Assembly (NCBI RefSeq): GCF_001458775.1
Contig: NZ_CZPZ01000032.1
Span: 62,001 to 126,000, forward strand
From: Candidatus Nitrospira nitrificans
Lineage (GTDB): Bacteria > Nitrospirota > Nitrospiria > Nitrospirales > Nitrospiraceae
Direction of reading: 5' to 3'
DNA length: 64,000 nt
Shown here: positions 1-64,000 of the stretch, in pieces
Layout: each line of letters starts with the position of its first letter
Numbering within the stretch: position 1 is the first letter of the stretch
Notes under the pieces: generated by a model
What the model saw: the letters and a program-made list of their open reading frames with translations, nothing else
Databases searched by the model: none
Told to the model about the DNA's origin: nothing
Position numbers and translations under genes: made by a program

Positions 1-622
1 CTCACTCACCAATAGAGAAGGTGCAGGATTCAGAACGAATTCGCGCTCCACCAATGGATGGCGCGACACTCATATATCCACGAAGCCCGCTCGCGAGGCA
101 TGGGCGGAAACGCCTCAATCAACCGCACCGAGGTCGGCATTTTCCCCGCTTCATGAAAGATAGAGAAAAAATGGAAGGAGATCCTATCGCCTTCGTAATT
201 CGCTTTGCAACGGGTGCAGCGTCCTGATACCGGTTGAGCAGTTTGACGCGACGGAAGATCGAAGTCGCCAAGCCGCGAGGCCTCGAACTCTTCCGTGTTG
301 GGGGCGGTTCGTTCAGTTCACGGACGTCTCGATGAACTGCTGCGCGCGGGGGACAAGATGAACAGCAAAATGCCGTGCCGCTGACAGTGAGGAATCGAGA
401 ATTGTTCGTAATCTTGATGATCTTCAATACGAATAGTAATGAGGACATCATCGGGTTTCTCATGAAATGTGAGCACTTGTTCGTGAACGTGTCCATAACG
501 GTGAAACTGTCCCGCAAACCCCTCATGTGCAGAGAGGCTCGATCTCCCCGTCTTGAATCTCATCGCCTGTCTCGCTAGACTGCGCCCCGCTCAAGTTTTC
601 TCGCATTTTCGGAGGTTACCCC
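1..622. other. Leading stretch without a supported gene
   Basis: Only short overlapping open frames on both strands are present, none with a recognisable domain, signal peptide or convincing ribosome binding site. A GGAGGT ribosome binding site at the right edge belongs to the Sel1 gene that follows. I see no tRNA, clear terminator or repeat here. Confidence 0.5.
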
Positions 623-1657
623 ATGACGGTTCGCCCCCTCCTTCACGTAATCATTGCTGTCGCGGCGCTAGTCTCAGCGGGGATGAGACCTTCGGAGGCA
701 GCCGATCAGCCGCAGCACCTGAAGACCATATGTGAGAAAGGCACTGTGACAGCATGCAACTCCCTCGGATTGTTGTCTATGAAAGGCGAGGGGGTGAAGC
801 AAGACGATGCTCGCGCTGCAGCGCTTTTCAAGAAAGCCTGTGATGGCGGGGATTTGAGTGGCTGCGCCAACCTCGGCGTGATGTATGCCGAAGGAATCGG
901 GGTCCCACAGGATGAGGCTCAAGCCCTCGCCCTTTCGAGGATCGCGTGTGATGGTGGAAACATGAAGGGCTGCTACAACCTCGGGGTGATGTATGCCGAC
1001 GGAACCGGGGGCCAGCAGGACGACGTTCAGGCCGCCGACTTCTATAGGCAAGCCTGTGACGGAGGGAATGCGAAGGGCTGCTACAATCTTGGCGTGATGT
1101 ATGCCGAGGGAATCGGGGTCTCTCAGGATGAGGTGCAAGCCGCGGCCTTCTCTCGGAAAGCCTGTGACGGGGGGAGCATGAAGGGCTGTTACAACCTTGG
1201 CGTGATGTATGCCGAGGGAGTCGGGATCCCACAGGACGACGTGCAAGCCGCCGGCTTCTACCGGAAGGCCTGCGACGGAGGGAATGCGAGGAGCTGCTAC
1301 AACCTTGGCGTGATGCATGCCGAGGGGAGCGGGGTCCAAACGGATAGTTTTCAAGCCGCCGATCTCTATCGGAAGGCCTGCGACGGGGGAAGCCTGAGAG
1401 GCTGCTCCAATCTCGGCGTGATGTATGCCCAGGGGACCGGGATCAAGCAGGACGACATGCGAGCGGCCACCCTCTATCGGAAGGCCTGTGACGCCGGAGA
1501 AGCGAAGGGCTGTATCCATCTCGGCATGGTCTATCAAGTCGGGCGAGGCGTCAAACAGGATGATGCCGAAGCCCTCAAGTATTACGGGAAAGCATGCGAT
1601 CTCCGAGAGCCCAAAGGCTGTGCGCATTACGCCAAGCTGAAGACGGGGAGACGGTGA
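623..1657 (+). CDS. Secreted Sel1-repeat protein, cysteine-rich (Hcp-like)
   Basis: The 344-residue protein starts with a signal peptide (about residues 1-26, ending SEA). It continues with eight full 36-residue Sel1/TPR-like repeats and a partial ninth, with the pattern ACDGG..KGCYNLGVMYAEG.G..QDD..AA..YRK. Each repeat carries two cysteines (ACD and GC), the arrangement of Helicobacter cysteine-rich proteins, where paired cysteines form disulfides that staple each helix pair. A GGAGG sequence precedes the ATG. The probable location is the periplasm and the probable role is protein binding; no enzymatic motif is visible. The DNA shows a matching 108-bp period, so unequal recombination could change repeat number. 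Confidence 0.88.
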   Translation: MTVRPLLHVIIAVAALVSAGMRPSEAADQPQHLKTICEKGTVTACNSLGLLSMKGEGVKQDDARAAALFKKACDGGDLSGCANLGVMYAEGIGVPQDEAQALALSRIACDGGNMKGCYNLGVMYADGTGGQQDDVQAADFYRQACDGGNAKGCYNLGVMYAEGIGVSQDEVQAAAFSRKACDGGSMKGCYNLGVMYAEGVGIPQDDVQAAGFYRKACDGGNARSCYNLGVMHAEGSGVQTDSFQAADLYRKACDGGSLRGCSNLGVMYAQGTGIKQDDMRAATLYRKACDAGEAKGCIHLGMVYQVGRGVKQDDAEALKYYGKACDLREPKGCAHYAKLKTGRR

Positions 1658-1741
1658 GCTCGTATGGTCGATAGGCGCGGTTCGCATGATCGCGCACGGG
1701 ATCCAGCTATGAGCCGGTTTGTGTCGAACGTAAGGTTGCCG

Positions 1742-2284
1742 ATGCGACGACTGCTCCTTGGCCTCTTACCCTTGGTTTTAGCCGGATGTCCCACGACGAC
1801 GGCCATGATGGTCGGAGCGCCGGCCCTCCTCTCCAAATCTGAGTTCGATGAGCGGCGGACGGAAACCAAACGGCAGATCGAAACGGGACTGATCTCGAAA
1901 GAGGCCGGGGAAACCAATTGTCGTCAGATGCTGAATGCCGTCGACCGGAATCATGCAGCGCCACCGCCGGTAGATCCTGCTGCCTGTGAATTCGGATCGT
2001 TTTCCGATCGGCTCTATGAACTCACCAGATCCGTGGAGAGCGGCGCATTGACCGCGGATCTCTGGGTAACCAAGTGTAAGCAACTGGCCGGGCAACCCTC
2101 GGGCAGGGATGTTTGCCGATACGACCCGTTCGCCGAGCGGATCATTCAATGGCGACGGTTGGTCCACGAAGGCAAGGCATCGAAGGAAGGAGCCGAGATG
2201 GACTGCCGCAACCACGTGCGGCAGGTTCGCCGACATCCCGTTCCTGGACCAGAGATCAAGGAGGATGACTGTAAATTCGAGTAG
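1742..2284 (+). CDS. Lipoprotein with three internal Cys-containing repeats
   Basis: I start at the ATG at 1742 because it gives a compact lipoprotein signal (MRRLLLGLLPLVLAGC, lipobox LAGC); the frame is open back to 1664. The mature part of about 165 residues holds three similar units of roughly 30 residues. Each has an acidic-Arg start, a Glu/His-x-Gly turn and a late cysteine followed by a basic residue (NCRQ, KCKQ, DCRN). I do not recognise a family. It follows the Sel1 gene in the same direction, and both products are exported and cysteine-bearing, so a joint periplasmic role is possible but unproven. Confidence 0.7.
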   Translation: MRRLLLGLLPLVLAGCPTTTAMMVGAPALLSKSEFDERRTETKRQIETGLISKEAGETNCRQMLNAVDRNHAAPPPVDPAACEFGSFSDRLYELTRSVESGALTADLWVTKCKQLAGQPSGRDVCRYDPFAERIIQWRRLVHEGKASKEGAEMDCRNHVRQVRRHPVPGPEIKEDDCKFE

Positions 2285-2390
2285 GATGCTGAACCTGTTC
2301 TCCACCTTCGCTCTCGCATGGCTCGCAGGCTCACCGTACGAGACAACGTGCGCGTTCTCGTGATTGTGATCGTATTTGGGAGGAGACATC

Positions 2391-2666
2391 ATGATATTCA
2401 GACGCCCAGAACTCGAAAAAGATAATCCCATCGCTCCCCAACCATATGTTGGCCCTCGAAGACGGCTGGCGATGGCTCGCGCTGCGGCATCCGGGGAATT
2501 GCGCGAAGTGGACGATATCGGGGAGATGTTGCAAGCCTTAACCAAGGCAGCGTCTCGCTTTGTGAACAGCCTTCCGAAAGCGAGGAAGCCCGATGCAAGG
2601 CTGAAGGCCTTGCGGGATGCGATCGTGCAAGCCGAGCAACTTCTCGCTGCCAAGAGGGCTCTTTGA
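2391..2666 (+). CDS. Small hypothetical protein
   Basis: This 91-residue soluble, basic protein is predicted to be mostly helical (Ala/Leu/Arg-rich second half ending AEQLLAAKRAL). A strong GGGAGGAGA ribosome binding site lies five bases before the ATG at 2391, which decides the start over the ATG at 2376 that the site itself overlaps. No family was recognised, and no signal peptide or membrane segment is visible. Confidence 0.55.
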   Translation: MIFRRPELEKDNPIAPQPYVGPRRRLAMARAAASGELREVDDIGEMLQALTKAASRFVNSLPKARKPDARLKALRDAIVQAEQLLAAKRAL

Positions 2667-2899
2667 CTGCAAGGGGCACGATCGGGCAGACAGGCTTGAG
2701 AATTGTTCTGCGACGCGAGTCGATGTCGATAATAAACCCGTATCTTTTTCGATACTGCCGTTGACTGTTCCGATACAGTGCGCCCTCGCCATCCTCTCGT
2801 GTCCATGGTCCAGCTACCGTGCAGATAGCTGGAAAATAAGGTAAAGACATGTTTTAGCAATCGCGGTACAGGCATTGCCTGAGTCAGGAGGTACCAGCT

Positions 2900-2959
2900 G
2901 TGGCTGATCCTCAACTGACAGGCGGGATGTGGTCATGTCCGATGCATTTTTCACCATGA
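2900..2959 (+). CDS. Possible 19-residue leader peptide or gene remnant
   Basis: A strong AGGAGG at 2887-2892 sits eight bases before a GTG that opens a 19-codon frame ending TGA at 2957-2959. The stop overlaps an ATG (ATGA) lying in the frame of the nuclease-like gene that follows. The peptide contains WSCPMH, reminiscent of the CPMH motif of heavy-metal-binding domains. It could be a translational-coupling leader, the start of the nuclease gene broken by a frameshift, or chance. Confidence 0.3.
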   Translation: MADPQLTGGMWSCPMHFSP

Positions 2960-3897
2960 ATGGCAATGTGCGGGCGATCGGATCAATCCGTCGTGGAGCA
3001 AACGGCCAACCGCAATCACTTGAAGGTTCGATCCCGGACGGAGATACAGCCGGGATTCATATCGAGGGGAGTGGTTCGGTTCGCTTTCTCGGCGTGGATA
3101 CGCCAGAAAAGAATTTCTCGCTCGCCGGCGCCTCCGCGCAGCGCCGCCTCGACTCGTCGGAATGGGAGGACTATCTGACCGATCCATTCCTCCCGCGGTT
3201 CGGACCGTTTAATATCGATACCGATCTTGCGGCCCATCTTCGCGCGCGTGTTGGAGCCGGTGCCGGTATCAACCATCGCGTCCATGGTGACAATGCCGAA
3301 CGAGCGCTGATCGGGCTGATTCAAGCCGATATGGCCGCACTGGGGCAGACCCCCGGTACATTCGGATACTTTCTGTCCTTCTCCTTCGAGGTCTTCGATT
3401 CCTTTGGGCGTTTCTTGGCATTTATCAATCGGAATCAGCCGAACCGCAACAGTCCCGGGCCACGTCCCCCGACCTACAACGAACGGATGCTCGAACAGGG
3501 GGCAGCCATGCCGTTCTTCGTATGGCCGAATATCGATCCGTTCCGCGAATCCCCGTCGATTCTCGATGCGGTCCTCGTGCCTGGCACCGCGAACCGGGTC
3601 GCCGAGTCCACTCCAGGGTTGCGCCGCGCGCGAGTGTTGGCTCGACAAGCTCGTGCGAGCGGAATCGGCATCTTCAATCCATCCAACCCTCTTCGCTTCG
3701 AGGCATTCGAGGTGCGCTATCTCGGGCGACGGGAAGCCCCCGATCGCGCGGTCATCGATTTGAGTCGGAATGACAATGTCATGCTACAGCCGCAGCATTA
3801 TTTTCGTATTCCTCATGCAGAGGACAGGCTGTTCATTCCACCGAGCTTCGTGCCATTGTTTGTGTCGCGTGGGTGGCGTCTTGAAGGTTGGTCGTGA
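2935..3897 (+). CDS. Thermonuclease-like (SNase-fold) protein
   Basis: Residues 40-65 carry the staphylococcal-nuclease signature: a DGDT turn followed by VRFLGVDTPEKN. The Arg and Glu of that motif correspond to catalytic Arg35 and Glu43 of the classical enzyme. At about 320 residues it is much longer than plain SNase (about 150), and the second catalytic Arg is not obvious, so the fold is better supported than activity. No signal peptide is seen. Start choice is uncertain: GTG 2929, ATG 2935 (after GGCGGG) or ATG 2956 (coupled to the small upstream frame). The next gene, 240 bp on, is the DUF2235 hydrolase. Confidence 0.65.
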   Translation: MSDAFFTMNGNVRAIGSIRRGANGQPQSLEGSIPDGDTAGIHIEGSGSVRFLGVDTPEKNFSLAGASAQRRLDSSEWEDYLTDPFLPRFGPFNIDTDLAAHLRARVGAGAGINHRVHGDNAERALIGLIQADMAALGQTPGTFGYFLSFSFEVFDSFGRFLAFINRNQPNRNSPGPRPPTYNERMLEQGAAMPFFVWPNIDPFRESPSILDAVLVPGTANRVAESTPGLRRARVLARQARASGIGIFNPSNPLRFEAFEVRYLGRREAPDRAVIDLSRNDNVMLQPQHYFRIPHAEDRLFIPPSFVPLFVSRGWRLEGWS

Positions 3898-4139
3898 CCG
3901 TCCGGGCCTGTGCCGTAGTCTGCCCAGCGCAACCGAGCGATGGCTCGGCAGGCTGAATCAGGAAGGTCGGAGTTCGATGGCTCGCGGAGACTTGAGAGGA
4001 CCAGAGCAGAAGCTCTTTCACTATCGTGATCGGCATGAAGTTTGCTGATCATCCGATCAGGATGTCCGTCTAGTTCCGAACGTGGCTACCGTTTCTTGGA
4101 TGGCGTGAATCCATCCAGCCAAGAGGAAGAGGAGGTGGC

Positions 4140-5714
4140 ATGCCAGGGAAAAACATCGTCTTGTGTTCGGATGGAACCGGCAATATCGCCATCAAGGCAC
4201 GAGGAACCAACGTCTTCAAATTGTACGAGGCCGTCGACATTCAAGGTCATAAGTACGATCAGACCTTAACGCCCCAGGTCGCGTTTTATGACGATGGCGT
4301 GGGAACTTCGAGCCTGGCGCCCCTCAAGCTGATCGGAGGGGCGTTCGGTTACGGCTTTCGCAAAAACGTCAAGGATCTCTACACGGAGTTGATCCATGTC
4401 TATGAGCCTGGCGATCACATTTTCCTCTTCGGATTCAGCCGGGGCGCCTATACGGTCAGGGCCCTCTCCGGGCTTATCCAGTATTGCGGCATTTTGGACC
4501 TCAAGAAGGTGGACCATGAGGTGCTCACGAATAGTGTGGATGAATGTTGGACCGCCTTTCGTCGAGAGGCGTTCCAGCGGGTGACCGAGACGGAACGGCG
4601 TAACAATCAACCGTTGTCCGACATCGCCAAGCAAGACCGCGCGCGGCGCGAATCGTGCGGCGCGATCATCCACGATGAATCTGTTCCCGACGGGGCGGTG
4701 ACCATAGATTTTGTCGGGGTGTGGGATACGGTCGGAGCGGTCGGGATGCCGTTTGAGGAACTGCGCGCTCTCTTCAACTGGATCTACCCCATGCGGTTTT
4801 CAGAATTGACGCCCAGCAGCCGCATCAAGCGAGCCTGTCATGCCTTATCGATCGACGACGACCGCCGAACCTTTTACCCGGAGTTGTGGAACGAGAAGGG
4901 GATTCCGGCGACTCAGGTGGATCAGGTGTGGTTCGCGGGCGTGCATTCAAATGTGGGCGGCGGTTATGTGAAGCACGGCATGTCTCTCGTGGCCTTGGAC
5001 TGGATGATGGCTGAAGCGGAGCGGTGCGGGCTGCGCTTTATTCGGGCGGATCGCGAGTACGTGCGCACGCATCAGGATGTTCATGACGAGCTCTATGACG
5101 CCCGCGCTGGATTAGGGGTGTATTATCGTTGGGAACCGCGCGACATTGCCACACTCAGTCACGCCCACAATATCGCCTGTCCGAAGATCCATGTCAGCGT
5201 ATTCGAGCGCATCGCCAACGGCACCGGAAGGTATGCGCCTATCAACCTTCCGCATCGCTGTGAGGTGGTCCGGACGAACGATGAGCGGTCATGGCCGCCG
5301 GAACAGACTCTGGGGGCGATTGAACGGCAGATGCCGCGCATGGCGCATTCAGTCGCTGGTTCGCTGAAAAACGAATCGGTGCTGGAGGGCATGGCCGGAA
5401 CCGTCAAAAGCGGAAAGCTGTCGTACTACACCTTCGTCGCGGCCTCGATCCCGGCCGTTGGGGGGTGGTATGCGTTTCCCCAGGTTGCCGACGCGATGGC
5501 TCAATGGTGCCCGTATCCCTCTCTCGTCATCGGCGTTCTCTATGCCTGCGTCGGCCTGTTGGTGTGGGGATGGTCCAAGCAAGTCGATGGAAGGATGGAA
5601 TCGGCCGCGCAGAACCATTGGCAACGCCGCCGCGAAGCGCTACGAACAATCTTCACCGACAGCCGAATTCAACGAGGGGTTACGCCCGCAGATGAGGTGG
5701 CAAGAGTGGGTTGA
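4140..5714 (+). CDS. DUF2235 alpha/beta hydrolase (Tle1-like phospholipase) with C-terminal membrane segments
   Basis: This 524-residue protein opens with the DUF2235 hallmark (NIVLCSDGTGN) and carries the nucleophile elbow GFSRGAYTVR (Ser100). A later stretch, VWDTVGAVG, and the WFAGVHSNVGGGY segment supply the expected Asp/His region. DUF2235 is the catalytic domain of Tle1 type VI secretion phospholipase effectors, but it also occurs in housekeeping contexts. After about residue 430 two hydrophobic segments suggest membrane anchoring. The ribosome binding site GAGGAGG precedes the ATG. A small lipoprotein gene follows at 5802. No T6SS structural gene is in the window, so an effector role is inference only. 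Confidence 0.85.
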   Translation: MPGKNIVLCSDGTGNIAIKARGTNVFKLYEAVDIQGHKYDQTLTPQVAFYDDGVGTSSLAPLKLIGGAFGYGFRKNVKDLYTELIHVYEPGDHIFLFGFSRGAYTVRALSGLIQYCGILDLKKVDHEVLTNSVDECWTAFRREAFQRVTETERRNNQPLSDIAKQDRARRESCGAIIHDESVPDGAVTIDFVGVWDTVGAVGMPFEELRALFNWIYPMRFSELTPSSRIKRACHALSIDDDRRTFYPELWNEKGIPATQVDQVWFAGVHSNVGGGYVKHGMSLVALDWMMAEAERCGLRFIRADREYVRTHQDVHDELYDARAGLGVYYRWEPRDIATLSHAHNIACPKIHVSVFERIANGTGRYAPINLPHRCEVVRTNDERSWPPEQTLGAIERQMPRMAHSVAGSLKNESVLEGMAGTVKSGKLSYYTFVAASIPAVGGWYAFPQVADAMAQWCPYPSLVIGVLYACVGLLVWGWSKQVDGRMESAAQNHWQRRREALRTIFTDSRIQRGVTPADEVARVG

Positions 5715-5801
5715 TGCGTGACAGAGTCAGCATATCTATATCTGCCACAGATGACACTGTATCATTCATACGGTTGAGAGAGCGGCGAGTGTAGAGCAGT
5801 A

Positions 5802-6224
5802 ATGAACATTCCAAACCGGTGTCGAACCTCGGTGAAGGCGCTATTTCTCCTTGTGTCTCTCGTGGGTTGTGGGGCGATGACTGCGAGTCAGTGCGGCGAC
5901 GATGGCCGGACCGCGTTGCAGGAGGTACTGTATTTCGGGACAGATACGCCATCCGGTCGCGTGACGCCGGAAGAGTGGACGCAATTCCTCAGTGAAACGG
6001 TCACTCCGCGCTTCCCCGAAGGGCTCTCCAGTTGGCAGGCGTCCGGCCAATGGCGCTCGGCTTCCGGTGAAGTGATTCGCGAGCCCTCGTATGTCTTGAG
6101 CCTTGTTCATCCGGATAACCCGCTACGGAACAAGGCTGTTCAGGAAATTATCACAACCTACAAAACACGGTTCCGGCAGGAAGCGGTGCTCCGCGTCACG
6201 TCTTCTTCCTGCATGTCTCTCTAA
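5802..6224 (+). CDS. Small putative lipoprotein downstream of the DUF2235 hydrolase
   Basis: The 140-residue protein has a basic N-terminus, a hydrophobic core and a lipobox-like SLVGC at about residue 23, followed by a hydrophilic domain with further cysteines near each end. No family was recognised. It lies 87 bp after the DUF2235 gene in the same direction. Tle1-type effectors are often followed by periplasmic lipoprotein immunity genes, so that role is worth testing but not shown. Confidence 0.55.
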   Translation: MNIPNRCRTSVKALFLLVSLVGCGAMTASQCGDDGRTALQEVLYFGTDTPSGRVTPEEWTQFLSETVTPRFPEGLSSWQASGQWRSASGEVIREPSYVLSLVHPDNPLRNKAVQEIITTYKTRFRQEAVLRVTSSSCMSL

Positions 6225-6391
6225 TTCCGCAACCAACCCACGCGCTCGCCGCCTGAGTTTTCGGTGCCGCGCCTCAATCAGCCAAACTTCTCAGTCGGTT
6301 TTGCAATATTCTTTGCCGGCAAGTCCGTGACTGCTAGAGTTCCCCTGTGAACGGCTTGTCTGTTCGTCATTCGAGTCTACGAGCAATATCT

Positions 6392-7228
6392 ATGCGATGC
6401 CGATATCTGAAACCTGCCGTTGTTTTAGTCTTCGCGCATCTGCAACGGCTCATGCTTCTGCTTGTGCTTCCGCTGTCATGCTTGGCGATCGACGGCGCTC
6501 AAGCTGAGACGGTTGTTCGCGTCGTCGAAACTTGGCCGCCCGGCAATTACGTCACCTTGGGAAGGAACGAGTATTTTTATCTTCGGCTGGCATATGAGAC
6601 TGACAAGCCTATCCATATCTGGGCTCGTCCATATATCAATGGAAAGCAGGTCAATGCCGGCACTAATACTTCGCCTAGTTATTCGGGAACCGGCGAGACC
6701 TTTGCGTGGTTTTTCTTTGATTCCAAAGGGGGCGCGGTGGATGAAGTCCGGATTATGGCAGGGGACGGCAGCACCTCAAATACATCCGTTGTTGCCGTGT
6801 GGCGCGGCGATATCGTGAGAGACAGTGAGGCGGGTGAGAGGCAGCCTCAGCCGGCTTGGATAGCGGAGATGAGCGCCCGTGCCAAGGCGGCGCAAGACGA
6901 GACCTATCGAGCGCGAATGAAGGAGCCCGTCAGTGCCTCTGATATAGCTCTCGTTACGGGATTCGTCTTGGTCGCGTTCGCGACCGGACTCTTAGGGTTC
7001 GTCTTGCCAGGTTGGGCGGTATGGCGCTGGCACGGAGCCTGGAGAATGGCGGCAGCCGGTCCGGCGGCAATGATGGCGTTTGTCATTCTGCGAATCGTGG
7101 TCGATGGGTTTCGCGATCCTACCTCACACAATCTGTTGCCTTTCGAAATCCTCTTAGCAGGATCCGCCAGTACTGTAATGATGATCGTGTTGTATCTTGC
7201 GCACAAGTTCTTCGTCGGGAGGCACTGA
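6392..7228 (+). CDS. Exported membrane protein of unknown function
   Basis: The 278-residue protein has an N-terminal signal/anchor (hydrophobic run ending near DGAQA) and an extracytoplasmic beta-rich domain of about 140 residues (motif VETWPPGNYVTLGRNEYFYL). Three hydrophobic segments follow at the C-terminus, at about residues 182-208, 217-236 and 246-273. No ribosome binding site is convincing: GTG 6347, ATG 6392 and ATG 6452 are all possible. I chose 6392 for its basic residues before the hydrophobic core. No family recognised. Confidence 0.55.
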   Translation: MRCRYLKPAVVLVFAHLQRLMLLLVLPLSCLAIDGAQAETVVRVVETWPPGNYVTLGRNEYFYLRLAYETDKPIHIWARPYINGKQVNAGTNTSPSYSGTGETFAWFFFDSKGGAVDEVRIMAGDGSTSNTSVVAVWRGDIVRDSEAGERQPQPAWIAEMSARAKAAQDETYRARMKEPVSASDIALVTGFVLVAFATGLLGFVLPGWAVWRWHGAWRMAAAGPAAMMAFVILRIVVDGFRDPTSHNLLPFEILLAGSASTVMMIVLYLAHKFFVGRH

Positions 7229-7514
7229 GTTTGGCTACGTGAGCCTCCTCACTTTCAGCTAAGTCCCGACTCGCTTGGTCTGCCCTTCGAACCGAACCAG
7301 TCGGTCCTGTTGGAAGTGTCGTTGTGGCAGTGTTTCGACGGATAAGAAATGGCGTCCCGTACATTTCATTTCCAGCCAGATTCGGTCAATGCGCGAAGGC
7401 GCTAACGGTTGCGGCAAGGTGGAGGGTAACAGTATCGATCCGGGACGCATCGGAAGAGAGTCACGATAACCAAATTATGACGTCTGTAGGGATTCGGGAC
7501 GACGACGAAGGGAT
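7229..7514. other. Convergent intergenic region, nothing recognised
   Basis: This gap lies between the 3' ends of two convergent genes. Short open frames overlap here but none has a domain or a ribosome binding site, and no strong terminator hairpin was found. Confidence 0.4.
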
Positions 7515-7943
7515 TCACCGGGCCAGGCGAAGCGGGCGTGCCAGACGGTCGATGGCTTCATGAAGCGCTGCTCCCGTCAGAAGAAGAGGGTTATGCGGCA
7601 CCCGCCATACCGGTTCCAGTGGAGCCGGATCATCCGCCAGACGGGGAATGATATGCCAATGGATATGGGGAAGTTGGTTCCCAAGGAGTTCGTAATTCAT
7701 CTTCTTCGCTCGGTGGACTTTGGCCGAGATGTCCGCCACTCGGTTGACCGCTTCGATCAGCTCGCAGCGTTCGGTGGGCGCAAGCTGGAATAATTCAGTC
7801 GCATGACGTTGAAATACGACGACGGCCCAGCCGGGAAAGAATTGGTCATCGTGGAGATAGACCTTCGACGATCCGAGGTCTGCGATGAAATGGTCCTGTC
7901 TCGGCCAGATTCCTTGGCAGGCCATGCAGGGGGTGTCCGTCAT
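7515..7943 (-). CDS. HIT-family nucleotide hydrolase
   Basis: This 142-residue protein has the histidine triad HIHWH in its second half (LGNQLPHIHWHIIPRL), placing it in the HIT superfamily that hydrolyses or transfers nucleotides such as Ap4A or AMP conjugates. A CxxC pair near the N-terminus (CMAC) may bind zinc, as in many HIT proteins. The ATG at 7943 overlaps the stop of the upstream gene as ATGA, which decides the start and implies translational coupling. A second HIT gene lies at 40178. Confidence 0.88.
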   Translation of the reverse strand: MTDTPCMACQGIWPRQDHFIADLGSSKVYLHDDQFFPGWAVVVFQRHATELFQLAPTERCELIEAVNRVADISAKVHRAKKMNYELLGNQLPHIHWHIIPRLADDPAPLEPVWRVPHNPLLLTGAALHEAIDRLARPLRLAR

Positions 7944-8581
7944 GGCTGATTGGCTTTGCGCCACTCTTCTTCAGTCAACACGCCTTTTTTGATCAGCAGC
8001 TGAATCAGCTTGTCGACCGCAGGACGATTGCCGGCTGTCGACGGTCCGAGAGCCGGAGCTGCGGAAGTTATCGGGGACTCAGCTCGCTTCGCCTCCGGAG
8101 GAGGCCGCTTCTGTCCGAGAACTTTGAACGAAGGGGTGAAGACCGCCACGTAATCTCGATTCCTGATTCGGACCACGGCGGGCAGACTATCGGTTTGCGG
8201 GACGAGGTCGGGGGACGTCCCGGCCGGAATGCGGAAGTATGGCCTCCCGTCGTCGGTCTGGCCGTCTTGGTCGAGCACGTCGAATCGTTTCAGAAAAGAT
8301 TCTCCCGTCAGCCCCTCGCGATCTTCGCCGGCCAAGTTGGTAATCTTGTCCAGCACGATGACCAGGGAGTCGCCGGTGAGCGGGTCCGGTGAAAGGTTCC
8401 TGACACTCACGTCGTAACGATATTCGCTGGCGAAGTTGTCGCGACCCTTCAATGTCACGATGGTTTGTACCCGTCCGGTCAGATCGGTCAACTGATCCAG
8501 AACTCCGGCGAAGCCGCACACCGGTTCGGTGGCGATGGCTGAAGCCGCGGCAAGGCAACAGGGTCGTAACCAGTTCATCAT
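7940..8581 (-). CDS. Exported protein of unknown function
   Basis: I start at the ATG at 8581, giving a signal-peptide-like N-terminus (MMNWLRPCC then an Ala-rich run) and 213 residues. The central part (about residues 25-150) looks beta-rich and repeats VRNLSPDPLTGDSL- and VVRIRNRDYVAVF-like strands. A Pro/Ala-rich linker follows, and a C-terminal helix reads LIQLLIKKGVLTEEEW, a short motif seen at the ends of many exported bacterial proteins. The gene is coupled to the HIT gene. Family unknown. Confidence 0.6.
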   Translation of the reverse strand: MMNWLRPCCLAAASAIATEPVCGFAGVLDQLTDLTGRVQTIVTLKGRDNFASEYRYDVSVRNLSPDPLTGDSLVIVLDKITNLAGEDREGLTGESFLKRFDVLDQDGQTDDGRPYFRIPAGTSPDLVPQTDSLPAVVRIRNRDYVAVFTPSFKVLGQKRPPPEAKRAESPITSAAPALGPSTAGNRPAVDKLIQLLIKKGVLTEEEWRKANQP

Positions 8582-8908
8582 TGCAATGTCCTCGCGCCTT
8601 GGGTCCGTAGGCGAGCATAGCAAAGTCCGTGGGCAAAGTCCGTAGGCAACGTCCATAAAATTGAAGCAAGCCGATTCCCTGGCCCGCATGGTTCATGACA
8701 GTTCGTCGCGAAATCGCCAAGCCGCGTCATGAGATGGGCGCGAAGCCCGAGAGGCGAGCCCGCCGGCCGAGTCTCGTCGGAACAGCGGATCGGCGATGGC
8801 GGTAGAAGCGCTCATGAATCATGCGGGCTACGAGTCGCCTTGACACGCTGTTTCGGCCGACGATATTCTCGCTCAGGCTGCTCGGTCGTTTCGCGTATGC
8901 TGTGAACT
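8582..8908. other. Divergent promoter region
   Basis: About 330 bases separate the minus-strand exported protein and the plus-strand HD-domain gene. Both should be transcribed outward from here. I could not identify a convincing -35/-10 pair or operator. Confidence 0.4.
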
Positions 8909-9790
8909 ATGGCTCTATCCGGATCTCGTCGGCGACAACCTCTGGAAGTCTCCCGTCCTCTCGCGACGGCCCTCATGAAACTCTACGATTATCCGCACCC
9001 CCGCCGACCGGGACGCACAATCCGCGGCTATGATCGGCCACATGCCGTGCGAACGGCGAAGATGTGCGTCACCGTTGCCGATCGCCTAGGCCATCCGGGC
9101 GATCGGGTCCGGCTCTATCACGTTGCCTGCCTTCTGCATGACTTGGGCCGCGCCGGCCTCGATCGGCAACTCTTTGGAACGATTTGGTCGTGGGCCAAGC
9201 AACGGGGTATTCCGACGAGGCCTCGTGAATGGCGCGCCATTCACCCGAGGACGGCGTATGGCCGGGAGACCGAAGCCTTCGTGTCGTTGTATCGCCGGGA
9301 TCTGATCGCCTCCGGCGTGGCCATGGACCCATGGGCGGTCGAGCAGATCGAAATGCGGCTGGGCTATGCTCGGCGACTTGCCAGACGATTGCGGGCGGTG
9401 AAGCCGAAGTTGAAGAGGTTGGGCATCGAGTGGAAGCCTTGGATGCGGCAAGTGATGCTGTATTACTATTATCCGGAACGGCTGGCGAAGGCCAAAGCGT
9501 GGGTTCGACAGTTGGCGGAGATCCTTGTCGCCTGCGAACAGTTTGAGGCCTACAGCAATCAGCGCCGGGGACGCGATTATTATGCCCGGAACAAAGAGAG
9601 CCTGCCGGAGGCCTTTGCTTATCTCGACAAGCTCGGCCAAGAAGGCATTCTGAGCAGTCAAGTCTTGAGCGCGGTACGGGCGTTGACCGCAGAAGGGGTG
9701 TTCGATCCGATTCTGGAAGAAGCACGAGGCGAGCCGCTGACCCGGAGCGACCGCCGGTACCTTCGCAGCCTTGCAGATCGGAGACGATGA
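8909..9790 (+). CDS. HD-domain phosphohydrolase-like protein
   Basis: This 293-residue protein has an HD-type metal site: a His in YDRPHAVRTA (about residue 48) and LLHDLGRAG (about residues 74-82). This pattern belongs to the HD superfamily of metal-dependent phosphohydrolases. The C-terminal half is helical and highly basic. Start is uncertain (ATG 8909 or ATG 8975, both with weak ribosome sites). Its stop overlaps the YjbQ start as ATGA. The substrate cannot be read from the sequence. Confidence 0.7.
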   Translation: MALSGSRRRQPLEVSRPLATALMKLYDYPHPRRPGRTIRGYDRPHAVRTAKMCVTVADRLGHPGDRVRLYHVACLLHDLGRAGLDRQLFGTIWSWAKQRGIPTRPREWRAIHPRTAYGRETEAFVSLYRRDLIASGVAMDPWAVEQIEMRLGYARRLARRLRAVKPKLKRLGIEWKPWMRQVMLYYYYPERLAKAKAWVRQLAEILVACEQFEAYSNQRRGRDYYARNKESLPEAFAYLDKLGQEGILSSQVLSAVRALTAEGVFDPILEEARGEPLTRSDRRYLRSLADRRR

Positions 9791-10204
9791 TGGCTGTTCA
9801 CACCGTTTCGCTGACGATCCGCATGGAAGGAGACACGCGGGTCGACAACATCACAAAACCCGTTGCCGATGCCCTGGCCGGTTCCAATCTCACAGCTGGA
9901 ATTGTGACGGTATTCGTCAAACATACCACCGCCTCCGTCATGATCATTGAGGACGAACCGGGGATTCGCGCGGACACGAAAATGTTTTGGGATCGTCTCG
10001 TTCCTCCTGACCCCCGGTGGCAGCACAACAGGGTCAATCCCGGGGAAGACAACGGCCACAGTCACCTTCGAGGGCAGCTCCAAGGACCGTCCGTCACCAT
10101 TCCGTTCGCGGCCGGCGCGCTTCTGCTCGGAACCTGGCAGCAAATCGTGGTCGTGGATTTCGATACCCGTGCCAGAAACCGTGAACTCGTCGTGCAGGTT
10201 CTGG

Positions 10205-10212
<8 letters not shown>
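9787..10212 (+). CDS. YjbQ / UPF0047 family protein
   Basis: The 141-residue protein matches the whole UPF0047 (YjbQ) family in length and motifs: FVKHTTASVMIIEDEP, the HNRVNPGEDNGHSHL segment and LGTWQQIVVVDFD near the end. The family is annotated as secondary thiamine-phosphate synthase from complementation studies; its native role is unsettled. It is coupled at both ends: ATGA with the HD gene and an eight-base overlap with the protease gene. Confidence 0.9.
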
Positions 10213-11323
<1,111 letters not shown>

Positions 11324-11388
11324 CGCCACGGTAATTCAAGGCATGCGTATGATAGGATCATCCGTGCCGTCTTTATGGAGGATCTTCC

Positions 11389-13125
11389 ATGGGTGATCGC
11401 AGAGCTCCTGAACAGGATGAATCCAACAATCGGAGCGAGGAGCCGTCACTGAAGACAGGAGCCGATCCGCTCGAGTTGATCGAGCAATGTCTGGCCTTGT
11501 TTCCCGAAGGGGATGCTCGACAGAAACTGCTGTATAAGCTCCGCCATGCGGTGACGCTCTCTCAAGCCGCCCATCATCAACGTGAAGTGGAATTCAAGAA
11601 AGTCGGCGAGGTCGTTGCCAAACTGACGGCGCCGGCCAATCGAATCGGCATCTTGCTGGATGTTCCAGGTGAGGGGCTCGCCCGCATCCTCGTCGGTGGG
11701 GCCGAGTACTATGCCAATGTGGACCCCCGCGTCTCTATTGCGGATCTGAAGGTCGGAACCCAGATTCTGGTCAACGAAGCCTACACAGTGATCAAGACGC
11801 TCGGGTACGATCGGAATGGCCCTATCTTGAAACTGACCGAGGCCATGCCTGACGGACGATTGCGGTTTGAGCAGGAGATGGGCCGGCAATCGTTGATCCT
11901 ACAGAGGTCGACCGACCTCGTCGGCGTGGAGCTCAAGACCGGTGATGAAATCCGTATCGATCCTAGCCACCGTGTGGCGATCGAAAAACTGAGTGATCGC
12001 AAAGCAAGCCGACATGTCCTTGACGAGACCCCGAACATTACGTGGGAGCAGATCGGCGGACAGAACGAAGCGATCGCTGCCATTCGAAAGGCGATCGAGT
12101 ATCCACTGCTTCATGCCGAGACATTCGAGCGGTTCAAGTTTTCGCAACCCAAGGGTTTTCTTCTCTACGGGCCGCCCGGCTGCGGGAAGACCCTTATCGG
12201 GCAAGCGGCGGCCGGTAGTTTGGCCAAGCTGGTCGGCGAATCCAAGCAACAGCAAGCGCCCGATCAGGAGAGACGTCCGCCGGTGACGAGCGGAGCATTC
12301 CTGCATGTGAAAGGGCCTGAAATCCTCAACATGTGGCTGGGAGAATCCGAGCGAATGGTTCGCGATCTCTTCGAGCAAGCACGGGCGAGACGCAGGGATG
12401 GAGCCTTGCCGTTTATCTTCATCGATGAAGCGGAGTCGATCTTGGGAACGCGACGCGCCATGCGTTCCTTCAATATCTCGAACACGCTCGTGCCGATGTT
12501 CTGCAGCGAAATGGACGGGATCGAGTCGCTGCGCGACGTCGTCATCATCCTGGCTTCCAACCGCCCTGACTTGATCGATCCAGCGGTGCTGCGCCCAGGC
12601 CGCATTGATCGGAAAATCAAAGTCAGCCGGCCGAACAAGGACGCGGCGGCTGAGATTATGAGGGTTTACTTAACGTCGGATCTGCCGCTGGATCCGGCGT
12701 TGATCGAGGAACGAGGCGGCGCGCACGTGCGGGCGGTGGCGTCACTCGTTGAAGACATCATCGAGTCCATCTTCCGTCGAACGGAGGATAATCGGCTTCT
12801 GTCGATCCGGCTCCGGAGCGGGCAAAACAAGGTGTTGTACCGCGGCGATCTGGTGAGCGGAGCCATCTTGGCTTCGATCGTTCAACGCGCCAAGGAGAAG
12901 GCGATCGACCGCACGATTCAGTCGGGGCAGCCGTCCGGTTTGCAGGCCAAAGACCTCTTGGATTCCGTCTCGGAGGAATTTCGAGAGGGTGAAATGTTGC
13001 CGCCGGACGATGCGGCGGAGGAGTGGCTGAAGCTGCTGGATCATCACCCGGAACAGGTTGTTGGGGTTTCGTCGTTTCGGCGGGGGCGTCGGACCGAAGA
13101 ACGCCTCGTGAATCAGATTATTTAA
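11389..13125 (+). CDS. mpa: Proteasome-activating AAA ATPase (ARC/Mpa family)
   Basis: This 578-residue protein forms the hexameric unfoldase that feeds tagged substrates to the 20S proteasome. Visible parts are an N-terminal helical region (about 25-75) that would form the coiled coil binding the tag, the interdomain OB-fold region (about 80-215) and a AAA module. The AAA module has Walker A GPPGCGKT at about 261-268, Walker B FIFIDEAE at about 342-349, and the arginine-finger region ASNRPDLIDPAVLRPGRID. A GGAGGA ribosome site precedes the ATG. It heads the dop-ubact-prcB-prcA-pafA cluster. The C-terminus is NQII rather than the QYL-type tail of actinobacterial Mpa. Confidence 0.93.
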   Translation: MGDRRAPEQDESNNRSEEPSLKTGADPLELIEQCLALFPEGDARQKLLYKLRHAVTLSQAAHHQREVEFKKVGEVVAKLTAPANRIGILLDVPGEGLARILVGGAEYYANVDPRVSIADLKVGTQILVNEAYTVIKTLGYDRNGPILKLTEAMPDGRLRFEQEMGRQSLILQRSTDLVGVELKTGDEIRIDPSHRVAIEKLSDRKASRHVLDETPNITWEQIGGQNEAIAAIRKAIEYPLLHAETFERFKFSQPKGFLLYGPPGCGKTLIGQAAAGSLAKLVGESKQQQAPDQERRPPVTSGAFLHVKGPEILNMWLGESERMVRDLFEQARARRRDGALPFIFIDEAESILGTRRAMRSFNISNTLVPMFCSEMDGIESLRDVVIILASNRPDLIDPAVLRPGRIDRKIKVSRPNKDAAAEIMRVYLTSDLPLDPALIEERGGAHVRAVASLVEDIIESIFRRTEDNRLLSIRLRSGQNKVLYRGDLVSGAILASIVQRAKEKAIDRTIQSGQPSGLQAKDLLDSVSEEFREGEMLPPDDAAEEWLKLLDHHPEQVVGVSSFRRGRRTEERLVNQII

Positions 13126-13240
13126 TGTGAAATGTGAAAAGTAAAAGGTGAGAAGTGAAAAGTGAGAAGCTGGAGTGTTGACAGAATAATGCGATGATCG
13201 TTTTACGTTTCGCCGTTCACGTTTAACGAAATAACGAATC
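13126..13240 (+). repeat. GTGAAA-type degenerate short repeats before dop
   Basis: The spacer starts with a run of GTGAAA/GTGAGAAGT-like units (13128-13171), and further on has TTCACGTTTAACG in the opposite sense. Similar short repeats occur at about 14963-14994 and 38684-38714. No ribosome binding site is visible directly before dop. Function unknown. Confidence 0.45.
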
Positions 13241-14767
13241 ATGCGTCTCTTTGGAATCGAAACAGAATACGGGATTACGCGCGATGACGTGCCGGAGATG
13301 GATCCGGTCGTCGAGTCGATGGAATTGGTGCGCGCCCATCTGGCCGCTTCTTTCGAGCGGCGTTGGGATTATGCGGGTGAGGATCCACATGAGGATGCTC
13401 GCGGCTTTCGTGCCTCGGGCTTGCAGCAAGATCGAGAGGAAGATGAGTTCGCCCAACGCGATGCCCATCGTCCCTTTTCTTTCCATGACATGAAGAGCGA
13501 CCTCGTGTTGCCGAACGGCGCGCGATTCTACAACGATCATACGCATCCGGAATATTCGACGCCTGAGTGCCGAACACTTCGAGACCTGCTGGCCCAGGAT
13601 CGCGCGGGAGAGCGTATCGTGCTCCGCGCCGCCCAACGACGTAATCGGGCGCTCGGCGGCCCGCATCTCCGGCTGTACAAAAACAACACGGATTTCCACG
13701 GCCACAGTTATGGCTGTCACGACAACTATCTCGTCTCGCGGGCCGTTCCCTTTGCGGCCCTCGTTGCCGGCTTGATGCCGTTCTTGGTGAGCCGACAGGT
13801 CATCGCCGGCGCGGGGAAGGTCGGGACTGAGGCACAGGAGTCCGGACATGTTCCAGGCCGGTATCAGCTCTCGCAACGCGCCGACTTTATGGAAGCCGAG
13901 TTGGGCGTCGATACGATGCATAACCGACCGATTCTCAACACCAGAGATGAGCCCCATGCGGATCGTGAGAAGTATCGGCGGCTCCATCTCATCATCGGCG
14001 ATGCCAACATGTGCGAGTATGCGACGGCGCTCAAAGTCGGGACGACGCGACTCGTGCTGGATCTCATTGAGCGAGAGGCTGCGCCTGATCTTGAGCTGGA
14101 ACAGCCGGTGGGCGCCGTGAAACAGTTGTCGCGCGATCCGGACTTGAAAGCGGTGGTTCGCCTCAAGAACGGACGGAGGCTTTCCGCCGTGGAGCTGCAA
14201 GAGCAGTACTGTGAGGCGGCCTGTCGCGAGTTGGCCGGATCAGACGAAGAGTCGGACTGGCTCTTGATGGAATGGAGCGAGACCTTGCATCTGTTGGCGC
14301 ATGACCGGTTCCAATTGGTCGGCAAGCTGGATTGGATCACGAAACAGTGGTTGCTCGAGACGTTTCTCCGAGAAGAGCGGATCGGCTGGGATGATCCCTG
14401 GTTGGCCAGCTTGGACTTGGAGTATCACAATATCAATCCCGAACAAGGGCTCTACTTGGGATTGGAAGCCGAGGGAAACGCTTGGCGGATGACGACCGAC
14501 GAGACGATTAACGAGGCGATTCGGAACGGCCCAAGCGATACCCGTGGCGGGCTGCGCGGACTCTGCGTACAGCGGTTCTCCGATCAGATTCACTCGATGC
14601 AATGGGAACGGATTCAGTTCGTCGGAAGGTTGCGCGCACAGAGTCTGGACATGGGGGATCTCTTTGATCCACAGGAAGTTCGACGATGCATGGATGTCTT
14701 CCGGTGTGCCCATTCACCGGCTGATGCGCTGGCGGCGTGGAACCATAGAAAGGATAGGCAGGCATGA
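13241..14767 (+). CDS. dop: Dop: depupylase/deamidase-type carboxylate-amine ligase relative
   Basis: The 508-residue protein belongs to the PafA/Dop family, related to glutamine synthetase. It starts RLFGIETEYGI, the nucleotide-site Glu motif. I assign Dop rather than PafA because residues 40-56 (RRWDYAGEDPHEDARGF) match the Dop-specific segment and because it lies between the ATPase and tag genes, as in mycobacteria. The likely catalytic Asp is in YNDHTHPEY (Asp99). Dop removes the tag from substrates. It has no clear ribosome site of its own, and its stop overlaps the UBact start (ATGA). Confidence 0.92.
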   Translation: MRLFGIETEYGITRDDVPEMDPVVESMELVRAHLAASFERRWDYAGEDPHEDARGFRASGLQQDREEDEFAQRDAHRPFSFHDMKSDLVLPNGARFYNDHTHPEYSTPECRTLRDLLAQDRAGERIVLRAAQRRNRALGGPHLRLYKNNTDFHGHSYGCHDNYLVSRAVPFAALVAGLMPFLVSRQVIAGAGKVGTEAQESGHVPGRYQLSQRADFMEAELGVDTMHNRPILNTRDEPHADREKYRRLHLIIGDANMCEYATALKVGTTRLVLDLIEREAAPDLELEQPVGAVKQLSRDPDLKAVVRLKNGRRLSAVELQEQYCEAACRELAGSDEESDWLLMEWSETLHLLAHDRFQLVGKLDWITKQWLLETFLREERIGWDDPWLASLDLEYHNINPEQGLYLGLEAEGNAWRMTTDETINEAIRNGPSDTRGGLRGLCVQRFSDQIHSMQWERIQFVGRLRAQSLDMGDLFDPQEVRRCMDVFRCAHSPADALAAWNHRKDRQA

Positions 14768-14958
14768 CACAGGGTATGATGCCCGAACGACGTGAGGGGC
14801 CGGTTGATCCCATGCCGAAGTCGCCGAGTCCACCGGAGGAAGGCGGCGGGCCGCGACGGCCGGATACGGGATCGCCCGAGAAGGATAGCCTCATGAAGCG
14901 GATGCGCAAGGTCGATCCCAAACAGGCAGAGCGGTATCGGCAGAGAACCGGCGAGTAG
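14764..14958 (+). CDS. ubact: UBact, the Pup-like protein tag
   Basis: This 64-residue, Pro/Gly-rich, charged and probably disordered protein sits between dop and prcB, exactly where Pup lies in actinobacteria. Its conserved C-terminal block has a Leu-Met-Lys-Arg-Met-Arg start, then KVDPKQAERYRQRTGE. The last residue is Glu, so the side-chain carboxylate used for isopeptide ligation is already present and no deamidation of a terminal Gln is needed. It matches the UBact proteins described from Nitrospirae and several candidate phyla. The ATG overlaps the dop stop. The disordered N-terminal half would engage the ATPase. Confidence 0.9.
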   Translation: MTQGMMPERREGPVDPMPKSPSPPEEGGGPRRPDTGSPEKDSLMKRMRKVDPKQAERYRQRTGE

Positions 14959-15040
14959 GCGTTAATCGTTAAACATGAATCGTGAAGCGTTGTAAGCGGC
15001 GAACTCCGTTTCCTGTGTTTCCCGAATCACGGAGAGAAGC
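14959..15040 (+). repeat. Short TTAATCG/GTGAA-type repeats before prcB
   Basis: The spacer contains CGTTAATCGTTAAACATGAATCG-like units related to the repeats before dop and hisF. It ends with a CACGGAGAGA ribosome site for prcB. No promoter is obvious, so prcB is probably read from the operon transcript. Confidence 0.35.
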
Positions 15041-15814
15041 ATGGACATGCAGAGCGATTTCTATCAGTTGTTGAAGGAACACGGGCATGTGTTTGGCCTG
15101 TCGAGCCAGGCTGCGGGAGGGCAGGAGCTGACGACGGCTACGACGATCCTTGCATTCAAGTATCGGGATGGTGTGTTGGTCGCCGGGGATCGGCGCGCGA
15201 CAGCCGGCAATATGGTGATGTACGACCGAACCGACAAGGTGTTGGAGATCGATCGACATAGCGTCATGGCGATCGCCGGAGTGCCGGCGACTGCGTATGA
15301 AATGGCGCGCATCCTTGAACATTCGTTCAAGTATTATCGGCGGACGCAGCTTCAGGAACTGAGCTTCGAAGGAAAACTCAGGGCTCTCTCGAAACTGCTG
15401 AAAGACAACGTTCCGGCGGCGCTGGCTGGCACGGGCGCCGTGGTGCCGATTTTTGCCGGGTACGATTTCGAGCAGGAAACGGCAAAGATCTATTTTTACG
15501 ACATTCTCGGTGCGGAGTTCGAAGGAGTGGATTACGCGGTATCCGGGTCCGGTTCACCGACCATTCGCGGGATCCTCCATTACGTGAACACATGGGGCGA
15601 ACAGCCGCTGAGTGCGATGCCGGAAGAGCAGGCGGCCGTTCAGGCGTTGCGACTGTTGACGAGCGCCGCGGAATTCGACAGCGCGACCGGGGGAGTCAAC
15701 CGCGAGGCCGGTCTCTATCCGGTGATCAAATTCATCACCGTTTCCGGTGTGCGCACCATGCCGGACGTGCAACTGAAGCCGCTGTTCGAGGCAAAGGTCA
15801 GTCGTCATGTATGA
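15041..15814 (+). CDS. prcB: 20S proteasome beta subunit (catalytic)
   Basis: The 257-residue precursor has a 33-residue propeptide. Mature protein should begin at Thr34 in ELTTA/TTILAFKY, the N-terminal nucleophile. The family catalytic partners are in place: the Asp and Arg in GDRRAT and the Lys in DKVLE. The length matches other bacterial PrcB proteins. Beta subunits form the two inner heptameric rings. The stop overlaps the prcA start by eight bases. Confidence 0.95.
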   Translation: MDMQSDFYQLLKEHGHVFGLSSQAAGGQELTTATTILAFKYRDGVLVAGDRRATAGNMVMYDRTDKVLEIDRHSVMAIAGVPATAYEMARILEHSFKYYRRTQLQELSFEGKLRALSKLLKDNVPAALAGTGAVVPIFAGYDFEQETAKIYFYDILGAEFEGVDYAVSGSGSPTIRGILHYVNTWGEQPLSAMPEEQAAVQALRLLTSAAEFDSATGGVNREAGLYPVIKFITVSGVRTMPDVQLKPLFEAKVSRHV

Positions 15815-16616
15815 AGAACCATATAAATGGGTTGAAGCGGTCGGCAATCGTCGGACCTATCTCGACGAGCAGTTTAGGGAGGGGGCCCCTGTCGTCGGAG
15901 TCACCTGTGCGCACGGCATTGTGCTCATGACGATGAGCAAGGGCACGGCCAAGCTCTATGAGATTTACGATCGTCTCGCCCTGGGGGGCATGGGGCACCC
16001 GGCTGATCTTGAGAGGCTGCGCTTCAATCTGTTGGAGATGGCTCACGTCGAAGGGTTCAATCGTTCAGCTTCCGATGTGACGGGAGGGCGGCTGATGAAG
16101 TACGGAATGGCGCCGACAATCAAGCAGGCGTTCGAAGAGGTGTTCAAGGCCCCCTTCATCGTTAAAATCTTGCTGGCAGAGCTAGGCCGGAAAGTCGGAA
16201 AAGACGGTTTCCTGACGATCAACTATGATGGGACTTTTGAGGAAAAGAGCCGGTATGCGGTGCTGGCCGCGACGTCGGCGGTCGAGCAGAAGATGGCCGA
16301 ATATCTCCGAGAACAGTCGATCGGCTCTCTTGAGGACGCTGTGGGTGCGGCGATTCGTGCTTGGGCGCTCGGTGACCGAGCGCAACGGCAAGCAACGGAC
16401 GAGGGAGAGAGCCATGACGAGGCGAGGGCCGGCTCTGATCAGGATGCGGCGGACGCTGAGACGCTCTATGCCTATCTGCGGCGGTGCATTGCCGAAAAGA
16501 CGATCGAATGTGCCTTGCTTGATCGCCATGTGCAAGGACCCTCCAAGTATCGAGCCCTTGGGATCGATGATCTGAAAGCCGTGCTCCCCAAAGAGCTAAG
16601 CCCATCACTCTCGTAA
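15807..16616 (+). CDS. prcA: 20S proteasome alpha subunit
   Basis: The 269-residue protein has the proteasome alpha fold pattern (GVTCAHGIVLMTMSKGTAKLYEIYDRLALGGMG) and lacks the N-terminal Thr of beta subunits. Alpha subunits make the outer gated rings that dock the ATPase. The C-terminal tail after residue about 195 is acidic and probably flexible. The gene starts inside the end of prcB, which implies translational coupling and balanced stoichiometry. Confidence 0.94.
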   Translation: MYEEPYKWVEAVGNRRTYLDEQFREGAPVVGVTCAHGIVLMTMSKGTAKLYEIYDRLALGGMGHPADLERLRFNLLEMAHVEGFNRSASDVTGGRLMKYGMAPTIKQAFEEVFKAPFIVKILLAELGRKVGKDGFLTINYDGTFEEKSRYAVLAATSAVEQKMAEYLREQSIGSLEDAVGAAIRAWALGDRAQRQATDEGESHDEARAGSDQDAADAETLYAYLRRCIAEKTIECALLDRHVQGPSKYRALGIDDLKAVLPKELSPSLS

Positions 16617-16620
16617 AAGT

Positions 16621-18108
16621 ATGTTGAATCGCATCTTCGGTTTAGAGACTGAATACGGACTCTTGATCCACGAGGATCGACCGGACCATTCCCCGACATG
16701 GTTTGCGCATAGGATTCGGGACCATCTCTTCCAGGTCCAACGGCGGGGTGTGCCGGACTTGCACCATCGAGGGCATGATGAGCCTCCGGGCAATGGGGGA
16801 TTTCTCACCAACGCCGGACGAATTTATTTGGACATGGGGCATTTGGAGTATGCCTCGCCGGAATGTCATTCCCTCATGGATGTGGTGGCCTCGGACCGCG
16901 CCGGGGATCTCTTATTGCAGCGAACGATCGAAGCGCTTGGGTTCTGTAACCAGGTGTCGTTGATCAAGAACAACATCGACCATGAGACGGATGCGACCTT
17001 CGGCTCGCATGAGAATTACCTGGTGTCTCGACGGTTCCCTTTTTCGAGACGCGGGATGGTTCCGCTTGTGACGTTTCTTGTGACCAGGCAGATTTTTACC
17101 GGCTCCGGGCGTGTCGGTTCCGCAGCCCCGCAGGATGCCTGGATTCAGGTGGATCGATTGCTTGTTCCACGTTCGGCTTTCAGTGCGCAGCCTGTATCGG
17201 AGTTGCCCTTTCAAATTTCTCAACGCGCCGACTATATCGTGAACGACTTCTTCGAATGGGTGCAGCACAACCGCGCGATTGTGAATACCAGAGATGAACC
17301 CTTAGCCGATCCCAATCAATACCGGCGGATTCATCTGCTGCTGGGCGATTCCAATATGACCGAATATGCGACGGCATTGAAGCTCGGTACGACCGGGCTG
17401 GTGCTGCAGCTGATCGAGGAGGGACATGCGCCTCAAGAATTGGAGATCGATGAACCGGTGGAGGCGCTCCAGGAGATTTCGCAGGATCAAGAGCGGCGCT
17501 GGTTGGTTCGGTTGCAGTCTCACAAGATGATGTCGGCTGTGGACATTCAAGAACGATTTCTTGACTGTGCCGTCCGGCATTACGGGGGGCAGGATGAAGA
17601 AACCGATTGGGTTCTTGCCCAATGGGCATCGGTGCTCCATGATCTGCGCGGCGATTATCAGAAGCTCGTCGGGCGTGTCGATTGGGCATCCAAATTGTGG
17701 TTGTTGGACTGCTTTCGAGACGCGGAACATGTCGAGTGGACCGATCCTGTGCTGAAGAGTTTGGACTTGGAGTATCACAATCTGAATCCGGCGAAGGGCT
17801 TGTATCATGGATTATTAGAAGAGGGGCGTGTTCCTCGTGTGACGACGGACGGCCTCATTGATCTCGCGATGGAAACCGGACCTAAGAACACGCGTGCGTA
17901 CGGCCGCAGTGAACTGGTCAAACATCTCCTGAGTGAGCGGCCCGCTTCAGTGACGGATGAGCTTCCAGCCTCTGATGGATTGTTTCCTGCCTATGTCATT
18001 AATTGGTCGATTTTCCAGGTGAGGGGTCGTGCCCCGTTTCCCATGCCGGATCCATTCAAGACCTATGTGGAAGATGTGCGGACACATCTCGACAGCGTGA
18101 TCGTTTAA
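16621..18108 (+). CDS. pafA: PafA: ligase that attaches UBact to target lysines
   Basis: This 495-residue protein is a paralogue of the Dop encoded at 13241. It starts NRIFGLETEYGL, has the catalytic Asp in IYLDMGHLEYASPEC (Asp71), and lacks the Dop-specific insertion between these two motifs, so it is assigned as the ATP-dependent ligase. It begins four bases after the prcA stop. In mycobacteria pafA is some distance from the core cluster; here it is the last gene of the same operon. A palindromic repeat follows immediately. Confidence 0.92.
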   Translation: MLNRIFGLETEYGLLIHEDRPDHSPTWFAHRIRDHLFQVQRRGVPDLHHRGHDEPPGNGGFLTNAGRIYLDMGHLEYASPECHSLMDVVASDRAGDLLLQRTIEALGFCNQVSLIKNNIDHETDATFGSHENYLVSRRFPFSRRGMVPLVTFLVTRQIFTGSGRVGSAAPQDAWIQVDRLLVPRSAFSAQPVSELPFQISQRADYIVNDFFEWVQHNRAIVNTRDEPLADPNQYRRIHLLLGDSNMTEYATALKLGTTGLVLQLIEEGHAPQELEIDEPVEALQEISQDQERRWLVRLQSHKMMSAVDIQERFLDCAVRHYGGQDEETDWVLAQWASVLHDLRGDYQKLVGRVDWASKLWLLDCFRDAEHVEWTDPVLKSLDLEYHNLNPAKGLYHGLLEEGRVPRVTTDGLIDLAMETGPKNTRAYGRSELVKHLLSERPASVTDELPASDGLFPAYVINWSIFQVRGRAPFPMPDPFKTYVEDVRTHLDSVIV

Positions 18109-18109
18109 C

Positions 18110-18163
18110 GGGATGCTGAAAAGTCTGCCGCCGGCGTTCTCAGCAGCCTTTTTGAGCATCCTG
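18110..18163. repeat. Short copy of the dispersed palindromic element
   Basis: A 54-base copy with GGATGCTGAAAAG at the left and CTTTTTGAGCATCCTG at the right, enclosing CCGCCGGCGTTCTC. Ends and core match the longer copies at 55160-55308 and 56405-56594, so it looks like an internally shortened member. Placed just after pafA, its hairpin could also act as a terminator. Confidence 0.6.
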
Positions 18164-18359
18164 AAGTGATTCAGGCGTCAGCACTGTACGGAACATTCCA
18201 GCCATACCCTTGGGCCTCAACCGAGTCGTCCCGCAGCCTGCTAGGCTGCGGGGTTCACGAATGACGGTTTGTTTCTCAGTCAGAATCCTCTCGTGCTAAG
18301 CTTTGGCACATGCGGCGAGCGGTGAGCGCCGACGGCGATGCTTCGTGAGAGGGGGAGTT

Positions 18360-18818
18360 ATGGGAGCCAGGCGATGGGTGATGGAATATGGCGTCGCCCT
18401 GGTTCTGGCATTTCTCTTTTCCATGATTCTTGGACAAGTGTCGTTGTTTCGCGAAACCTCGGTAGGAAAACTCCGAGCGTCAGACCTGGTCCAACTCGTG
18501 GGCTACAGTGCTTCTGTCGTAATCGGGTGGCTGGGCGCCAGAGAGTTGGCGAGAAATCCGCCGCTGGAATGGAAGTGGCTGGTACCCTTTCAAGGCCTGG
18601 TTGTGCCTCTCGCGACGCTATTGGCGATCACTATTGCCTACGGCGTGCTGCTCTTTGCTCTCGATCCGTTTCTGGGAAAACTAGGCAAGGCGATTTACAA
18701 CTGGGTCTTCATCCTGGCTATCGTGGCCGACAGTATCTGGCTCATCCTCAGCTGGGTATGGAAGTGCGCTCCTCTCGTTGCGGCCATGAAACCTCTCAAG
18801 CCTCGTAAAGCTGTGTAG
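18360..18818 (+). CDS. Small integral membrane protein
   Basis: I start at ATG 18360 after a GAGAGGGGGAG ribosome site; the frame is open to 18303. The 152-residue protein has four hydrophobic segments, at about residues 10-30, 43-60, 75-102 and 115-140. No motif or family recognised. It is flanked by pafA (same strand) and the convergent YheT gene. Confidence 0.55.
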   Translation: MGARRWVMEYGVALVLAFLFSMILGQVSLFRETSVGKLRASDLVQLVGYSASVVIGWLGARELARNPPLEWKWLVPFQGLVVPLATLLAITIAYGVLLFALDPFLGKLGKAIYNWVFILAIVADSIWLILSWVWKCAPLVAAMKPLKPRKAV

Positions 18819-18856
18819 CCGTCTTTGCTCAGGGAGCAAGTTCGGCGCACTGTCCG

Positions 18857-19858
18857 TCATAGCCGACCGAGCAAAAAGTCTACGATTCGGTTCTCCGCCC
18901 AGTAGGGGTCCTCTCCGATTCTGTCCCGGTGGAAAAACCCACAATGGCCTCCATAGCGAGGCGCGAGCAAACGGATGTGCGGGTGCCGCTGAATCGTCGG
19001 TACGGTAAACATCGAGTACGGAATAAATGGGTCGTCCTGTGCCGTAATGATGAGCGTAGGAGCCACGATGGCATCGAGCACATGGCGCGCGCCCGCCCGG
19101 TTGTAGTAATCGGCTCCGTCTCGGTAGCCCCCGTCGTGAGCGGTGTAGCGATCATCAAATGCGCTGATCGTGGCGATCCGATCGAGGTGGGAAAGGTCCC
19201 ATTTCCCCGGCAATAGCGCCGCCTTTTTCCGCAGCCTCGACTTCAACCGTGTCAGAAAGTGGCGATGATAGATGAAATTGCGAGGCTCCTCCAATGCACG
19301 AGCGCAAATGGTCGGGTTGATATTCGGGCATACTGCTGCGATTCCCGCTAGAGCCGGCTGGGTCTTGCCGAGTTCGCCACCCGCTTTCAGGACGAGATTC
19401 CCGCCCATGGAATATCCGATCAGCCATATGCGATTGAGCCCATCCCGGTGAGCGAGTTCATTGAGGATCGTGCGGTAGTCTTCACTCAAGCCGCTATTAT
19501 ACAGAGTCGGAGTGAGATGCTCGGTTCCGCCACAGGTGCGCTGATTCATGCGAACGACGTTGAAGCCGGCTCGATAGGCCTTTACCGCAATGCCCCGCAT
19601 ATATTGGGACTCACTGGAGCCTTCAAGGCCATGAACGAGTACTGCTGTGGGGGAGGCCTTGCGATCGTTTTGCCAATGACAGAATCCCTGAAGCTGTGTG
19701 TGTGGCTCAACGGAAAACAAACGAGACTCTTGAGGTAATCCCACCAAGGCCGTATCTCGCGGCAGGTAGCGAGGGAGAACGGTCATGAGATGAGCGTTCC
19801 GGAGGGGGATCGGAGGATGAAACGACGAGGCGATATCTATCCTTGTGAAATAATTCAT
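18857..19858 (-). CDS. YheT-family alpha/beta hydrolase
   Basis: This 333-residue protein matches the YheT/COG0429 family. It has PIPLRNAHLMTVLPRY near the start, VLVHGLEGSSES for the oxyanion region and the nucleophile elbow GYSMGGN (Ser150). The acid is in TAQDDPFIP and the His in RYGGHCGFFH near the C-terminus. Family members are predicted esterases with poorly known substrates. No signal peptide is present. Confidence 0.88.
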   Translation of the reverse strand: MNYFTRIDIASSFHPPIPLRNAHLMTVLPRYLPRDTALVGLPQESRLFSVEPHTQLQGFCHWQNDRKASPTAVLVHGLEGSSESQYMRGIAVKAYRAGFNVVRMNQRTCGGTEHLTPTLYNSGLSEDYRTILNELAHRDGLNRIWLIGYSMGGNLVLKAGGELGKTQPALAGIAAVCPNINPTICARALEEPRNFIYHRHFLTRLKSRLRKKAALLPGKWDLSHLDRIATISAFDDRYTAHDGGYRDGADYYNRAGARHVLDAIVAPTLIITAQDDPFIPYSMFTVPTIQRHPHIRLLAPRYGGHCGFFHRDRIGEDPYWAENRIVDFLLGRL

Positions 19859-20109
19859 TCTATCAGCTATGCCTGGGCAAATACTTGAATGGGCTTCTGA
19901 TAGGCTTGCGGCTCAAGTCTAAGGCCTCACATGCAGACATTCAATGCGAAACCGTATCATTTTTTTCCTGGAGAACTCATACAGACGGTGGCTCTGTAAG
20001 ATCTTGGTTGAGTGATTGCAAACCGTCTCGGACTGGTCAAGCCCTGATGAAATTTTGACTTCTACAGATTAGGAAAGAAGGGGGAGGGGCAAGGGGGAGA
20101 AAAGTGCTG
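19859..20109. other. Spacer between the YheT gene and tRNA-Asn
   Basis: About 250 bases with no supported open frame. The minus-strand YheT promoter should lie here, but I could not pick a confident -35/-10 pair. Confidence 0.35.
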
Positions 20110-20185
20110 TGGCTCCCCGGGCAGGACTCGAACCTGCGACCAGCCGGTTAACAGCCGGCTGCTCTACCAACTGAGCTACCGGGGA
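20110..20185 (-). tRNA. tRNA-Asn (GTT)
   Basis: On the minus strand the 76 bases fold as a full cloverleaf. The acceptor is TCCCCGG paired with CCGGGGA, and the D arm contains AGCTCAGTTGG. The anticodon stem GCCGG/CCGGC encloses a loop with anticodon GTT, the T arm is GCAGGTTCGAGTCCTGC, and the CCA end is encoded. GTT reads Asn codons. Confidence 0.95.
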
Positions 20186-20248
20186 ACAGAAGGGTCAGTG
20201 AAAGATTGTCTTATTCTAGCAAAACTCTTGGAGGAATAGGGAGATTTT

Positions 20249-20518
20249 TTAGACGTCGAAATCTTCGGTTTCGTCTTCATCGGAAGATGCGTCTGTGTTG
20301 CCTTTTGCCATAGCGGCATAATGTTTGGCCCATGTCAGATAGAGGTTGCCGCTATCACGCATCGTGTCTGCCGCTTTGATCAGTTTGTCCACAAGCTCAG
20401 GGTCTTTGCCCGTCGCTTGAATGATCGCAGCCTGCCGCTCGATGGCTTTGGGGTATTGGATGATCAAGCCGGAAATCTCGCCGAGCAGCTCATCGATCAT
20501 ATTGTCTTCGTGTTCCAT
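20249..20518 (-). CDS. Small hypothetical protein downstream of the oxidoreductase operon
   Basis: The 89-residue acidic, helical protein ends in an Asp/Glu-rich tail (SSDEDETEDFDV). A GAGGT ribosome site precedes its ATG. A terminator hairpin separates it from the ferredoxin-like subunit upstream, so read-through or a separate promoter is needed. No family recognised; its position suggests a link to the oxidoreductase but this is weak. Confidence 0.6.
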   Translation of the reverse strand: MEHEDNMIDELLGEISGLIIQYPKAIERQAAIIQATGKDPELVDKLIKAADTMRDSGNLYLTWAKHYAAMAKGNTDASSDEDETEDFDV

Positions 20519-20535
20519 CAGTTACCTCGTGCCTA

Positions 20536-20572
20536 AAGAAAAACCCCATAGCGTGAACGCCATGGGGTTTTG
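20536..20572 (-). terminator. Rho-independent terminator of the oxidoreductase operon
   Basis: On the minus strand AAAACCCCATGGCG pairs with a CGCTATGGGGTTTT arm around a short loop, with one mismatch, and is followed by a T-rich tail. It lies 20 bp past the last oxidoreductase gene. Confidence 0.8.
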
Positions 20573-20593
20573 AGAAGTTCAGCCCGTGACGAA

Positions 20594-20872
20594 TTATCCC
20601 TGATACGCTTGTCCTAAAGCTGCAGACTCGCCCTTCTTGGTCATCAGTTGGCCGGTCGCGCTGACGGCCTGCATGGTGATGGCGAAATGTTTGGCTGCGT
20701 CACAGACGATGACGCAGAGCTCACAGCCCTTGCAGCGATCGATGGTAACTTCTGCAACCATCTTGGAGCTGTTCAAGTCTAAACAATTTGCTTCCGGGCA
20801 ATACATGATGCAGAGCCGACAGCCCTTTTTAGCTGTGCATTTTTCGTCGATGACCTGCGCTACGTTATACAT
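20594..20872 (-). CDS. porD: 2-oxoacid:ferredoxin oxidoreductase, delta (ferredoxin-like) subunit
   Basis: The 92-residue protein binds two [4Fe-4S] clusters: one motif is CTAKKGCRLCIMYCP and the other is CKGCELCVIVC. It passes electrons between the catalytic subunits and soluble ferredoxin. The first motif has a longer first spacing than the usual CxxCxxC. It is the last gene of the E-A-B-G-D operon. Substrate (pyruvate or 2-oxoglutarate) cannot be decided from this subunit. Confidence 0.85.
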   Translation of the reverse strand: MYNVAQVIDEKCTAKKGCRLCIMYCPEANCLDLNSSKMVAEVTIDRCKGCELCVIVCDAAKHFAITMQAVSATGQLMTKKGESAALGQAYQG

Positions 20873-20893
20873 ACGTGTTGGTTCCTTCTTCTC

Positions 20894-21601
20894 TTAGGCG
20901 GCGACGGCCGGATTTCCGACGCGCAACTCGATCTTATTCTTTTCAGCCCATTCGCTGGCGACTTCATACGCCGCCTTCACCGTTGCCAGGTTCTTCGCCA
21001 ACAGCATTTCCTTTTTGGCGAACTTTTTCTTGATCGCTTCGTCCAAGGATGCGGTTCCTCCGGAGGCCACGAACTTCTTTCCGAATCGCTCTTGGAGCGC
21101 GCCATCGAGAGCATCCAGCGAGACGCATTTCGTAATGCCTGAGACAGAACCGATCATCGCCATATTCGTCGATAGCTCAGTGCCGGCCACTTCAATGGCC
21201 AACTCGGTGCCGGCGATATAAAATACGGCGACGTTCAAGTCCTTGAGGCGTTCCACATCCTCATCGGAGAGCAACGGCTGGGCCGAATTAATAATGACGA
21301 CGCCGCCTTCCTTCACGCCGGAGTAGAACGGCATGGTGTAGCTTTTGCCCATCGTGATGACTTGGGGATGAAAAACTTGAATGACATCAGGAAATACCAA
21401 CTCGCCGCGATCATAGATTCTCTCGATGCCGATGCGGCAATAGCTCTCTGCCGGTGCCATACGTTTCTCGGCGCCGAAGAACGGGTTGGAGATGGAGAAC
21501 TTACCGTCCCGGTTGGCGGCCATGGCCAAGACATGTGCTGCGGTGACCGCGCCCTGTCCGCCCAAGCCCGACATCCGGATATTCAATCGTCTCTTAATCA
21601 T
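20894..21601 (-). CDS. porG: 2-oxoacid:ferredoxin oxidoreductase, gamma subunit
   Basis: The 235-residue protein starts NIRMSGLGGQGAVTAAHVLA, the gamma-domain signature, and contains the GAEKRMAPAESYCRIG region typical of the family. It binds the CoA-side interface of the complex. It lies between beta (18-bp gap) and delta (21-bp gap) subunit genes. The symbol follows the POR naming; the substrate is unproven. Confidence 0.88.
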   Translation of the reverse strand: MIKRRLNIRMSGLGGQGAVTAAHVLAMAANRDGKFSISNPFFGAEKRMAPAESYCRIGIERIYDRGELVFPDVIQVFHPQVITMGKSYTMPFYSGVKEGGVVIINSAQPLLSDEDVERLKDLNVAVFYIAGTELAIEVAGTELSTNMAMIGSVSGITKCVSLDALDGALQERFGKKFVASGGTASLDEAIKKKFAKKEMLLAKNLATVKAAYEVASEWAEKNKIELRVGNPAVAA

Positions 21602-21619
21602 GTCTGCCTCCGGTCTGAC

Positions 21620-22528
21620 TTATGCTGATGCTTGTCCTGCCAGCTGTTTGGCGGCCGCTTTCCGTTCCTTATCCTTCGCTGCTAATTCCGCCAGCAGTTG
21701 CTTGGCCGGCTCGCTGACATATTCCTTGTAGGCGAACCGCTCGTTCGGCTTTTCCGAATCGCGCATTTCCTGGAGACCTTCCATGCTGTTCTTGCCGATT
21801 TCCAGGATACACGGCGTGTAGAGCTGGAGATAGGTCGGGCCGATTTCACGGGCAATATGCACGGCATTGCGGATGACCTTCTCGACCAGTGACGGTTTGC
21901 TGACCGTGCAGTTGACCACGTAATGGCAGCCGGATTCCCGAGCGATTTCAGGCAACCGCACCTTATCGAATAACTTGCCGACCGGTGCCATCTTGGCCAC
22001 AAAGCCCTTTTGCATCAATCCGCTTTCCTGGCCGCCGGTATTGGCATACAGTTCGTTGTCAAAACAAATTGTCGTGAACTTCTCCTGGCGGAACCAGGCC
22101 TGCAGCGTCATATCTAAGCCGATGTCGACGGTTGCACCATCGCCGGCGAGGACGACGACATCCTTGACACGGCCGGGGAAGCGGACACTCAAGGCACGTT
22201 TAAGACCTGATGCGATGGCGTTCTGGTTGCCGAACAACGAGTGGATGTTATGCACGGCGACCATCGGAAATACCAAGCTGGTACAACCGGTTGAGCCGAC
22301 CATAACCGTATCTTCCGGATTAGGGAGAGAGGCCAAGATGTATCGGAAGGCCATCGATTCTGGACAGCCGGCACAGAGTGAGTGTTGCTCAATCAGTTCC
22401 TTCGACGTTCCGATATCCTTCCAGCCCCGGTCTTCTTTGCCGTATGTGGCGCTCTTTACAAGGTCTTGATAATCCGATGGCATGATATCGTACAAGGCTT
22501 CGGATATTTGTATACGCTCTTTGCTCAT
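21620..22528 (-). CDS. porB: 2-oxoacid:ferredoxin oxidoreductase, beta (thiamine-diphosphate) subunit
   Basis: The 302-residue protein has the cluster-binding CxxC (SLCAGCPESMAFR), the further Cys in GSTGCTSLVF, and the thiamine-diphosphate motif GDGATVDIG continuing to NELYANTGGQES. These are the hallmarks of OFOR beta subunits, which hold the cofactor and the [4Fe-4S] cluster nearest to it. In Nitrospira such enzymes fix CO2 in the reductive TCA cycle. Confidence 0.92.
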   Translation of the reverse strand: MSKERIQISEALYDIMPSDYQDLVKSATYGKEDRGWKDIGTSKELIEQHSLCAGCPESMAFRYILASLPNPEDTVMVGSTGCTSLVFPMVAVHNIHSLFGNQNAIASGLKRALSVRFPGRVKDVVVLAGDGATVDIGLDMTLQAWFRQEKFTTICFDNELYANTGGQESGLMQKGFVAKMAPVGKLFDKVRLPEIARESGCHYVVNCTVSKPSLVEKVIRNAVHIAREIGPTYLQLYTPCILEIGKNSMEGLQEMRDSEKPNERFAYKEYVSEPAKQLLAELAAKDKERKAAAKQLAGQASA

Positions 22529-22582
22529 ATCGCCTCCTCAATGTCGCTCCGCAGAGCGACATAGGTTTGAATTCAGTGCAAC

Positions 22583-23794
22583 TCAGCTTCCACGACCGGC
22601 CAGGGAGAAGGTTTTCATCCCCAGAGCCGTCTTGATTTCAGACACGATGATCTCGGGTGGCATCGTCATGCCTCCGCAGACATGAGGTCCTGCGTGCACC
22701 CGTTCATGATTGGGAATCGTCGCCTTGATCTCTTTTGCCAGCCAGCCGGTCACATTGAACTCCGGGACGAAGATGTGTTTAGCGTTCTTCGTCGCTTCGC
22801 GGATTTCCTCTTCCGGCCAGGGACGCAATGTTTTCACTTTGATGAGTCCGCAACGTACTCCCTCATCCTCCAGGAGTCGGATCGCTTCGCGGCCCTGCGA
22901 GACGGCAGTGCCGGATGCCACGATCATGATTTCCGCGTCGGTGTTTTCCGTGTCGATCAGGCCGTTCAGCCAGTGGATCGAATGTTTACGCGAGCGTTCG
23001 ACCGCAGCCCATATTTCTTGCTGCCAAGACGCGTGGGTGGCATAGCTGATGTAGTTGCTCTTCATCACGAACGGATCGCGCATCATGCGGACCGGCGGAC
23101 ATTCCATGTCCATGCAGGGCACCGGTGAGCGATAGGGATCGTACGGCGGCAAGCACATGTCGGCCGGCGTGAGATTGACGACATCCTTCGTATGCGTCAC
23201 GAAGAATCCGTCGCAGCAGAGCGCGAGCGGCAGATGCACGTCCGGTTCTTCCGATACCATATAGCCTTTTAAAATCCAATCAAAGAAGTCCTGCGCCGTT
23301 TCCGCATGCCATACCAACATGCCGGTATTCAGCAAATAGGCAATCTCAAGAGTGTCCGGCTGAATCGAAAGAGGCGAGTTAATCCCGCGGCAGGTGACGA
23401 TCATTTGGATCGGCAACCTTGCGCCGGACCACATCGGGAAGTTTTCCATCGCGCGCATCGTGCCCGGTCCCGCAGTCGTGGTAAATACACGGGCTCCGCC
23501 AAACGCAGCACCGGCGCACTGCGACATCACGGCAAATTCGCTTTCACCGCGGAAGTAGTCTCCGATGTAGCCTTCAGCGAATAGCTCGCCGATCAATGCG
23601 GCGGCTTCACTCTGCGGTGTGATGGGATAAGCGATCATCACATCACAGCTGGCCCGACGAACCGCTTCCTTGATGACCTCGGAACCCGTATAGAACGACG
23701 GGGTTCGTGGAGCCTCGTTCATCATTTTCCATGTGTCTGTATAGGTCTGGCCTTTTTTGTTTTTTGTGCCGATCACTGAGTGTATATCTGCCAT
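22583..23794 (-). CDS. porA: 2-oxoacid:ferredoxin oxidoreductase, alpha subunit
   Basis: The 403-residue protein carries the alpha-subunit signature AYPITPQSEAAALIGEL and RGESEFAVMSQCAGAAFGGAR, followed by the TTAGPGTMRAMENF segment and a C-terminal domain II (LIKVKTLRPWPEEEI). It binds the pyrimidine side of thiamine diphosphate and the 2-oxoacid. A strong AAAAGGAGG ribosome site precedes the ATG. Operon order is epsilon-alpha-beta-gamma-delta. Confidence 0.92.
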   Translation of the reverse strand: MADIHSVIGTKNKKGQTYTDTWKMMNEAPRTPSFYTGSEVIKEAVRRASCDVMIAYPITPQSEAAALIGELFAEGYIGDYFRGESEFAVMSQCAGAAFGGARVFTTTAGPGTMRAMENFPMWSGARLPIQMIVTCRGINSPLSIQPDTLEIAYLLNTGMLVWHAETAQDFFDWILKGYMVSEEPDVHLPLALCCDGFFVTHTKDVVNLTPADMCLPPYDPYRSPVPCMDMECPPVRMMRDPFVMKSNYISYATHASWQQEIWAAVERSRKHSIHWLNGLIDTENTDAEIMIVASGTAVSQGREAIRLLEDEGVRCGLIKVKTLRPWPEEEIREATKNAKHIFVPEFNVTGWLAKEIKATIPNHERVHAGPHVCGGMTMPPEIIVSEIKTALGMKTFSLAGRGS

Positions 23795-23836
23795 GGATCC
23801 AGCCTCCTTTTTACAGGCCCGAAAGGTTCCAGGTCG

Positions 23837-24472
23837 TTAACTTGAAACCCCATTTTTAGCCGATGTCAGCCGTGGTTGGACGGTGCCTTTCAATCGCTTG
23901 ACTGTATCGGCCAACTTCATGATTTTCTCAACCGACGCATCGCGGAATGAAAGCATTGCATCTTCGTGCCCGGCTTGTGCGCACATCGCGATCGTGTAAC
24001 AAGAAGTGCCTCCGCGAATGATCTTCAGCGACAGGTTGGCTTGATGGCAATGCACTCCGATAAACATGCAGCAATCGATTCTGTTGTGCCAGATCGTCAA
24101 GTTCGGATGGTTCGGATTGATCTCGACTTCGGGATTGATTTTTGGATATTTTGGACGGTAATCAGGCATAGGGATCAGCATCGGTTTTTGGCCAGGCTGA
24201 GCGCATTCAATGAGCGTATTAAAAAGGTGGCGAACCGCGGTGGCTTTCTTAGCGGCCTTTTCGTTCCAGGCCCACAACACGAGAGGACCTGGGAAAATTG
24301 TCGGTACTTTTGCCATTAAGAATTGACGTGCCGCTTCTTCATAAGCCTTTTCTTCTGGAGCGATCACACCATTGATATGGGCCTCTCCTGGATTCGGCAA
24401 GCGAATCCCCATGCTTGCGGCGGCCGGGGGAAGAAAGTGTTCTGGGCCTGGGAGCACACGATAGTCACTCAT
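23837..24472 (-). CDS. porE: Fifth (epsilon-like) subunit of the oxidoreductase
   Basis: The protein of about 211 residues heads the operon. It contains a conserved-looking IDCCMFIGVHCHQANLSLKI stretch with three Cys and one His. It matches the additional subunit found in five-subunit POR/OGOR complexes of Hydrogenobacter and Nitrospira. A role in binding metal or protecting the complex is possible, not shown. Start is GTG 24475 or ATG 24472; both follow a GGAG. Confidence 0.75.
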   Translation of the reverse strand: MSDYRVLPGPEHFLPPAAASMGIRLPNPGEAHINGVIAPEEKAYEEAARQFLMAKVPTIFPGPLVLWAWNEKAAKKATAVRHLFNTLIECAQPGQKPMLIPMPDYRPKYPKINPEVEINPNHPNLTIWHNRIDCCMFIGVHCHQANLSLKIIRGGTSCYTIAMCAQAGHEDAMLSFRDASVEKIMKLADTVKRLKGTVQPRLTSAKNGVSS

Positions 24473-24781
24473 CACAACTTACACTCCGTGAAAATTTTGG
24501 TTAATGGAAGAACCGGTGGTTTTTCACGTACATTTGGTTCTCTTTTTCTACTCTAAGCTGTTTCCCTACTCTTGTTCAAGGTCACAGAAGGCCCAACTCA
24601 AAGAGCTTTCGGGCCACTATTTGGGCAGATAGCGTAGGCCATTTGCTCTCAGTCTGCGTATTTGGTGGAAGCTGCTTGGCGATTGAAGCCCCCTGCATTA
24701 TAGGTGTCGCCATTTGGGATTGTCAAATGAGTGCGTGGAGTCTGGTTGCGGTCAAGTCTGGTGAGGGTGGGAGAAGTGTGA
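24473..24781. other. Leader and promoter region of the oxidoreductase operon
   Basis: About 310 bases with no supported gene, between the 3' end of the TPR gene and the operon start. The only signal I see is the candidate minus-strand promoter listed separately. Confidence 0.4.
24550..24579 (-). promoter_or_regulatory. Candidate sigma-70 promoter for the oxidoreductase operon
   Basis: On the minus strand TTGAAC (24574-24579) and TAGAGT (24550-24555) are 18 bases apart, about 75 bases before the first gene. The -10 box is imperfect. Confidence 0.35.
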
Positions 24782-26047
24782 TTATGGAAGCTGTTCGCAG
24801 GCGGCCGTCGACCCGAGCATGCACGCATGCTCCAGATCATCTTTCGCCGCACGCCCTTGCAGCTCTTCCTGGTAGAGCTCGGCTCTCGCGAGTAAGGCCT
24901 CTCTATCAGTGGAATCGACTCGCAGGATCGTACTAAGGTCATCGATTGCTTGGGTCGGCTGGTTCAGCTTCTTGTAGATGCCGCTCCTGAGCAAATAGGC
25001 TTCTTTTTGATACGGAATCCAACTGTCAGGGGTTTGCGGAGGCAAGCACTTCTGCAAGACTGTAAGGGCGGATGACCACTGTTTCAACGCAGCTAATCTA
25101 CGAGCCTCGGCGGTATAGAGATTGATGAGGCGATGACGCGCCAAATCAAAAAAAGGATCCAACTCAAGTGCCTGTTCGAATGAGCGAGCGGCCTCCATAG
25201 GCTGATGCAGCCACGTGTTGACGTCTCCTCGGCCAAGAAGCGCCCATGTATTCTTTGGATCAATGAGAATGGCTCGGTCGAAATCCATTCGGGCATTGTC
25301 GACATATTCGGAATATTCACTCGGCCTGGACTTGTTGGAGTAGGCAGCGGATGCGAGTCGCAAATATGTTTGCCCGCGCACGATCAAAGGTTCCGCAGAC
25401 TGAGGGTCCCAAGCAGCCGCCTGTGAACTCAACTCGAGCTTCTGGGGGAAATGCCGAGAGAGAATCGCTTTCTCGACCAATAGTCGAGCCTGCTCGCGAC
25501 CTTTCGAATGTCCCAGCGGTTCAATGGTGAGAGTTCGCACGCCGGTGGGAGCGGTTCTTAGCTCACGGAGCTGAGCCTTGAGTTCCGCGTTCTCGCTCTG
25601 AAGCCGACGGAAATGTTCGGCAAATCGCTTTTCGGATTGCCACCGTCGAACGGCTGCTTGGAGATTGTCGAGGTCGACGACTGCGCGGATACGGATGTAA
25701 AAGTTCGGTCGATCGTTGTCGAAGGAGCGCCGTAATTCCAGGATTTCGGTTTTTGCTATCGCGGCAGCAATAGTACGGATCTCCAATGTGCTGGACTGGA
25801 AGTTCGTGCCGAGAGAGGCTTTTTCGATGTCGTGAAATGTGGACTCGATATACAGTCCGGCCTCTTCAACCGCTCTGCGCTGAGCCAGCCGGAGGACTCG
25901 TTCCTCGGCCATTGCGAGAGTGTCGCTATCTCCCATCACATAACGTCCCTCGGTCACTACTGTGGTTTCTGAAGCACTTGCCGACTGATACAGAATAAAG
26001 AAGGAGGCAACGACGAAAAGAATCCTTAATGCACGTCGAACATTCAT
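24782..26047 (-). CDS. Exported TPR-repeat protein
   Basis: The 421-residue protein has a signal peptide (about 1-25, ending ASASE). A domain of about 120 residues follows that resembles the N-terminal part of lipoproteins processing ETTVVTEGRYVMGD-type strands. Next come a coiled-coil stretch (about 135-165, QSENAELKAQLRELR) and at least four TPR-like repeats to the end. It probably acts as a periplasmic scaffold. It is the only gene of its unit; no enzymatic motif is visible. Confidence 0.7.
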   Translation of the reverse strand: MNVRRALRILFVVASFFILYQSASASETTVVTEGRYVMGDSDTLAMAEERVLRLAQRRAVEEAGLYIESTFHDIEKASLGTNFQSSTLEIRTIAAAIAKTEILELRRSFDNDRPNFYIRIRAVVDLDNLQAAVRRWQSEKRFAEHFRRLQSENAELKAQLRELRTAPTGVRTLTIEPLGHSKGREQARLLVEKAILSRHFPQKLELSSQAAAWDPQSAEPLIVRGQTYLRLASAAYSNKSRPSEYSEYVDNARMDFDRAILIDPKNTWALLGRGDVNTWLHQPMEAARSFEQALELDPFFDLARHRLINLYTAEARRLAALKQWSSALTVLQKCLPPQTPDSWIPYQKEAYLLRSGIYKKLNQPTQAIDDLSTILRVDSTDREALLARAELYQEELQGRAAKDDLEHACMLGSTAACEQLP

Positions 26048-26106
26048 AAGGAAACTATACCGCTCGGTTCAGCATCGGACAATGCTTCCAAAGAGGAGGC
26101 CAAATC

Positions 26107-26409
26107 TTAGGAGTGAATGAACGGAGCTTGCCGAGATGATTTTGGAAGAACCTGAAGAAACGGGTGAATTTCAACTCGCTCAAAAATCCCGTGAATCATA
26201 TAGGGGTCACGGCGGGCGAAGTCTTCAGCCTCCTCCTGTGTCTCAAACTCCAGCACCAGGAGGCTTCCAGTTTTATCGGTAAGGGGGCCTGCAAGAATGA
26301 CCCGCCCTTGGCTATCCAACGGTTCCAGGTGGGCTAAGTGTGCGCCCCGATGGATTTTCCGTTTGGCTTCCCCTTGTGGGCTATCGTAGCCGATGATGAC
26401 GAACTTCAT
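26107..26409 (-). CDS. YciI-family protein
   Basis: The 100-residue protein has the YciI fold pattern: KFVIIGYDSP at the start, R..HLAHLEPL with the conserved His, GRVILAGPL and FARRDPYMIHGIF. YciI proteins are small ferredoxin-like-fold dimers with a conserved His-Asp pair and mostly unknown activity. It lies between the TPR gene and the DUF2203 gene on the same strand. Confidence 0.88.
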   Translation of the reverse strand: MKFVIIGYDSPQGEAKRKIHRGAHLAHLEPLDSQGRVILAGPLTDKTGSLLVLEFETQEEAEDFARRDPYMIHGIFERVEIHPFLQVLPKSSRQAPFIHS

Positions 26410-26471
26410 GCTTAATGAAATCCAATGTGCGGTTCGGCGCCGTTTTCAGAGCTCTGCTAGGAAGTATGGGA

Positions 26472-26888
26472 CTAAACGGGATCTTCTTCGATGGGACAAC
26501 GATCATCGTAGCCGGATGTGACTTCGTGCCACCAACGAACTTCTTTCTCGCCAAGCTTCCAGCATAAGTAGACGACTCGGCCATCGCGGATATGTGGGAA
26601 GTCGCACAGCCCAAGGTCGATGTCCTTTACTACGACTCCCAGCTCATGGATGGCATGGAGGTTGGCGCTGACGTCCTGGAGGCTTTTCACGTACGATACG
26701 CCCGCTGGTGTCCCACCGCCAAAACATGCGTTGGCCGACGCTTTGCTAGCTTCCTTGCGAGTTCGCATCAGGACGGTTTTACCTTCTTGCACGGTTGACA
26801 GATGCAACTGGAGCTGGGGAATAAGCTGATTGGCTTCGAGGAGTGAAAATGTGCGGCCCGGGCTGGTTTCGTTTTCGTCACGTGCCAT
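26472..26888 (-). CDS. DUF2203 family protein
   Basis: The frame extends upstream to 26999, but the ATG at 26888 gives a normal family start (MARDENETSP then FSLLEANQLIPQL). The 138-residue protein ends with the family signature GLCDFPHIRDGRVVYLCWKLGEKEVRWWHE. Function is unknown. Confidence 0.8.
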   Translation of the reverse strand: MARDENETSPGRTFSLLEANQLIPQLQLHLSTVQEGKTVLMRTRKEASKASANACFGGGTPAGVSYVKSLQDVSANLHAIHELGVVVKDIDLGLCDFPHIRDGRVVYLCWKLGEKEVRWWHEVTSGYDDRCPIEEDPV

Positions 26889-27392
26889 GTCGCGCTCGCT
26901 GTCTGATGGTGGTTCAAGGGTATCTGTGTAACACACTTTAAATTCAGGGAACAACCCGTGAGCGACACCAAGCAGGATTGATGATGCGGGGGACAACAAA
27001 ATTCCAGATGCTAGTTGACAACCGGTCGATGCCTGAGTATCATCAGCCCATCATCCAAGGCTGGGCTGATTCTCTCCATCGAAGAATTCAACTCCGGAAC
27101 CTGTCTCGAATCAAACTCTAGCAGCAGTGAGCGTGACGTAACTGAAGCGAGCCGATCAAAGGTCCTCTTGGGCTGTAGGCCTCGGAGCAATGTAGAGACG
27201 GCATAAGTTCTCCTGCGGTGCATAAAGAGAATGTTTAATTAAAGAAGCGGACAACGAATCTTCCACAAGCTATTTCCAACCCAAACAGACCAAGACGCAA
27301 CGCTCATCACCACATAAAAGCACGTTTCGCATGACCAATTCAGTTCGAGTGTATTCCGGAAAGTAACAAACCCAAGGTTCGAGAGGAGTCGT
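26889..27392. other. Divergent region upstream of rho; long rho leader
   Basis: Some 500 bases separate the DUF2203 and rho starts. A well-formed plus-strand promoter at 27015-27043 implies a rho leader of about 340 bases. No open frame in it has a convincing ribosome site. Long untranslated leaders on rho are known from other bacteria, where Rho regulates its own transcription; that it does so here is inference. Confidence 0.5.
27015..27043 (+). promoter_or_regulatory. Sigma-70 promoter, probably for rho
   Basis: A perfect TTGACA (27015-27020) and TATCAT (27038-27043) are separated by exactly 17 bases. Transcription would start near 27050. Confidence 0.65.
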
Positions 27393-28664
27393 ATGTCAGT
27401 AGTTAGGGGGGAAGTGATGTATCTTGCAGAATTGAAACAGAAGTCAATTGCAGACCTCAATGATGTGGCGCGAGAGCTGAAAATCGAAGGGGCCGCCAAT
27501 TTGAGAAAGCAGGAGTTGATCTTTGCGATCCTCCAAGCTCAGACCGAAAAAAACGGCGTGGTCTTCGGGGAAGGTGTTCTGGAAACTCTTCCGGACGGAT
27601 TCGGCTTCTTGCGGGCGCCGGACTCCAACTACCTGCCGGGTCCCGACGACATTTATATTTCACCGTCGCAGATTCGTCGGTTCAACCTTCGCACGGGTGA
27701 TATCGTATCCGGACAGATCCGTCCTCCGAAAGAGAGTGAACGATATTTCGCTCTCCTGAAAGTCGAGAAGGTCAACTACGAAGATCCGGAGGTCGCTCGC
27801 GATAAGATCCTCTTTGATAACCTGACACCACTGTACCCTGAAGAACGGATTCAAGTGGAATTCGATCGAGAAGAATACTGTACCAGGGTCATGGATCTGA
27901 TTACCCCGATTGGCAAAGGCCAGCGAGGACTGATTGTCGCGGCTCCTCGTACCGGTAAAACGATGCTTCTCCAGGCGATCGCTCGGGCCATTCTCAGAAA
28001 TCACAAAGAAGTCACACTCATTGTGCTATTGATCGACGAACGACCGGAGGAAGTCACGGACTGGCAGCGACAGGTGAAGGCTGAGGTCATCAGTTCGACG
28101 TTTGATGAGCCGGCGCAGCGACATGCTCAGGTGGCGGAAATGGTACTGGAGAAAGCGAAGCGACTTGTCGAACACAAGAAAGACGTCGTCATCCTATTGG
28201 ACAGTATCACTCGTCTCGCCCGGGCCTATAACACCATTGCGCCGCCCAGCGGCAAGGTGCTCTCCGGGGGGCTGGATTCCAACGCGCTGCAGAGGCCGAA
28301 ACGCTTCTTTGGAGCGGCCCGCAATATTGAAAACGGCGGGAGTCTTACCATTATGGCAACGGCGCTTGTCGATACCGGTAGTCGCATGGACGACGTGATC
28401 TTTGAAGAGTTCAAAGGGACCGGGAATATGGAGGTCCATTTGGATCGCCGTTTGGCCGACAAGCGCCTGTTTCCTGCAATCGATATCAGTCAGTCCGGCA
28501 CCAGGAAGGAAGAATTGCTGGTGGATAAGGATCGTCTTAACAAGATGTGGATCCTCCGGAAGGTGCTCAGTCCCTTGGGGACGATGGAAGCCATGGAATT
28601 CCTCATGGATAAAATCGGGGGTACCAAGACCAATCAGGAGTTTCTGCAGTCGATGAATCGATAA
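27393..28664 (+). CDS. rho: Transcription termination factor Rho
   Basis: The 423-residue protein has the Rho N-terminal helical domain ([29 protein letters not shown]), the RNA-binding cold-shock-like domain ([30 protein letters not shown]) and the RecA-like ATPase. Walker A is [11 protein letters not shown], Walker B is [16 protein letters not shown], and the Q/R-loop region [21 protein letters not shown] is present. Start is ATG 27393 (after GAGAGGAG) or ATG 27417 (after GGGGGAAG); the second gives a start closer to E. coli Rho. Confidence 0.97.
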
Positions 28665-28765
28665 TGTGGTGCTTGTTTCTTAATCTTCCTTCGGTTAAAG
28701 TACTGCCCCTTAGGAAGCGACGAGACCACGCGCGTTAGCCATTCTTGGGTAAGGAGTTGTAGGTC

Positions 28766-28972
28766 ATGCAGAAGGGTATTCATCCGGTCTACCGTGAGGC
28801 AACGGTTCACTGCGCCTGCGGAAATTCTTTCAAGACACGTACCACCATCGGTGAGATCAGCGTCGATATTTGTTCCAATTGCCATCCGTTCTTCACGGGC
28901 ACGCAAAAGATCGTCGATACCGAAGGGCGCGTGGAGCGGTTCAAAAAGAAGTACGCGAAGAAGGGTAAGTAG
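28766..28972 (+). CDS. rpmE: Ribosomal protein L31 (zinc-binding type)
   Basis: The 68-residue protein starts [19 protein letters not shown] and has four cysteines (16, 18, 36, 39), so it is the C+ zinc-binding form of L31. Such forms are often replaced by a zinc-free paralogue under zinc limitation. It lies between rho and a strong terminator. Confidence 0.96.
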
Positions 28973-28990
28973 CGCACTATCTTGGTAGAA

Positions 28991-29031
28991 AAGAGACCCT
29001 GCTTCGTGTGCGAAGCAGGGTCTCTTTTTTT
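28991..29031 (+). terminator. Strong Rho-independent terminator after rpmE
   Basis: A perfect 16-bp stem (AAGAGACCCTGCTTCG with its complement) around a TGTG loop is followed by seven T residues. Confidence 0.95.
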
Positions 29032-29068
29032 GTCGCCGTGGTGTGACCAAGGTCTTAGGTACGAGACG

Positions 29069-30151
29069 ATGGAAGCGGCATTATTCAGAAAATGGGAGAG
29101 CCTCGCATCACGGTTTCAGGAGTTGACTGATCAGCTCATGGATCCGTCGGTCGCGACGCAACCTAGTTTGTTGCACAAACTGAGTAAGGAGCGAACCGAT
29201 CTCGAACCGGCGGCCAGGCTCTTTAACACCTATCATGAATGTGCGAGGCAGCTGGAGGATGCGAGGGGGATTCTCGCCGACCCATCGCTCGGCAGTGAGT
29301 TTCACAAGCTGGCTACGGAGGAAAGAATTGAGTTGGAGCGACAGCAGGCGGAAATCGAGGAGCAGGTCAGGGAATTCTTGATTCCAAGGGACCCGCGGGA
29401 CGAGAAGAGCCTGGTGCTGGAAATCCGAGCCGGGACCGGTGGAAACGAGGCAGGCTTGTTTGCCGGGGAGCTCTTTCGCTTGTACGTCAAATATGCCGAA
29501 AAGAAAAAATGTAAGGTCGATATCGTCGAAGCTTCGGAGACCGGCATCGGAGGCTATAAGAACATTGTCGCATTAATCGAGGGCAAAGGAGCCTACGGTC
29601 ATTTTAAATATGAAGCCGGCGTTCACCGTGTACAGCGGGTTCCGGTCACCGAAGCGAGTGGTCGCATTCATACGTCCACCGTGACCGTGGCGGTCATGCC
29701 GGAAGTCGACGAAGTGGACGTGCAGATTGATCCAAAGGATTTGCGGATCGATACGTTTTGCTCCTCTGGAGCCGGCGGACAGAGTGTGAACACCACTTAT
29801 TCAGCCGTTCGCATTACACATCTGCCGACTGGTGTGGTCGTGACCTGTCAGGATGAGCGGTCTCAGCTGAAAAATCGGACCAAGGCCATGCGGACGTTGC
29901 GCGCCAGGATTGTCGAGGCTGAGCGGGAGAGGCAAGAAGCGGAGATTGCTCAGAACAGGAAGTCCCAGGTAGGGACCGGAGAACGAAGCGAGAAAATTCG
30001 AACCTACAATTTTCCACAGAATCGGGTTACGGATCACCGAGTCGGCATGACGCTTCACAAGCTGGAATTGGTGATGGAAGGTGATCTTGACGAGATCGTT
30101 CAAGCGCTGAAGGCGCAACAGCAACAGGCCGAAACCGCCAACGTGTCATGA
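29069..30151 (+). CDS. prfA: Peptide chain release factor 1
   Basis: The 360-residue protein recognises UAA/UAG stops. It has the catalytic GGQ motif in FCSSGAGGQSVNTTYSAVRI and the RF1 domain pattern IRAGTGGNEAGLFAGEL. The upstream in-frame extension to 28982 runs through the rpmE terminator, so ATG 29069 (MEAALFRKWESL) is the start. No programmed frameshift is seen, as expected for RF1. The stop overlaps the prmC start. Confidence 0.96.
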   Translation: MEAALFRKWESLASRFQELTDQLMDPSVATQPSLLHKLSKERTDLEPAARLFNTYHECARQLEDARGILADPSLGSEFHKLATEERIELERQQAEIEEQVREFLIPRDPRDEKSLVLEIRAGTGGNEAGLFAGELFRLYVKYAEKKKCKVDIVEASETGIGGYKNIVALIEGKGAYGHFKYEAGVHRVQRVPVTEASGRIHTSTVTVAVMPEVDEVDVQIDPKDLRIDTFCSSGAGGQSVNTTYSAVRITHLPTGVVVTCQDERSQLKNRTKAMRTLRARIVEAERERQEAEIAQNRKSQVGTGERSEKIRTYNFPQNRVTDHRVGMTLHKLELVMEGDLDEIVQALKAQQQQAETANVS

Positions 30152-31041
30152 TAGTCGTCCCCATTACCGCAGATCCGAAGACGATTGGCATGTTGCTCAC
30201 GTGGGCCCACCGCTCTTTGGAGAGAGCCGGATCGACCAATGCGTCTCAAGAAGCGCTCTGGTTAGTGGCTTACGCGTGTGGAATGAAACATCACGAGTTG
30301 GCGAGCCGGAGAGACCAGACGGTGTCGGCAGAAGGGCTCGCTCTTGCCGAATCAGTCGTCTCGAGGCGAATGGCGCATGAACCCCTTCAGTACATTCTGG
30401 GGACGCAGGAGTTTTGCGGCCTCGACTTTGATGTGAACCCGGCCGTGTTGATCCCTCGGCCTGAGACCGAACTTCTTGTCCAGGAGACTCTTCGAGAAGG
30501 TCGATTTATAGAAGGTGCGGTGGTGGTCGATGTGGGAACAGGGTCCGGATGTGTGGCGGTGACTTTGGCGACTATCCTGAGCGATACGCGAATTTTTGCC
30601 CTGGACTGCTCCTGGGATGCGTTGACGGTCGCAAAGAGTAATGCGGAGAAACACGGGGTCGGCGATAAAATTACTTGGAAGGAAGGGGATCTGTTATCCC
30701 CCTTGCGCGAATGTCATGTAGACGGAGCCGTGGATGCGATCGTGTCCAACCCCCCATACATCGCCGAAGAGATCTGGGCCGGTTTGCAGCCGGAGGTCCG
30801 TGATTTTGAGCCGCGGTTGGCGTTGGTGGCCGGACGGAGCGGAACGGAGTTCCATGAACGATTGCTCCACGATGCACGGCAATTCCTCGTGCCCGGTGGA
30901 TTGCTCGTCATGGAGCTTGGACAGGGCCAAGCTCCACATGTGCGGCGGGCAGCGGAACAGGCAGGGGGCTACACGAGGCTTCAAACCGTCAACGATGAAG
31001 CCGGCATCGAACGGGTGGTGATCGCGCGGCGGGCGGGCTAG
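30148..31041 (+). CDS. prmC: Release factor glutamine methyltransferase PrmC (HemK)
   Basis: The 297-residue SAM-dependent enzyme methylates the GGQ glutamine of release factors. It has a helical N-terminal domain (about 1-85), the SAM motif VVDVGTGSGCVAVTLA (about 130) and the catalytic NPPY in IVSNPPYIAEE (about 197). It is coupled to prfA through an ATGA overlap, the usual arrangement of enzyme and substrate. Confidence 0.95.
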   Translation: MIVVPITADPKTIGMLLTWAHRSLERAGSTNASQEALWLVAYACGMKHHELASRRDQTVSAEGLALAESVVSRRMAHEPLQYILGTQEFCGLDFDVNPAVLIPRPETELLVQETLREGRFIEGAVVVDVGTGSGCVAVTLATILSDTRIFALDCSWDALTVAKSNAEKHGVGDKITWKEGDLLSPLRECHVDGAVDAIVSNPPYIAEEIWAGLQPEVRDFEPRLALVAGRSGTEFHERLLHDARQFLVPGGLLVMELGQGQAPHVRRAAEQAGGYTRLQTVNDEAGIERVVIARRAG

Positions 31042-31050
31042 GACCACGGG

Positions 31051-32319
31051 ATGGATGAAATTATCATCAGCGGCGGCAAGAGACTCGCCGGAGACGTTCG
31101 CATCAGCGGCGCGAAAAATTCCGCTCTTCCGATCTTGGCCTCGACCATTCTGGGCGGCGGGGAGTGCGTCGTCACCAATGTCCCAAGGGTCGTCGATGTG
31201 CTGACGATGGGAAAGCTCTTGGGGATTCTCGGCGCCAAGATATCCCATGAGGGCAATCGAGCGGTCATTCAGGTCGATGCCATTGAATCGACGGAAGCTC
31301 CCTATGATCTCGTGAAGACGATGCGGGCTTCGGTATTGGTTCTTGGTCCGTTGGTTGCTCGTTGGGGAGAGGCGAAAGTTTCTCTCCCCGGAGGCTGTGC
31401 CATCGGCTCCCGGCCAGTCAATCTGCATTTAGCGGGCTTGGCAAAATTAGGGGCTGACATTTCCATTGAGCACGGCTATATCACGGCCAAGGCGAAACGA
31501 TTGAGAGGCGAGCGTATCTACTGCGATACGCCGACCGTCACCGGCACTGAAAATCTCATGATGGCGGCGACATTGGCTGAGGGAGTGACGACGTTAGAAA
31601 ATGCGGCCAAGGAACCGGAAATCGTGGACCTGGCCGAATTTCTCGTCAAGCGCGGCGCGAGAATCCGAGGAGCGGGAACCGATGTGATTGTGATCGAAGG
31701 GGTGAGAGAACTTCATGGCGGGGATCATGAAGTCATTCCTGATCGCATCGAGGCCGGCACATACTTGGCGGCGGCGGCTATGACGCACGGTGATGTCAGC
31801 GCGACGCATTGTCGTCCGGCCCATCTCGAGGCCGTGCTGATGAAGTTGCGTGAGACGGGGGCCGACGTGCAGGAAGGCCACGATCATGTGCGTCTGACCA
31901 TGCCTGAAAAATTGCGAGGCACCGACCTCAGGACGTTGCCTTTCCCGGGCTTTCCCACCGATATGCAAGCTCAAATGGTGGCGTTGCTGAGTCTCGCCGA
32001 AGGCACGAGCGTCGTGACCGAAACGGTGTTTGAAAGCCGGTTCATGCATGTCGAGGAACTGCGGCGGATGGGAGCCGATATCCGCGTTGAAGGAAACCGG
32101 TTGGTGGTGACGGGACGAAAGAAGCTGACCGGGGCGCCGGTCATGGCCTCGGATCTTCGAGCGAGCGCCGGGTTGATCGTCGCCGGACTGGCTGCCGAGG
32201 GCGTGACGCAAGTCCAGCGTGTGTACCATCTCGACCGGGGATACGAGAGAATGGAAGAAAAGTTAGGTGCGTTGGGAGCTGAGGTTCAGCGCCAAAAGTC
32301 GTCGACGAAGATGCCTTAG
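31051..32319 (+). CDS. murA: UDP-N-acetylglucosamine 1-carboxyvinyltransferase
   Basis: The 422-residue protein performs the first committed step of peptidoglycan synthesis. It has the two-domain EPSP-synthase fold: [12 protein letters not shown] near the start and the active-site loop [16 protein letters not shown] with the catalytic Cys116, the residue targeted by fosfomycin. Other conserved elements are present ([21 protein letters not shown]). It begins nine bases after prmC and is followed nine bases later by hisG. Confidence 0.96.
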
Positions 32320-32328
32320 GGGTTATAT

Positions 32329-33027
32329 ATGGTGACGATCGCTCTCTCAAAAGGGAAACTCATGGAGTCCGCGCTGGATCTCTTCCGACGAGCCGGCTAC
32401 GACATTCGGGGGCTGTCAGGCGAGAGCCGTCGACTCATCTTCGTCAGCGCCGAGCACGATATGACCTTTCTCATCGTTCGGCCCAGCGATGTGCCGACGT
32501 ACGTGGAATATGGGGGAGCGGATGCCGGGATCGTCGGGAAAGACGTCTTGTTGGAGCAGGAAAGTGATGTATACGAACCATTGGATTTAGGGTTCGGAGC
32601 GTGTAGAATCTCCGTCGCCGCGCTTCGGGGAGAGGGATCACATGATCGCTTCTCCTCGAAGATTCGGATTGCGACGAAATATCCGAGGATCAGCGAGCGC
32701 TATTTTAATACGCGCGGGGTTCCGGTCGAGATCGTCAAGTTGTATGGGTCTATTGAGTTGGCTCCTGTGGTGGGATTGGCAGATCGGATCGTGGATTTGG
32801 TCGAAACCGGCAGCACACTCAAAGCCCATGATCTTGCCGAGATCGAAGTCATTACCCAATCGACGGCCCGTTTCATCGTCAATCGGGCGAGTTTTCGGCT
32901 CAAACAGGAGCCGTTGATGAAGTTGATTCGTAAACTGCGGGCAGCGGTGCGGAGTCAGGTCGCTCTCTCCGGCAACGGTCGCCCATCGGCCATACGCGCG
33001 CGCAAGCGGAAGGCGGCTCGTTCATGA
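32329..33027 (+). CDS. hisG: ATP phosphoribosyltransferase HisG (short form)
   Basis: The 232-residue protein catalyses the first step of histidine synthesis. It has IALSKGKLMESALDLFRRAGYD at the start and the PRPP-loop region DLVETGSTLKAHDLAEIE. Length places it in the short form lacking the C-terminal regulatory domain; short forms usually need HisZ, which is not in this window. The last 30 residues are unusually basic. The stop overlaps the hisD start (ATGA). Confidence 0.94.
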   Translation: MVTIALSKGKLMESALDLFRRAGYDIRGLSGESRRLIFVSAEHDMTFLIVRPSDVPTYVEYGGADAGIVGKDVLLEQESDVYEPLDLGFGACRISVAALRGEGSHDRFSSKIRIATKYPRISERYFNTRGVPVEIVKLYGSIELAPVVGLADRIVDLVETGSTLKAHDLAEIEVITQSTARFIVNRASFRLKQEPLMKLIRKLRAAVRSQVALSGNGRPSAIRARKRKAARS

Positions 33028-34307
33028 AAATCGTGACACACGCGGATCGCAGTTTTCTCCCATCCCTAAAAAAAGTTGCGCTTCGCGGGCAGGCGACCGG
33101 CGCGGCGGTTGAAAAGACCGTGCAGGCCATCCTGAAAGGCGTTGAGCGAGGAGGAGATAAAGCGATCCTCCGCTACACCAAGCAATTCGACAAGGTTGCG
33201 TTGAAGCCGGAAGCGCTGCGTGTGACTCCCGAAGAGGTCAAGAATGCCTATTTCCACATCCGAAAGGATGAGGGAGATGCGCTTCGGTTGGCTGCTCAAC
33301 GGATTACGTCGTTTCATGAGCGGCAACGAACCAAGACCTGGATGTATCAAGACGGGGATGCCACCTTGGGGCAGCTCGTTGGCCCGGTCGACGCGGTCGG
33401 GGTGTATGTTCCGGGGGGCAAGGCCGTGTATCCGTCGTCCGTGCTGATGTGCGCGATTCCAGCCAAGGTTGCCGGTGTCCCGCGCATCGTGATGGTCACC
33501 CCGCCCCAGAAGGACGGGATCAATCCCTACTTGCTGGTCGCCGCCGACATAGCCGGAGTCACGGAGATTTATCGCGTCGGAGGCGTGCAAGCAGTTGCGG
33601 CCCTGGCCTATGGAACAAGCACCATCGCGAGGGTCGACAAGATCGTCGGACCGGGGAATATCTACGTGGCCACAGCCAAACGACTGCTCTACGGCACGGT
33701 GGGAATCGACATGGTTGCCGGCCCCAGTGAGTTGCTCGTGGTAGCTGATGATGATGCGAAACCAGCCCACGTGGCGGCGGATCTACTCTGCGAAGCCGAG
33801 CATGATGAAGACGCGCAGGTGTTCCTTGTGACGACCTCGGAGCGATTGGCGAAGGATGTGTCGAAACTGATCGAGAGTCAGCTCAAAGGGCTCCAACGTG
33901 AAAGAATCGCGTCGAAATCGATTGCCCGTCATTCAGTCGCCTTCGTCGTAACCACGATGGATGAAGCCATCGAAGTGGCGAACGAAATCGCGGCCGAACA
34001 TCTGACGCTCTCGGTGGATAATCCGTTCGATTATTTGGAAAAGATCCGCCATGCAGGCGCGCTGTTCTTGGGGCGCTACACGCCACCGTCGGTGGCCGAT
34101 TATGTTGCAGGGCCCAATCATGTCCTGCCGACCGGAGGAACCGCCCGGTTCTTCTCGCCCCTGTCCGTCAATGATTATGTCAAGGTGAGCAACATCGTGC
34201 ATTACACAAAACAAGAACTGGCCAAAGTCAAAGATCCTTTGATTCGGCTGGCGCAGATCGAAGGGTTCGATGCGCACGCCAAATCAGCGCAGAGTAGGTT
34301 TTCATGA
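33024..34307 (+). CDS. hisD: Histidinol dehydrogenase
   Basis: The 427-residue enzyme oxidises histidinol to histidine in two NAD-dependent steps. The hallmarks are YVPGGKAVYPSSVLM, GPGNIYVATAKRLLYG, DMVAGPSELLVVADD and DLLCEAEHDEDAQVFLVT, the zinc and catalytic region, and GPNHVLPTGGTARFFS near the end. Overlaps join it to hisG and hisB. Confidence 0.96.
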   Translation: MKIVTHADRSFLPSLKKVALRGQATGAAVEKTVQAILKGVERGGDKAILRYTKQFDKVALKPEALRVTPEEVKNAYFHIRKDEGDALRLAAQRITSFHERQRTKTWMYQDGDATLGQLVGPVDAVGVYVPGGKAVYPSSVLMCAIPAKVAGVPRIVMVTPPQKDGINPYLLVAADIAGVTEIYRVGGVQAVAALAYGTSTIARVDKIVGPGNIYVATAKRLLYGTVGIDMVAGPSELLVVADDDAKPAHVAADLLCEAEHDEDAQVFLVTTSERLAKDVSKLIESQLKGLQRERIASKSIARHSVAFVVTTMDEAIEVANEIAAEHLTLSVDNPFDYLEKIRHAGALFLGRYTPPSVADYVAGPNHVLPTGGTARFFSPLSVNDYVKVSNIVHYTKQELAKVKDPLIRLAQIEGFDAHAKSAQSRFS

Positions 34308-34912
34308 AGAAAAACGGGATTACTCCACGACAGGCGAGTGTCCAACGAGCCACCAAAGAGACCGATATCCGTGTCGAGTGGACCTTGGATGGGAGGGGGC
34401 AGGGGAAGATCGATACCGGCATCCGTTTCTTCGATCACATGCTGGAGCTCCTGGCCAAACATGGGTTTTTCGACCTGACCGTGCAGGCAAAGGGCGACCT
34501 CGACATTGACGAACACCACACCGTCGAAGATGTCGGCATTGTCATGGGCCAGGCCCTGCACCAGGCATTGGGCGAAAAGGCGGGTATCAAGCGGTTCGGG
34601 TTTGCCTCGGCGCCGCTCGATGAAACTTTGGCTCAGGTTACCGTGGATCTGAGTGGCCGGCCGTTTCTGGTGTACAACGTGAATCTGCCGGATCGGAAGA
34701 TCAAGGCGTTCGATCTCGGGTTGTTCGAAGACTTCTTCCAAGCCTTCGTGACCCACGGCGGGCTCAATCTGCACGTGAATCTGCTCTATGGCCGCAATCC
34801 CCACCACATCATGGAAGCCATCTTCAAAGCGCTCGCTAAGGCGCTCGATCACGCGACGATGCCGGAAGAGCGGTTGGCGGGGAAGGTGCTCTCGACGAAG
34901 GGGATGCTGTAG
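34304..34912 (+). CDS. hisB: Imidazoleglycerol-phosphate dehydratase
   Basis: The 202-residue monofunctional HisB has the metal-binding motifs FFDHMLELLAKHG and DEHHTVEDVGI, and the second set in FVTHGGLNLHV and NPHHIMEAIFKALAKAL. Its start overlaps the hisD stop. A diverged second copy of its last 37 codons lies 500 bp downstream, beyond a toxin-antitoxin pair, so this gene marks the left edge of an inserted segment. Confidence 0.95.
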   Translation: MKKNGITPRQASVQRATKETDIRVEWTLDGRGQGKIDTGIRFFDHMLELLAKHGFFDLTVQAKGDLDIDEHHTVEDVGIVMGQALHQALGEKAGIKRFGFASAPLDETLAQVTVDLSGRPFLVYNVNLPDRKIKAFDLGLFEDFFQAFVTHGGLNLHVNLLYGRNPHHIMEAIFKALAKALDHATMPEERLAGKVLSTKGML

Positions 34913-34932
34913 GGATTTTGGTTGGGGAATGA

Positions 34933-35193
34933 ATGGGGTTGCTGTTCGAGTGGGATGAGCGGAAGGCTAAACAGAATCTCGCCAAGCACAGCATCTCATT
35001 TGAAGAGGCCAGTACAATATCGGCGACACATTGTCGGTTAAGATCGACGATCTTTCCCATTCGGTGGGGGGAGCAGCGGTGTGTAACAGTGGGTCATTCA
35101 TCGAAGCACCGTTTGCTCATCGTGGTACATACGGACCGGAGCGGACGTATCATCAGTGCTCGTCCTGCTACGCGCCGTGAAAGAAACCTATGA
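34933..35193 (+). CDS. brnT: BrnT-family toxin with an internal out-of-frame segment
   Basis: The 86-residue protein has the BrnT (DUF497) ends: FEWDERKAKQNLAKHSISFEEA at the start and RLLIVVHTDRSGRIISARPATRRER at the end. BrnT is a RelE-like ribonuclease. Residues about 30-46 (SATHCRLRSTIFPIRWG) do not fit the family. If one base is added near 35020 and one G removed from the six-G run at 35066-35071, this stretch reads FGDTLSVKIDDLSHSVG, which does fit. It is therefore a compensated double frameshift, or two assembly errors. The stop overlaps brnA (ATGA). Confidence 0.75.
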   Translation: MGLLFEWDERKAKQNLAKHSISFEEASTISATHCRLRSTIFPIRWGEQRCVTVGHSSKHRLLIVVHTDRSGRIISARPATRRERNL

Positions 35194-35411
35194 AGAAGCT
35201 TGTCCGTGAGAGACGACCAGACATGCTGCCGGAGTACGATTTCAGCAAGGGTGTTGGCGGGAAGTACGCGAAGCGGTATGCAGAAGGCAGTAACGTCGTT
35301 GTACTCTCGCCCGATGTTGCGAAAATATTCCGGACTTCGGAGTCCGTGAACGAAGCGTTACGAACGTTGGTTCGAGTTGGAAGGAAATCATCGCGAAAAC
35401 TGACGGCGTGA
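35190..35411 (+). CDS. brnA: BrnA-like antitoxin
   Basis: The 73-residue protein is coupled to the toxin gene by ATGA, as in BrnTA modules. It has a basic N-terminus, DMLPEYDFSKGVGGKYAKRYAEG, and a C-terminal ribbon-helix-helix-like half (VVVLSPDVAKIFRTSESVNEALRTL). Antitoxins of this kind bind the toxin and repress the operon. Its TGA overlaps an ATG that opens the duplicated hisB tail. Confidence 0.75.
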   Translation: MKKLVRERRPDMLPEYDFSKGVGGKYAKRYAEGSNVVVLSPDVAKIFRTSESVNEALRTLVRVGRKSSRKLTA

Positions 35412-35524
35412 TGCGCCACATCATCGAAGCCAACTTCAAGGCGCTGTCCAAGGCGCTTGATCAAGCGATGTTGCTGGAAGGGCGATTGACGGTAAAGGTG
35501 CTGCCGACGAAGGGGATGCTCTAG
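35411..35524 (+). pseudogene. Duplicated, diverged 3' end of hisB
   Basis: In frame from an ATG overlapping the brnA stop, 37 codons correspond to the last residues of HisB. Compared with HHIMEAIFKALAKALDHA in the intact gene, this copy reads RHIIEANFKALSKALDQA. Both copies end TKGML and a TAG stop. I count about 25 identical residues of 37. Silent and replacement changes are mixed, so the copy did not arise by recent local duplication; more likely it came in with the toxin-antitoxin DNA from a related donor. Confidence 0.85.
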
Positions 35525-35534
35525 CTAATCCTTG

Positions 35535-36062
35535 GTGCGAATTATTCGAAAAGGTGTGCGCAAAGATTCGGATTCCAACTCATTCCAACTCATAGAGAAG
35601 TTGCGTGGTGCTCTCCTAGTTGCTAGCGTGGCTGTCACGCTCTCTGGATGTGTGAGTAGTGGTAACGCCAGTGTGACGGATGAAACACTGACGTCACAGA
35701 TACGGGCTAATGTTTCCACAAAGGAGGATGTTCGACAGCTACTAGGATAACCCAATTCCACATCGAAGCATTCTGAGAGTTTGGCCATAATCCCGGGATT
35801 GCCTGCTTCTTCTGCAAGTACACTCGTAGAGTCGTGGAATTATACTCATATAGCTATTGAGGTTGATAGAGCAACGTTTCTTCCTATCGTGGGGTTTTTC
35901 GTAGGAGGCGCAACTTCAAATTTATCGTCTTTTACAGTTGTGTTTGACGATAAAGGAGTTGTTCGGCACCTCTCTTCAACACAAAGTACCGAGCAATCTG
36001 GTATGGGAAGCGGACTTAAAAAAGTTTCTCCAACACCTGACTGTCAGGACACAAGATGCTAA
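35535..36062 (+). pseudogene. Small lipoprotein gene interrupted by an in-frame stop
   Basis: The first part encodes a lipoprotein signal (ALLVASVAVTLSGC) and a segment resembling SmpA/OmlA-type lipoproteins (RANVSTKEDVRQLLG). It then hits TAA at 35748-35750. The same frame continues after the stop as PNSTSKHSESLAIIPGLP and goes on for about 100 more codons (FLPIVGFFVGGATSNLSSFTVVFDDKG). In relatives the motif usually reads LLGxPN, so a single base change made the stop. The last residues may be chimeric where the decayed HepT/MntA DNA begins. Confidence 0.7.
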
Positions 36063-36066
36063 CCAG

Positions 36067-36117
36067 AATGCGACGAATACATCGTTCAATGCCGGCGAAC
36101 TTGTTGATGACTACGTC
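36067..36117 (-). pseudogene. Remnant of a HepT (HEPN) toxin N-terminus
   Basis: On the minus strand 17 codons read DVVINKFAGIERCIRRI, which resembles the start of HEPN-domain HepT toxins. It sits directly behind the MntA-like remnant, as in intact pairs, but is out of frame with the overlapping ATG and is cut off by the neighbouring lipoprotein gene. Confidence 0.55.
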
Positions 36118-36421
36118 ACCGCATACACAGACCCCCGTGTCCGGACATGGTTGAGAATTTCCCTCCGTTCCTCATTGAGCCTGGCATAGTCTGAATACAC
36201 ATACATTTCGAATTCTCGACGGGCCGCTTCATTCGGCGCGGCAAGGCATTCTCCGGTCGAGATGACCTGCATGCGCATCACGGTTGAGGCGCTGCGAAGA
36301 TCAAGCAGGTCCACATCACTCTCGGGGCGTGAGGTTCGTTGGCCTGTGAACCGAATCGATACACAGCAATGAGGTCGGGTAGTGCTTAGCTGAAGAATTC
36401 GATTAATGCGCTGTCATTCAT
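36111..36421 (-). pseudogene. Decayed MntA-type nucleotidyltransferase antitoxin
   Basis: From an ATG at 36421 the minus strand reads MNDSALIEFFS, then an in-frame TAA, then PDLIAVYRFGSQANEPHA, which holds the GS motif of minimal nucleotidyltransferases. A one-base shift then moves to the frame giving RPESDVDLLDLRSAS, with the DxD metal site. A C-terminal part follows (MRMQVISTGECLAAP, REFEMYVYSDYARLNEERREIL). One stop and one frameshift mean it is not functional. Confidence 0.75.
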
Positions 36422-36576
36422 GTCGGGTAATCCTGTTTGGACCAGCGCAGGCTACTGGTTCGATTTTCTCAGAAGGGCTGGCTGATATCCAGTCGAAATT
36501 CGGCGACGTAGATTGCCAGTGGCAGGAACCTTCCAGTTACGGTATTGTTACGGCTCGCTGAGTCTGGGAACCATGT
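36422..36576. other. Spacer before hisH
   Basis: One plus-strand reading (LADIQSKFGDVDCQWQEPSS) looks like the tail of a coding sequence but has no start. It may be another gene fragment from the inserted segment. The hisH ATG has only weak ribosome-site sequence upstream. Confidence 0.3.
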
Positions 36577-37185
36577 ATGATTGCCATTATCGACTATGGA
36601 ATGGGCAACCTTCGCAGTGTCTCAAAGGCCTTTGAGGCGGTGGGACATCAGGCGATCGTCACGCGCGAGGCGGCTTCGATCCGGAATGCCGGCCACGTGG
36701 TGTTGCCGGGCGTCGGAGCGTTCGGCGATTGCATGGCGAATCTACGGCAGTATGGATTGATCGAGCCCATCAAGGCCGCGATTCGATCGGGAAAACCGTT
36801 CTTGGGGATCTGTTTGGGGTTCCAGCTGTTGTTTACGGAAAGCGAAGAGTTCGGCAGGCATGAAGGTCTGGACCTGTTTCCTGGAAAAGTTCGGGCCTTC
36901 TCAACGGACCAAGCGCTCAAAGTTCCGCACATGGGCTGGAATCAGATCGCGATCCAAAGCCCCTGTCCGGTGTTCGACGGTATAGTCGACGGATCCCATT
37001 GGTATTTCGTGCATTCTTTTTTCGTGGATCCGCAGGACAAGCGGATCGCAGCCACGACCACGACGTACGGTATTCCCTTCACCTCGAGTATTTGGAAGGA
37101 CAATGTGGTCGCGTGCCAGTTCCATCCAGAGAAGAGTCAGGCGGTCGGGCTGCAATTGATCAAGAATTTTGGAGCGTGGAAGTGA
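36577..37185 (+). CDS. hisH: Imidazole glycerol phosphate synthase, glutaminase subunit HisH
   Basis: The 202-residue class I amidotransferase supplies ammonia to HisF. It has IIDYGMGNLRSV at the start, the nucleophile Cys79 in LGICLGFQLLF, and the His-Glu pair in CQFHPEKSQ near the end. The gene is intact although the foreign-looking segment lies just upstream, so it may be transcribed from a new promoter or by read-through. Its stop overlaps the next gene (GTGA). Confidence 0.95.
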   Translation: MIAIIDYGMGNLRSVSKAFEAVGHQAIVTREAASIRNAGHVVLPGVGAFGDCMANLRQYGLIEPIKAAIRSGKPFLGICLGFQLLFTESEEFGRHEGLDLFPGKVRAFSTDQALKVPHMGWNQIAIQSPCPVFDGIVDGSHWYFVHSFFVDPQDKRIAATTTTYGIPFTSSIWKDNVVACQFHPEKSQAVGLQLIKNFGAWK

Positions 37186-37925
37186 TCGTGCACAGCCTCC
37201 TGTCCCGCATGATTCCGATGATAAGCGCCGTTGCATTGGCTGCCGTCGTTACAGGGTGTAGCGGATCGAAGGTGGCGACGAAGTCGTCCAATGAACTCTC
37301 TCGCTACCGGATTCAGTCCATTGCTTTGATCCCGTTTACGTCGATTGCGACGCCCCAAGCGCGCGATCAAGACGATCTTTTTCTTCCGACGCCTGACAGC
37401 ATCCGTCGGTCCGATATTTCCATGGGAGTCCCTCCGGAAGGGCAACCCCTGCGCACAAAAACTATGATGGTGCCGGGGTATGCGGCGGAGAAGGTGACGG
37501 AATTGTTCTGGGGTCGCCTCCGAGATCGGAAAGGTCTTCTCGTATTGGCTCCCGGTGATGCGGTCAGAGTCTCCTCAGCCGACGGAGAGCCGGCCACAAT
37601 GGGGATGGAAAAGGCGGCAGCTGAGGTGGCGAAGCGATTGAAGGCGGATGCGGCATTGATCGGTCTCGTGTCGGTGTACCAAGAGCGGGTGGGCAGTCGA
37701 CTGGGAGCGAACCCTGCTGCGACGGTTGGTTTTGAGGCCAAGGTCGTAGCGGCTGACGGGCAAGTACTCTGGGTCGGGGGCTATTATGAACGGCAGCGGC
37801 CGATGACCGAGGATCTCATGGGATTTTTGCAGCGATGGGCCTTCGTGACGGCGGAAGAATTGGCAGAGTATGGGGTTGATGAAGTCCTGAGCGATTTTCC
37901 GTTTGGTACGAGGGAGGGGAAGTAG
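37182..37925 (+). CDS. Lipoprotein encoded inside the his operon
   Basis: I start at the GTG overlapping the hisH stop; GTG 37188 and ATG 37209 are alternatives. The signal ends in a lipobox (AAVVTGC). The mature protein of about 220 residues contains IQSIALIPFTSIATP, EKVTELFWGRLRDRKGLLVL and AADGQVLWVGGYYERQRPM. This pattern resembles outer-membrane lipoproteins of the CsgG/DUF799 type, but the match is weak. It has no evident role in histidine synthesis; tight coupling to hisH and a one-base gap to hisA show co-expression. Confidence 0.65.
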   Translation: MIVHSLLSRMIPMISAVALAAVVTGCSGSKVATKSSNELSRYRIQSIALIPFTSIATPQARDQDDLFLPTPDSIRRSDISMGVPPEGQPLRTKTMMVPGYAAEKVTELFWGRLRDRKGLLVLAPGDAVRVSSADGEPATMGMEKAAAEVAKRLKADAALIGLVSVYQERVGSRLGANPAATVGFEAKVVAADGQVLWVGGYYERQRPMTEDLMGFLQRWAFVTAEELAEYGVDEVLSDFPFGTREGK

Positions 37926-37926
37926 G

Positions 37927-38652
37927 GTGCTGATCATTCCTGCCATCGATGTGAAAGATGGGCGTTGTGTGCGATTACGTCAAGGCGATATGGCGGCGGA
38001 AACGGTCTATTCCGACGATGTGACGGCGGTGGCCGGTAGGTGGCAGGAACAGGGAGCCGGCTTGATTCACGTCGTGGATTTAAACGGCGCCGTCGATGGC
38101 GAGCCCAAGAATCTGCCTCACATTGAGTCCGTCATACAGGCAGTTCGCGTAAAGGTTCAGGTCGGCGGCGGCATCAGAACAATCGACACGGTTCGCCGGT
38201 ATCTCGATGTCGGGGTGTCTCGCGTTGTGCTCGGCACCGCTGCGATCACTGATCGCGTCTTTCTCGAACGGGCCTGCCTGGAATTTCCGCGGCGGATCAT
38301 CCTTGGGCTCGACGCTCGTGACGGTCGAATCGCTGTGAAAGGCTGGACCGCAGTATCCGATGTGCGAGCGATCGATTTGTTGAAGGAGCTGTCAGGCTGC
38401 TCGATTGCCGCCGTGGTCTATACGGACATCGCGCGTGACGGCATGCTCAGCGGACCAAATCTGCCCGCCTTGAAGGAGATCGTCGAATGCTCTTCCTTCC
38501 CGGTGATTGCCTCGGGAGGGATCACCCGTCTGGAAGACCTGCGAGCCGTCCGATCACTCGGTCCAAAAATAGAGGGCGCGATCGTGGGGAAGGCCCTGTA
38601 CGATGGAAAACTGGACTTCCGGGCCGCTCTCGCGGTCCTTGGCAAGGAGTAA
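37927..38652 (+). CDS. hisA: Phosphoribosylformimino-5-aminoimidazole carboxamide ribotide isomerase
   Basis: The 241-residue TIM-barrel enzyme starts at GTG 37927 ([17 protein letters not shown] with the catalytic Asp). The phosphate loops are [13 protein letters not shown] and [13 protein letters not shown], and the second Asp is in [14 protein letters not shown]. Upstream in-frame codons overlap the lipoprotein gene and are not needed. Confidence 0.95.
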
Positions 38653-38683
38653 GGGATGACGCGACGAAGAGAATCGAGCGCGT

Positions 38684-38714
38684 TTCACGTTTCACGTTTT
38701 ACATTTCACGCGTT
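38684..38714 (+). repeat. TTTCACG short tandem repeats between hisA and hisF
   Basis: Three to four near-repeats of TTTCACG (with a TTTTACA variant) end four bases before the hisF ATG. They are the reverse-strand form of the GTGAAA units found before dop. No ribosome site is visible before hisF, so the repeat occupies the place of one. Confidence 0.5.
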
Positions 38715-38717
38715 GCC

Positions 38718-39497
38718 ATGTTGACCAAACGCATCATTCCCTGTCTGGACGTCAAAGAAGGCCGCGTGGTCAAGGGCGTCAGCTTTGTGAATCTCCGCGA
38801 TGCCGGAGATCCGGTTGAAGCCGCGGTGGGGTACGATCACGAAGGAGCGGACGAACTGTGTTTTCTCGATATCACCGCTTCGCATGAAAACCGGAAAACG
38901 ATCATCGAGGTCGTTGAGCGGACGGCTGCCCGGGTATTCATGCCGCTAACGGTCGGAGGGGGCGTGGGAACGCTCGACGATATTCGAGCCTTGTTGAATG
39001 CCGGGGCGGACAAGGTGAGCATCAATACCGCGGCCGTCCGACGGCCCGAGTTCGTGCAAGAGGCTGCTCGGCGTTTTGGGACGCAATGCATCGTCGTAGC
39101 CATCGATGCCAAGCGCGCAGGGGGTGATCGCTGGGAGGTTTTCACGCACGGCGGTCGCCGGGCGACGGGACTGGATGTGGTGGAGTGGGCCACGCGGATG
39201 GGGCAGTATGGCGCCGGAGAAATCTTATTGACCAGTATGGATCAGGACGGCCGGCAGACCGGATATGATCTGGACCTGACAGCGACGGTGTCCGGGGCTG
39301 TATCGATTCCCGTGATCGCCTCCGGCGGAGTCGGCACGCTCGATCATCTCTACCAGGGCTTTGTGAAGGGGAAGGCCGACGCGGTCTTGGCGGCGTCGAT
39401 TTTTCATTTTCGGACCTATACAATCTCCCAGGCGAAGGCATATTTGCGGGAACGTGGCGTCCCGGTTCGATCAGAAAGTCTTTCTCGAGTGGCTTGA
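38718..39497 (+). CDS. hisF: Imidazole glycerol phosphate synthase, cyclase subunit HisF
   Basis: The 259-residue barrel starts at ATG 38718 ([19 protein letters not shown]). The active-site Asp residues lie in CLDVKEG and [15 protein letters not shown]; phosphate loops are [10 protein letters not shown] and [10 protein letters not shown]. It uses ammonia from HisH to close the imidazole ring. The upstream in-frame stretch lies inside hisA. Confidence 0.96.
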
Positions 39498-39501
39498 CAC
39501 G

Positions 39502-40167
39502 ATGAGTCAGGGATCCGCAGATCAGTTGAAATTCGACGGGCACGGCCTGCTTCCGGCCGTCATTCAGGATTGGCTTGACGGAACGGTCTTGATGCTCGGA
39601 TACATGAACCAAGAGGCCCTCGCGAAGACGGTCGCCACACGGAGGGTGCACTTTTGGAGTCGGTCTCGAAATACGCTTTGGGAAAAAGGCGAAACCTCCG
39701 GTCATACGCTGCATGTGAAGGAACTCTTTGTCGACTGCGACCGCGACACCATTTTGGTGAAAGCGCAACCGGCGGGACCGACTTGTCATACAGGCGAGCG
39801 GGCATGTTTTTTTTCCAGGTTAGATGAACAGGGCGAGGTCGTTCGTTCCAACCCACAGGACGCACATGGCGGAATCCTTGACAGTGTCTTGCGGACGATT
39901 GATGAACGTCGCTCGAACCCCCGGACCGGTTCCTATACTTCAAAGCTGTTCGAAGGGGGGCATGACAAGATTCTGAAGAAGGTGGCGGAGGAGGCCGGAG
40001 AAGTCCTGTTGGCGTCCAAAGGCGGCAAGAAAGAGGAGATCGTGTACGAAGTAGCCGATCTGTTCTTTCACACCCTTATGGTGTTGGGATACCACGGGGT
40101 GAGTCTTCAGGAGGTTCTTCACGAATTGGGAAAGCGGTTCGGCAAGTCCGGTCTACGAGCAACGTGA
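39502..40167 (+). CDS. hisIE: Bifunctional HisIE: phosphoribosyl-AMP cyclohydrolase / phosphoribosyl-ATP pyrophosphatase
   Basis: The 221-residue fusion has an N-terminal cyclohydrolase (LMLGYMNQEALAKT, WSRSRNTLWEKGETSGH, zinc-site VDCDRDTILVKAQPAGPTCH) and a C-terminal pyrophosphatase (GGHDKILKKVAEEAGEVLLA, EIVYEVADLFFHTLMVL). ATG 39502 lies four bases after the hisF stop; GTG 39454 is an alternative. It closes the his operon. Confidence 0.94.
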   Translation: MSQGSADQLKFDGHGLLPAVIQDWLDGTVLMLGYMNQEALAKTVATRRVHFWSRSRNTLWEKGETSGHTLHVKELFVDCDRDTILVKAQPAGPTCHTGERACFFSRLDEQGEVVRSNPQDAHGGILDSVLRTIDERRSNPRTGSYTSKLFEGGHDKILKKVAEEAGEVLLASKGGKKEEIVYEVADLFFHTLMVLGYHGVSLQEVLHELGKRFGKSGLRAT

Positions 40168-40177
40168 ACGGCGCGTC

Positions 40178-40522
40178 ATGAGTGATTGCCTCTTTTGCAA
40201 GATTGTGGAAAAGAAGATTCCAGCGAAGCTGGTTCAAGAAGATGAGCACACAGTGGCGTTTGACGATATCAATCCACAGGCGCCCGTCCATACGCTGGTG
40301 ATACCCAAGCGGCATGTTTCGGCCGTTCAAGATTTAGGGGTGGAGGATGCGGCGTTGCTGGCGCGGTTGTTGATGAGTTGTACGAAAGTCGCGGCTTTGA
40401 AAGGGCTGCAGGAGTCCGGTTATCGGCTGGTTGCGAATACCGGTCGCGATGCCGGACAAACCGTCTTCCATCTCCATTTCCACGTGATGGGTGGCCGGCA
40501 TATGGCTTGGCCTCCGGGATGA
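40178..40522 (+). CDS. hinT: HIT-family protein, HinT type
   Basis: The 114-residue protein has CLFCKIVEKKIPAKLV at the start, IPKRHVSAV in the middle and the triad HLHFHVMGGRHMAWPPG at the end, the pattern of HinT phosphoramidases that hydrolyse AMP-lysine-like adducts. It lies 10 bp after hisIE, an arrangement seen in several phyla. Confidence 0.93.
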   Translation: MSDCLFCKIVEKKIPAKLVQEDEHTVAFDDINPQAPVHTLVIPKRHVSAVQDLGVEDAALLARLLMSCTKVAALKGLQESGYRLVANTGRDAGQTVFHLHFHVMGGRHMAWPPG

Positions 40523-40646
40523 GGGGGATCTCGTCGAATTGACAGGTTTTCCACCCGTCTGTTAATCTGAACGGTCAATTATTCCTATTGCTTAGCAACC
40601 GACTCGTCCGGTCGTGCGTGACGGGACCGTAGGAGCTGCGACTCTG

Positions 40647-42467
40647 GTGGGCCGAAGCTTGATTTCCGACGATATCAAGAATCGAATAAGAGATCGGGCG
40701 GATATCGCGGATGTCGTCGGTCAGCACGTCTCGCTGAGGCGGGCAGGTCAGAACCTGGTGGGGTTGTGCCCATTTCATCAAGAAAAGAGCCCTTCTTTTT
40801 CCGTCAGTCCTTCCAAGCAAATGTTTTACTGCTTCGGCTGCAAGGCCGGGGGAGATGTCTTTGCCTTTCTGACCAAGATTACAGGGGCAACCTTTCCGGA
40901 AGTGCTGCGGGAGCTTGGAGACAAGGTGGGCATTGTGGTGGAGGAGTCGCCTATAGATCGAGCGCAACGCGGGCACGCCTATCGCATCGAAGAAATCAAT
41001 CGGGCCTCCCTCACGTGGTTTCAATCTAATCTGCGCGATCCACAAATCGGCGCGACGGCTCGCGAGTATCTGGTCGGACGAGGCATACAAGAACCGACGG
41101 TGGAGTCGTTTCGAATCGGCGTCTCATCTCCGGATTGGGATGGGCTGTTTAAATTTCTTTCTCGAAAAGGGTTCTCCCACCGCGACATCATGGCAGCCGG
41201 GCTCATCAGCGCGAGAACCAACGGGAATGGCTACTACGATAAGTTTCATGCGCGGCTGATGTTCACGATCATGGATTTGCGCAAGCGCGTGGTCGGATTC
41301 GGCGGCCGCGTGCTGGGTGACGGCACGCCGAAGTATCTGAATTCCCCCGATACGCCTCTGTTTAAGAAAGGGCAGACGCTGTTTGCCTTCGATCAAGCCC
41401 GCGAAGCCATCGTCCGGATCAAGACCGTGATCGTCGTGGAAGGCTATTTCGACGCGATCGCGCTTCATCAGGCTGGGTTGACGCACACGGTGGCCACATT
41501 GGGTACAGCCTTGACGCCGGAACATATTCAAGTTCTCCGACGGTTTGCATCGAAGGTGGTGTTGCTGTTCGATCCGGATGCCGCCGGCGTTCGAGCGGCG
41601 TTGAGGGGATTGGACTTGTTTGTGAACAGTGGGTTGGGTGTCAAAGTGGTGACGCTCCCTGCGGGGGAAGATCCCGACACGTATATTCGAAAGGAAAGTC
41701 CTGACTCCTTTGCCCGATTGGAGGAGCAAGCCCCCAGTCTGCTGGACTTCGCGCTGGAAAACAGTCTCAAGGCGACGGAAATCAGCACGATCGAAGGACG
41801 GATCCGGAGCGTGGATGAGCTTCTGCGCATTCTGCAGAAGAGCGAGCATCCGATCGAGCGAGAGGAGCGACTCAAGCTCGTTGCGGAACGATTGGGAATC
41901 AATCAGTCACGGCTGATCGAACGGTATCCTGCGCTCGTGGCCCAGCAGAAGCAAGGTTCGGGAGCGCTTCGGCCGCCTCTTGCCGGGAAGTCGGATGACT
42001 CCCTCTTCAAGGGAATTCCCGAAGAGCGAGACCTTATGCTTCTCTTGTTGCAGGGGAAGCTGTCCCCGGCCGATGTCCGCCGACTCCGGCCTGAGCAGTT
42101 CTCGGTCGGAGCCTGTCGCAAGCTTGCGGAGCTGGCTCTGACTCATAGGGATCGCGATGGACGTGTTCAGGTCCAGGCGCTGCTCGATGCGTCGATGGAC
42201 GACCCCGAGTGCGGGGCTCTGGCCGCGGAACTCTCGCTTCGTGACGATCATTTCGACGACGCGCCGGCGCACATCACGGCCTGTTTGGATTGTCTGGACC
42301 GAAAACGATCGGAGCAGGTCCTGAGAGAGCTGATCGCCAGGATGAAAACGGCTGAGCGCGAAGGCCAGATGGACGAAGCGCGCATGCTGAATATGCAGAT
42401 CAACGAGGTACGGATGCGGAAAGCCGGCACGCCGACCGCCGGTGTGGTTTCATTGGTGAAGGAGTAG
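40647..42467 (+). CDS. dnaG: DNA primase DnaG
   Basis: The protein of about 606 residues lays down replication primers. It has the CHC2 zinc finger (Cys41, His44, Cys62, Cys65 in [12 protein letters not shown] and [10 protein letters not shown]), then the TOPRIM core ([17 protein letters not shown] and [14 protein letters not shown]), and a C-terminal DnaB-interacting helical region. Start is GTG 40647 after GGAGC; GTG 40614 is possible. It is followed by rpoD, the conserved macromolecular-synthesis pair, without rpsU. Confidence 0.95.
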
Positions 42468-42469
42468 TC

Positions 42470-44284
42470 ATGTCGAAACAAGAGTTGCTCGGTGAGGTGA
42501 AGAAGCTGATTACGATCGGGAAGGAAAAAGGCTTTCTGACGTACGACGAGCTCAACAGCACCTTGCCCGCTGAAGTCGTGTCATCGGATCAGTTTGGCAG
42601 CATCATGGCGATGTTCGGTGAAATGGATATCGAAATCATCGAGGCAAGCGATGGCGACCGGATTCAGAAACGGTCTGAAGGCGAAGTCGGCGAAGAGGTG
42701 GAAGAGGCCGAGTCGGATTCCGAGGAGGAAAACGAGAAGGCCATCGATCTGACGCCGGGCGCGCTCAGCCGCACCGACGATCCCGTGCGGCTCTACCTCA
42801 AGGAAATGGGGAGTGTGGCGCTCCTGAGCCGCGAAGGCGAGATCGAAATCGCCAAACGGATCGAAGAGGGGAAAAAAGATATCGCGTCGGTGATCTACGG
42901 CATGCCGATGACCATCGAATTCGTGTTGGCGCTCCGAGATCAGCTCAAGAACGCCAAGATCGACGTGCGTGAGATTGTGCCGATCCAGGAGACCGAAGAG
43001 GAGTTTGAGGAAGATCAGCCGCCGGTGGAACGGGATTATGAGGAGTTGCGGGTCAAGACCCTCGAGTCGCTCAATGCCGTGCGGAAAGTCTCGCTTGCGT
43101 TGAAGGCATTGGCCGAGAAAGGCAAGCATCTCGGCAGTGATCCGGTCAAGCAGAAGAAGTTCAAGAAGCAGTTCGATGCGATCCGCCAGCAAGTCGTCGA
43201 TAAAATCGAATCGGTCAACCTCCATGGCGTGCTGAAAGACCGCATGGTGCAGCGTGTCCGAGATTTGGCCGTGCAGATTCGGGTCGCCGAACGGGAAGCG
43301 GTCAGCTGCCAACGGCGGATCGGCGTGGGCGGAGAGGCAGGCGCCGAGCTGTTGAGAAAGATGTGCCGGAGCCGTCCGGACTTCCTGGCGGTCAAGCGGA
43401 AGACCGGGGTGTCGGAAGAAGCGCTGGTGGAGATCCGGAAGGTCTACCAAAACGCCAAAGCGAAGATTCGCCAGTTGGAAACGGAAGAGGCGCTCGTTCC
43501 GGCTGAGGAGATCAAGGATGCCGTCAAGCATCTGGATCTTGCGGAAGAAAAGGTCAAGCGGGGGAAGGCTGAGCTGGTTGAGGCGAATTTGCGGCTGGTG
43601 GTCAGCATCGCGAAGAAATACACGAATCGCGGTCTGCAGTTCCTCGACCTGATTCAGGAAGGCAACATCGGACTGATGAAGGCGGTGGACAAATTCGAGT
43701 ATAAGCGCGGGTATAAGTTCAGCACCTATGCGACCTGGTGGATCAGGCAGGCGATCACCCGAGCGATTGCCGATCAAGCCCGAACGATCCGGATCCCGGT
43801 TCACATGATCGAAACGATCAACAAGCTCATTCGAACCTCCCGGCACCTTGTGCAGAAGCTGGGTCGTGAGCCGCTTCCGGAAGAGATTGCCGAGCGCATG
43901 GACCTTCCGTTGGACAAGGTTCGGAAGATTCTGAAGATCGCCCGCGAGCCCATCTCGCTCGAAACACCGATCGGTGAAGAGGAAGACAGCCATCTGGGGG
44001 ATTTCATCGAAGACAAGAAGGCCGTGTCTCCGTTGGAAGCCGCCATTCGCTATGATTTGCAGCGCCAGATCAACAGCGCCTTGGAGACCTTGACGCCTCG
44101 CGAGGAGAAGGTGCTGCGCAAGCGGTTCGGTATCGGAGAGGCGACGGACCATACGCTGGAGGAAGTCGGGCAGGACTTCGAAGTGACGCGCGAGCGCATC
44201 CGGCAGATCGAAGCCAAGGCCTTGAGGAAATTACGACATCCGAGCCGCAGTAAAAAGCTGAGGAGTTTTGTCGAGAGCATCTAG
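42470..44284 (+). CDS. rpoD: Principal RNA polymerase sigma factor (sigma-70/RpoD)
   Basis: The 604-residue factor has region 1.1 (about 1-70), an acidic linker, region 1.2 ([22 protein letters not shown]) and a non-conserved region. It continues with region 2 ([54 protein letters not shown]), region 3 and the region 4 helix-turn-helix ([20 protein letters not shown]). This is the vegetative sigma, consistent with the TTGACA/TATAAT-like promoters noted in this window. Confidence 0.97.
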
Positions 44285-44436
44285 GCCTGAGACGGCATGA
44301 ATTGACTCTCCTCGGAGCAGCGGCCTAGAATTGCGATTCGGGTCGGGACCCCTGTTGAGGCTGAAACCGACGAAGCCGTTAAGGATGGATGATTCACTCA
44401 ACGAGACATCAGCCTGAGTTCGAAGCGTTCCGAGTC

Positions 44437-44513
44437 GGGCCCATAGCTCAGGTGGTTAGAGCGGCTGACTCATAATCAGCTGGTCCTAGGTTCAAGTCCT
44501 AGTGGGCCCACCA
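44437..44513 (+). tRNA. tRNA with CAT anticodon, probably tRNA-Ile2
   Basis: The 77 bases form a full cloverleaf: acceptor GGGCCCA/TGGGCCC, anticodon stem GCTGA/TCAGC with loop CTCATAA, T arm CCTAGGTTCAAGTCCTAGT and an encoded CCA. The CAT anticodon could mean elongator Met or lysidine-modified Ile2. The GGGCCCATAGCTCAG start is more like Ile2, but I cannot be sure. Confidence 0.9.
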
Positions 44514-44568
44514 GTCCGAACCGGTGTCTGACCCATGTCGGTGCATCAGCATTGATGGAAAGGATACG

Positions 44569-45342
44569 TTGAACCCAAAGCTTTCCCCGCTCATCGACTT
44601 GCAAAAACTCGATCTCCGGATCATGGAGATCACCGAGATTCGCCGAAAAATTCCCGAACGTCTTCACAATGCGGAAGCTCCTCTTCGAGAGGCAGCCCAG
44701 CTTCTGAATGACACGAAAGCCATCGGCGATGCCGCCGTCAAGGAACGGCGTGCTTACGAAAAGGATCTCGAAGCTCATGAAGCGCACACCGAGAAGATGA
44801 AATTGCACGCGGCGAATCTGAAGACCAACAAAGAGTATCAGGCGCATTTGTTCGAAATCGAGTTGGCGAACAAGAAGCGGGGAGACTTTGAAGAGAAGAT
44901 TCTCTTGGCAATGGACAAGGCCGATCAACTTCAGAAGACCGTCAAAGAGCTTCAGGAGAAAAAGACCGCGCTTGAGAAAGCGTTTACCGGGGAGAAGCAG
45001 GGACTGGACGCGCAGGATAAGGAGTTGGCGGCGGAACTGGCTCAACTCGAACTCCGCCATCGAGAGGCCTCAGCGCGGGTTGAGAAAGTTTTGCTTGATC
45101 GGTACAACCAGGTCAAAGCGTCGCGGAAAGATCAGCCGCTTGCAGCCGTGCGTGACGGCATCTGTCTCGGCTGCCGTCTACAGATCCCACCGCAGCTCAT
45201 TGCGCAAGTCAAACGCTCCGACGATCTTCACGTCTGCCCCTATTGCCGACGGATTCTCTACTGGGAAGGAGAGCCGGTCGCGGAAACGCCGTCTTCGCCG
45301 GGCAGTAAGACGTCCGAACTCGAAGTAGGGGAATCGGTTTAG
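44569..45342 (+). CDS. Coiled-coil protein with C4 zinc ribbon (CT398-like)
   Basis: The 257-residue protein is mostly a long coiled coil (about 10-190) ending in a zinc ribbon with two CxxC pairs (GICLGCRLQIP and HVCPYCRRILYW). TTG 44569 follows GGAAAGGA and gives a normal start; GTG 44524 would lie only ten bases after the tRNA. Proteins of this type are widespread; a role in RNA or envelope processes has been suggested. Its stop overlaps the stop of the convergent RNase H gene. Confidence 0.8.
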   Translation: MNPKLSPLIDLQKLDLRIMEITEIRRKIPERLHNAEAPLREAAQLLNDTKAIGDAAVKERRAYEKDLEAHEAHTEKMKLHAANLKTNKEYQAHLFEIELANKKRGDFEEKILLAMDKADQLQKTVKELQEKKTALEKAFTGEKQGLDAQDKELAAELAQLELRHREASARVEKVLLDRYNQVKASRKDQPLAAVRDGICLGCRLQIPPQLIAQVKRSDDLHVCPYCRRILYWEGEPVAETPSSPGSKTSELEVGESV

Positions 45343-46001
45343 ACGAGTCCCGCCAGCACGGCCTTCGTAGTTTTGAAGTGCAGTTTCGCCACCGACCCCA
45401 GCCGATCCTGCCCGTGTTTCTTAATGATCATCTTCGCGGCGAGTTCGACGGCTGGAGAGGCGCCTTTGGGGAGAGTGGTGCCGACTTCGCCGGAGAGGCG
45501 CTTGAGGCGAAGGAGAAATTCAGCCCGTGCCAAGATCGATGCCGCGGCGACGGCTACGTCCGATTCGGCTTTCGTTCGTTGTTCCAATACGATCTTTCGT
45601 CCTTTTTCCTGCAGCACACTGAGAATCAACCGCTCGTTTCCAAATTGATCGGAGATGGCTCGCTCGCAATGCACTTGTGCGAGCAGGGTTTCCAGCGCCT
45701 TGGCATGGCCCCAGGCGAGCAAGCGGTTCAGATTTTTGATCTTGGCGTAGAGTTCGTTGTACTTTTGTGGCCCGATCGCGATGACGCTGTGTGGGCAAAT
45801 GGTCTTGATGTCGGGGGCCATCTCAAGAATCCGCCCATCCGAAATGTTCTTGCTGTCCCGGACCTGCATGAGCCTGAGTTCCCCTTGGGTCGTGCTGTCG
45901 ACAAAGACGGCGGCGATGACGAGGGGGCCGAAGTAATCACCCTTCCCGGATTCGTCGATGCCGATGCGTTCAATCGTGTCGCCGTGGTGTGACGCTGTCA
46001 T
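45339..46001 (-). CDS. rnhC: Ribonuclease HIII
   Basis: The 220-residue enzyme cleaves RNA in RNA-DNA hybrids. The catalytic start RIGIDESGKGDYFGPLVIAAV (Asp16, Glu17) with the inserted Lys-Gly is the HIII form rather than HII. The second Asp is in VRDSKNISD and the fourth acidic residue is near KAESDVAVAAASILAR. It lacks the N-terminal substrate-binding domain of longer HIII enzymes, so it is near the family minimum. ATG 46001 is chosen; the frame opens back to 46052. Confidence 0.85.
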   Translation of the reverse strand: MTASHHGDTIERIGIDESGKGDYFGPLVIAAVFVDSTTQGELRLMQVRDSKNISDGRILEMAPDIKTICPHSVIAIGPQKYNELYAKIKNLNRLLAWGHAKALETLLAQVHCERAISDQFGNERLILSVLQEKGRKIVLEQRTKAESDVAVAAASILARAEFLLRLKRLSGEVGTTLPKGASPAVELAAKMIIKKHGQDRLGSVAKLHFKTTKAVLAGLV

Positions 46002-46119
46002 GGGGCTCGCGCTTCCTCTGGAAATCCCTCCTAGGGCGCGGTAATCTACCAATGGATCGCATGATGGTCAATCGAGCATCGTGGATCTATTGCGGACTCG
46101 CTTGGCTGGAGGATCGAAA

Positions 46120-46986
46120 ATGGATGCGCCACGACACCTGAGGGCAGTGACGATCTGCTGTCTCCTCCTAGGGGGGATCGGCCTAGTGGGATGCGAGACC
46201 AATCCTTATACCGGCCGGAAGCAGTTACTTATGACGTCGGTGCGTCAAGAAGTGCAAATGGGAGCTCAGGCGTACGATCAGGTCAAGAGCGACCCCAAGA
46301 TGAGACCGTCACAAGATCCTCGTGAGATCGAACCGGTGACGCGGGTTGCGGCTCGGATCGTCGAAGCCGCAAAACGGTCGAAGTATGCGGAGATGGCCCG
46401 GCAGTTTCAGTGGGAAGTGACGGTCATTAAAGATGACAACACCGCGAACGCGTTTGCGCTGCCTGGCGGAAAGATGGCGGTCTACACCGGGATCTTTCCC
46501 ATGGCTAAGACGGAAGCGGGGTTGGCGGCGGTGATGGGGCATGAAGTGGTGCATGCCTTGGCCCGCCATGGCGCCGAGCGCATGAGTCAGGGGCAACTGA
46601 CGAACACGGTGTTGCAGGTGGCGGGCGCGGCGATCGGGCTCAGCGGCGGCAATCCCGTGCTTGGCCAGGCGACGATGGCGGCGCTTGGCGCAGGGGCGCA
46701 GGTCGGTGTGTTGCTGCCCTTCAGCCGCAAACATGAATCTGAGGCCGATTATGTGGGGATCCTCCTCGCGGCCGATGCCGGGTATGATCCGCGTGAATCG
46801 GTTGCGCTCTGGGAACGAATGGGGCAAGCATCGGGCGGCGGGGGGCAATCTGAATTCCTATCCACCCATCCCAGCCACGGTACCCGAATCGAACAGCTGA
46901 AGGAGTGGATGCCGGAGGCCATGGCCATCTACCAGAAACGAGCTCCTATGCCGGCCGCACCGCTCCCGGAAATAGGCGGCAGATAA
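46120..46986 (+). CDS. M48-family metalloprotease lipoprotein
   Basis: The 288-residue protein has a lipoprotein signal (CCLLLGGIGLVGC) followed by ETNPYTGRKQLLMTS, a common start of this subgroup. The zinc site is MGHEVVHALARHGAERMSQ (HExxH) with the third ligand in ESEADYVGI. It would act in the periplasm on envelope proteins, like LoiP/BepA relatives. A GGAGGATCG ribosome site precedes ATG 46120. Confidence 0.92.
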   Translation: MDAPRHLRAVTICCLLLGGIGLVGCETNPYTGRKQLLMTSVRQEVQMGAQAYDQVKSDPKMRPSQDPREIEPVTRVAARIVEAAKRSKYAEMARQFQWEVTVIKDDNTANAFALPGGKMAVYTGIFPMAKTEAGLAAVMGHEVVHALARHGAERMSQGQLTNTVLQVAGAAIGLSGGNPVLGQATMAALGAGAQVGVLLPFSRKHESEADYVGILLAADAGYDPRESVALWERMGQASGGGGQSEFLSTHPSHGTRIEQLKEWMPEAMAIYQKRAPMPAAPLPEIGGR

Positions 46987-47032
46987 AGGCCTACGTCGTC
47001 GGTGGCTGGTTGTAAGAGGGATTGCTGGATGC

Positions 47033-47062
47033 TTGTCCCGGACCCGCATCATTCTTTATACT
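47033..47062 (+). promoter_or_regulatory. Sigma-70 promoter for the RNase P RNA
   Basis: TTGTCC (47033-47038) and TATACT (47057-47062) are 18 bases apart and place the start near 47070, at the 5' end of the predicted RNA. Confidence 0.65.
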
Positions 47063-47074
47063 GACTTTGCGTGG

Positions 47075-47497
47075 GTGGAAGATTGGATGGTCGCTCGGTG
47101 GGTTTCCATCGAGAGGAAAGTCCGGACTCCATGGGCAGGGCGCTGGGTAACTCCCAGGCGGAGCAATCCGACACCAGCACCACAGAAATCAAACCGCCGA
47201 TGGCCAAAGCGACGAGATCCCATCTGGTCGTTGCGGCTCAGGTAAGGGTGAAACGGTGGGGTAAGAGCCCACCGCGGTGGTGGTGACATCACCGGCATGG
47301 TAAGCGTCGCCCGGTGCAAGGCCAAATAGGAAGACATATGCAGCGCTCCTCACGGACGGTTGCATGCCGATCGGCCCGGTCGAGGTCTTCGGGTAGGTCG
47401 CTTGAGGTTCGAGGTAACTCGAGTCCCAGAGAAATGATCATCCAGGCAAAGAGGGCAACTTCTTTGCGGGACAGAATCCGGCTTATAGGTCTTCCGC
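47075..47497 (+). ncRNA. rnpB: RNase P RNA, bacterial type A
   Basis: The region has the universally conserved blocks of RNase P RNA: GAGAGGAAAGTCCGGACTCC near the 5' end, GGGCAGGGCGCTGGGTAACTCCC, the GGTAAGGGTGAAA block, GGTAAGAGCCCACCG, and the 3' block ACAGAATCCGGCTTATAGG. The first bases (GGAAGAT) can pair with the GTCTTCC at the 3' end to close P1. Ends are estimates. It matures tRNA 5' ends. Confidence 0.92.
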
Positions 47498-47554
47498 TCA
47501 CGCTTCTTCTGAAACGCCTTGGCCGGCACTCTCGGTGATTCACGTGGCGCTGTA

Positions 47555-47583
47555 TTGACGGGTCTTGATGGGGATGCTAGGAT
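47555..47583 (+). promoter_or_regulatory. Candidate promoter of the ilvBNC genes
   Basis: TTGACG (47555-47560) and TAGGAT (47578-47583) are separated by 17 bases, about 125 bases before the ilvB start. The leader in between shows no T-box or clear attenuator. Confidence 0.55.
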
Positions 47584-47707
47584 CTCAAATCTTTCCCCTT
47601 GATTTCAAAGATATTTCTGCATGATGATGCGTCCTCCGCCGGACGTGTCCTTTTACTATCTGACTGTTCAGGGCAGATCGTATCATGCAATCGGAGGGAG
47701 GGTTGGT

Positions 47708-49483
47708 ATGAAACTCACCGGTGCTGAAATCTTCATCGAATGCTTGAAGCGTGAAGGCGTGAAGACCGTCTTCGCGCTTCCTGGCGGAGTCGTCTTGAAG
47801 ATTTTCGATACACTCCATCAGCAGAAGGATGTTGAAGTGATTTTGACGCGCCATGAACAGGGCGCGGGCCATATGGCCGAAGGATATGCGAAGGCGACTG
47901 GAAAGGCCGGCGTGTGTCTGGTCACCTCGGGCCCTGGCATGACCAACGTCATCACGGCGTTAGCCGATGCCTATATGGATTCTGTTCCTGTGGTCTGTTT
48001 CAGCGGCCAAGTCCCGACTAATTTGATCGGAAACGATGCCTTTCAGGAAGCCGACAACATCGGATTGAGCCGACCCTGCACGAAGTACAATTTTCTCGTC
48101 AAGGACGTGAACGACTTGGCGGCGACAATCAAAGAGGCATTTTATATTGCGACGACCGGCCGCCCTGGTCCGGTCTTGGTGGATATCCCGAAAGATGTCT
48201 CGATGGCCAAAGCGGAATTCACCTATCCAAATTCGGTTTCGATTCGAGGGTATAACCCGACCTACGACGGAAATAAATGGCAGATCAAACAGGCAGCCGA
48301 AGCGATCATGAAGGCCAAGAAGCCGATTCTGTATGTCGGCGGTGGGGTGATTTTTTCTGGTGCTTCACAGGAGCTGCTTGAACTGGCCGAGATGACACAG
48401 ATTCCGGTGGACATGACGTTGATGGGGCTTGGCGCGTTTCCAGGCGAGCATCCGTTATCGCTCGGGATGCTCGGGATGCACGGGACCTACCAGGCGAACA
48501 TGGCCATGCATTACTCCGATCTGGTGATCGCCGTCGGCGCACGGTTTGATGATCGGGTGACGGGCAAGGTGTCGGAGTTCTGTCCCCATGCGAAAGTGAT
48601 TCATGTCGATATCGATCCGACCTCTATTCGGAAAAACATCCATGTCGATATTCCGATCGTGGGTGACTGTAGGACCGTGCTCCGTGAGTTGAATCAGATC
48701 TTGCGCGCGACGGTCAACGGGGAACAGAAAGATCTGCGGAAGCCCTGGTGGGATCAAATTCAGGAATGGCAGCAGGCCCATCCCTTGGCGTATCGCCAAG
48801 AGAAGGACGGGCCGATCAAGCCGCAGGAGGTGGTCAAGCGGCTGTATGAGCTGACCAAGGACCGGGATCCGATCGTCTCGACGGATGTCGGACAACATCA
48901 AATGTGGGCCGCGCAGTATTTCAAGCTGGCAAAGCCAAACCGATGGTTGACATCGGGCGGGCTTGGCACGATGGGGTTCGGATTCCCTGCCGCAATGGGG
49001 GCGCAAGCCGCGTTCCGGAACCGACTGGTCCTGTGTATTGCGGGAGACGGCAGCATTCAGATGAATATGCAGGAAATGGCCACGGCGGTCGTGAGTAAGT
49101 TGCCGGTGAAGATCATTATCTTGAACAATGGATTTCACGGCATGGTCCGCCAATGGCAGGATCTGTTCTACGAAGGACGCTACGCGTCGAGCTATCTGGA
49201 CACCACTCCAGATTTCGTCAAACTCGCGGATGCCTACGGAGCGGTGGGGTTGCGGGTCAAGAAGGTCGGAGACCTCGATGCGGTCCTGAAAGAAGCCTTG
49301 GCGACGGATAAACCCGTCATCGTGGATGTGCCGACCTATCCCTATGAGAATTGTTATCCGATGATCCCGGCCGGCGGCTGCAACCACGAAATGCTCCTGG
49401 AAGATCCACCGGAGTTGAAAAAGAAACAAGTCGGTGCGGAAAAGGTGACGCCGGAGGATAAGGATACGGTTCTCACGGCATAG
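47708..49483 (+). CDS. ilvB: Acetolactate synthase, large (catalytic) subunit
   Basis: The 591-residue thiamine-diphosphate enzyme starts branched-chain amino-acid synthesis. It has the FALPGG and HEQGAGHMAEGYAKATGKAG segment with the catalytic Glu, and the ThDP motif IAGDGSIQMNMQEMATAV continuing to NNGFHGMVRQWQ. ATG 47708 follows GGAGGGAGGG; the upstream in-frame extension has no such site. The small subunit gene follows 40 bp on. Confidence 0.95.
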   Translation: MKLTGAEIFIECLKREGVKTVFALPGGVVLKIFDTLHQQKDVEVILTRHEQGAGHMAEGYAKATGKAGVCLVTSGPGMTNVITALADAYMDSVPVVCFSGQVPTNLIGNDAFQEADNIGLSRPCTKYNFLVKDVNDLAATIKEAFYIATTGRPGPVLVDIPKDVSMAKAEFTYPNSVSIRGYNPTYDGNKWQIKQAAEAIMKAKKPILYVGGGVIFSGASQELLELAEMTQIPVDMTLMGLGAFPGEHPLSLGMLGMHGTYQANMAMHYSDLVIAVGARFDDRVTGKVSEFCPHAKVIHVDIDPTSIRKNIHVDIPIVGDCRTVLRELNQILRATVNGEQKDLRKPWWDQIQEWQQAHPLAYRQEKDGPIKPQEVVKRLYELTKDRDPIVSTDVGQHQMWAAQYFKLAKPNRWLTSGGLGTMGFGFPAAMGAQAAFRNRLVLCIAGDGSIQMNMQEMATAVVSKLPVKIIILNNGFHGMVRQWQDLFYEGRYASSYLDTTPDFVKLADAYGAVGLRVKKVGDLDAVLKEALATDKPVIVDVPTYPYENCYPMIPAGGCNHEMLLEDPPELKKKQVGAEKVTPEDKDTVLTA

Positions 49484-49523
49484 GGGAAACCGTCGGCGAA
49501 CGGCTCTCAGTTGAAAGCGTTGT

Positions 49524-50042
49524 ATGGAACACATTATTTCAGTGACGGTCGAAAATAAGTTTGGAGTCCTCTCGCGGGTCGCTGGGCTATTCAGCGGTCG
49601 CGGATTCAATATCGAGAGCCTGTCGGTCGCACCGACGCTGGATCCGTCCATGTCTCAGATGACGATTGTGACCTCGGGGGATGAGCGGATCATCGAGCAG
49701 ATCGTCAAGCAGTTGAACAAACTCATCGATGTCATCAAAGTCGTGGATTTGAACGAAACGGAGTTCGTTTCACGAGAGACGGCGATCATCAAGGTGCACA
49801 CGAAGGATGCGGATCGAGCTGAGGCGCTCAGAATCGTGGATATCTTTCGGGCGAACGTGATCGATTCGACCCCGAGCACCTATACCATCGAAGTATCCGG
49901 AGACCCCAAGAAGATTGAGGCGATCATCAATTTGTTGCAGCCCCTTGGGATCAAGGATTTGGTCCGTACCGGCCGGGTGGCCGTCGCGCGAGAGCCGGTC
50001 CGTCCCGTTGCTGTCCAAGCGAAGAAGGTCGCCCGAGACTAA
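49524..50042 (+). CDS. ilvN: Acetolactate synthase, small (regulatory) subunit
   Basis: The 172-residue protein has an N-terminal ACT domain (ISVTVENKFGVLSRVAGLFSG, RGFNIESLSVAPT) and the C-terminal domain of IlvH/IlvN proteins. ACT domains bind valine and confer feedback inhibition on the large subunit. It sits between ilvB and ilvC. Confidence 0.94.
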   Translation: MEHIISVTVENKFGVLSRVAGLFSGRGFNIESLSVAPTLDPSMSQMTIVTSGDERIIEQIVKQLNKLIDVIKVVDLNETEFVSRETAIIKVHTKDADRAEALRIVDIFRANVIDSTPSTYTIEVSGDPKKIEAIINLLQPLGIKDLVRTGRVAVAREPVRPVAVQAKKVARD

Positions 50043-50085
50043 CGTCCCGCTGCACGCCACGTTTTGCTTTATACTGATAAGATAA

Positions 50086-51114
<1,029 letters not shown>

Positions 51115-51123
51115 GGCGATGCC

Positions 51124-51774
51124 GTGGCAGATCAAGCGGTCGGTGTTCCCGTTGCCAAAGAAGGAATTCCCTTCATTGTGGTTCCTGCCGGCGTTACACT
51201 GGTGACGGCATGGCTGGGGTGGCCGGTCGTCGCATGTATCGGCGCCGTCGCGACCGTGTTTTCCGCTTGGTTTTTTCGGAATCCGGCCAGGGTTATCCCA
51301 CAAGGTCCGAATCTGATCGTTGCGCCCGGCGACGGAAAGGTGATCGCGATCGAAGAAGAGTTCGAGCCGCGATATCTGAAAGAACGCGCCATCCGGCTCA
51401 CGATCTTCTTGAATGTGTTCGATGTGCACATCAATCGGATGCCCTGTGACGGCGTCGTCGAAGGTATCCAGTATCAGCCGGGGTTGTTTTTAGTTGCGAG
51501 TAAACCGGAAGCGACGCTGAGGAATGAGCAGAACGCCGTCATGATCAAGACGCACGAGGGCATTAAGGTACTCTGTGTGCAAGTCGCGGGACTGATCGCT
51601 CGGCGGATCGTTTGTTGGATTTCCGAGCGGGAACGGGCGATACGCGGTGAGCGGTTCGGCTTGATTCGGTTCGGATCGCGCATGGACACGTTTCTGCCGA
51701 TCGGCACGCAGATTCGAGTGGCGGTTGGTGAGCGCGTGAAAGGCGGCGCAACCATTATTGGAGAGTTGCCATGA
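51124..51774 (+). CDS. psd: Phosphatidylserine decarboxylase proenzyme (short type)
   Basis: The 216-residue protein belongs to the archaetidylserine-type PSD family. It has an N-terminal hydrophobic segment (about 12-50), APGDGKVIAIEE, FLNVFDVHINRMP with the catalytic His, and the self-cleavage site in LIRFGSRMDTFLP (Gly-Ser), where the Ser becomes the pyruvoyl group. Start is GTG. It is coupled to pssA through ATGA, giving a phosphatidylethanolamine pair. Confidence 0.9.
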   Translation: MADQAVGVPVAKEGIPFIVVPAGVTLVTAWLGWPVVACIGAVATVFSAWFFRNPARVIPQGPNLIVAPGDGKVIAIEEEFEPRYLKERAIRLTIFLNVFDVHINRMPCDGVVEGIQYQPGLFLVASKPEATLRNEQNAVMIKTHEGIKVLCVQVAGLIARRIVCWISERERAIRGERFGLIRFGSRMDTFLPIGTQIRVAVGERVKGGATIIGELP

Positions 51775-52577
51775 AAACGGCAGGTTTCAAGAATTCTTTT
51801 GGGAAAGATGGGAAACGGCGAAAAGCCGCCATGCATCTCATTCCAAACCTCTTTACCACCGGCAACCTGTTTTGCGGCGTGTTTGCGATCTTATCCGTCT
51901 TCAACGGCAACTACCTGGAAGCGGCCATCGCGGTTTTTGTCGCCATGATTTTTGACGTATTGGACGGCAAGTCGGCGAGATTGACCAACAGCACGAGTCA
52001 GTTCGGGCTGGAGTATGATTCACTGTCCGACGTGGTGTCATTCGGTGTCGCACCGGGTTTGTTGATCTACTCATGGGCCTTGAGTGGGCAGGGTACGTTT
52101 GGCGTGGCCGTGATGTTTGCCTATGTGGCCATGGGTGCGGTGCGGCTGGCGCGGTTTAATTCTACCGTTGCGCTGGCAGATGGGAAATACTTTACCGGTC
52201 TGGCTATTCCAGCCGCTGCAGGCGTGGTGGCGTCCCTCGTGGTTTTTGATCATTATCTTCTCAAGATGGGAGGAGACGTCAGGTCCATCGTGGTCTTGTT
52301 GATGACGTTGGCGCTATCGTTTTTGATGGTCAGCACGATTAAGTATCGCAGCTTTAAAGACCTGAAATTCAAGGGGCACCGGCAGATCACGTACCTGGTC
52401 TGGGGCATTTTGACGCTGATGATGGTGGCGGCCTGGCCGGCGGTCATGTTATTCGTCATCTTTGCCGGCTATGCATTGATGGGGCCGGTCGAAAAAGTCG
52501 TTTCGATGGTCGTCCCGGCAGCCGGGAAAAAAAGCATCGGCAAAGCCGAGCCTTCGCCGATCGAATCGAACTCATAA
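51771..52577 (+). CDS. pssA: CDP-diacylglycerol-serine O-phosphatidyltransferase
   Basis: The 268-residue integral membrane enzyme has the CDP-alcohol phosphotransferase motif DVLDGKSARLTNSTSQFG continuing to YDSLSDVVSFG, with the conserved Asp residues. At least six hydrophobic segments are predicted. It makes phosphatidylserine for the decarboxylase encoded just upstream. Confidence 0.93.
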   Translation: MKTAGFKNSFGKDGKRRKAAMHLIPNLFTTGNLFCGVFAILSVFNGNYLEAAIAVFVAMIFDVLDGKSARLTNSTSQFGLEYDSLSDVVSFGVAPGLLIYSWALSGQGTFGVAVMFAYVAMGAVRLARFNSTVALADGKYFTGLAIPAAAGVVASLVVFDHYLLKMGGDVRSIVVLLMTLALSFLMVSTIKYRSFKDLKFKGHRQITYLVWGILTLMMVAAWPAVMLFVIFAGYALMGPVEKVVSMVVPAAGKKSIGKAEPSPIESNS

Positions 52578-52611
52578 CGGTGAGCGACAGTGGAAGGAAC
52601 TGAAAAGGTTT

Positions 52612-52995
52612 GAACGGCTAAGACGAGGAGTAGTACGCGAGTCGTTTAGAAAGCAGAATGTTCAAAGCGGCTATCCAGCAGGGCCGCAGCGAGTGAAAAG
52701 GCGAGGCGTACGGTTTTGATGTACGTTGAGCCTTTGAACGGTGCGAGAACGAAGCTGGATCCGGTGTCAACATTCTGCAGAGAGAGCTGGTGGATGGTGC
52801 AAACCAGCCTAAGCGTCGCCGAACTCGCCTCCGAGCCGAATCTCTGAACATGAAGTAAGAGATTCCGCCTTGCCTCCGTAAGAGGCAGAATGAAGGGTCT
52901 GACGACCTGTCGGTCCTCAGGCTGAATCAGGGTGGTACCACGGAGTGCGTGAAGCCTTCGTCCCTGGGTCTTATGGGGGATGAAGGCTTTTCTAT
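52612..52995 (+). promoter_or_regulatory. T-box leader controlling leuA (Leu, CUC specifier)
   Basis: Elements in order are: stem I 5' strand with GACGAGGAGTAGTA (52622-52635), its helix CGTTTAG pairing with CTAAGCG, the classic distal block AGAGAGCTGG followed by GGTGCAAACCAGC (52781-52807), and a specifier loop GAACTCGCC with CTC at 52824-52826 (a Leu codon). The T-box AGGGTGGTACCACGG is at 52929-52943 and the terminator at 52952-52995. The TGGT in the T-box would pair with an ACCA 3' end, fitting tRNA-Leu. Uncharged tRNA-Leu should stabilise the antiterminator and switch leuA on. A 126-bp palindromic element sits inside stem I. Confidence 0.85.
52653..52778 (-). repeat. Dispersed palindromic element inserted in T-box stem I
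   Basis: The ends are GCAGAATGTTCAAAG and its inverted partner TTGACACCGG-type arm ending CAACATTCTGC. Internally it shares TCCAGC, GTTCTCG, GTACGCCTC and CTGCGGCC blocks with the copies at 53001 and 55160 (read on the minus strand here). Removing it joins GTTTAGAAA to AGAGAGAGCTGG, restoring a normal T-box stem I. Confidence 0.8.
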
Positions 52996-52996
52996 T
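52952..52996 (+). terminator. Regulated terminator of the T-box leader
   Basis: AAGCCTTCGTCCC pairs with GGGATGAAGGCTT (13 bp, one G-U pair) around a loop of 11-12 bases and is followed by TTTTCTATTTTTA. Its 5' arm lies directly after the T-box, so the two structures exclude each other. Confidence 0.85.
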
Positions 52997-53000
52997 TTTA

Positions 53001-53121
53001 GATCGCTGAAAATGCCTTCCAGCGGTGTTCTCGGTCGCGTGCCTCCCTGCGACGTACCTTGGAGGTACGCCTCTGTCGTCCCGCTCCCTGCGGCCTTGCT
53101 GGAAAGGCATTTTGAGCGATC
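53001..53121 (+). repeat. Second copy of the palindromic element, between T-box terminator and leuA
   Basis: The arms GATCGCTGAAAATGCC and GGCATTTTGAGCGATC form a long stem; the middle has TCCAGC, GTTCTCG, GGTACGCCTC and CTGCGGCCTTGCTGG. Orientation is opposite to the copy at 52653. It ends 25 bases before the leuA start and leaves the GAAGAGGTGG ribosome site intact. Confidence 0.75.
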
Positions 53122-53145
53122 TTGTATAAAAGAAGAGGTGGCACC

Positions 53146-54693
53146 ATGGCACGCATGATCAGAATTTTCGATACGACGTTGAGGGACGGCGAGCAATCGC
53201 CCGGCGCCAGCATGAACGTGGAAGAAAAGGTCATGGTCGCCAAGCAGCTGGCCCGGCTCGGCGTCGATATCATTGAAGCGGGATTTGCCTATAGCTCTCC
53301 CGGCGACTTCGAGGCGGTGCGGCGTATTGCGCAGGAGGTCGAAGGACCGACGATCTGCAGCTTAGCGAGGGCTCGTCCGGAGGATATCGATCGGGCTTGG
53401 GAGGCCTTGAAAGGCGCCCCGAAGGTCCGCATCCATACGTTTCTTTCAACGTCCGATATTCACCTGAAACATCAGTTTCGGATGACGCGCGAGCAGGCCA
53501 AGCAGCGCGCCGTGGAGATGGTCCAGCGTGCGCGGGGTTATGTCGAGGATGTCGAATTCTCTCCGATGGATGCGAGTCGATCCGACCCCTCGTTCCTCTA
53601 TGAGGTGATCGAGGCGGTCATCGCCGCCGGCGCAGGCACCGTGAACATTCCCGACACGGTAGGGTATGCCGTGCCACAAGAATTTGGCCAATTGATCAAG
53701 GGGATATGCGATAAGGTCCCCAATGCCGCACGAGCCGTCATTTCCGTCCATTGCCACAACGATCTGGGTGTTGCGGTGGCGAACAGTTTGGCGGCGATCA
53801 TGAACGGAGCTGGCCAGGTGGAATGTACGATCAATGGGATCGGGGAGCGCGCCGGTAACACATCCTTGGAAGAGATTGTGATGGGACTTCGCACCAGAAC
53901 GGATTTCTATCAGGCGGACACCGGGATTCGAACCGAGGAGATTGCAAAGACCAGCCGTCTGGTCAGCAAGATCACCGGGATGGTGGTGCAACCCAACAAG
54001 GCGATCGTGGGGGCGAATGCCTTTGCCCATACATCGGGCATCCATCAGGATGGCTTGCTCAAGGAAAAGACGACCTATGAAATCATGCGTCCGGAATCGA
54101 TTGGGTTGGTCGAAAGCCAGATGGTGATGGGAAAGTTGTCCGGGCGTCATGCCTTCAGGCAACGTTTGGAAGAATTGGGCTACAAGCTCGGCGAGGTAGA
54201 AGTCAACCACGCCTTCGAGCGGTTTAAGAAACTTGCCGATCAAAAGAGAGAGATCTTCGAGGAAGACCTCGAAGTCATTGTCTCCGAAGAGTTATCGAAG
54301 ATGGCCGAGCGCATTGGGTTGAAGGGACTACAAGTATCGAGTGGAACGGATCAGGTCCCGACGGCCACGGTCGAACTGGAAATCGACGGCACCTCCATCG
54401 TTCAAACCGGGACCGGCGATGGGCCGGTGGATGCCGTGTACCGCACGATTGCCGCCATGACACAGACGAAGAGCCAATTGCTGATGTATGTCGTGAAGGC
54501 CATCACCGGGGGGACGGACGCACAGGGTGAAGTGTCGGTGCGGGTGCAAGAAGATGGGCGGACCGTGACCGGCCATGGCGCCGACACCGATATCATCACC
54601 GCGTCTGCTCGGGCCTATATCAGCGCCTTGAACAAACTGGCCTACCTGGCGACAAAACAGGCCCAAGGCGAGCAGAAGGTGAACTTGATTTGA
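53146..54693 (+). CDS. leuA: 2-isopropylmalate synthase
   Basis: The 515-residue enzyme condenses acetyl-CoA with 2-oxoisovalerate, the first step of leucine synthesis. It has [17 protein letters not shown] at the start, [18 protein letters not shown] and the [15 protein letters not shown] motif, and a C-terminal LeuA allosteric domain ([20 protein letters not shown]) where leucine binds. ATG 53146 follows AGAAGAGGTGG. Transcription is probably controlled by the T-box leader, in addition to feedback inhibition. Confidence 0.96.
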
Positions 54694-54758
54694 CGCGGAA
54701 CTCCACGGTACAGTTTCAGCTGTCGTGAGAAGGTCTGTGGGAATGAGGGAGCTTGTCC

Positions 54759-55121
54759 GTGTTCAAGGTGGCGCTGGCGGATCGCCCCGAATTTCTGGCG
54801 GGGGACGATACTCGCTTGCGGGAGATTTTTCATCCTGCCAAGCATCAGCTCAAACTGAAATATAGTCTTGTTCATGGGACATTACCGCCTGGTCGGCGCT
54901 CAAAGCGTCATGTTTTGGCCTCGTCGGAAGTCTACTACTTCATCTCAGGGAGCGGCCGCTTCACGATCGACGACCATGCCACGCTGATCGAGCCCGGAAC
55001 GACTATCTATGTGCCGCCAGGGGGGAATCAGTTCGTCGAAAATACCGGGGAAATCGATCTCGAGTTTTTGTGTCTCGTTGACCCGGCCTGGCGAATAGAA
55101 GATGAAACGATATTGGAATAG
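54759..55121 (+). CDS. Single-domain cupin protein
   Basis: The protein of about 120 residues is one cupin barrel: motif 1 is in PPGRRSKRHVLASSEVYYFISGSG and motif 2 in IEPGTTIYVPPGGNQFVENTG. One or two of the usual metal-binding His residues are replaced, so metal binding is uncertain. GTG 54759 has the best-spaced GAGGGAG site; TTG 54753 is too close. It lies between leuA and leuB; its role there is unknown. Confidence 0.75.
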   Translation: MFKVALADRPEFLAGDDTRLREIFHPAKHQLKLKYSLVHGTLPPGRRSKRHVLASSEVYYFISGSGRFTIDDHATLIEPGTTIYVPPGGNQFVENTGEIDLEFLCLVDPAWRIEDETILE

Positions 55122-55159
55122 CAGGTTCTAACGAAGTTCTTTCTAAATAAGAATTGCTC

Positions 55160-55308
55160 GCAGGATGTTCAAAAAGGCCTTTCAGCAAGGCCGCAGCGAG
55201 CGAAGAGGCGAAGCGTACTTTGTTCCGTTGAGTTTCTGAGCCCGCATCGCCGACTTTGCGAGGCGTGCGATGCGAGAACGACGCTGGAGGACTTTTTCAA
55301 CATCCTGC
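55160..55308 (-). repeat. Third long copy of the palindromic element, before leuB
   Basis: The ends are GCAGGATGTTCAAAAAGG and CTTTTTCAACATCCTGC, nearly perfect inverted repeats. Internal blocks on the minus strand are TCCAGCG, GTTCTCGCATCGC, GTACGCTTCGCCTC and CTCGCTGCGGCCTTGCTGA. It sits about 20 bases before the leuB start region and may act as a hairpin in the leuA-leuB transcript. Confidence 0.85.
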
Positions 55309-55329
55309 TAGTCATCGAAAGGAGCCATA

Positions 55330-56403
55330 GTGAAGGCCAAGATTGCAGTGCTGGCGGGAGACGGGGTCGGGCGAGAGATCGTTCCCGAAGCCGTGAAGGT
55401 ATTGAAAATAATCGCCGAGAAGTATGGGCACTCATTCGAGTTTGTCGCAGCCGATATCGGCGGTCAGGCGATCGATAAAGTGGGTGTGCCGCTGCCACAG
55501 GACACCTTGGCGCTCGCCAAACAAAGTGATGCCGTCTTGCTGGGCGCCGTCGGGGGGCCGCGATGGGAGGGCTTGGAGTACAGCCTGCGGCCGGAACGCG
55601 CGCTGCTTGGAATCAGGGAAGCCTTAGGGCTCTATGCCAACTTGCGGCCGGCCAAGCTCTATTCGAATCTCGTGGATGCCTCCACGTTGAAGCGCGAGGT
55701 GGTCGAGGGCATCGATATCCTCGTGATTCGCGAGCTCACGGGCGGAATCTATTTCGGCAAGCCGAAGGGCATCGAAAAGTTGCCGAATGGGGAAGAGCGG
55801 GGGGTCAATACGGAAGTCTATACGACGGAAGAGATTCGGCGGATCGCCAAGGTTGCGTTCGAGGCGGCGCGGAAAAGGCGCAAGAAGGTCACCTCAGTCG
55901 ATAAAGCCAATGTGTTGGAATCGTCCGAGCTGTGGCGCAAGGTGGTCATTGACATCCATGCATCCTATCCGGATGTCGAACTCGGACATATCTACGTGGA
56001 TAACGCTGCGATGCAGTTGGTGCGGAACCCACGGCAATTCGACGTGCTGCTGTGCAACAACATGTTCGGAGACATTCTGAGCGATGAAGCGGCGATGCTG
56101 ACCGGTTCAATCGGCATGTTGCCGTCGGCGAGCATCGGGGCCAAGGTCGGCTTGTTTGAGCCGATTCATGGGAGCGCTCCGGACATCGCGGGGAAAAATA
56201 TTGCGAACCCAATCGCCACGATTTCATCGACTGCCATGATGCTGTCGTACGCTTTTCAACTCGACAAAGAAGCGGAAGCCATCGAACAGGCCATCGTGAA
56301 GACGCTCGATCTTGGCTATCGGACCAAAGATATTCAGAGTCCCGGAGCGAAGATTGTCGGTACCGTGGAGATGGGCGAGGCGATTGTCCGAAACTTGAAT
56401 TAG
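55330..56403 (+). CDS. leuB: 3-isopropylmalate dehydrogenase
   Basis: The 357-residue enzyme has [20 protein letters not shown] at the start, the substrate-binding [37 protein letters not shown] and the metal-binding [28 protein letters not shown] 55330 follows GAAAGGAG. It oxidises and decarboxylates 3-isopropylmalate to the leucine keto-acid. The leuCD genes are not in the window. Confidence 0.96.
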
Positions 56404-56404
56404 A

Positions 56405-56594
56405 GCAGGATGTTCAAAAAGTCCGCCGCCGGCGTCCCGCCTCGCTTGGAAGCGTGTGAAGCCCGCTTCGCTCGCTCAGCGAGGCGAGCGTATCTCGTGA
56501 AGCGGACAGACGCTGCGGCCATGCCTGTGGCGAGGCGCGTCTTGGCACGCCGGGGTCGGGCGGGTGAGAACAACAGCCTTTTTGAACAACCTGC
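56405..56594. repeat. Longest copy of the palindromic element, after leuB
   Basis: It begins GCAGGATGTTCAAAAAGTCC two bases after the leuB stop and ends CTTTTTGAACAACCTGC. Inside are CCGCCGGCGTCCCGCCTCGC and several GC-rich inverted segments (CGCTCGCTCAGCGAGGCGAGCG). The outer ends match the 18110 and 55160 copies; the core is longer. Confidence 0.75.
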
Positions 56595-56636
56595 GGGCAA
56601 AGAGTTTTTCAAACGCCTAATCATTGGCTCTAAACC

Positions 56637-57845
56637 ATGACCGCCATTCTTTCCACCCTCATGATCAGAACCTTCGCCGGCACCGGCGAATCTGGTTATG
56701 CGGGAGACGGGGGACCTTCGATACAAGCCCGTTTGAACGAGCCAAAAGGCGTGGCGATCGATTGCCATGGCAATGTCTATGTGGCCGATTCGGAAAACCA
56801 TGTCGTTCGGAAGGTCGATCGCGCGACCGGTATTATCTCAACGGTAGCCGGCATGTCCGGCGAGGGCCGGATGAGTTCGGCTGTGCAACGGAGCGCACCC
56901 ACACAGCTCGCGGATGAAGATCCTTTGGCCGATGATACCGACAAACTCAGTCACGCCAAATTTACGCAGCAAGCGGATGTGAGCGGCACAGTCCGGTATT
57001 GGACGAATCAAGCAGCCTCATCTCCCAGGCGGCATGGCGGAGATGGCGGGATCGCGGTGAGCGCGCTGCTTAACTTTCCTACGGCAGTCGCGGTGGATCG
57101 GGAGGGGAATCTGTATATCGCGGATACCATGAACCATCGTGTGCGGGTGGTCGATGCCGGCACCGGGATTATTTCGACCGTGGCCGGAACCGGTCAGGCC
57201 ACATTCTCCGGTGACGGCGGTCCCGCCGACCAGGCTGCGCTCAACGAACCGGCGGCGCTGGTCATTGACGATGCGGGCCGACTCTATATCGCCGATCAAA
57301 GCAACCATCGTGTAAGGATGGTAGATCTCAAGACCGGTGTGATTCAGACGATTGCGGGAACCGGCGCCGCGGTGTACGACGGCGATGGGAAGCCTGCCGC
57401 AAACACGGCACTGTCAGGCCCCAGTGGATTGGCCCTGACGGCGGACCGACTCTACGTCGCCGATACGTTCAACGGCCGAGTGCGATGCGTCGAGCTTTCG
57501 TCAGGGTTGATGACCACGGTGGCCGGCGACGACGGAGTCTATCGGTATGAGTCGCCGTCGGATGCGCCGTCAGCCAGTCTTTCACGCCCGACCGGAATCG
57601 CCTTGGATCATCAGGGGCATCTCTTTCTGACCGATTCAGACAATCACGTCATCCGGCGGTGGGATTGGGAATCGAGTGTGGCCGTCTGCGTGGCGGGGCA
57701 AGGAGTTCCCGGCTATTCCGGTGACGGCGGTGTCGCACGAAAAGCAAGTCTGTGTTACCCATTCGGCATCGTTGCGGATCGCGACGGAGCGTTGCTGGTG
57801 GCCGACACGTTTAATCATCGTATTCGCGTATTGGTATCGGAGTGA
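56637..57845 (+). CDS. NHL-repeat beta-propeller protein
   Basis: The 402-residue protein is built of five to six NHL repeats with the pattern LNEPKGVAIDCHGNVYVADSEN, NHRVRVVD, GIISTVAGTG, FSGDGGPADQAAL. Such propellers bind proteins or ligands. No signal peptide or enzyme motif is seen. A stretch around residues 75-130 is less regular and may be a loop or a degenerate blade. It lies between the last repeat element and asd. Confidence 0.85.
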   Translation: MTAILSTLMIRTFAGTGESGYAGDGGPSIQARLNEPKGVAIDCHGNVYVADSENHVVRKVDRATGIISTVAGMSGEGRMSSAVQRSAPTQLADEDPLADDTDKLSHAKFTQQADVSGTVRYWTNQAASSPRRHGGDGGIAVSALLNFPTAVAVDREGNLYIADTMNHRVRVVDAGTGIISTVAGTGQATFSGDGGPADQAALNEPAALVIDDAGRLYIADQSNHRVRMVDLKTGVIQTIAGTGAAVYDGDGKPAANTALSGPSGLALTADRLYVADTFNGRVRCVELSSGLMTTVAGDDGVYRYESPSDAPSASLSRPTGIALDHQGHLFLTDSDNHVIRRWDWESSVAVCVAGQGVPGYSGDGGVARKASLCYPFGIVADRDGALLVADTFNHRIRVLVSE

Positions 57846-57852
57846 GCGCTTC

Positions 57853-58875
57853 ATGATGAAGAAGAAATCAGGGTATACGGTGGCGGTTCTAGGCGCGACC
57901 GGAGCGGTTGGGCAAGAAACGCTGGAGATTTTAGAAGAGCGCAAATTTCCGCTCGCCGGCCTCCGGCTCTTCGCGTCCAAGCGGTCGGCCGGCGAAGTCA
58001 TGACCTGCCAGGACAAGGAGTGGATAATCGAAGAGTTGACGGAATCGTCTTCCTTTGCCGGAGTAGATCTTGCGTTTATCTCGGCCACTGATGCCATCAG
58101 CAAAGAGTACGGCCAGCGATTGGGGGCGGCGGGAATCGTCGTCATCGACGATAGCGCCGTGTTCCGCATGGATGATCAGGTTCCCTTGGTGGTCCCCGAA
58201 GTGAATGCCGCCGCGTTAGGCCTGATGCCTCGAGGAATCGTGGCCATTCCAAACTGCACGACTACTCCGTTGGTGATGGCGCTCAAGCCCCTTCATGACG
58301 CGGTGGGGGTCAAGCGTGTGGTGGTCACGACCTTTCAGTCCGTTTCGGGAACAGGCACGGCGGCGATGGATGAGCTGATGGAGCAAACGAAAGATCTCTT
58401 AGCGTTTCAGGACATCAAAACGGAAGTCTATCCGTACCAGATCGCTTTCAATCTGTTGCCGCACATCGGCTCGTTTAACGAGGGGGGGGACTGTTCGGAA
58501 GAGGTGAAGATTGCCAAAGAAACTCGAAAGATTCTCAATGCGCCGGCCCTTCGGGTCACCGCCACGACGGTACGAGTTCCCGTGCTGCGCTGCCATTCTG
58601 AGGCGATCAATGTGGAATTGGAGCGTCCCTTGAAGGCAAACGAAGCGCGGGCTGTGCTCGCGGCCATGCCCGGTGTGATTGTCTACGACGATCCAGTCAA
58701 GAAACTATACCCGATGCCGTTGGATGCGACCGGAAAGGATGAAGTCTATATCGGTCGCGTGCGGGAGGATGAATCGATTGCGAACGGCCTCAATCTGTGG
58801 GTGGTCTCCGACAATCTTCGCAAAGGAGCCGCTCTGAATGCCATTCAGATCGCGGAATGTCTGGTGAATGGCTAG
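57853..58875 (+). CDS. asd: Aspartate-semialdehyde dehydrogenase
   Basis: The 340-residue enzyme has the NADP motif VAVLGATGAVGQETLEIL, the catalytic Cys135 in AIPNCTTTPLVMAL and the His-containing VRVPVLRCHSEAINVELE. It makes aspartate semialdehyde for lysine, threonine, methionine and peptidoglycan precursors. ATG 57853 or 57856; the in-frame stretch back to 57676 lies in the NHL gene. Confidence 0.96.
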   Translation: MMKKKSGYTVAVLGATGAVGQETLEILEERKFPLAGLRLFASKRSAGEVMTCQDKEWIIEELTESSSFAGVDLAFISATDAISKEYGQRLGAAGIVVIDDSAVFRMDDQVPLVVPEVNAAALGLMPRGIVAIPNCTTTPLVMALKPLHDAVGVKRVVVTTFQSVSGTGTAAMDELMEQTKDLLAFQDIKTEVYPYQIAFNLLPHIGSFNEGGDCSEEVKIAKETRKILNAPALRVTATTVRVPVLRCHSEAINVELERPLKANEARAVLAAMPGVIVYDDPVKKLYPMPLDATGKDEVYIGRVREDESIANGLNLWVVSDNLRKGAALNAIQIAECLVNG

Positions 58876-58932
58876 CGCTGCGCGCGGTATCGCCAGACTG
58901 CTTGCATGCGCCGCTCATTGGGATGAACGTCG

Positions 58933-59187
58933 ATGCCGGAATGGACTACGCTTGGCAAGGTCTTAATCGGAATAGGGCTTGGAATCGTTGCGCTCGGGGT
59001 TCTGTTGGTCGTTGTGGAGCGGATTCCTGGCTTCGCGAACGTCTTCAGTTGGCTCGGCAAGCTCCCGGGCGACATTTCCATCAAGCGTGACAATTTCAGC
59101 TTCTATTTTCCCATCGCGACAAGTATTGTCCTCAGTATCCTTCTGAGTCTGCTATTCTATCTTGTAGGATGGCTCTTTCGCCGATGA
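58933..59187 (+). CDS. DUF2905 small membrane protein
   Basis: The 84-residue protein has two membrane segments (about 8-30 and 60-82) joined by the family signature GLFSWLGKLPGDI-like loop, here FSWLGKLPGDISIKRDNFSFYFP. Function unknown. Its stop overlaps an ATG of the next gene. Confidence 0.85.
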   Translation: MPEWTTLGKVLIGIGLGIVALGVLLVVVERIPGFANVFSWLGKLPGDISIKRDNFSFYFPIATSIVLSILLSLLFYLVGWLFRR

Positions 59188-60407
59188 TAGCCGCGCGGCT
59201 CCGGGCCGGCGCAGCGGGATTGGGGTTCTGCCTCGGCTCGATCATGACGCCGGAGGCCTGGGCTGCGCAATCGATTCGCGTGCTGTTGGCGTCGGATGTT
59301 CAGCAGCTGGAAGTCCATACCGATCAGACCATTTGGGTGACGGATGAACATGATCAGGCGTGGTCCTATCGACCTGTGCTACGGATTAAGGTGAGCGGCC
59401 ATGCGTTGATCCTCAACGGCAAACCGGTGGTCAGCGATCAGTTGACGTTACGGGCCGGGAATCACGACCTCAAGCTCCGGCTGAATGGGAACGGCAGGAG
59501 GACCGTGCTTCATGCCGGTGATGACAAGGGCAGCCTGCAAATCAGCGGAGTGATCCAGCTTCTCCGGCGGGGGAAGGGACGGCTCCTGGTCAATCACGTC
59601 GATGTGGAAGAGTATGTCAAAGGGGTCGTGCCGGCGGAGGTCAATTCTGCCTGGCATCCTGAAATGTTGAAGGTGCAGGCCATCGCTACCCGGACCTATG
59701 CGCTGTATCAACATATGCTCAGTGCCAGACGGGATTACGATGTCGTTGCCGGTATCCAAGATCAGGTCTATCGTGGCCGTCACGGTATCGATGAGCGGGT
59801 GATCCAGGCCGTAGAATCGACGAGAGGCTTGGTGGTGACCCATGAGGGTGCCCCGATCTATGCCGCGTTCTCTTCGACCGCCGCCGGGATTACGGAAGAC
59901 GCCATGATCGTGTGGTCGAAGGATCTTCCATATTTGAAGGGCGTGGAGTGCCCGTTCGATCTCGAGTCCCCGTATTATCAGTGGAAGGCTTCCGTCAAGA
60001 TCGACTCCTTGGAGAAGAATTTGCGGCAACAAGGATTTATGGTGGGAACCATCTCGGCTATCACACCGCTCGCCTATAGCCGCGCCGGACGAGTGGCGAC
60101 CCTGCGGATTGCGCACTCAAGCGGGGAATTGACACTACGGGGCGAAGATCTGCGCAAAGCCGTGGGGTATACGGTGGTGCCCAGTACGCAATTTGTAGTT
60201 GAGTCGGTCGGGCAGGACGTCGTTTTCTCAGGCTACGGAGCCGGTCATGCGGTCGGTCTTTGCCAGTGGGGCGCGAAGGAGCTGGCGGAGCTGGGATATT
60301 CGTTTTCGAGCATTCTTGGCTACTACTATCCTGGGACGGAGCTTCAGGATGCGTCATTGACTCATGCACCTTCTGTGCTTCCGACCCCTGCGGCCTCTCC
60401 ATCCTAG
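59184..60407 (+). CDS. SpoIID/LytB-domain exported protein
   Basis: The protein of about 407 residues has a signal peptide and the SpoIID core: VEEYVKGVVPAEVNSAWHPEMLKVQAIATRTYAL, here split as EYVKGVVPAEVNSAWH and AIATRTYALYQ, then GYGAGHAVGLCQWGAKELAE near the end. SpoIID-type enzymes are lytic transglycosylases acting on peptidoglycan; in non-sporulating bacteria the role is cell-wall remodelling. ATG 59184 is coupled to the DUF2905 stop; ATG 59169 is an alternative. Confidence 0.9.
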   Translation: MIAARLRAGAAGLGFCLGSIMTPEAWAAQSIRVLLASDVQQLEVHTDQTIWVTDEHDQAWSYRPVLRIKVSGHALILNGKPVVSDQLTLRAGNHDLKLRLNGNGRRTVLHAGDDKGSLQISGVIQLLRRGKGRLLVNHVDVEEYVKGVVPAEVNSAWHPEMLKVQAIATRTYALYQHMLSARRDYDVVAGIQDQVYRGRHGIDERVIQAVESTRGLVVTHEGAPIYAAFSSTAAGITEDAMIVWSKDLPYLKGVECPFDLESPYYQWKASVKIDSLEKNLRQQGFMVGTISAITPLAYSRAGRVATLRIAHSSGELTLRGEDLRKAVGYTVVPSTQFVVESVGQDVVFSGYGAGHAVGLCQWGAKELAELGYSFSSILGYYYPGTELQDASLTHAPSVLPTPAASPS

Positions 60408-60619
60408 CCCACACTATTCATGAGTGCTTCTACTGCAACCGCCGATACGCCGCTACGACCATCTTGGCCGCCAACTTCGCGCGGCCAGTGGGCAGGCTCG
60501 CCCTTCGTAGCCTCGACATACAGTTTCAAGTATGCCTCGGCTACCTCAGGACTCCGCATGCCCGTCTCGCTTGGCGTCTTGGCGGTTTCGTCACGAACCA
60601 TCATGAATACTGTGGGCTG

Positions 60620-61639
60620 ATGCACCTCTCCGAGTTCGACTTTCCCTTCGATCCATCTTTGATCGCGTTGCAGCCGGTTAGTCCTCGTGACCGCGCGCGA
60701 TTGTTGGTTGTAGATCGAGCAACCGAACGACTAACCCACCGGCATATTGCCGATCTCCCGCTAATATTGAAGCCGGGTGATCTTCTGGTCGTCAACGATA
60801 CAAAGGTGATGGCCGCGCGAGTGCCGGGAATCAAGAAACCGATTGGAACACCGGTCGAGATTCTGTTCGTGAGGGAGCTCAGCGAAGGGCGGTGGGAAAT
60901 CATGGTCAAAGGCTCATTCCGGATCGGCCAGGTCATCGAATTTGATCAACAGTCCCGCGCAACCATTGTGAAACGTGATGCGACGGGTACCGAGGTGATC
61001 GTGGAGAGCCCGGCGCCGGTCACCAGACTGCTTCAAGAACGAGGAGTCATGCCGCTTCCGCCGTACATCAAGCGTACGCCGATCCACGAGGATCGCCGGT
61101 GGTATCAGACGGTCTTTGCCAAACACGAGGGCGCGATTGCCGCACCGACTGCCGGGCTCCACTTTACTGAAGACCTGTTTCAACGACTGAACGTGTCGGG
61201 TATCAAAATCGCGGCGGTGACTCTCCATGTTGGTCCTGGCACATTCAAGCCGGTAACGACCGAGCGGATTGAAGATCATCAGATGGGAGCTGAAGCGTTC
61301 ACAATCAGCGAAGGTACTGCGAGAGCGATCCAGAAGACCAAACAAGCCGGTGGTAGGGTGGTGGCTGTCGGCACAACGGTTGTTCGTACGCTTGAAACGG
61401 TTGCGAAAGAGAAGAGAGAGATCGTTCCGATGTCCGGCGAGAGCCGGCTCTTTATTACCCCAGGGTTTCAGTTCAAGGTCGTCGATGCCGTCATGACGAA
61501 CTTTCACCTTCCGCGGACCACCTTGTTGATGCTGGTGTCGGCGTTCGCCGGAATAGAGCCGATGCGCAAGGCGTATGAGGAGGTGGTCAAGGAGCGGTAT
61601 CGTTTCTACAGCTACGGCGACGCGATGCTGATCCTGTAA
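60620..61639 (+). CDS. queA: S-adenosylmethionine:tRNA ribosyltransferase-isomerase
   Basis: The 339-residue enzyme makes epoxyqueuosine on tRNA. Hallmarks are LSEFDFPFDPSLIALQP, DLLVVNDTKVMAARV, AAPTAGLHFT and VDAVMTNFHLPRTTLLMLVSAFAG, with LHVGPGTFKPV between. The frame is open back to 60260 but overlaps the SpoIID gene; ATG 60620 gives the family start. Confidence 0.95.
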   Translation: MHLSEFDFPFDPSLIALQPVSPRDRARLLVVDRATERLTHRHIADLPLILKPGDLLVVNDTKVMAARVPGIKKPIGTPVEILFVRELSEGRWEIMVKGSFRIGQVIEFDQQSRATIVKRDATGTEVIVESPAPVTRLLQERGVMPLPPYIKRTPIHEDRRWYQTVFAKHEGAIAAPTAGLHFTEDLFQRLNVSGIKIAAVTLHVGPGTFKPVTTERIEDHQMGAEAFTISEGTARAIQKTKQAGGRVVAVGTTVVRTLETVAKEKREIVPMSGESRLFITPGFQFKVVDAVMTNFHLPRTTLLMLVSAFAGIEPMRKAYEEVVKERYRFYSYGDAMLIL

Positions 61640-61790
61640 ATTTTACCAGTCCGTTGACTCTCTTCTTCTTCTTCCTTCTCTTCTGCATCCCTGCCTGATT
61701 ATGCCGGGATGAATCTGCGAGCGATGTCAGGCATGAGTGTTGACTTATCATTGGGCGGGAGTACCACGCCTACATCTCTCTGCAGGACAG

Positions 61791-61821
61791 TCAAGCTGAG
61801 CCTATGCTCAGCTTGATTTTT
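61791..61821 (+). terminator. Rho-independent terminator after queA
   Basis: A perfect 11-bp stem (TCAAGCTGAGC with its complement) around a CTAT loop is followed by five T residues. It lies about 150 bp past queA. Confidence 0.85.
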
Positions 61822-61873
61822 CAGCTTCTAAGGCATGCCCTAATCGAAAGTATTAGTAGAGAAGGAGGCCTGT

Positions 61874-62072
61874 ATGGCAAAGGTCAAAGCCGAGGCATTA
61901 GAATTGATCAGGAAACTGCCTGATGATGTGACCACTAGCGGGATCATGGAGGAGCTGTTTTTTTAAGCAGCAGGTGGAAAAGGCCTTCAAGATGTGGCTG
62001 AGGGACGCGTCCTAACTCAAATAGAGTTTGATGGAAAGAATCGTTCAGTGGCGCAAGTCCGCTGGTCGCTGA
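61874..62072 (+). pseudogene. Decayed RelB-like antitoxin gene
   Basis: A good GAAGGAGG ribosome site precedes ATG 61874, which reads AKVKAEALELIRKLPDDV and then GIMEELFF before TAA at 61964. Removing one T from the seven-T run (61958-61964), adding a G near 61982 and removing a G near 62033 restores KQQVEKGLQDVAEGRVLTQI and then DERIVQWRKSAGR, a typical antitoxin of toxin-antitoxin pairs. Three indels in 200 bp mean it is not functional as read. Confidence 0.75.
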
Positions 62073-62315
62073 CCGCTGGGGACGATCTTCAGGAGATCGA
62101 AGACTTTATTGCACGCGATTCCATTCTTCATGCGATCACGTTCGTTGAACGCATCGTCGAATCCACCGAAACGCTACTCAAAACACCCCAATTGGACGCA
62201 TCGTTCCGGAGTTCGATCGTCCAGACCTCGAGAAGTGATCTTCCGAAATTACCGCATTGTCTACCTCGTCCAAGACGACGCAGTGTTCATTCTTCGCATT
62301 GCCTATGGATCATGA
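62048..62315 (+). pseudogene. Decayed RelE/ParE-type toxin gene
   Basis: It starts at a GTG overlapping the antitoxin end and reads VRWSLTAGDDLQEIEDFIAR and VERIVESTETLLKTPQL. Single missing bases near 62193 and 62233 then break the frame. With them restored the product would continue GRIVPEFDRPDLREVIFRNY and RIVYLVQDDAVFILRIAYGS, the RelE/ParE core and C-terminus. The order antitoxin-toxin with overlap is typical. Confidence 0.8.
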
Positions 62316-62480
62316 GATCTTCTCGCACTCGTCCGTCGAGAACCTTGAGAGATTAGCGGCTAACCGAGTCTGCGGTTTCTAGTTGTCGTGTCAACAACGT
62401 TATGCCAGCGCTGAAAGCTGAACGGTACTGCCTGAAATAAAATAGTAGATCCGGGGCAGGAACTCGTCTTTTACAACGCT

Positions 62481-63179
62481 TTACAGCAATTCTCTGCGGA
62501 TGGTGATCGGCAGTTTGGCTTTCATGGATTGCTGGAATGAAACGAGCGCGCGTTGTTGTTTCTGCAACAGCATGTCATCCAACACTCGCTGCTTGGCTTC
62601 TGCCGCCTTAGCCTGATCAGAATCTTGTGGTCTGGTCATGAGGGACTGCCCTTCGGCAATCTCCGCAGGGGTCAGCGCGACGGAATCCCGGACGATCATC
62701 CGAGCCTTATTCGCCAAAACCTCTTGGTGCTGGATCGCCTCAAACGAGGCTGGGGTAAGGTGATTCGCGGCGAGGATGCGCTTGTAAAGCTCCGGGTCGA
62801 AGGCGCCGTTTTTCTGAAAGACCGGCGTTTGCATGATCAGCTCACGTAAATCGGCATCAGAGACCCGCACGCCCATTTCTTCAGCCGCAATGATCCAGAT
62901 ACGACTATCAACCAGTTGTCCGACGACGAATTCCTTGAACTCTTCTTCTTTGAAATCGGTCTTGACGTTGTCTTTGTAGATGCGGTGCATGTTTTCGTAG
63001 GTGCGCTTAAATTCGTCAAGAGAGACCGATTGATCCCCAACCTTGGCGACGGGTCCGCCGGCCTGTTCGCCGAATCCCCACCAGCCCATCGTAATCACGA
63101 ATGCAACCGCCAAGAGTCCCATGATGGACTTAAGAAGCCAAGGATAGTTGTGAGCGGCATCGCGCATTGTCTTGATCAT
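62481..63179 (-). CDS. Membrane-anchored SurA-N-domain protein (PpiD-like, no PPIase domain)
   Basis: The 232-residue protein has one N-terminal membrane anchor (LLKSIMGLLAVAFVITMGWWGF) and a SurA N-terminal chaperone domain (VGDQSVSLDEFKRTYENMHR, LVDSRIWIIAAEEMGVRVSD, DLRELIMQTPVFQKNGAFD). This matches the first part of PpiD but the parvulin domain is absent. It should act as a periplasmic holdase near the translocon. Confidence 0.82.
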   Translation of the reverse strand: MIKTMRDAAHNYPWLLKSIMGLLAVAFVITMGWWGFGEQAGGPVAKVGDQSVSLDEFKRTYENMHRIYKDNVKTDFKEEEFKEFVVGQLVDSRIWIIAAEEMGVRVSDADLRELIMQTPVFQKNGAFDPELYKRILAANHLTPASFEAIQHQEVLANKARMIVRDSVALTPAEIAEGQSLMTRPQDSDQAKAAEAKQRVLDDMLLQKQQRALVSFQQSMKAKLPITIRRELL

Positions 63180-63381
63180 CTGAAGCCTCTTCCTTTTGTG
63201 AAGCCAACAGTGTACTTATGGGTGAAGCGGAAGGCAAGAGTCGTTTCCAGCGTAGATGTTCGGATATGGAATCAATAGCCGGGTATGGGAGTGCACAGAG
63301 CATCGCATCTTTTTTCAGGAATGTCCTGAGACGATTCAGAGTGGCTCCGAAAACAACTCTCTAAAAAAGATTGTACTTTGT

Positions 63382-63410
63382 TTGTGCAAGTTGACGCATT
63401 TTGTTATACT
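63382..63410 (+). promoter_or_regulatory. Candidate promoter of the RDD gene
   Basis: TTGTGC (63382-63387) and TATACT (63405-63410) are 17 bases apart, 25 bases before the start codon. The -10 box is good and the -35 fair. Confidence 0.5.
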
Positions 63411-63435
63411 TTGCCACTAATTAGAAGGAGATCCC

Positions 63436-63894
63436 TTGGCAGGGGAGGGGCTAACCTCGACGGCGCTGCAGGCAAGAGTCTATCCGAAGGCCCATGTCCT
63501 GAATCGGTTCATTGCGAAGCTAATCGATTTGTTCATTGTCGTCGCTGCCGGCGAAATCGCTCCTCCGGTCGGCTTTCTTTCCGGATTGGCTTACATTCTG
63601 ATTGCCGATGGGTTCGCGGGTGGAAAAAGTATCGGCAAACGGTTGGTTGGTTTGCAAACCATGCGATTGGATGGTCCGGATACGGCTAGTTTCCGAGAGT
63701 CGATCATCCGAAACCTTCCGCTGGGTGGCGCACAGATCGCGTATGCGGTTCCGTACATCGGATGGCTTGTCGCGCTCGCCATTTTAGCGTTTGAAAGTTT
63801 TTTGATCATTGGGAATGAGCAGGGTCGTCGGCTTGGCGATGAAGTCGCAAGGACTCACGTGTTGGACGCCGGTCAACTTTCGATCCCGGATTAG
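63436..63894 (+). CDS. RDD-family membrane protein
   Basis: The 152-residue protein has the RDD start (NRFIAKLIDLFIVVAAGEI, with Arg and Asp) and three hydrophobic segments, with GKSIGKRLVGLQTMRLDG between the first two. TTG 63436 is chosen because a strong AGAAGGAG lies directly upstream. RDD proteins are small membrane proteins, some with Na+/H+ antiport activity; the role here is unknown. Confidence 0.85.
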   Translation: MAGEGLTSTALQARVYPKAHVLNRFIAKLIDLFIVVAAGEIAPPVGFLSGLAYILIADGFAGGKSIGKRLVGLQTMRLDGPDTASFRESIIRNLPLGGAQIAYAVPYIGWLVALAILAFESFLIIGNEQGRRLGDEVARTHVLDAGQLSIPD

Positions 63895-63963
63895 GTACGT
63901 CGTACACGAAGGACACAGACCGAGCGTTGGATCGCTCGGCTTCATGATGAAGGGAGAGACGCC

Positions 63964-64000
63964 GTGGGGTTTCCGGGAAACATGTTTGGGTGGTTCTCCG
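63964..64000 (+). CDS. Possible start of a gene cut by the window end
   Basis: A GTG at 63964 follows GGGAGAGA and opens a frame (GFPGNMFGWFS) that runs off the window. Too short to identify. Confidence 0.25.
   Translation, partial: MGFPGNMFGWFS

Follow-up and report, generated by a model that had tools for sequence, protein, structure and literature searches.

The locus upstream of leuA in Candidatus Nitrospira nitrificans raises the question whether a T-box riboswitch can take a palindromic repeat into its stem I and go on working, and what becomes of such a repeat afterwards. The sequence analysed here, called the window, is a stretch of 64,000 nt of contig NZ_CZPZ01000032.1, for which a first-pass annotation had been made from the letters alone. 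That annotation placed a 126-bp element with inverted ends inside stem I, and the element was found where it had been placed (Table 1) and as it had been described: it is 126 nt long and bounded by GCAGAATGTT...AACATTCTGC, the 18-nt arms of which are 83% complementary and are separated by 90 nt. The explanation that we consider probable is an old insertion of a repeat next to the module that binds the tRNA elbow, with the terminal stem of the repeat retained as a part of the riboswitch and its interior lost repeatedly.

Table 1. Features of the leuA leader and of related repeat copies in the window
Feature	Position	Strand	Basis
Leader of leuA with Leu T-box, from stem I through terminator and U-run, repeat-interrupted	52616..52999	+	Rfam RF00230 match 52737-52968; true 5' part located by aligning relatives
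Stem I, 5' half: GGCU base strand, S-turn AGUA 52632-52635, helix strand CGUUUAG 52643-52649	52616..52652	+	Folding, alignment
Palindromic repeat forming side arm; outer CAGAATG/CATTCTG (52654-52660 / 52771-52777) retained by other species as a 7-bp hairpin	52653..52778	+	Inverted ends, family matches, relatives, covariation, folding
Stem I, 3' half: AGAGA T-loop 52781-52785, apical stem, UGCAA T-loop 52798-52802, helix strand CUAAGCG 52809-52815, base strand AGCC	52779..52837	+	Folding, sequence
Specifier codon CUC (Leu)	52824..52826	+	GAA-CUC in 42/42 arm-bearing species; tRNA-Leu(GAG) in genome
T-box bulge UGGU	52933..52936	+	Complementary to ACCA end of tRNA-Leu(GAG)
Intrinsic terminator hairpin and U-run	52952..52999	+	Sequence, folding
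Second repeat copy, opposite orientation, between T-box terminator and leuA	53000..53122	-	Inverted ends, family alignment
leuA, 2-isopropylmalate synthase	53146..54693	+	ORF; 82-98% identity to relatives' leuA translations
Repeat copy with canonical ends GCAGGATGTTCAAAAAGG...CTTTTTCAACATCCTGC	55157..55311	+	Window matches

The leader has the parts of a class I transcriptional leuA-type T-box (RF00230), namely the K-turn region, the S-turn AGUA/GAA, the specifier CUC, the double T-loop AGAGA / UGxRA, the UGGU bulge and the terminator; it differs from that class in the extra repeat-derived arm 5' of the AGAGA T-loop. T-boxes upstream of leuA have been reported outside the Firmicutes, in Geobacter and Pelobacter (PMC2494555). 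At the apex of stem I the interdigitated double T-loop motif is present as AGAGA and UGCAA. The specifier agrees both with the regulated gene and with the host tRNA-Leu(GAG), which is encoded in the genome and whose 3' end, ACCA, is complementary to the UGGU bulge. The covariance model of RF00230 gave the leader 72.3 bits (E 4.8e-15), compared with a gathering score of 93, because the length of the insert draws the 5' part of the model into the insert; insert-free orthologous T-boxes of the same genus score up to 100.5. Since none of the full-insert T-boxes in the studied set attains the gathering score, annotation based on that threshold will miss them.

The insert is located in the 5' strand of stem I, where it follows the helix lying above the specifier loop and precedes the AGAGA T-loop. 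Its flanks, when joined, are the stem I of insert-free relatives, which bears out the claim that deletion of the element restores a normal stem I. The insert RNA folds at -59.0 kcal/mol, compared with -37.4 +/- 3.3 for shuffled sequences (z -6.6, 0/200), and the fold energies are nearly additive (-94.0 for the whole, -32.7 plus -59.0 for the parts). In minimum-energy folds the core pairs of stem I are identical with and without the insert, so the proposal that the self-folding insert forms an extra arm agrees with the predicted structures. The palindrome can swing out with stem I remaining stacked, because on the opposite strand the apical stem passes directly into the helix, with no unpaired bases in between. 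Such a side arm would not disrupt the helical stack through which the T-loops are brought to the tRNA elbow; the structural roles of the stem I stack and of the T-loops at the elbow have been described (PMC7583486).

The insert belongs to a repeat family of this genome. Genome-wide, 35 blastn matches to it were obtained, the T-box copy included, the next best having 81% identity. As the first-pass annotation had noted, matching elements occur elsewhere in the window: two copies are given in Table 1, and positions 2301-2339 are also among the copies or part-copies. The canonical ends are CAGGATG...CATCCTG, with an internally paired core. Aligned with 11 other copies, the T-box insert showed the inverted ends that define the family, CAGRATG...CATYCTG, and the shared core CCAGC..GGCCGCAG, CGAGGCGTAC..GTACGTTGAG, GCGAGAACG..GCTGG. 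A 190-nt palindrome at window positions 56405-56594 has the family ends (GCAGGATGTTCAAAAAG...CTTTTTGAACAACCTGC) with a different interior, and these ends may be common to several repeat types. A similar repeat copy lies between terminator and leuA at two other loci (L006 and L012), and palindromes are found at that place in many other relatives.

Like REP and MITE-like repeats, the family is non-coding, palindromic and intergenic, occurs in dozens of copies per genome and has the terminal inverted repeats expected of a MITE. It differs from them in its length of 123-155 nt and in that inspection by eye showed no target-site duplication at the T-box, in the empty and filled pairs at ilvC-psd (see below) or around other copies. 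The genome contains a single Y1_Tnp (RAYT-like) transposase gene, with no repeat within 1.5 kb of it; mobilisation of the repeat by a RAYT was therefore rejected.

To place the arm among relatives, T-boxes were detected in 162 of 175 genomes of the taxonomic family, and a tree of 79 Nitrospira and outgroup loci, mostly from metagenome-assembled genomes, was built from the two adjacent genes pssA and leuA. On this tree the extra arm was gained once. It is present in 42/42 species of one clade (support 100/100, bootstrap/aLRT), which includes the window genome, and in none of the other 37 rows, which have 18-22 nt between the landmarks and no trace of an arm. Thus insert-free leuA leaders, for which the first-pass annotation had proposed a search, do exist, in N. 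moscoviensis and in all species outside the arm clade. The pattern extends to two additional genomes from the genus (G141 with a mid-length and G143 with a short arm), and named GenBank contigs repeat it, N. moscoviensis being without the arm and Nitrospira sp. BO4, RBC093, UW-LDO-01 and CTRL-LIN-TMP-bin1 carrying the full insert. Among close relatives the arm site is never empty, a hairpin of at least 19 nt standing in each.

The arm occurs in three forms among the 42 species: full in 9, internally deleted in 4 and short in 29, with landmark spacings of 144-148, 80-87 and 37-41 nt, respectively. In the short arm about 7 bp close a 5-nt loop, and the ends of this hairpin, CAGRRTG...CATTCTG, are those of the repeat, in register with the full copies of sister species. 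In 23 short-arm sequences all seven pairs vary, four of them with changes on both sides, and 91% of the cells pair; a control in which the partner strand was slid destroyed the covariation signal. Since the 7-bp base of the insert is conserved and covaries across the clade, it belongs to the T-box proper in that lineage, whereas the interior of the repeat is dispensable there. The first-pass annotation had stated that an insert conserved in all Nitrospira leuA leaders with covarying pairs would belong to the T-box itself; this holds for the 7-bp base in the 42-species clade, and for neither the rest of the repeat nor the species outside the clade.

Under the explanation that we favour, a member of the family would have entered the 5' strand of the leuA T-box stem I in the ancestor of a clade of at least 42 species, and the riboswitch would, to judge from its sequence, have stayed functional. 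The outer 7 bp would then have been retained as a structural arm, presumably by selection, and the interior deleted repeatedly, leaving most species with a 5-nt loop, the short arms being putative descendants of the full ones; the window genome still has the entire element. Candidate roles of the arm are a contact with the tRNA, a slowing of transcription past stem I or stabilisation of the junction only. It is possible, and we regard it as somewhat unlikely, that the repeat supplied a new functional domain, the arm aiding tRNA binding or co-transcriptional folding of stem I throughout the clade and the full and collapsed alleles differing in switching.

A further copy of the family, which many species of the clade carry between ilvC and psd, served as a control. 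It is absent from about half of the clade's species, and in almost every such case the gap is exactly 12 nt. At eight loci (L144, L151, L154, L171, L174, L180, L185 and L187) the element provides the TAG stop of ilvC; in species without it a TGA lies in the exact 12-nt gap, as if the element had been cleanly excised or had never been inserted. The element at ilvC-psd vanishes without trace and the T-box hairpin is never absent, which argues for selection on the T-box arm. This contrast is not decisive, as the absences at ilvC-psd could be partly ancestral. Orthologous ilvC-psd copies are 94-98% identical at a four-fold divergence of 0.44 (95-98% within one subclade), similar to the conservation of the T-box core, and the slow change of this sequence suggests that the repeat itself may be under constraint.

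The order of change between full and short arms is where the main rival enters. In that account the short hairpin is the old state, which arose without the repeat and resembles its ends by chance, and the full element came later, either in several lineages or once with subsequent recombination between species. Full and mid-length arms are interleaved with short ones on the tree, so that at least 9 changes are needed, and the scatter of the full copies suits a late arrival. So does their relationship: in 175 genomes they form one subfamily, 91-100% identical to the copy at L020 and found only at T-boxes, all other copies reaching at most 87%. Moreover, most short arms carry CAGGGTG, whereas the full copies carry CAGAATG plus an extra 5' A, and for this reason repeated independent collapse to one length is not obvious; the short arms of three subclades have CAGGGT and a landmark spacing of 38 nt in common, and longer linkers accompany the CAGAATG of the full copies. 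Possible alternative histories thus include a short ancestor and an exchange of arms among lineages. However, this account turns the in-register match of the short-arm ends to the repeat ends into a coincidence, and several forms suggest that full arms collapsed to short ones: the 80- and 87-nt intermediates keep both ends with their middles deleted, and L088, nested among full and mid-length forms, keeps their linkers and has an arm of exactly 7 bp plus 5 nt. We therefore consider it rather unlikely that the short hairpin came first. Full inserts are 85-98% identical between lineages at four-fold divergences of 0.26-0.59; horizontal spread, considered on account of this slow divergence, was dropped because the ilvC-psd control is similarly slow, and for the same reason divergence rates leave the order of full and short forms unsettled. 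Some details of insert and linkers are common to L078 and L089, which are not sisters. Recombination tracts around the insert were looked for, and the flanks, within the resolution of such short sequences, track the species tree, the sharing between L078 and L089 being only suggestive. Collapse as the general fate of the repeat was also rejected, the 19-nt mini-hairpin pattern occurring elsewhere in the genus at about chance frequency.

Two further accounts deny the arm a role or the switch its function. The insert might be tolerated junk, a roleless arm on a permissive bulge, retained and kept paired by mutation bias of palindromes. Palindromes do fold on themselves, and the interior can clearly be spared, but the hairpin stands in every member of the clade while about half of those species show a clean absence of the family at ilvC-psd, and compensatory changes maintain the stem; we judge this account very unlikely. 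The first-pass annotation had also suggested that the insertion might have locked the riboswitch, and with it leuA, on or off. Pointing that way are the Rfam score of 72 against a gathering score of 93 and the commoner mismatches in the helix beside the arm (0.44 in 6 bp with full inserts, 0.07 with short arms). The low score, however, stems from the insert length, the predicted pairs of stem I are unchanged, and the nine full-insert genomes show no decay in T-box core or terminator. Specifier, double T-loop and UGGU are intact in 42/42 arm-bearing species and the terminator fits a strict pattern in 41/42, so that a broken switch in the window strain is hardly credible. The weaker pairing next to full inserts may hint at a cost of the insert. 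In one arm-bearing species (L067, genome G112) the T-box bulge reads GGGUGGUAACACG, compared with GGGUGGUACCACG in the 41 others, possibly through damage or an assembly error.

Lineage-specific insertions of unknown origin are a known feature of T-box leaders. In the open-licence literature we found no account of a repeat inside T-box stem I, and the nearest precedent found is in Streptococcus pneumoniae, where a BOX element lies between two trp T-boxes (PMC3049150). There too a small interspersed palindromic repeat is co-transcribed with T-boxes that appear still functional (PMC3049150); the BOX, however, stands between two complete T-boxes, whereas the Nitrospira repeat stands within stem I, with its base conserved and covarying throughout the clade. 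Our results suggest that scrap DNA was turned into a part of a riboswitch. As origin, intermediates and end product can be read in living species, this case allows one to ask directly how foreign sequence is accommodated next to the ligand-binding site of a structured RNA with its function preserved. In two other genera of the taxonomic family (L098 and L099), an extra hairpin, for example GGCGTCCACGCAACAGGGTGGACAGGGTGCGAA, is located in the apical loop of the T-box stem I, which is thus expanded there too, at a place different from that of the arm.
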